Positions 1 to 17,991 of a stretch of 17,991 nucleotides of DNA are shown here, piece after piece. The notes under the pieces are model-generated. The model searched no databases, was not told the DNA's origin, and saw only the letters and a program-made list of their open reading frames with translations. Each line of letters begins with the position of its first letter. The first letter of the stretch is position 1. The stretch comes from a bacterium (GTDB lineage: Bacteria; AUK180). The DNA lies in assembly GCA_030622125.1 (NCBI GenBank), contig JAUXGM010000028.1:1-17991 (forward strand). Reading direction: 5' to 3'. A program made the position numbers and the translations under genes.

Positions 1-1
1 A

Positions 2-133
2 AAACCCGGTGATAACCTGACGATATCGGTTGATTTGATCAAGAATGTAGCAATGGAAAGCGGACAGAGGTTTGCAGTAAGAGAAGGCGGCAGAACCGTC
101 GGCGCCGGCGTTATTGCCAAGATCATCGAATAG
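2..133 (+). CDS. tuf: Elongation factor Tu, C-terminal fragment (5' end outside window)
   Basis: The last 43 codons of EF-Tu, the GTPase that delivers aminoacyl-tRNA to the ribosome. The fragment begins [18 protein letters not shown] and ends [14 protein letters not shown] before TAG. This is the domain III terminus, and the ending [10 protein letters not shown]-x-K-I is diagnostic of bacterial EF-Tu. The G domain lies upstream of the window, so completeness cannot be judged. The neighbour order tuf-rpmG-trnW-secE-nusG is the common bacterial arrangement and supports the call. Confidence 0.95.
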
Positions 134-142
134 GAAATTAAA

Positions 143-292
143 ATGCAAAACTATGTAACACTGCAATGTACGGAATGTAAGAGTAGGAACTATACTGTGA
201 TAAAAAACAAAAAAACGAACAAAGAAAAGTTAAATTTAAAAAAGTATTGTCCGGTATGCAAAAAGCATACATTGCATAAAGAGATTAAGTGA
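143..292 (+). CDS. rpmG: 50S ribosomal protein L33
   Basis: A 49-residue basic protein of the large ribosomal subunit, starting [19 protein letters not shown]. It has the zinc-binding form of L33, with two CxxC pairs at C9/C12 and C36/C39. The length matches the family (about 49-55 residues). The start is preceded by GGAAA at about 133-137, and the gap from the tuf stop is 9 bases. The terminal A of its TGA stop is also base 1 of the following tRNA-Trp. Confidence 0.96.
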
Positions 293-367
293 GGGGTGTG
301 GCTCAATTGGTAGAGCAGCGGTCTCCAAAACCGCAGGCTGTGGGTTCAAGTCCCTCCGCCCCTGCCA
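292..367 (+). tRNA. tRNA-Trp (anticodon CCA), CCA end encoded
   Basis: A 76-base cloverleaf. The acceptor stem pairs AGGGGTG (292-298) with CGCCCCT (357-363), with one G-U pair, followed by discriminator G and an encoded CCA (365-367). The D arm is GCTC/GAGC. The anticodon stem GCGGT/ACCGC encloses the loop CTCCAAA, so the anticodon is CCA and the tRNA reads UGG. The T loop is TTCAAGT. The T stem GTGGG/CCCTC has a T-T mismatch at its second pair; the other four pairs hold. Position between rpmG and secE is the usual site of trnW in many bacteria. Confidence 0.97.
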
Positions 368-389
368 CTTATAATATAAAGGAATGTTT

Positions 390-587
390 ATGAGTATATT
401 AAAAAAGATTAAGAGTTTTTACAGGGTTGAAAAAGCAGAATCCAATAGGATTACCTGGCCGTCTAAAAAAGAATTGATCAGTCATACAATTTTAATTCTT
501 GTGGTCAGTTTGTTATTGGCTATTGTATTTGCCTTAGCGGATTGGGGCTTTGGGGAATTATTAAAGTTCCTGATAAGGATGTTATAA
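390..587 (+). CDS. secE: Preprotein translocase subunit SecE
   Basis: A 65-residue inner-membrane protein that stabilises SecY in the SecYEG protein-export channel. The conserved amphipathic segment AESNRITWPSKKEL (residues 16-29) carries the family's R-x-T-W-P-(S/T)-(R/K)-x-E signature. One transmembrane helix follows at about residues 33-50. This is the short, single-helix SecE typical of most bacteria, not the three-helix E. coli form. I chose ATG 390 over the in-frame ATG at 384: AAAGGA (378-383) lies 6 bases before 390 but directly abuts 384. nusG follows after 4 bases. Confidence 0.93.
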   Translation: MSILKKIKSFYRVEKAESNRITWPSKKELISHTILILVVSLLLAIVFALADWGFGELLKFLIRML

Positions 588-591
588 TATT

Positions 592-1257
592 ATGAAAGAT
601 GATGAATTAAAAAAGAAACAAGAAGAAGAAGATCTTAAAGAGAAATCAGATCAACAAGAACTTGAAGAATTAAAACAAACATTCCTCCGGATAGACGAGG
701 GATACTCATGGTATTTTTTAAATGTTCTTTCAACACAAGAACAGGTCGTAAAAGAAAGAATAGAAAAATATATTGAGGATAACCATCTTGAAGAAGATAT
801 TTTAAAGATTCTTTTACCCGAGGTAACTTATTATGAGATCAATAAAGGCATAAGAGATGAAAAGAAAAGAAAGCTATTTCCGGCGTATCTGTTGATAAAG
901 ATGAGATCAATTACTAATTCAGAAGATGGGGAAACACAAAATTTGAATATCTGGCACGAAGTACGCAGTATTAATGGAGTTATTGATTTTATCGGGACTA
1001 AAAACGGTCATATTCCATTTCCCGTTTCATCGGCGGAACTTTTGAAAATATTCAATGTAAAAAAAGAGAGTAAAAATAAAAGGACATACCGGTTTTCATC
1101 CGGGAATAAGGTTAAGGTTATAGAGGGACCGTTTAAAGATTTTACGGGAGAAATTGCCGAAGTTGATGAAGATAAACTTCAACTTAAGGTAATGATCTCC
1201 GTTTTCGGTAGACAGACCCCTGTTACCATTGCTTTTGAAGAAGTTGAAAATATATAG
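592..1257 (+). CDS. nusG: Transcription termination/antitermination protein NusG
   Basis: NusG binds the clamp of RNA polymerase, suppresses pausing, and links the polymerase to Rho or to ribosomal protein S10. The 221 residues contain an NGN domain (about 38-152; FPAYLLI at 96-102 corresponds to the usual FPGYVLV) and a C-terminal KOW domain (about 171-221, GNKVKVIEGPFKDFTG). It is longer than the usual roughly 180 residues. The excess is mainly a strongly charged Glu/Lys-rich N-terminal tail (about 1-36), plus a slightly longer loop at 106-119. No strong ribosome-binding site is visible (AAGG at 575-578 is 13 bases away), so translation may be coupled to secE. No later ATG lies within the tail, so the tail appears genuine. 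Confidence 0.95.
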   Translation: MKDDELKKKQEEEDLKEKSDQQELEELKQTFLRIDEGYSWYFLNVLSTQEQVVKERIEKYIEDNHLEEDILKILLPEVTYYEINKGIRDEKKRKLFPAYLLIKMRSITNSEDGETQNLNIWHEVRSINGVIDFIGTKNGHIPFPVSSAELLKIFNVKKESKNKRTYRFSSGNKVKVIEGPFKDFTGEIAEVDEDKLQLKVMISVFGRQTPVTIAFEEVENI

Positions 1258-1266
1258 GAGAAAATT

Positions 1267-1701
1267 ATGGCAAAAAAAGAGGTAGTAGCCCGAATTAAAT
1301 TGCACATTCCAGCCGGAAAGGCTACGCCGGCGCCGCCAATAGGACCGACACTTAGTCCTCATGGTATACCTCTTCCTAAGTTTTGCAATGCGTTTAACGA
1401 CAAAACTAAGGATCAGGCAGGAATGATCATCCCTACAGTTATTACTGTTTATAAGGATAGAAGTTATGATTTTATTTTAAAATCTCCATTGACATCAGTG
1501 CTCTTGAAAAGAGCTGCCGGGATCGTTAAGGCATCCGGTGTCCCGAATAAAGAGAAAATCGGAAAGGTTACAATGGATGATATTAAAAAAATAGCAGAAA
1601 TTAAAATGGTGGATCTCAACGCCGAAGATATTGAAAATGCAATGAAAATCATTATGGGAACTGCAAAAAGCATGGGCATAGAAGTTGTTGAAAAGAAATA
1701 G
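1267..1701 (+). CDS. rplK: 50S ribosomal protein L11
   Basis: The 144-residue L11 binds the GTPase-associated centre of 23S rRNA and supports factor binding and RelA activation. The N-terminal domain (1-70) contains [17 protein letters not shown]. The C-terminal RNA-binding domain contains [15 protein letters not shown] and ends near [14 protein letters not shown]. The length is typical. TAGGAG at 1256-1261 precedes the ATG. The segment after the proline-rich loop reads [12 protein letters not shown] (28-39), where most bacteria have ALGQHGVNIMEF. The gene is otherwise canonical and is followed by rplA after 9 bases. Confidence 0.96.
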
Positions 1702-1710
1702 GAGCACCCG

Positions 1711-2409
1711 ATGGTAAGAAAATCAAAAAGAGAAAAAAAGATCAATGAAATAATTGATATCAGTAGATCATACCCCATTGATGAAGCAATTGAGCTGTTA
1801 AAAAAATCACATTCGGTAAAATTTGATGAAACAGTAGAATATCATGCTCACCTTGGCGTTGACCCAAAATATGCAGATCAAATGGTAAGAGGAACATTAT
1901 CGCTTCCGAACGGCACCGGTAAAACAGTTAAGGTATTGGTTATCACCTCAGGTGAAAATCTTAAAGTTGCCGAAGAATCGGGTGCGGATATTGTAGGTGG
2001 AGAAGAGATCATAGAACGAATAGCAAAAGAGAATTTTCTTGATTTTGATGTTGTTATAGCTTCACCTGATATGATGAGAAATGTTAGTAAGATAGCAAGA
2101 ATTCTCGGACCGAGGGGATTAATGCCGAATCCCAAATTGGGCACTGTAACAAAAAATATTGAAAAAACAGTTAAAGAGTATAAAGCAGGCAAAATTGAAT
2201 ACAAAGTAGATAAATTTGGAAATATACACATTTCTTCCGGAAAGATCTCTTTTGAGCAGGAAAAGATTAAGGGAAATTTTATGGCGATACACAAAGAGAT
2301 AGTAAATGCACGACCAAAAACATTAAAGGGTGTGTATATAAAAAGTTTATTTATAACCTCAACGATGGGTCCCGGTATTAAAATTGATCTTGATGCATTA
2401 AAGTTATAG
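1711..2409 (+). CDS. rplA: 50S ribosomal protein L1
   Basis: The 232-residue L1 protein binds the L1 stalk of 23S rRNA and helps release deacylated tRNA from the E site. Typical blocks are present: SYPIDEAIELLKKSHSVKFDETVE near the N terminus, RGTLSLPNGTGKTVKVLV, ASPDMMRNVSKIARILGPRG with LMPNPKLGTV, and a C-terminal STMGPGIKID. The length is normal. GGAG at 1701-1704, overlapping the rplK stop, is the ribosome-binding site. In E. coli L1 also represses its own operon by binding the rplK leader. A comparable site would lie in the nusG-rplK gap, which is only 9 bases here. Confidence 0.97.
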   Translation: MVRKSKREKKINEIIDISRSYPIDEAIELLKKSHSVKFDETVEYHAHLGVDPKYADQMVRGTLSLPNGTGKTVKVLVITSGENLKVAEESGADIVGGEEIIERIAKENFLDFDVVIASPDMMRNVSKIARILGPRGLMPNPKLGTVTKNIEKTVKEYKAGKIEYKVDKFGNIHISSGKISFEQEKIKGNFMAIHKEIVNARPKTLKGVYIKSLFITSTMGPGIKIDLDALKL

Positions 2410-2418
2410 GGGGTAGTT

Positions 2419-2946
2419 ATGGTTAATAAACAGAAACAGGAAGAGGTAAGGCATATTGAAGAGTTGATCCAAAGCGATTCAAATATATTCTTTGTTGATT
2501 TTACAGGAATTGATGCAAATAATACAGTTGAATTTAGGAGAAAAATAAGGCATTTAGGTGCATCTTATAAGGTTTATAAGAATAGACTCTTTAAGGTGGC
2601 TGCTGCAAAATGTTCTTTTCCGGCAGAAATAGAAGAATTCACAAATCAAACAACGGGATTTATCTTTGTTGGAGAAGATGTAACCGGAGTTTCAAAGACA
2701 TTGAAAGAATGGGCAAATACCTTCAAAACATTCAAAATTAAAGGTGGTTATTATAACAATAGTATTTTGCATGAGAATGACATTTTAGAACTTGCAAAAA
2801 TACCAAGCAAAAATGAATTGATAGGGAAATTACTCTACCTGTTAAATTCACCTCTTACAAGATTGGTCGGTGTTTTAAAAGCCAATCAAAGAGATTTAGT
2901 TAGCGTAGTAAAGCAAATATCAAAAAAAAATAATGGGAGGATATAA
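2419..2946 (+). CDS. rplJ: 50S ribosomal protein L10
   Basis: The 175-residue L10 anchors the L7/L12 dimers to the ribosomal stalk. The N-terminal domain includes [19 protein letters not shown] and the conserved [13 protein letters not shown] stretch. The C-terminal helix (about 135-170) would bind the L12 dimers. A purine-rich GGGGG run at 2409-2413 provides the ribosome-binding site. Only 9 bases separate it from rplA, so the long structured leader on which L10 acts in E. coli cannot be present. The stop TAA overlaps the rplL start by one base (TAATG). Confidence 0.94.
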
Positions 2947-3329
2947 TGGCTGAAATTACAAAAGAAAAAATTATTGAAGCAATCGAGAAGATGACGGTTC
3001 TTGAACTTAATGAATTGGTTAAAGAATTAGAAGACAAATTCGGTGTAAGTGCAATGGCACAGGTAGCAGTAGCCGCAGGTCCCGCCGCCGGTGGTGCAGC
3101 AGAAGAAGAAAAAGAACAAACAGAATTCGATGTGATCCTGAAAGATTCCGGTGAGAAAAAAATACCTGTTATCAAATTGGTAAAAGATATTGCCGGTTTG
3201 GATCTTAAAAAAGCCAAAGAATTGGTTGATGGTGCCCCAAAAGCCGTAAAAGAAAAAGTTTCGAAAGATGAAGCTGAGGAGATCCGAGCAAAATTAGAAG
3301 AAGCCGGTGCATTAGTTGAACTTAAGTAA
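2946..3329 (+). CDS. rplL: 50S ribosomal protein L7/L12
   Basis: The 127-residue acidic stalk protein recruits and stimulates the translational GTPases. An N-terminal dimerisation domain (1-33, [20 protein letters not shown]) is followed by an Ala/Gly/Glu hinge (about 34-57). The C-terminal domain contains [20 protein letters not shown] and ends GALVELK, all typical of L12. A strong GGGAGG at 2935-2940 sits 5 bases before the ATG. This may help the multi-copy L12 be made in excess of L10 despite the TAATG overlap. No clear terminator follows, and the polymerase gene starts 87 bases on. Confidence 0.97.
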
Positions 3330-3403
3330 AAAACTTATTGTAAAAGCATGCAGATAAACACTCACTTCAAAAACGAAGAGAGATATATCTTTTAAATTAT
3401 AAA

Positions 3404-3411
3404 GAGGAAGG
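3404..3411 (+). promoter_or_regulatory. Ribosome-binding site of the fused rpoBC gene
   Basis: GAGGAAGG lies 5 bases before the ATG at 3417. It is the only convincing Shine-Dalgarno sequence for the whole 8.4-kb polymerase frame, because nothing equivalent precedes the RpoC half. The rest of the 87-base gap holds short weak dyads (AGATATATCT at 3381-3390; CTTC/GAAG around 3365-3378) but no clear promoter or terminator. Confidence 0.6.
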
Positions 3412-3416
3412 CTTCA

Positions 3417-6400
3417 ATGATTAATACAAGATTAAATGTGGAAAATTTTTCAGAATATTCTTTTGGAAAATTTAAGGAAAAATTATCCTTAAATAATTTG
3501 CTTGAGAATCAATATAAATACTTCAACCAGTATTTTGCACTTACCGCCAATGACCCGATGATAAAAATAAATGTTGACGAAAGTTATAGGGTAAAAGAGT
3601 TATTCGAAATTTCTCTTAACAAAACCCTTTATGAGGTATTTCCTTTTATGTCGGCAAAAAACGATGTTTTACTCGAGTATGCGGGTTTTTCTTTAGGAAG
3701 ACCAATATATACGGAAGAAGAATGTAGAGATAAAGGATTAACTTATTCAAGACCATTAAGGCTCAAACTGCGCTTGACGAACCTTGAAAAGGATGATATT
3801 TCAGAAGAATTTAAACCTGTAAATTCAAGGGAAGAAGAGATCTTCTTAATGAATTTTCCGATGATAACTCAAAGAGGTACATTCATTATAAACGGGGCGG
3901 AAAGGGTAATAGTCAGCCAATTGCACAGATCACCAGGTGTTACATTTACCGAACAGGAAGGCGTTTTAGATGTTAACGGGCAGAAACTTTTTACCAGCAC
4001 GATCATTCCCTATTATGGTTCATGGCTTGAATTTACTATTGATACTATGCGTGTTTTATATGTTTTGCTTGATAGAAGGAAGAAAATACCAGGAACTATT
4101 TTATTTCGGGCATTTGGAATGTCAACAAGCGATATTTTGCGCGCATTCTATGCGACCAAAAAAGTAAAAGTTAAGGGTTTAAAGAAGGATGCAAATATCC
4201 CACTTATCATCATTGATGATATTATTTCCAAAAAAGGTGATGTTCTTTTTAATGCCGGTTCTGATCTGAACGATTATGATCTCAAATTCCCAACTGATAT
4301 TAAAGAGATTGAGATCGTAGATCCGAATAAAATACAAGAAACAACCGTCATAGATACACTAAAGAAAGATACAACAAAAAACATAGATGAAGCAAGAAAA
4401 ATAATTTACAATAAACTCAGACCGGGATATTCCTATTCAAAATTGATGGCGGATAGTTATTTTGATACGCTTTACTTTAATCCGGAAAAATATTCATTCA
4501 GTTATGTAGGAAGATACCAGATCAATAAGAGACTAAAGCAAGAAAAAAAAGTCGCCTCCGATGTTCTTTATTTAACAAGAACCGATGTGATAAATACGGT
4601 TAAAGAACTGCTTTCAATAAGAGAAAGTTTGGATATCACAGATGATATAGACAACCTTGCCAACAGAAGAGTTAGAATGGTCAATGAACAACTTGATGTT
4701 GTTATTAGATCGTCTCTTTTGAAACAGAAAAAAAATATTTCTGAAAAGCTCAGCAGTAATGATATTGACAATACTTCCGTACTTGAAATTTTTCATACCA
4801 GACATATGGAAGCAAGTATAAATGATTTTTTCGCGAGGAGTCAGCTTTCTCAATTTATGGACGAGATAAATCCACTGGCAACTATGACCCATTTGAGAAG
4901 ATTATCGGCATTGGGTCCGGGTGGCTTAAATCGCAAGCGAGCCGGTTTTAAGGTTAGGGACATTCATCCTACACATTTTGGTAGAATATGTCCGATAGAA
5001 ACTCCCGAAGGACCGAATATCGGATTGATCACTCACCTTGCAACTTATGCAAGAATAAACGAAAAAGGATTTATTGAAACCCCCTTTGCAAGGGTTGTTG
5101 ATAAAAAGATCACTGATGAAATAGTATATATGAGTGCTGATCAGTCTGAAAAACATGTCATTGCCTCAGCAGATGTTAATATTGGAAAGGACAAAAGAAT
5201 CACAGATAAATATGTTTATTGTCACCTAAAATATGATGTTGAATACAGGTCGGCTTCTGAGATTGAATACATAGATGTTTCACCAAAACAAATGGTTTCA
5301 CTTTCCTCATCCCTTATTCCATTTTTAGAGCATGATGACGCAAACAGAGCGCTTATGGGTTCAAACATGCAGAGACAATCTGTTCCTCTTCTTTGTCCGG
5401 AAGCACCGATCGTTCAATCCGGGCTTGAACAACAGGTAGCAAAGGATTCACATTCGGCTATCATTTCCGAATATGACGGTATTGTGGATTATGTGGATGC
5501 CAATAAGGTAATTATCAAACGAAACGATGTAAAAAACGAAAATAAATTTGCAGAGTATAGGATCCAAAAATTTAGAAGAAGTAATCAAGATACTACAAAA
5601 AATCAAGTTCCCATCGTAAGTATTGGTCAAAAGGTTAAAAATGGTGATTTTTTAACAGATGGAATGTCTATTTCTCACGGGCGTCTTGCATTGGGTAAGA
5701 ACCTAAAAGTCGCATTTATGCCATGGAATGGTTATAATTTTGAAGATGCTATTATTATTTCCGACCGTGTTGTAAAAGATGATGTTTTAACTTCTGTACA
5801 TGTTATTGAATCAAAGGTAGATGCGATCATCACAAAATTGGGAAGGGAAGAGATAACAGCAGATATTCCCAATATGGATCCAAATAAAATAAGGTATCTT
5901 GATGAAAGAGGAATTATACGCGTTGGAACAAAGATCGGACCGGGTGACCTCCTTGTAGGAAAGATCACACCACAGGGTGAAACAGAACTTTCAGGGGAAG
6001 ACAAACTCCTTTCTATAATATTTGGAAAAAAGGCAAGTAATGTTAAAAATACATCACTTTATGCCGATGAGAAGACTTATGGTGTTGTTACCGCAGTAAG
6101 GGTATTTTCAAGAAAAAAAGAAGAAGAAGATGATCTAAGCAAAAAAGAGATCGAATGGAAGATAAGGCGGCTTAAAGAAGCTATAAATCGAGAGATCACA
6201 GAAAAAACCGAAGAATATAATGAAAAATTATATCAGAAGATAAAAGGAAAGGACTTACCCACCGCTGTAAAAATTGATAATGGAAAAATTGAAAAGGGAA
6301 CAAAAATAAGCAAGAAAATATTTACAACCATGCTAAATAACAGTGTTTCGCTAATAGATATTTTTATTGATGATTTTGTTTTAACACAAGATCTTTCTTT

Positions 6401-9400
6401 GATAAAAGAAAAATTCCAATTTGAAAAGGAATCTATTCTAAATGCGTATGAAAAAGAAAAAAATTCTATCTTAAAAACAGATGATCTGCCGTCAGGTGTT
6501 ATTAAGAGAGTTGTTGTTTACATAGCTCAGATCAGAAAGGTTGAAGTTGGCGATAAACTTGCCGGTAGGCATGGGAATAAGGGTGTTATTTCCAAAATTG
6601 CCCCGCAAGAAGATATGCCGATAATGGCTGATGGCACCCCTGTGGATGTTGTATTGAATCCGTTGGGTGTTCCTTCACGTATGAATATCGGGCAGATATA
6701 TGAGACCTTACTTGGACTCGTTGGGGAACAACTTAATACAAAATTTATTACTCCGATATTTGATGGTGCTCAGCAATCCGATATAAAAAAGTATCTGGAT
6801 AAAATAAGCGGAAATGAATTTGGAAAGATCTTTTTGAGAGATGGGATTTCAGGCGAACGTTTTGACCAACCGGTTACTGTTGGCGTTATGTATATAATGA
6901 AATTGAATCATCTCGGTAGAGATAAATTGCATGCAAGAGCAACAGGTCCATATTCACTCGTTACCCAACAGCCGCTTGGCGGAAAGGCACAAAAAGGCGG
7001 ACAACGTCTTGGAGAAATGGAAGTTTGGGCACTTGAAGCTTATGGTGCTGCTTATACTTTACAAGAAATGTTCACATTTAAATCGGATGATGTAATAGGT
7101 AGAAATAAACTTCATGAAGCCATTATTAAAGATAAATTTCCAATGACTCCGAACATTCCCGAATCGTTCAATGTATTGGTGAAGGAAATGAAAACAATGG
7201 GATTTGATGTCATAAAAGAGATCGATCCTCAAAATCGTAAGATCCAAAGTATGAAAATTCAACTTGCATCTTATGAAAAAATGATTGAATGGGCTACAAG
7301 AAAAAGTGGTTATGTCGGTGAAGTTAAGAGAGCCGATACCATAAATTATAAGAGTTTTAAACCGGAAAAGGAAGGATTGTTTTGCGAAAAGATTTTTGGA
7401 CCCGTAAAAGATTGGAAATGTTCCTGCGGCAAATATAAAGGCAGAAAATATGCCGGTCAAGTTTGTGAAAGATGTGGTGTGGAAATCACTGAAAAAAATG
7501 TTAGAAGAAGGCACATGGGAATAATAAAATTGGTTACACCGGTTGCTAATATTCTTTATTTTCAAGGTGGTATTGCTCCTCTGATCGCTTCTATTCTAAA
7601 ACTTAAAACAAAGCAGATAGAAAATGTTGTTTATTATGAATCCTACCTCGTTACTAATGTAGCATCAAGATTTAAAAAGGTAAATAAGTGGGATGTGATC
7701 AATGAGATAGAGTATAGAAATTTATTGAACAAATATGGAACGGAAAAATTTACCGCACTCACGGGTGCCGGTGCCATTTATGAAAGATTAAGCGATTTAG
7801 ATATTGATGCAAGGGTAAAGGAATATAGAGAAAAGGTAAAGAAATTTAAAGATGAAAAAAAGATAAAAGGTAGCGATCTAAAAGAATTAAGAAGTTTACT
7901 TTTATTGGAAAAGCTCAAGGTATCGGGCAATAAACCGGAGTGGATCGTATGGAAGGCGATACCCGTATTACCACCTGATCTTAGACCATTGGTTCCTCTT
8001 GAGGGTTCAAAGTTTGCTTCTGCTGATCTGAATGATCTTTACAGAAGAGTATTGAATAGAAATAATCGTTTAAAAAAATTCCTTGAGGACGATGTTCCCG
8101 ATATTATTTTAAAGAACGAGAAAAGAATGCTTCAAGAATCAGTTGATGTTTTAATTGATAATGGTAGAAGAGGAAATGCAATAGTCGGCTCCAACGGCAG
8201 TCCGTTAAAATCACTTGCCGAACTTCTTAGAAGCAAACAGGGAAGATTTAGACAGAATCTTCTTGGGAAAAGAGTTGATTTTTCCGGCAGAGCGGTTATA
8301 GTGATTAACCCTAAAATGAAGCTTTCGGAATGTGGGCTTCCTATAAAAATGGGAAGAGAGCTTTTCAAAACATTTATTGAAAGAGAAAAAAACAGAAGAA
8401 GTAAAGAATTAATTACTACTGACGGAGCAATCGTAAAAGAGGTAGATCAGGTTGAGATCGAGAAGATGCTTGAAAATGAGTATGATAAAAACCTTATTCT
8501 TTTGAATCGTGCACCCACTCTTCATAGAATGAGTATACAGGCATTCAAGCCAAGATTGGTACAGGGTACGGCTATCCAAATGCATCCGCTTGCTTGTGCA
8601 GCATTCAATGCTGACTTTGATGGCGATCAGATGGGCGTTCATCTTCCATTAACTAATATTGCACAGCTTGAATCAAGAATGTTAATGTGGTCAATAAACA
8701 ATATTCTTTCCCCCTCAAATGGTGAGCCGATTGTAGTTCCATCGCAGGACATGATATTAGGTCTTTATTATTTAACCGCTGAAAAGAAATTCTCAGGTGT
8801 TGCAAAAAGAAAATTTTACTCGATTGATGATCTCGCTTATCAATATGAATATGAAAGAATCAATCAGGAGAAAGTAAAAAACAGATTGAGCCTACATATC
8901 CCTGTTGAACTATTCTATAAAGAAAAATGGTTGAAAACGACACTTGGGAGAGTCATACTTAATGCCGGTTTAAATAAAAAATTACCATTTTTTAATAAAA
9001 CTATTAACAAGAAAAATATCAAGCAATTTATTGCCTCTGCCTATGATATTCTGAGTAATGATGAAATGGTAGTGTTTTTAGATTATCTTAAAGAAGTTGG
9101 ATTTTTCTTTTCAACTCGTGGCGGCATTACCTTCGGTTTGTGGGATATTGTTATTCCCGAGGAAAAGAAAGCCGGATTAGAAAATGCACAAAAAGAGGTT
9201 AATAGACTTAATTCAAGTTATATAAAACATGAGATCACAGATGTTGAAAGATATAAGAATATAATTAATATTTGGACTACCATCGATGAAAAATTGAAAA
9301 ATGTTATGATAAAAAAAATGGAAAAAGGTAACTTGAAAGATATTAATACTCATTTTAATCCTATATACATTATGCTTGATTCCGGTGCACGAGGTTCTCA

Positions 9401-11795
9401 TACACAGATCAAACAAATTGCTTCATTAAGGGGATTAATGGAGAATCCATCCGGCGATATTATTGAAATTCCGATCAAGTCCAATTTTATGGAAGGTCTT
9501 AATGTTCTGGAATTCTTTATATCGGCACACGGTGCAAGAAAGGGACTTGCAGATACTGCATTGAAAACATCTGAGTCAGGATATCTTACCAGACGACTTG
9601 TTGATGTTTCCCACAATATTATTGTAAAAGAACATGATTGCGGCGCTACACTTGGGATAGAGGTTAGTGCTTTGAATAATCCACCATTTGTAAAAGAGGG
9701 CTTAGCATCAAGAATTTACGGTAGAATAGCATTTGAAGATATTATCAATACAAAAACAGGAGAGAAAATAATCGGTCAGAATGAAATGATAACAGAAGAG
9801 ATCGCCGTAAAGATAGAGAATGCCGGAATCGAGATCGTCAAGGTCAGATCTCCGTTAACCTGTCAAGCGGGAAAAGGGATTTGCCAATTATGCTACGGTA
9901 TGGATCTATCAAAGAAAAAACTGGTTGAGATGGGGACACCTGTTGGCATTATTGCTGCGCAATCAATTGGTGAACCGGGTACACAGCTTACAATGAGAAC
10001 GTTCCATATTGGGGGTGTTACTTCAAAGAAAAGTGAAGAAGAAACGATCCGTGCTGAGCTGCTACTTCTGCAAAAAGGTGAAGCATATAAGCAATTTGAG
10101 ATCGAAAAAAAGCTTTTGGATGCAAATTTCAAAAGTGTAAAGAAGATTACAAATAAATATCAATATAAGATCGAGAAATTTAAATTGTATGTAATGTCTC
10201 CCAACTATCCTAACAAGAGATTGACGATAATTTTTAATGAACAAGGTATTCTTACGGAAATCAAGGATAATAATGGGAAAAAATATGATGAAATTTCTTT
10301 GATACAGGGTAAATTAAAGTATAGATTGCAATACAATAAAGAACCGAACTCAGAGGGGAAACACCTAAATCTTTCAAGGGACGGTGAACTTGTTATCCTT
10401 TCCGATATTAAAGAAGTAGTAACTATTGATAAAGATGCACATGGTTCAAATATTATTTACAAAACTGCAGCCGAAGATATCGTTGACCCAAAAACCAAAG
10501 ACTTAATATGCCCTTCGGGACACATTATTGACGGGAATAGAACTTCATTGATACTTACTTCGAAGCTTGTGAATATCAAGGTATTCAGAGAACTTGAAAG
10601 ATATGATACGCCTTATGGTTCCGAATTATTAATTCCAAATAGAAAAATGTTGAAAAAGAAAACTCCTATTGCAATTAAATCACTTTATTATGAACCGATT
10701 ATTGCAGAGGAAAATGGAAAGGTAGAATTTCATAATATCGATTTCAGTCCGGATAGCGTTAAAAGTAATGATAAAATAGTTATTCAACCTGCAATTGTTG
10801 CAACAAGTCGACTTCATCCGAGGATTATTATTAATGGCGTAGAACATCAGATAGAAGTTTCAAGAATTGTTAAAGGTATCGGTAAGGGTGAAAAAGAGGT
10901 GCATACCACTCACATTAGCGTCCAGAAAGGTGACACTGTAAAAAGAGGTGATATTCTTGGAAAGATCGTTATCAAAAAAAATGAAAAGACGGACATTACG
11001 GGTGGTTTAATGAAGGTTGAGGAACTTTTTGAAGCAAGGCACAGAAAATCAACTGAAAATGCGATTCTTACGGAAATTACAGGAACTGTTGAAATATTCC
11101 AGGACAAGACAAAAAAGATTAGAGGAACCTATCCTGTTTATGTAAAGATAAATGCTCCAACCGGAGGCGGCAAACAGTATAAGATCAATTACAATCAACA
11201 GATCAAGGTAAAAGATGGTGATAGAGTAGAACAGGGTGATCCGTTAACTACCGGTATTACGAATCTTTTTGATTTACTAAGGATTAAGGGTGCTAACTAT
11301 GTTAGAAGGTACATTGTTGATGAAGTAAAATCAATATACAAACTTCAGGGAATAGGTATTCACGACAAACATATCGAGATCATTGTTAGTAAAATGCTTT
11401 CTAAGGTTAAGATAACAAAAATGGGTGATTCGGAATTTCTCCCGGAACAAATAGTAAGCAAGAAGGAATTTGCAAAAGAAGTGGCAAGATTAGAAAGCGA
11501 GGGAAAAGAGAAACCGGAATCCGAACAAACCCTTCTTGGTATAAGTAAGGTTGCATTACAGACAGATAGTTGGCTTTCCTCTGCTTCATTCCAGGAAACT
11601 ATTCGAGTACTTTCTATGGCAGCTATCGAAGGGAAAGTTGACAATATAGAAGGTCTTAAAGAGAATATTATTATTGGGAATTTGATTCCCGCAGGTACCG
11701 GTTTCAGGGAAGAAAAAGTTAAAGTTGCAGATAGCATGAAAATAATGCGTCAGGAATTGGAACATTTTTCCTGGAAAGATTCACAGGGAGAATAA
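3417..11795 (+). CDS. rpoBC: Fused DNA-directed RNA polymerase subunits beta and beta' (RpoB-RpoC)
   Basis: A single 2792-codon frame joins the two large catalytic subunits of RNA polymerase. Residues 1 to about 1270 are RpoB. The rifampicin-pocket segment is at 477-499, with the E. coli-equivalent residues S512, Q513, D516, H526, R529 and S531 all wild type. A charged insertion lies at about 898-1021, in the place of E. coli beta-i9. GDKLAGRHGNKGVIS is at 1045-1059, and the beta C-terminal clamp block ends near 1270. Residues from about 1279 are RpoC: zinc site C1335/C1337/C1350/C1353, magnesium-binding NADFDGDQM at 1731-1739 (D1733, D1735, D1737), second zinc site C2075/C2149/C2156/C2159, and trigger loop at 2192-2200 with H2197. 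A trigger-loop insertion of about 325 residues follows (about 2201-2525), then LFEAR at 2537-2541, and an ending at SWKDSQGE. No stop or gap lies between the halves. Both halves keep their key residues, so the gene looks functional. Confidence 0.97.
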   Translation: MINTRLNVENFSEYSFGKFKEKLSLNNLLENQYKYFNQYFALTANDPMIKINVDESYRVKELFEISLNKTLYEVFPFMSAKNDVLLEYAGFSLGRPIYTEEECRDKGLTYSRPLRLKLRLTNLEKDDISEEFKPVNSREEEIFLMNFPMITQRGTFIINGAERVIVSQLHRSPGVTFTEQEGVLDVNGQKLFTSTIIPYYGSWLEFTIDTMRVLYVLLDRRKKIPGTILFRAFGMSTSDILRAFYATKKVKVKGLKKDANIPLIIIDDIISKKGDVLFNAGSDLNDYDLKFPTDIKEIEIVDPNKIQETTVIDTLKKDTTKNIDEARKIIYNKLRPGYSYSKLMADSYFDTLYFNPEKYSFSYVGRYQINKRLKQEKKVASDVLYLTRTDVINTVKELLSIRESLDITDDIDNLANRRVRMVNEQLDVVIRSSLLKQKKNISEKLSSNDIDNTSVLEIFHTRHMEASINDFFARSQLSQFMDEINPLATMTHLRRLSALGPGGLNRKRAGFKVRDIHPTHFGRICPIETPEGPNIGLITHLATYARINEKGFIETPFARVVDKKITDEIVYMSADQSEKHVIASADVNIGKDKRITDKYVYCHLKYDVEYRSASEIEYIDVSPKQMVSLSSSLIPFLEHDDANRALMGSNMQRQSVPLLCPEAPIVQSGLEQQVAKDSHSAIISEYDGIVDYVDANKVIIKRNDVKNENKFAEYRIQKFRRSNQDTTKNQVPIVSIGQKVKNGDFLTDGMSISHGRLALGKNLKVAFMPWNGYNFEDAIIISDRVVKDDVLTSVHVIESKVDAIITKLGREEITADIPNMDPNKIRYLDERGIIRVGTKIGPGDLLVGKITPQGETELSGEDKLLSIIFGKKASNVKNTSLYADEKTYGVVTAVRVFSRKKEEEDDLSKKEIEWKIRRLKEAINREITEKTEEYNEKLYQKIKGKDLPTAVKIDNGKIEKGTKISKKIFTTMLNNSVSLIDIFIDDFVLTQDLSLIKEKFQFEKESILNAYEKEKNSILKTDDLPSGVIKRVVVYIAQIRKVEVGDKLAGRHGNKGVISKIAPQEDMPIMADGTPVDVVLNPLGVPSRMNIGQIYETLLGLVGEQLNTKFITPIFDGAQQSDIKKYLDKISGNEFGKIFLRDGISGERFDQPVTVGVMYIMKLNHLGRDKLHARATGPYSLVTQQPLGGKAQKGGQRLGEMEVWALEAYGAAYTLQEMFTFKSDDVIGRNKLHEAIIKDKFPMTPNIPESFNVLVKEMKTMGFDVIKEIDPQNRKIQSMKIQLASYEKMIEWATRKSGYVGEVKRADTINYKSFKPEKEGLFCEKIFGPVKDWKCSCGKYKGRKYAGQVCERCGVEITEKNVRRRHMGIIKLVTPVANILYFQGGIAPLIASILKLKTKQIENVVYYESYLVTNVASRFKKVNKWDVINEIEYRNLLNKYGTEKFTALTGAGAIYERLSDLDIDARVKEYREKVKKFKDEKKIKGSDLKELRSLLLLEKLKVSGNKPEWIVWKAIPVLPPDLRPLVPLEGSKFASADLNDLYRRVLNRNNRLKKFLEDDVPDIILKNEKRMLQESVDVLIDNGRRGNAIVGSNGSPLKSLAELLRSKQGRFRQNLLGKRVDFSGRAVIVINPKMKLSECGLPIKMGRELFKTFIEREKNRRSKELITTDGAIVKEVDQVEIEKMLENEYDKNLILLNRAPTLHRMSIQAFKPRLVQGTAIQMHPLACAAFNADFDGDQMGVHLPLTNIAQLESRMLMWSINNILSPSNGEPIVVPSQDMILGLYYLTAEKKFSGVAKRKFYSIDDLAYQYEYERINQEKVKNRLSLHIPVELFYKEKWLKTTLGRVILNAGLNKKLPFFNKTINKKNIKQFIASAYDILSNDEMVVFLDYLKEVGFFFSTRGGITFGLWDIVIPEEKKAGLENAQKEVNRLNSSYIKHEITDVERYKNIINIWTTIDEKLKNVMIKKMEKGNLKDINTHFNPIYIMLDSGARGSHTQIKQIASLRGLMENPSGDIIEIPIKSNFMEGLNVLEFFISAHGARKGLADTALKTSESGYLTRRLVDVSHNIIVKEHDCGATLGIEVSALNNPPFVKEGLASRIYGRIAFEDIINTKTGEKIIGQNEMITEEIAVKIENAGIEIVKVRSPLTCQAGKGICQLCYGMDLSKKKLVEMGTPVGIIAAQSIGEPGTQLTMRTFHIGGVTSKKSEEETIRAELLLLQKGEAYKQFEIEKKLLDANFKSVKKITNKYQYKIEKFKLYVMSPNYPNKRLTIIFNEQGILTEIKDNNGKKYDEISLIQGKLKYRLQYNKEPNSEGKHLNLSRDGELVILSDIKEVVTIDKDAHGSNIIYKTAAEDIVDPKTKDLICPSGHIIDGNRTSLILTSKLVNIKVFRELERYDTPYGSELLIPNRKMLKKKTPIAIKSLYYEPIIAEENGKVEFHNIDFSPDSVKSNDKIVIQPAIVATSRLHPRIIINGVEHQIEVSRIVKGIGKGEKEVHTTHISVQKGDTVKRGDILGKIVIKKNEKTDITGGLMKVEELFEARHRKSTENAILTEITGTVEIFQDKTKKIRGTYPVYVKINAPTGGGKQYKINYNQQIKVKDGDRVEQGDPLTTGITNLFDLLRIKGANYVRRYIVDEVKSIYKLQGIGIHDKHIEIIVSKMLSKVKITKMGDSEFLPEQIVSKKEFAKEVARLESEGKEKPESEQTLLGISKVALQTDSWLSSASFQETIRVLSMAAIEGKVDNIEGLKENIIIGNLIPAGTGFREEKVKVADSMKIMRQELEHFSWKDSQGE

Positions 11796-11815
11796 AAGAG
11801 CACTGTTCTCTTTTT
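11794..11815. terminator. Weak bidirectional terminator between rpoBC and the convergent gene
   Basis: AAAAGAG (11794-11800) and CTCTTTT (11808-11814) form a 7-bp stem with a 7-base loop. T-runs lie downstream on the plus strand, and the complementary A-run gives a U-tract on the minus strand. It sits exactly between two convergent genes. Only two pairs are G-C, so efficiency is uncertain. Confidence 0.45.
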
Positions 11816-11819
11816 GCAA

Positions 11820-12176
11820 TTATTTTTTTGAAAATTCTATTGCTTTTGGTTTATTAATGGTAAATTTTTCTTCATACTCCAATTTTTTGTATTCATTATA
11901 AATAATCCTTATTATGTATTCTTTGTATATTTTCTTGGAGTAAAAACCAATTTCTATCAGGTTCATATCTCTTTCAACAGGAATTTCATTTAATAGGACA
12001 TTAATATTATTTTCCCTTCCGTATATCAATATGGTTTGTCCCATATTGATATCATTCAGATGCAAAGAGAGATAAACTCCCTTATTACAATAATCATAAT
12101 CAAAACTTTTAATGATCTTTGCACCGCTTCCAAAAACCAACGCAATAATTAAGATTAAAATGGCTTTCTTTTTCAT
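11820..12176 (-). CDS. Small exported or membrane-anchored protein of unknown function
   Basis: A 118-residue protein that I do not recognise. It starts MKKKAILILIIALVFGSGAK, a lysine-rich start plus hydrophobic core typical of a Sec signal peptide or N-terminal anchor (about residues 1-20). The remainder is polar and rich in Tyr, Ile, Lys and Glu, with an alternating pattern that could be a small beta-rich domain. It contains one cysteine and no evident catalytic motif. I chose ATG 12176 over the in-frame GTG at 12185, because GAGGTG on the minus strand lies about 6 bases before the ATG and overlaps the GTG. The gene converges on rpoBC with a 24-base gap. The signal peptide and ribosome-binding site make it likely a real gene, but expression is unproven. 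Confidence 0.7.
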   Translation of the reverse strand: MKKKAILILIIALVFGSGAKIIKSFDYDYCNKGVYLSLHLNDINMGQTILIYGRENNINVLLNEIPVERDMNLIEIGFYSKKIYKEYIIRIIYNEYKKLEYEEKFTINKPKAIEFSKK

Positions 12177-12185
12177 TTTATTCAC

Positions 12186-12296
12186 CTCGCTATCTATTAT
12201 GGAAGAAATATGCCAGTTGTAACTAATGATATACTGGTAAGTGATTTTGACATAGAATAAATATGTGTATTTTAGTAAACACCTTTTCCTTACCTA
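12186..12296. other. Divergent intergenic region upstream of the small minus-strand gene
   Basis: This stretch separates the start of the minus-strand gene from the plus-strand promoter at 12297. It contains an imperfect dyad (CCAGT at 12213-12217 with ACTGG at 12233-12237) and a wider pair GGTAAG (12236-12241) / CTTACC (12289-12294). No convincing minus-strand promoter can be picked by eye. Confidence 0.3.
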
Positions 12297-12324
12297 TTGA
12301 CTTTTTTTATTTTTTTGATATAAT
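12297..12324 (+). promoter_or_regulatory. Sigma-70-type promoter for the TonB receptor leader
   Basis: TTGACT (-35, 12297-12302) and a perfect TATAAT (-10, 12319-12324) are separated by 16 bases of T-rich DNA. Transcription would start near 12331, giving an untranslated leader of about 229 bases before the receptor gene. This is the best promoter match I found in the window. Confidence 0.75.
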
Positions 12325-12330
12325 CAAAGC

Positions 12331-12540
12331 ATCCCGAGCTGTATCGCCTAAGGCGGAGCATTCTTTATGAGATTATTACACCTTTGATGTAAATCAAAGG
12401 CTCATAATGACTTTGTCACTTTTGATCTGGAACTTTTTTTGACCCGGTTATACAGCCGATAGGGGTAAGTAAGGAAACTTCTTGCCCTCCCGTGCTTGGA
12501 AAGGGATAAATATATTTTATCAAGAATTCCTTTCCTTTTT
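12331..12540 (+). promoter_or_regulatory. Structured 5' leader RNA, candidate riboswitch or attenuator, class unknown
   Basis: From the predicted start at about 12331 the RNA can form nested stems. A closing helix pairs GCTGTAT (12338-12344) with ATACAGC (12450-12456). Inside it are a short hairpin CGCC-TAA-GGCG (12345-12355) and a long hairpin. The long hairpin pairs TTATGAG (12365-12371) with CTCATAA (12401-12407), followed by CCTTTGAT / ATCAAAGG (12381-12400) capped by a GTAA tetraloop. Next is a 10-bp stem with one bulge and a GAAA tetraloop (12463-12487). A terminator-like hairpin (12498-12540) ends the leader just before the receptor gene. I do not find the conserved cobalamin, TPP, FMN, SAM, c-di-GMP or T-box sequences. 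The structure is seen in sequence by hand folding; the regulatory role is inferred. Confidence 0.6.
12498..12540 (+). terminator. Intrinsic terminator-like hairpin at the end of the leader
   Basis: GGAAAGG (12498-12504) pairs with CCTTTCC (12529-12535), followed at once by TTTTT (12536-12540). Within it GATAAA (12505-12510) pairs with TTTATC (12516-12521) around a 5-base loop, leaving a 7-base bulge on the 3' side. The hairpin ends 19 bases before the receptor ATG and upstream of its GGAGG ribosome-binding site. It could therefore switch off the gene by premature termination. Confidence 0.6.
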
Positions 12541-12559
12541 GATTTATTATGGAGGCATT

Positions 12560-14494
12560 ATGAAAAGGCTAAGTGTAGTTTTGTCGGTCATTATCATCTT
12601 TATTCAGATGATTTTTGCAGGAGAAGAGGTATCCGGTATTGAACCGAAGAAGATTTATACCACAGAAACGATCATTATTAAGGATACGAAATGGAAAAAT
12701 GTTGAGGTTATTACAAAAAAAGAAATTGAAAAATCCAATTTTCAAACCGTTTCGGAGGTATTATCTTCCATACCAGGTGTATATTTCTCTATTGGAATGA
12801 AGGGGGAAACCTCTATCTATATAAGAGGGGTAAGCAAATCAAAGGTAAAGGTCTTGATAGATGGCGTTTCAGTCAATGATATCTATTATGATACTATTGA
12901 TGTCTCCGTAATTTCCATCGAATCCATTGAACAGATTGAGGTATATAAAGGTCTATCTGCTTCGTCTTACGGCAGTAATACAATGGGTGGTGTTGTAAAT
13001 ATTGTTACATCATCTCCCCAAAGTCCGATATCCGTTCTTGTTCAGGGTGATAATTTTAACGGTGGCAAACTTTCCGGAACTTTTTCATTTTCAAAAGGGA
13101 TTTTTACTCTATCAGGCGGTTTTTCCGAGGTTTACGGTGATGGATATAAACTTTCAAATGACTTTGCTGCCGATATTAATGAAGACGGCAGTACAAGAGA
13201 AAACAGTGCTTTCAGTAAAAAAAATCTAATTCTCAAAAACGGATTAGATTTTGATGCTAATAATTTTTTACATTTTGGTGCAACTATTATTGATAACTAT
13301 AAAGAACTCCCATATAATATTAGTGCAACGAAAAGTAAGCCGTCAAAGGTTTTTAAATCACCAAGATATTGGAGATTTCCGATCTGGAAAGAAAAAATAT
13401 TCACAATTGACGGTCAAAAATTAATAAATGATCTTATGAAATTTTCTTTAAAAACAAACTATATCAAGATAGACAATACACTTGATATGGCGGTAGATAG
13501 CGAATTTGAAGAGATGGGGGAAGAGGATACATTCGACGATTCCGGTTTAAATATAAATACGGCACTTGAAGGGATGAAATACCTGAAATATAAGATCGGT
13601 TACAATTACGAAGAGAAACATCATAACAAGACCGAGAAAAATTATATCTACGATGAAATAATTAATGAAACTATGTCTTCCGCATATAATAATTTTTTTC
13701 TTTCACTTGAAAAAAGATTTTCTTCTTTCCTAATAAATCTTCAAACGAGCTATAACGGGTATGAGGCAAATGACTTTAAGATGAATAAAATGATCTATAT
13801 AAGCAAATTAGAAGCAGAGTTAGTAAAAAAACTCACTATTCAGACACAATTCGGAACGAAGATCCATTTCCCGACCCTGAAACAGATGAATGATATTATT
13901 GCTGACAATTTAAAACCGGAGGAATCGACGGAATTTAATATCAACTTAAATTATAGAACAGGCATTATTGATCTGACGCTCGGCTATTTTTCAAACAGTA
14001 TTGACAATCTTATCAATAGAGATAAAAAGGGAGAGCCGTATTACAATATCGGAAAATCACTCATTTCGGGTGGAGAGGTAACGGTGAAATTGAAATATTG
14101 GAGATTTAGCTTAACTTCAAATGGTGAATTGATCAGCGGAGTAAATAAATCGGAAACAGGTTCTCCCGATGATTATATTGATGATCTTCCCTACATTCCC
14201 GAATATCGTTTATACAACAGTTTAAATATTAATATTTTGAAATCATTGGATATTGCCTTAGAAGCGAATTTTATCGGTAAAACCTATGAATATACTTACG
14301 ATCCATCTTCTCACAGCAATATAAAAACTGAAATTCCGAGTTACGATTTGATGAATATTAATGCAAATTTCCGGATAAATAAAATGTTCAAACTCTATGC
14401 AAGGGTTAATAATCTTTTTGATACAAATTACTATACCGAAACGGATTTCCCCTGTCCCGGCAGGCAAATTATTTTGGGTGTAAGGATGGAATAA
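12560..14494 (+). CDS. TonB-dependent outer-membrane receptor (BtuB/CirA-like)
   Basis: A 644-residue receptor that would import a ligand across the outer membrane using energy from TonB-ExbB-ExbD. I chose ATG 12560 over the in-frame upstream ATG at 12482, which lies inside the leader. GGAGG (12551-12555) precedes 12560, and the protein then begins with a clear signal peptide (MKRLSVVLSVIIIFIQMIFA, 1-20). A possible TonB box is TTETIII (34-40). The plug domain spans about 47-152, with the conserved TVSEVLSSIPGV, IYIRGV, VKVLIDGVSVND and YGSNTMGGVVNIVT. The rest is beta-barrel, with the usual RVNNLFDTNYY near the end. It ends GVRME, without the usual terminal aromatic residue. Size is close to BtuB (about 600), but the substrate (cobamide, iron chelate or other) cannot be read from the sequence. 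Confidence 0.92.
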   Translation: MKRLSVVLSVIIIFIQMIFAGEEVSGIEPKKIYTTETIIIKDTKWKNVEVITKKEIEKSNFQTVSEVLSSIPGVYFSIGMKGETSIYIRGVSKSKVKVLIDGVSVNDIYYDTIDVSVISIESIEQIEVYKGLSASSYGSNTMGGVVNIVTSSPQSPISVLVQGDNFNGGKLSGTFSFSKGIFTLSGGFSEVYGDGYKLSNDFAADINEDGSTRENSAFSKKNLILKNGLDFDANNFLHFGATIIDNYKELPYNISATKSKPSKVFKSPRYWRFPIWKEKIFTIDGQKLINDLMKFSLKTNYIKIDNTLDMAVDSEFEEMGEEDTFDDSGLNINTALEGMKYLKYKIGYNYEEKHHNKTEKNYIYDEIINETMSSAYNNFFLSLEKRFSSFLINLQTSYNGYEANDFKMNKMIYISKLEAELVKKLTIQTQFGTKIHFPTLKQMNDIIADNLKPEESTEFNINLNYRTGIIDLTLGYFSNSIDNLINRDKKGEPYYNIGKSLISGGEVTVKLKYWRFSLTSNGELISGVNKSETGSPDDYIDDLPYIPEYRLYNSLNINILKSLDIALEANFIGKTYEYTYDPSSHSNIKTEIPSYDLMNINANFRINKMFKLYARVNNLFDTNYYTETDFPCPGRQIILGVRME

Positions 14495-14612
14495 AAGGAA
14501 TACAGGGAATAAGAAAATAAGGGAATAAAGAAAACAAAATCAATCACCGTCCCTACCCTTGAAAAAAAAAAATAAAACTGTAAAATAAATAATAATTTAA
14601 AAGGAGTGTTAA
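14495..14612 (+). other. Receptor-dehydrogenase intergenic region with possible promoter and RBS
   Basis: The first half repeats GGAATA/GGGAATAA irregularly. No clear terminator hairpin is seen after the receptor gene. A possible promoter is TTGAAA (14559-14564), 16 bases, TAAAAT (14581-14586), although A/T-rich DNA gives such matches by chance. AAGGAG (14601-14606) is a good ribosome-binding site 6 bases before the next ATG. Confidence 0.4.
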
Positions 14613-14915
14613 ATGAGGATTCAAGCACATCCGATATTGGAATTTAAAAAGAAGCGGAAAATACCGTTTTTCTTTAATGGTAGAAGGCTTTACGGTTATG
14701 AAGGTGATACAATAGCTGCTGCACTTCACGATAATGGTATAAATGTATATAGGATCACATCAAAGGGTAGAAAAAGAGGTTTTTTCTGTGCTATTGGTAA
14801 GTGTTCATCATGCTTAATGGTCGTTGACGATATTCCCAATATCAAAACCTGTATAACTCCTTTAAAAAGTGGAATGAAAGTGGAAACTCAAAAAGGAAAA
14901 GGAGTTTACAAATGA
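14613..14915 (+). CDS. [2Fe-2S] ferredoxin-like subunit of a flavoprotein dehydrogenase (HcnA-like)
   Basis: A 100-residue plant-ferredoxin-fold protein of the Fer2_4 type. It carries an N-terminal beta-grasp segment (FFFNGRRLYGYEGDTIAAAL, 19-38) and cluster ligands C59, C64, C67 and C80 in the motif C-x4-C-x2-C-x12-C (FFCAIGKCSSCLMVVDD). This pattern matches the small subunit of hydrogen cyanide synthase (HcnA) and of heteromeric amino-acid dehydrogenases, where it relays electrons between flavin subunits. Its TGA overlaps the next ATG (ATGA), so the two are probably translationally coupled and made in equal amounts. Confidence 0.88.
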   Translation: MRIQAHPILEFKKKRKIPFFFNGRRLYGYEGDTIAAALHDNGINVYRITSKGRKRGFFCAIGKCSSCLMVVDDIPNIKTCITPLKSGMKVETQKGKGVYK

Positions 14916-16744
14916 TTAAAACAGATGTATTGATAATTGGTGGTGGTCCTGCCGGTCTGGGAGCAGCCATAGAAACGACAAAAAGGAAATTAAAAACACT
15001 TATTATTGAAGAAAATCCGCTATACGGCGGGCAATTAATTAAACAAACACATAAATTTTTCGGATCATCCTCCCATTTTGCAGGGACACGAGGTATTCTG
15101 ATACATGAAAAGCTGCATAAAGAAATAGAAAGCAAATATTTGACAATGAAGACCAATCACTCTGTAATTGCGGTTTATGACGATAATATCATAGGCATTC
15201 ATGACAAAAACAAAAATAAATTTTTGAAAGTAGATGCAAAAAAGGTAATACTTGCAACGGGGGCATCGGAAAAGACCATTCCCTTTAAAAATAATGATCT
15301 TCCAGGCATTTACGGCGCCGGCGGTGTTCAAACATTGATGAATGTCAACGGTGTATTACCCGGGAAAAAGATATTGATGATCGGCGCGGGAAATATAGGT
15401 CTCATTGTTTCATATCAATTAATCCAAGCCGGTGCGGAAGTTGTGGGCATCATTGAAGCAATGTCAAAGCAAGGCGGATATTTGGTCCATTTGGATAAGG
15501 TAAAAAGACTTGGTGTTCCGCTTTATTTCAATCACACTATTGTTGAGGCACATGGTGATGATAAGGTAGAAAAAGCAGTGATCGCAAAAGTTGATAAAAA
15601 TTGGAATATCATAGATGGAACTCAAAAAACAGTGGAATGTGATACCATTTGTCTGGCAGTGGGTTTGACCCCGACTTCTGAACTTTTGTGGCAAGCCGGC
15701 GTTGAAATGGAATTTAATCCTGTGCTGGGTGGGTATATTCCCAAATATAATGAGTATATGGAGACAAATAAGAAAAAATTTTTTGTAGCAGGCGATGCTG
15801 CTGGTATCGGAGAAGCAACTTCTGCCATTATTGAAGGTCGGATTGCCGGTATTTCCGCTGCAAAGGCACTTAATGCAGAAAAAAATGCTAAGAAATTTCA
15901 TAAACCATTGATCGATTATATAAATAATTTAAGGGACGGTTCCACGGGAATTAAAGTAAAAAAAGCGAAATTTGGCCTATGGGGTAAGGAACTTAAAGAT
16001 ATTAAGGAAGTAAAAATAAGACCCAATCAAAAGGGAAAGATAAAAAAAGACAGGAAACAGCCCTATGTGGTAATAGAATGTACAGAGGATATACCCTGTA
16101 ATCCATGTGAAGCATCGTGTCCCTTCGGTGCTATTGATATAGGTAAAAGAATCGTCAATATTCCCGTTGTGGATCTGAATAAATGTACCGGTTGTCTTTC
16201 ATGTATCTCATCATGTCCCGGTCTGGCAATTTTCGGTATTACGGAAAATGTACAAAAGGGAAAGGTCGTGATCTCCATCCCTTATGAATTATACCCTCTG
16301 CCTGAAAAGGGAAATAGCATCTGGGCGGTTGATAAAAACGGTCAAATTCTTTCTGAGGCGGAAGTTTACAGGGTAAGAAAAAATAAAAATAAAACAAATA
16401 TTGTTTCTATTATCGTTGATGAAAAATATAAAGATTCCGTAAGACATTTTTACCCGCAGAGCGAGGGTGATGTTATAATTTGCAGGTGTAATGATATTAC
16501 AGCAAAAGAGATCAATGATGCTATTGATGACGGTTATACGGATTTTGAAGAATTGAAAAGATATTTGCGGGTTACCATGGGACCATGTCAGGGCAGAGGT
16601 TGCCGACATTTGGTCATGGGAATGATAAGAGCAAAAACAGGGAAAGATATATCCAAAGGATCTACCGGTACGAGAAGACCTCCGGAATCCTCTTTACCGT
16701 TTAAAGCCATTGTAAAAGAGAATAAAAAAAGGAGCAAAGAATGA
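14912..16744 (+). CDS. FAD/iron-sulfur electron-transfer subunit of an amine or amino-acid dehydrogenase
   Basis: A 610-residue multidomain oxidoreductase. The FAD-binding Rossmann motif IIGGGPAGLG is at 8-17. The second dinucleotide motif MIGAGNIGL is at 156-164, and FVAGDAAGIGEA (291-302) closes the FAD site, as in the pyridine-nucleotide-disulfide oxidoreductase fold. A two-cluster ferredoxin follows, with ligands C390/C396/C399/C403 and C425/C428/C431/C435. A BFD-like [2Fe-2S] domain completes it, with C524, C526, C559 and C564. HcnB (about 460 residues) lacks the two-cluster ferredoxin; in archaeal dye-linked proline dehydrogenases comparable parts are, as I recall, on separate subunits. 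It overlaps both neighbours by ATGA. I infer that it passes electrons from the DAO-type subunit to an acceptor. Whether NAD(P) binds is not clear. Confidence 0.88.
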   Translation: MIKTDVLIIGGGPAGLGAAIETTKRKLKTLIIEENPLYGGQLIKQTHKFFGSSSHFAGTRGILIHEKLHKEIESKYLTMKTNHSVIAVYDDNIIGIHDKNKNKFLKVDAKKVILATGASEKTIPFKNNDLPGIYGAGGVQTLMNVNGVLPGKKILMIGAGNIGLIVSYQLIQAGAEVVGIIEAMSKQGGYLVHLDKVKRLGVPLYFNHTIVEAHGDDKVEKAVIAKVDKNWNIIDGTQKTVECDTICLAVGLTPTSELLWQAGVEMEFNPVLGGYIPKYNEYMETNKKKFFVAGDAAGIGEATSAIIEGRIAGISAAKALNAEKNAKKFHKPLIDYINNLRDGSTGIKVKKAKFGLWGKELKDIKEVKIRPNQKGKIKKDRKQPYVVIECTEDIPCNPCEASCPFGAIDIGKRIVNIPVVDLNKCTGCLSCISSCPGLAIFGITENVQKGKVVISIPYELYPLPEKGNSIWAVDKNGQILSEAEVYRVRKNKNKTNIVSIIVDEKYKDSVRHFYPQSEGDVIICRCNDITAKEINDAIDDGYTDFEELKRYLRVTMGPCQGRGCRHLVMGMIRAKTGKDISKGSTGTRRPPESSLPFKAIVKENKKRSKE

Positions 16745-17886
16745 AAAAGTCCTATGAAGTGGGGATAATCGGTGGAGGTATCATCGGTGCTACCATTGCA
16801 TATTATCTTGCAAAAATGGGAATGAAAGATATTGTACTCCTTGACAAAAGTTATTATACGAGCGGTTCTACGGGAAGATGCGGCGGTGGTATAAGACAGC
16901 AATGGTCAACTCCTGCAAATGTCAAGCTCGGTATCCGCTCAGTAAAACTTTTTGAACAATATGAGAAGGAATTGGATTTTAATTTCGATTATGTCCAAAA
17001 GGGTTATTTAATATTGGCATTTACAGATGATGAGGTAAGGGATTTTAAGAAAAATGTCAAAATGCAAAGATCCTTGGGACTCAATGTCAATTTTATTTCA
17101 AAAAAAGAAGCACAAAAGATAGTGCCATTTTTAAATACAAATGATATATTAGGTGCAACATATTGCCCAACCGATGGTTTGGGAAGTCCTTTCCTGTCAA
17201 CATTCGGATATTTGAAAAGAGTAAGAGAAATGGGCGTTGAAACCTATAATTATACGGAAGTTACTGCAATAAAAAGAAATAAAGAGAAATATGATCTGAA
17301 AACATCTAAGGGAAATGTTTCGGTAAAATATGTGGTAAATGCGGCAGGTCCCTGGGCAAAGGATATTTCGAAAATGCTTGATTATGATATTCCAGTCAAT
17401 CCCGAAAGGCATCAGATACTTGTTACAGAACCCCTTGAAAGAATGGTCGATCCAATGGTCATAGATTTTCTTCATGGATTTTACGGTTCGCAGGAAAAGA
17501 ACGGTGGTTTTGTCATGGGAGAAGGTGATCCAACGGAGCCGGAATCATTCAAGATCTCTTCCAATTGGAAATTTCTGGAATCCATATCAAAAAAATTCAC
17601 ATATCTTTTTCCAAAATTTAAGGATGTTAAGATATTGAGACAGTGGGCGGGTTCTTATGTAGTTTCACCGGATGCCCAACCTATTTTGGGACCTATTTCA
17701 AAAGAGGATAAGAACTTCTTTTTAGCAGTGGGATATTCCGGTCACGGTTTTATGCTTGCGCCTGCAACGGGTGAAGCGATTGCAGAATGGATATTATACG
17801 GAAAATCAAAAACCACTGATATTTCACATCTCACAATGGAAAGGATCGAAAAAGGATTATTCGAGCAAGAACATAATGTGGTGTGA
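16741..17886 (+). CDS. DAO-family FAD-dependent oxidoreductase, catalytic subunit (HcnC / proline dehydrogenase beta-like)
   Basis: A 381-residue flavoprotein of the glycine oxidase / sarcosine oxidase / D-amino-acid oxidase family. The N-terminal FAD motif IIGGGIIGATIAYYL gives G11, G13 and G16, with an acidic residue, D35, at the end of strand 2 (IVLLDKS). The STGRCGGGIRQQW block (43-55) is typical of the proline/sarcosine dehydrogenase branch. NAAGPWA (200-206) and the C-terminal FAD-contact blocks SPDAQPILG (309-317) and GYSGHGFMLAPATGE (331-345) complete the fold. As the third gene of a coupled operon with [2Fe-2S] and FAD/Fe-S partners, it is probably the substrate-oxidising subunit of a membrane- or ferredoxin-linked dehydrogenase. 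L-proline, sarcosine, hydroxyproline or another imino/amino acid are possible substrates; none can be chosen from sequence alone. Confidence 0.88.
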   Translation: MKKSYEVGIIGGGIIGATIAYYLAKMGMKDIVLLDKSYYTSGSTGRCGGGIRQQWSTPANVKLGIRSVKLFEQYEKELDFNFDYVQKGYLILAFTDDEVRDFKKNVKMQRSLGLNVNFISKKEAQKIVPFLNTNDILGATYCPTDGLGSPFLSTFGYLKRVREMGVETYNYTEVTAIKRNKEKYDLKTSKGNVSVKYVVNAAGPWAKDISKMLDYDIPVNPERHQILVTEPLERMVDPMVIDFLHGFYGSQEKNGGFVMGEGDPTEPESFKISSNWKFLESISKKFTYLFPKFKDVKILRQWAGSYVVSPDAQPILGPISKEDKNFFLAVGYSGHGFMLAPATGEAIAEWILYGKSKTTDISHLTMERIEKGLFEQEHNVV

Positions 17887-17895
17887 TTAAATCCA

Positions 17896-17923
17896 GTTGA
17901 GAGTTGAAAATTGAGAATTGAGA
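17896..17923 (+). repeat. 7-bp tandem repeat, four copies
   Basis: Four consecutive units of (A/G)TTGA(G/A)A: GTTGAGA, GTTGAAA, ATTGAGA, ATTGAGA, with a degenerate fifth. They begin 9 bases after the stop of the DAO-family gene. The rest of the window end (17924-17991) is non-coding, AT-rich and shows no terminator. Confidence 0.7.
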
Positions 17924-17991
17924 GTTAGAAAAACAGTATTCAGTACTAAGTATAAAGTGAAGAGAAAAAGAAATGGAATAACCACAGAGCA

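Follow-up and report, generated by a model that had tools for sequence, protein, structure and literature searches.

A fused rpoBC gene in a bacterium of the AUK180 lineage and the recurrence of beta–beta' fusions across bacterial phyla

The stretch of DNA analyzed here, hereafter the window, comprises 17,991 nucleotides (positions 1 to 17,991 of contig JAUXGM010000028.1, assembly GCA_030622125.1) from a bacterium of the GTDB lineage AUK180. Its principal feature is a single long gene encoding both large subunits of RNA polymerase, RpoB (beta) and RpoC (beta'), as one polypeptide (Table 1). The region upstream, which also holds a tRNA-Trp gene, has the usual bacterial gene order. Just past the rpoBC stop codon lie a possible terminator-like hairpin and a T-rich stretch (11785-11830, forward strand); the folding of this segment is no better than that of shuffled sequence (z -0.5).

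Table 1. Coordinates of the fused gene, its parts and its upstream neighbors in the window
Feature	Position	Strand	Details
secE-nusG-rplK-rplA-rplJ-rplL	384..3329	+	Upstream of the fused gene; order as in relatives
Shine-Dalgarno-like GAGGAAGG	3404..3411	+	Five bases ahead of the fused start codon; read directly
Fused rpoBC gene	3417..11795	+	ATG start; 2792 aa; no internal stop; coordinates include the stop codon
RpoB (beta) part	3453..7211	+	Residues 13-1265; TIGR02013
Predicted beta hairpin	7203..7265	+	Last beta strand (1263-1269) pairs with first beta' strand (1276-1283); turn DPQNRK
Junction IKEIDPQNRKIQS	7212..7250 (about 7206-7251)	+	Residues 1266-1278; stop-free
RpoC (beta') part	7251..11717	+	Residues 1279-2767; TIGR02386

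The open reading frame is precisely as the first-pass annotation had it in its bounds, its length and its freedom from stops, and the predicted mass of 317 kDa agrees with the single product of about 320 kDa anticipated there. Its beta part belongs to the RpoB family (TIGR02013, 1465.9 bits against a cut-off of 801.15, spanning positions 5-1236 of the 1238 in the model) and its beta' part to the RpoC family (TIGR02386, 1414.3 bits against 963.5, positions 2-1146 of 1147); hence, in the sequence of the window both complete subunits lie in a single stop-free frame. A frame of 2792 codons that matches both families from end to end cannot have originated by chance. Eleven Rpb2/Rpb1 domains from Pfam follow each other in the correct order along the protein, with a twelfth match, to Peptidase_M23, falling below the cut-off. 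The earlier claim that the core catalytic motifs are present in both halves was upheld for the motifs sought, namely the rif cluster, RHGNKG, NADFDGD, the trigger loop GEPGTQLTMRTFH and the beta' zinc finger (C-x-C..C-x2-C), bar two: the patterns used for switch 2 and for the second zinc site were too strict and gave no match in the fused protein; KQGRFRQNLLGKRVDFSGR and CQAGKGICQLCYG are readable in the translation. A second copy of rpoBC was not found in the window's genome, which is 96% complete at 2.08 Mb in 192 contigs.

The stretch of the fused protein across the beta-beta' junction reads FDVIKEIDPQNRKIQSMK. A sequencing or assembly error that deleted the stop codon between two ordinary genes might, in principle, produce such a frame: the window's assembly is fragmented (192 contigs), and in many unfused genomes rpoB and rpoC are in-frame and one stop apart, such that a single error could fuse them. 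Related genomes speak strongly against this. The sample of the window's phylum comprises seven genomes, of which five have contigs that cross the junction, the window's own (G000) along with G001, G003, G004 and G005; the remaining two stand outside the junction count, as G006 yields no more than a fragment from the N-terminus of RpoB and G002 yields nothing. The search for fused entries in related genomes that the first-pass annotation had proposed as a check thus found all five readable junctions, from four genera and two families, fused without a stop. The four relatives show the fusion as in the window, with 52-78% identity and the operon order kept. Their linkers, together with that of the window (IKEIDPQNRKIQS, IREIDPKTKKIAN, IKDVDLKSKERKIKS and DLIKDKSDNRKFSG), differ in sequence and yet stay at 13-15 residues and free of stops, and no start codon for an internal rpoC is conserved at the junction among the relatives. 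The ATG at 7251, considered as such an internal start, was discarded: it is not an ATG in any relative and lacks an evident ribosome-binding site. Varied linkers of constant length with no conserved start are the pattern of an old, retained fusion, and the agreement of all five genomes across four genera and two families is a strong argument against an error, which we regard as extremely improbable and, given the four fused relatives, as refuted for practical purposes.

What joins the two subunits is short. The NYR motif of beta' lies 44 residues past the end of beta in the window, and across the whole set of fused proteins this spacing is 36-61. In genomes with separate subunits, where the start codons are guesses, the beta and beta' tails taken together have a median length of 50. 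Thus, the fusion adds no length, its tether not exceeding that of the tails it replaces. Residue 1273 of the window's protein aligns with residue 14 of E. coli beta', and the N-terminal tail of beta' is largely gone in the window's phylum. AlphaFold2 predicted a hairpin across the junction in both of its runs (473 aa with 27 alignment rows, mean pLDDT 58; 230 aa with 48 rows, mean pLDDT 60), with a local pLDDT of about 62-75 and low overall confidence. None of the 60 best solved structures contains a naturally fused enzyme chain. In bacterial RNA polymerase the C-terminus of beta adjoins the N-terminus of beta', so that a tether as short as this would suffice; further, engineered beta-beta' fusions function in E. 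coli. Being charged and perhaps exposed, the linker would be compatible with post-translational cleavage of the polypeptide into separate beta and beta' chains. However, it is just 13-15 residues long and is predicted to be a hairpin, and neither an extra domain nor a long insert was seen at the window's junction; we therefore consider cleavage very unlikely. Beyond the junction, the beta' N-terminus has a six-residue insert (window 7299-7316, residues 1295-1300; WATRKSGYVGEV as against W-S-x-GEV), which is restricted to the window's family (G000, G001 and G003), being absent from G005 and the other aligned fused proteins.

Fused rpoBC genes have been described as independent events in Helicobacter and Wolinella (PMC1557499) and in Wolbachia (PMC7483510). 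The fused proteins of both have the architecture seen in the window; that of Helicobacter and Wolinella is likewise RpoB followed by RpoC in a single chain of about 2800-2900 aa. With the fusion on record in these lineages, the window's gene might have been inherited or acquired from the Campylobacterota (Helicobacter type) or from the Wolbachia lineage. Fused RpoBC is covered by two NCBIfam models, and the window's whole protein falls far below the cut-offs of both, scoring 2268.5 bits against 5372 for the Helicobacter-type NF007172 (PRK09603) and 2067.5 against 4632 for the Wolbachia-type NF011417 (PRK14844); in comparison, the positive control for the former, the Helicobacter-type G047, reached 5737 bits. 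In the trees described below, G047 groups with the unfused G102 and G240 (100/96 and 99/95), on a branch apart from the window's phylum, and forcing the two together is rejected (AU p = 0.032 and 0.018). The two also differ at the junction: the tether of G047 has 27 aa as against 13 in the window, and a 56-residue insert in beta precedes it. The Wolbachia type is set apart by its NF011417 score, with the trees containing no Wolbachia sequence. The best matches to the window among named genomes are from Bacteroidota only, at 45-50% identity. On the model scores and, for the Helicobacter type, the trees, descent from either known lineage is highly improbable, and the first-pass annotation's suggestion of a fusion independent of the Helicobacter lineage is borne out by both the model score and the tree tests.

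The fusion extends well beyond these cases. Of 386 genomes surveyed across bacterial families, 364 had a match, and at least 20 of the latter are fused, at least 15 of them outside the window's phylum; 17 show a single stop-free match over the junction, and G044, G223 and G352, each of which gave two matches, are fused on a reading of the DNA. Others with a large open frame (G016, G023, G026, G030 and more) were rejected as fusions, their DNA showing separate genes with in-frame stops. Searches of whole phyla found every junction-spanning contig fused in four of them: 30/30 in the phylum of G130, 7/7 in that of G212, 4/4 in that of G081 and 2/2 in that of G044. The fusions of G130, G212, G081, G044, G383, G119 and G100 share the architecture of the window's, with some tethers equally short and, across the junction region, 46-53% identity with the window's sequence, and in G044, G130 and G212 the fused gene occupies the same place in the operon. 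The G130 phylum, with small genomes and a sample (35) bigger than that of the window's phylum, has tethers down to 5-11 residues on the scale that gives the window 13 (loci L163, L168, L244-L249, L251, L252 and L255-L273). Our open-access search found no literature on fused rpoBC outside Helicobacter, Wolinella and Wolbachia, which is not proof of its absence. The first-pass annotation had called the arrangement rare and a possible clade marker. It gave Helicobacter/Wolinella and Wolbachia as the established cases, but the fusion is not confined to these lineages; and as other small phyla are fused at every readable junction, it cannot by itself mark the window's clade and is a poor marker for any single one.

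In many genomes without the fusion, a single stop codon separates rpoB from an in-frame rpoC, so the step to fusion is a short one. Separate in-frame genes with exactly one intervening stop are found, for example, at L111 (G015), L169 (G102), L173 (G135) and L176 (G136), and this arrangement of the sequence likely represents a pre-fusion state.

The number of origins was addressed with trees of the C-terminal part of RpoB and the N-terminal part of RpoC (about 850-860 columns). The window's phylum forms one clade at 100/100. The AU test rejects a single origin for the sampled fusions as a whole (p = 1.5e-6), and not one of 200 bootstrap trees has the fusion arising once. The best trees have six changes between the fused and separate states, with the well-supported branches alone forcing three to five, though such counts do not show the direction of change, the groups were defined once the first tree had been seen, and the deep branches are poorly resolved. 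The union of the window's phylum with the group comprising the fused G212, G383, G071, G100, G342, G119 and G081 is likewise rejected (p = 0.0019). The G130 phylum is a different matter: it might share with the window's phylum an ancestor in which a single event took place, such that the fusion would predate the window's phylum. The two were neighbors in the first tree (65/73), joining them costs 3.5 log units (p-AU 0.345), and the junctions are short in both. Yet, the final tree leaves them apart, both sit on long branches, which can attract each other, the deep branches are unresolved and their linkers are unlike in sequence. Weighing these points, we hold an event shared with the G130 phylum to be possible but the less probable course. 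Thus, the proposal of an independent fusion stands relative to the Helicobacter type and does not carry over with the same force to the G130 phylum, given the p-AU of 0.345.

Judged from the genome sequences, the window presents a further instance of an architecture already known: within its phylum fused rpoBC is fixed among the members that can be read, and it is recurrent, being fixed in several lineages. We propose that the window's gene is in all probability a genuine old fusion, and that its product would be an ordinary polymerase in which the C-terminus of beta is tethered to the N-terminus of beta'. Briefly, we envisage the following course. The two genes would have been adjacent in the usual rplKAJL-rpoBC operon, and in the ancestor of the phylum the stop codon and the short intergenic and start region between them would have been lost, with both large subunits being made thereafter as one polypeptide. 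Together with alpha2, omega and sigma, this would fold into a core enzyme of the ordinary kind, the tether probably being the turn of the predicted hairpin that joins the last strand of beta to the first of beta'. In effect, beta and beta' would probably be held to a 1:1 ratio and their assembly coupled, with no new activity.

The recurrence of the fusion is of greater interest than the single case of the window. Its fixation in several phyla, taken together with the rejection of a single origin, points to a repeated evolutionary path, the cause of which can be compared between lineages; the candidates for such a comparison are: (i) assembly; (ii) stoichiometry; (iii) loss of intergenic space. 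We lean towards the view that several whole candidate phyla, the window's among them, have long had beta-beta' fusion as a fixed trait, with several origins and apparently no loss in the sampled genomes, in which case a single chain would be the normal state for a sizeable part of uncultured diversity. On the practical side, annotation pipelines may mistake fused rpoBC genes for errors.

The remainder of the window holds two further features, both on the forward strand. At 12320-12522 lies a complete riboswitch for the molybdenum/tungsten cofactor (RF01055, 57.5 bits against a gathering score of 36), which has a TATAAT box at 12319-12324 and is directly followed by the gene of a TonB-dependent receptor (likely ATG at 12560, with GGAGG ahead of it); this arrangement suggests an outer-membrane receptor regulated by the molybdenum or tungsten cofactor. 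Further downstream, three overlapping or abutting genes (14613-17886) encode a Fer2_4 ferredoxin, a SoxA-like FAD/Fe-S protein with Fer2_BFD and 4Fe-4S parts, and a DAO-family oxidoreductase, by their domain matches a putative sarcosine-oxidase or HcnABC-like amine/amino-acid dehydrogenase set.
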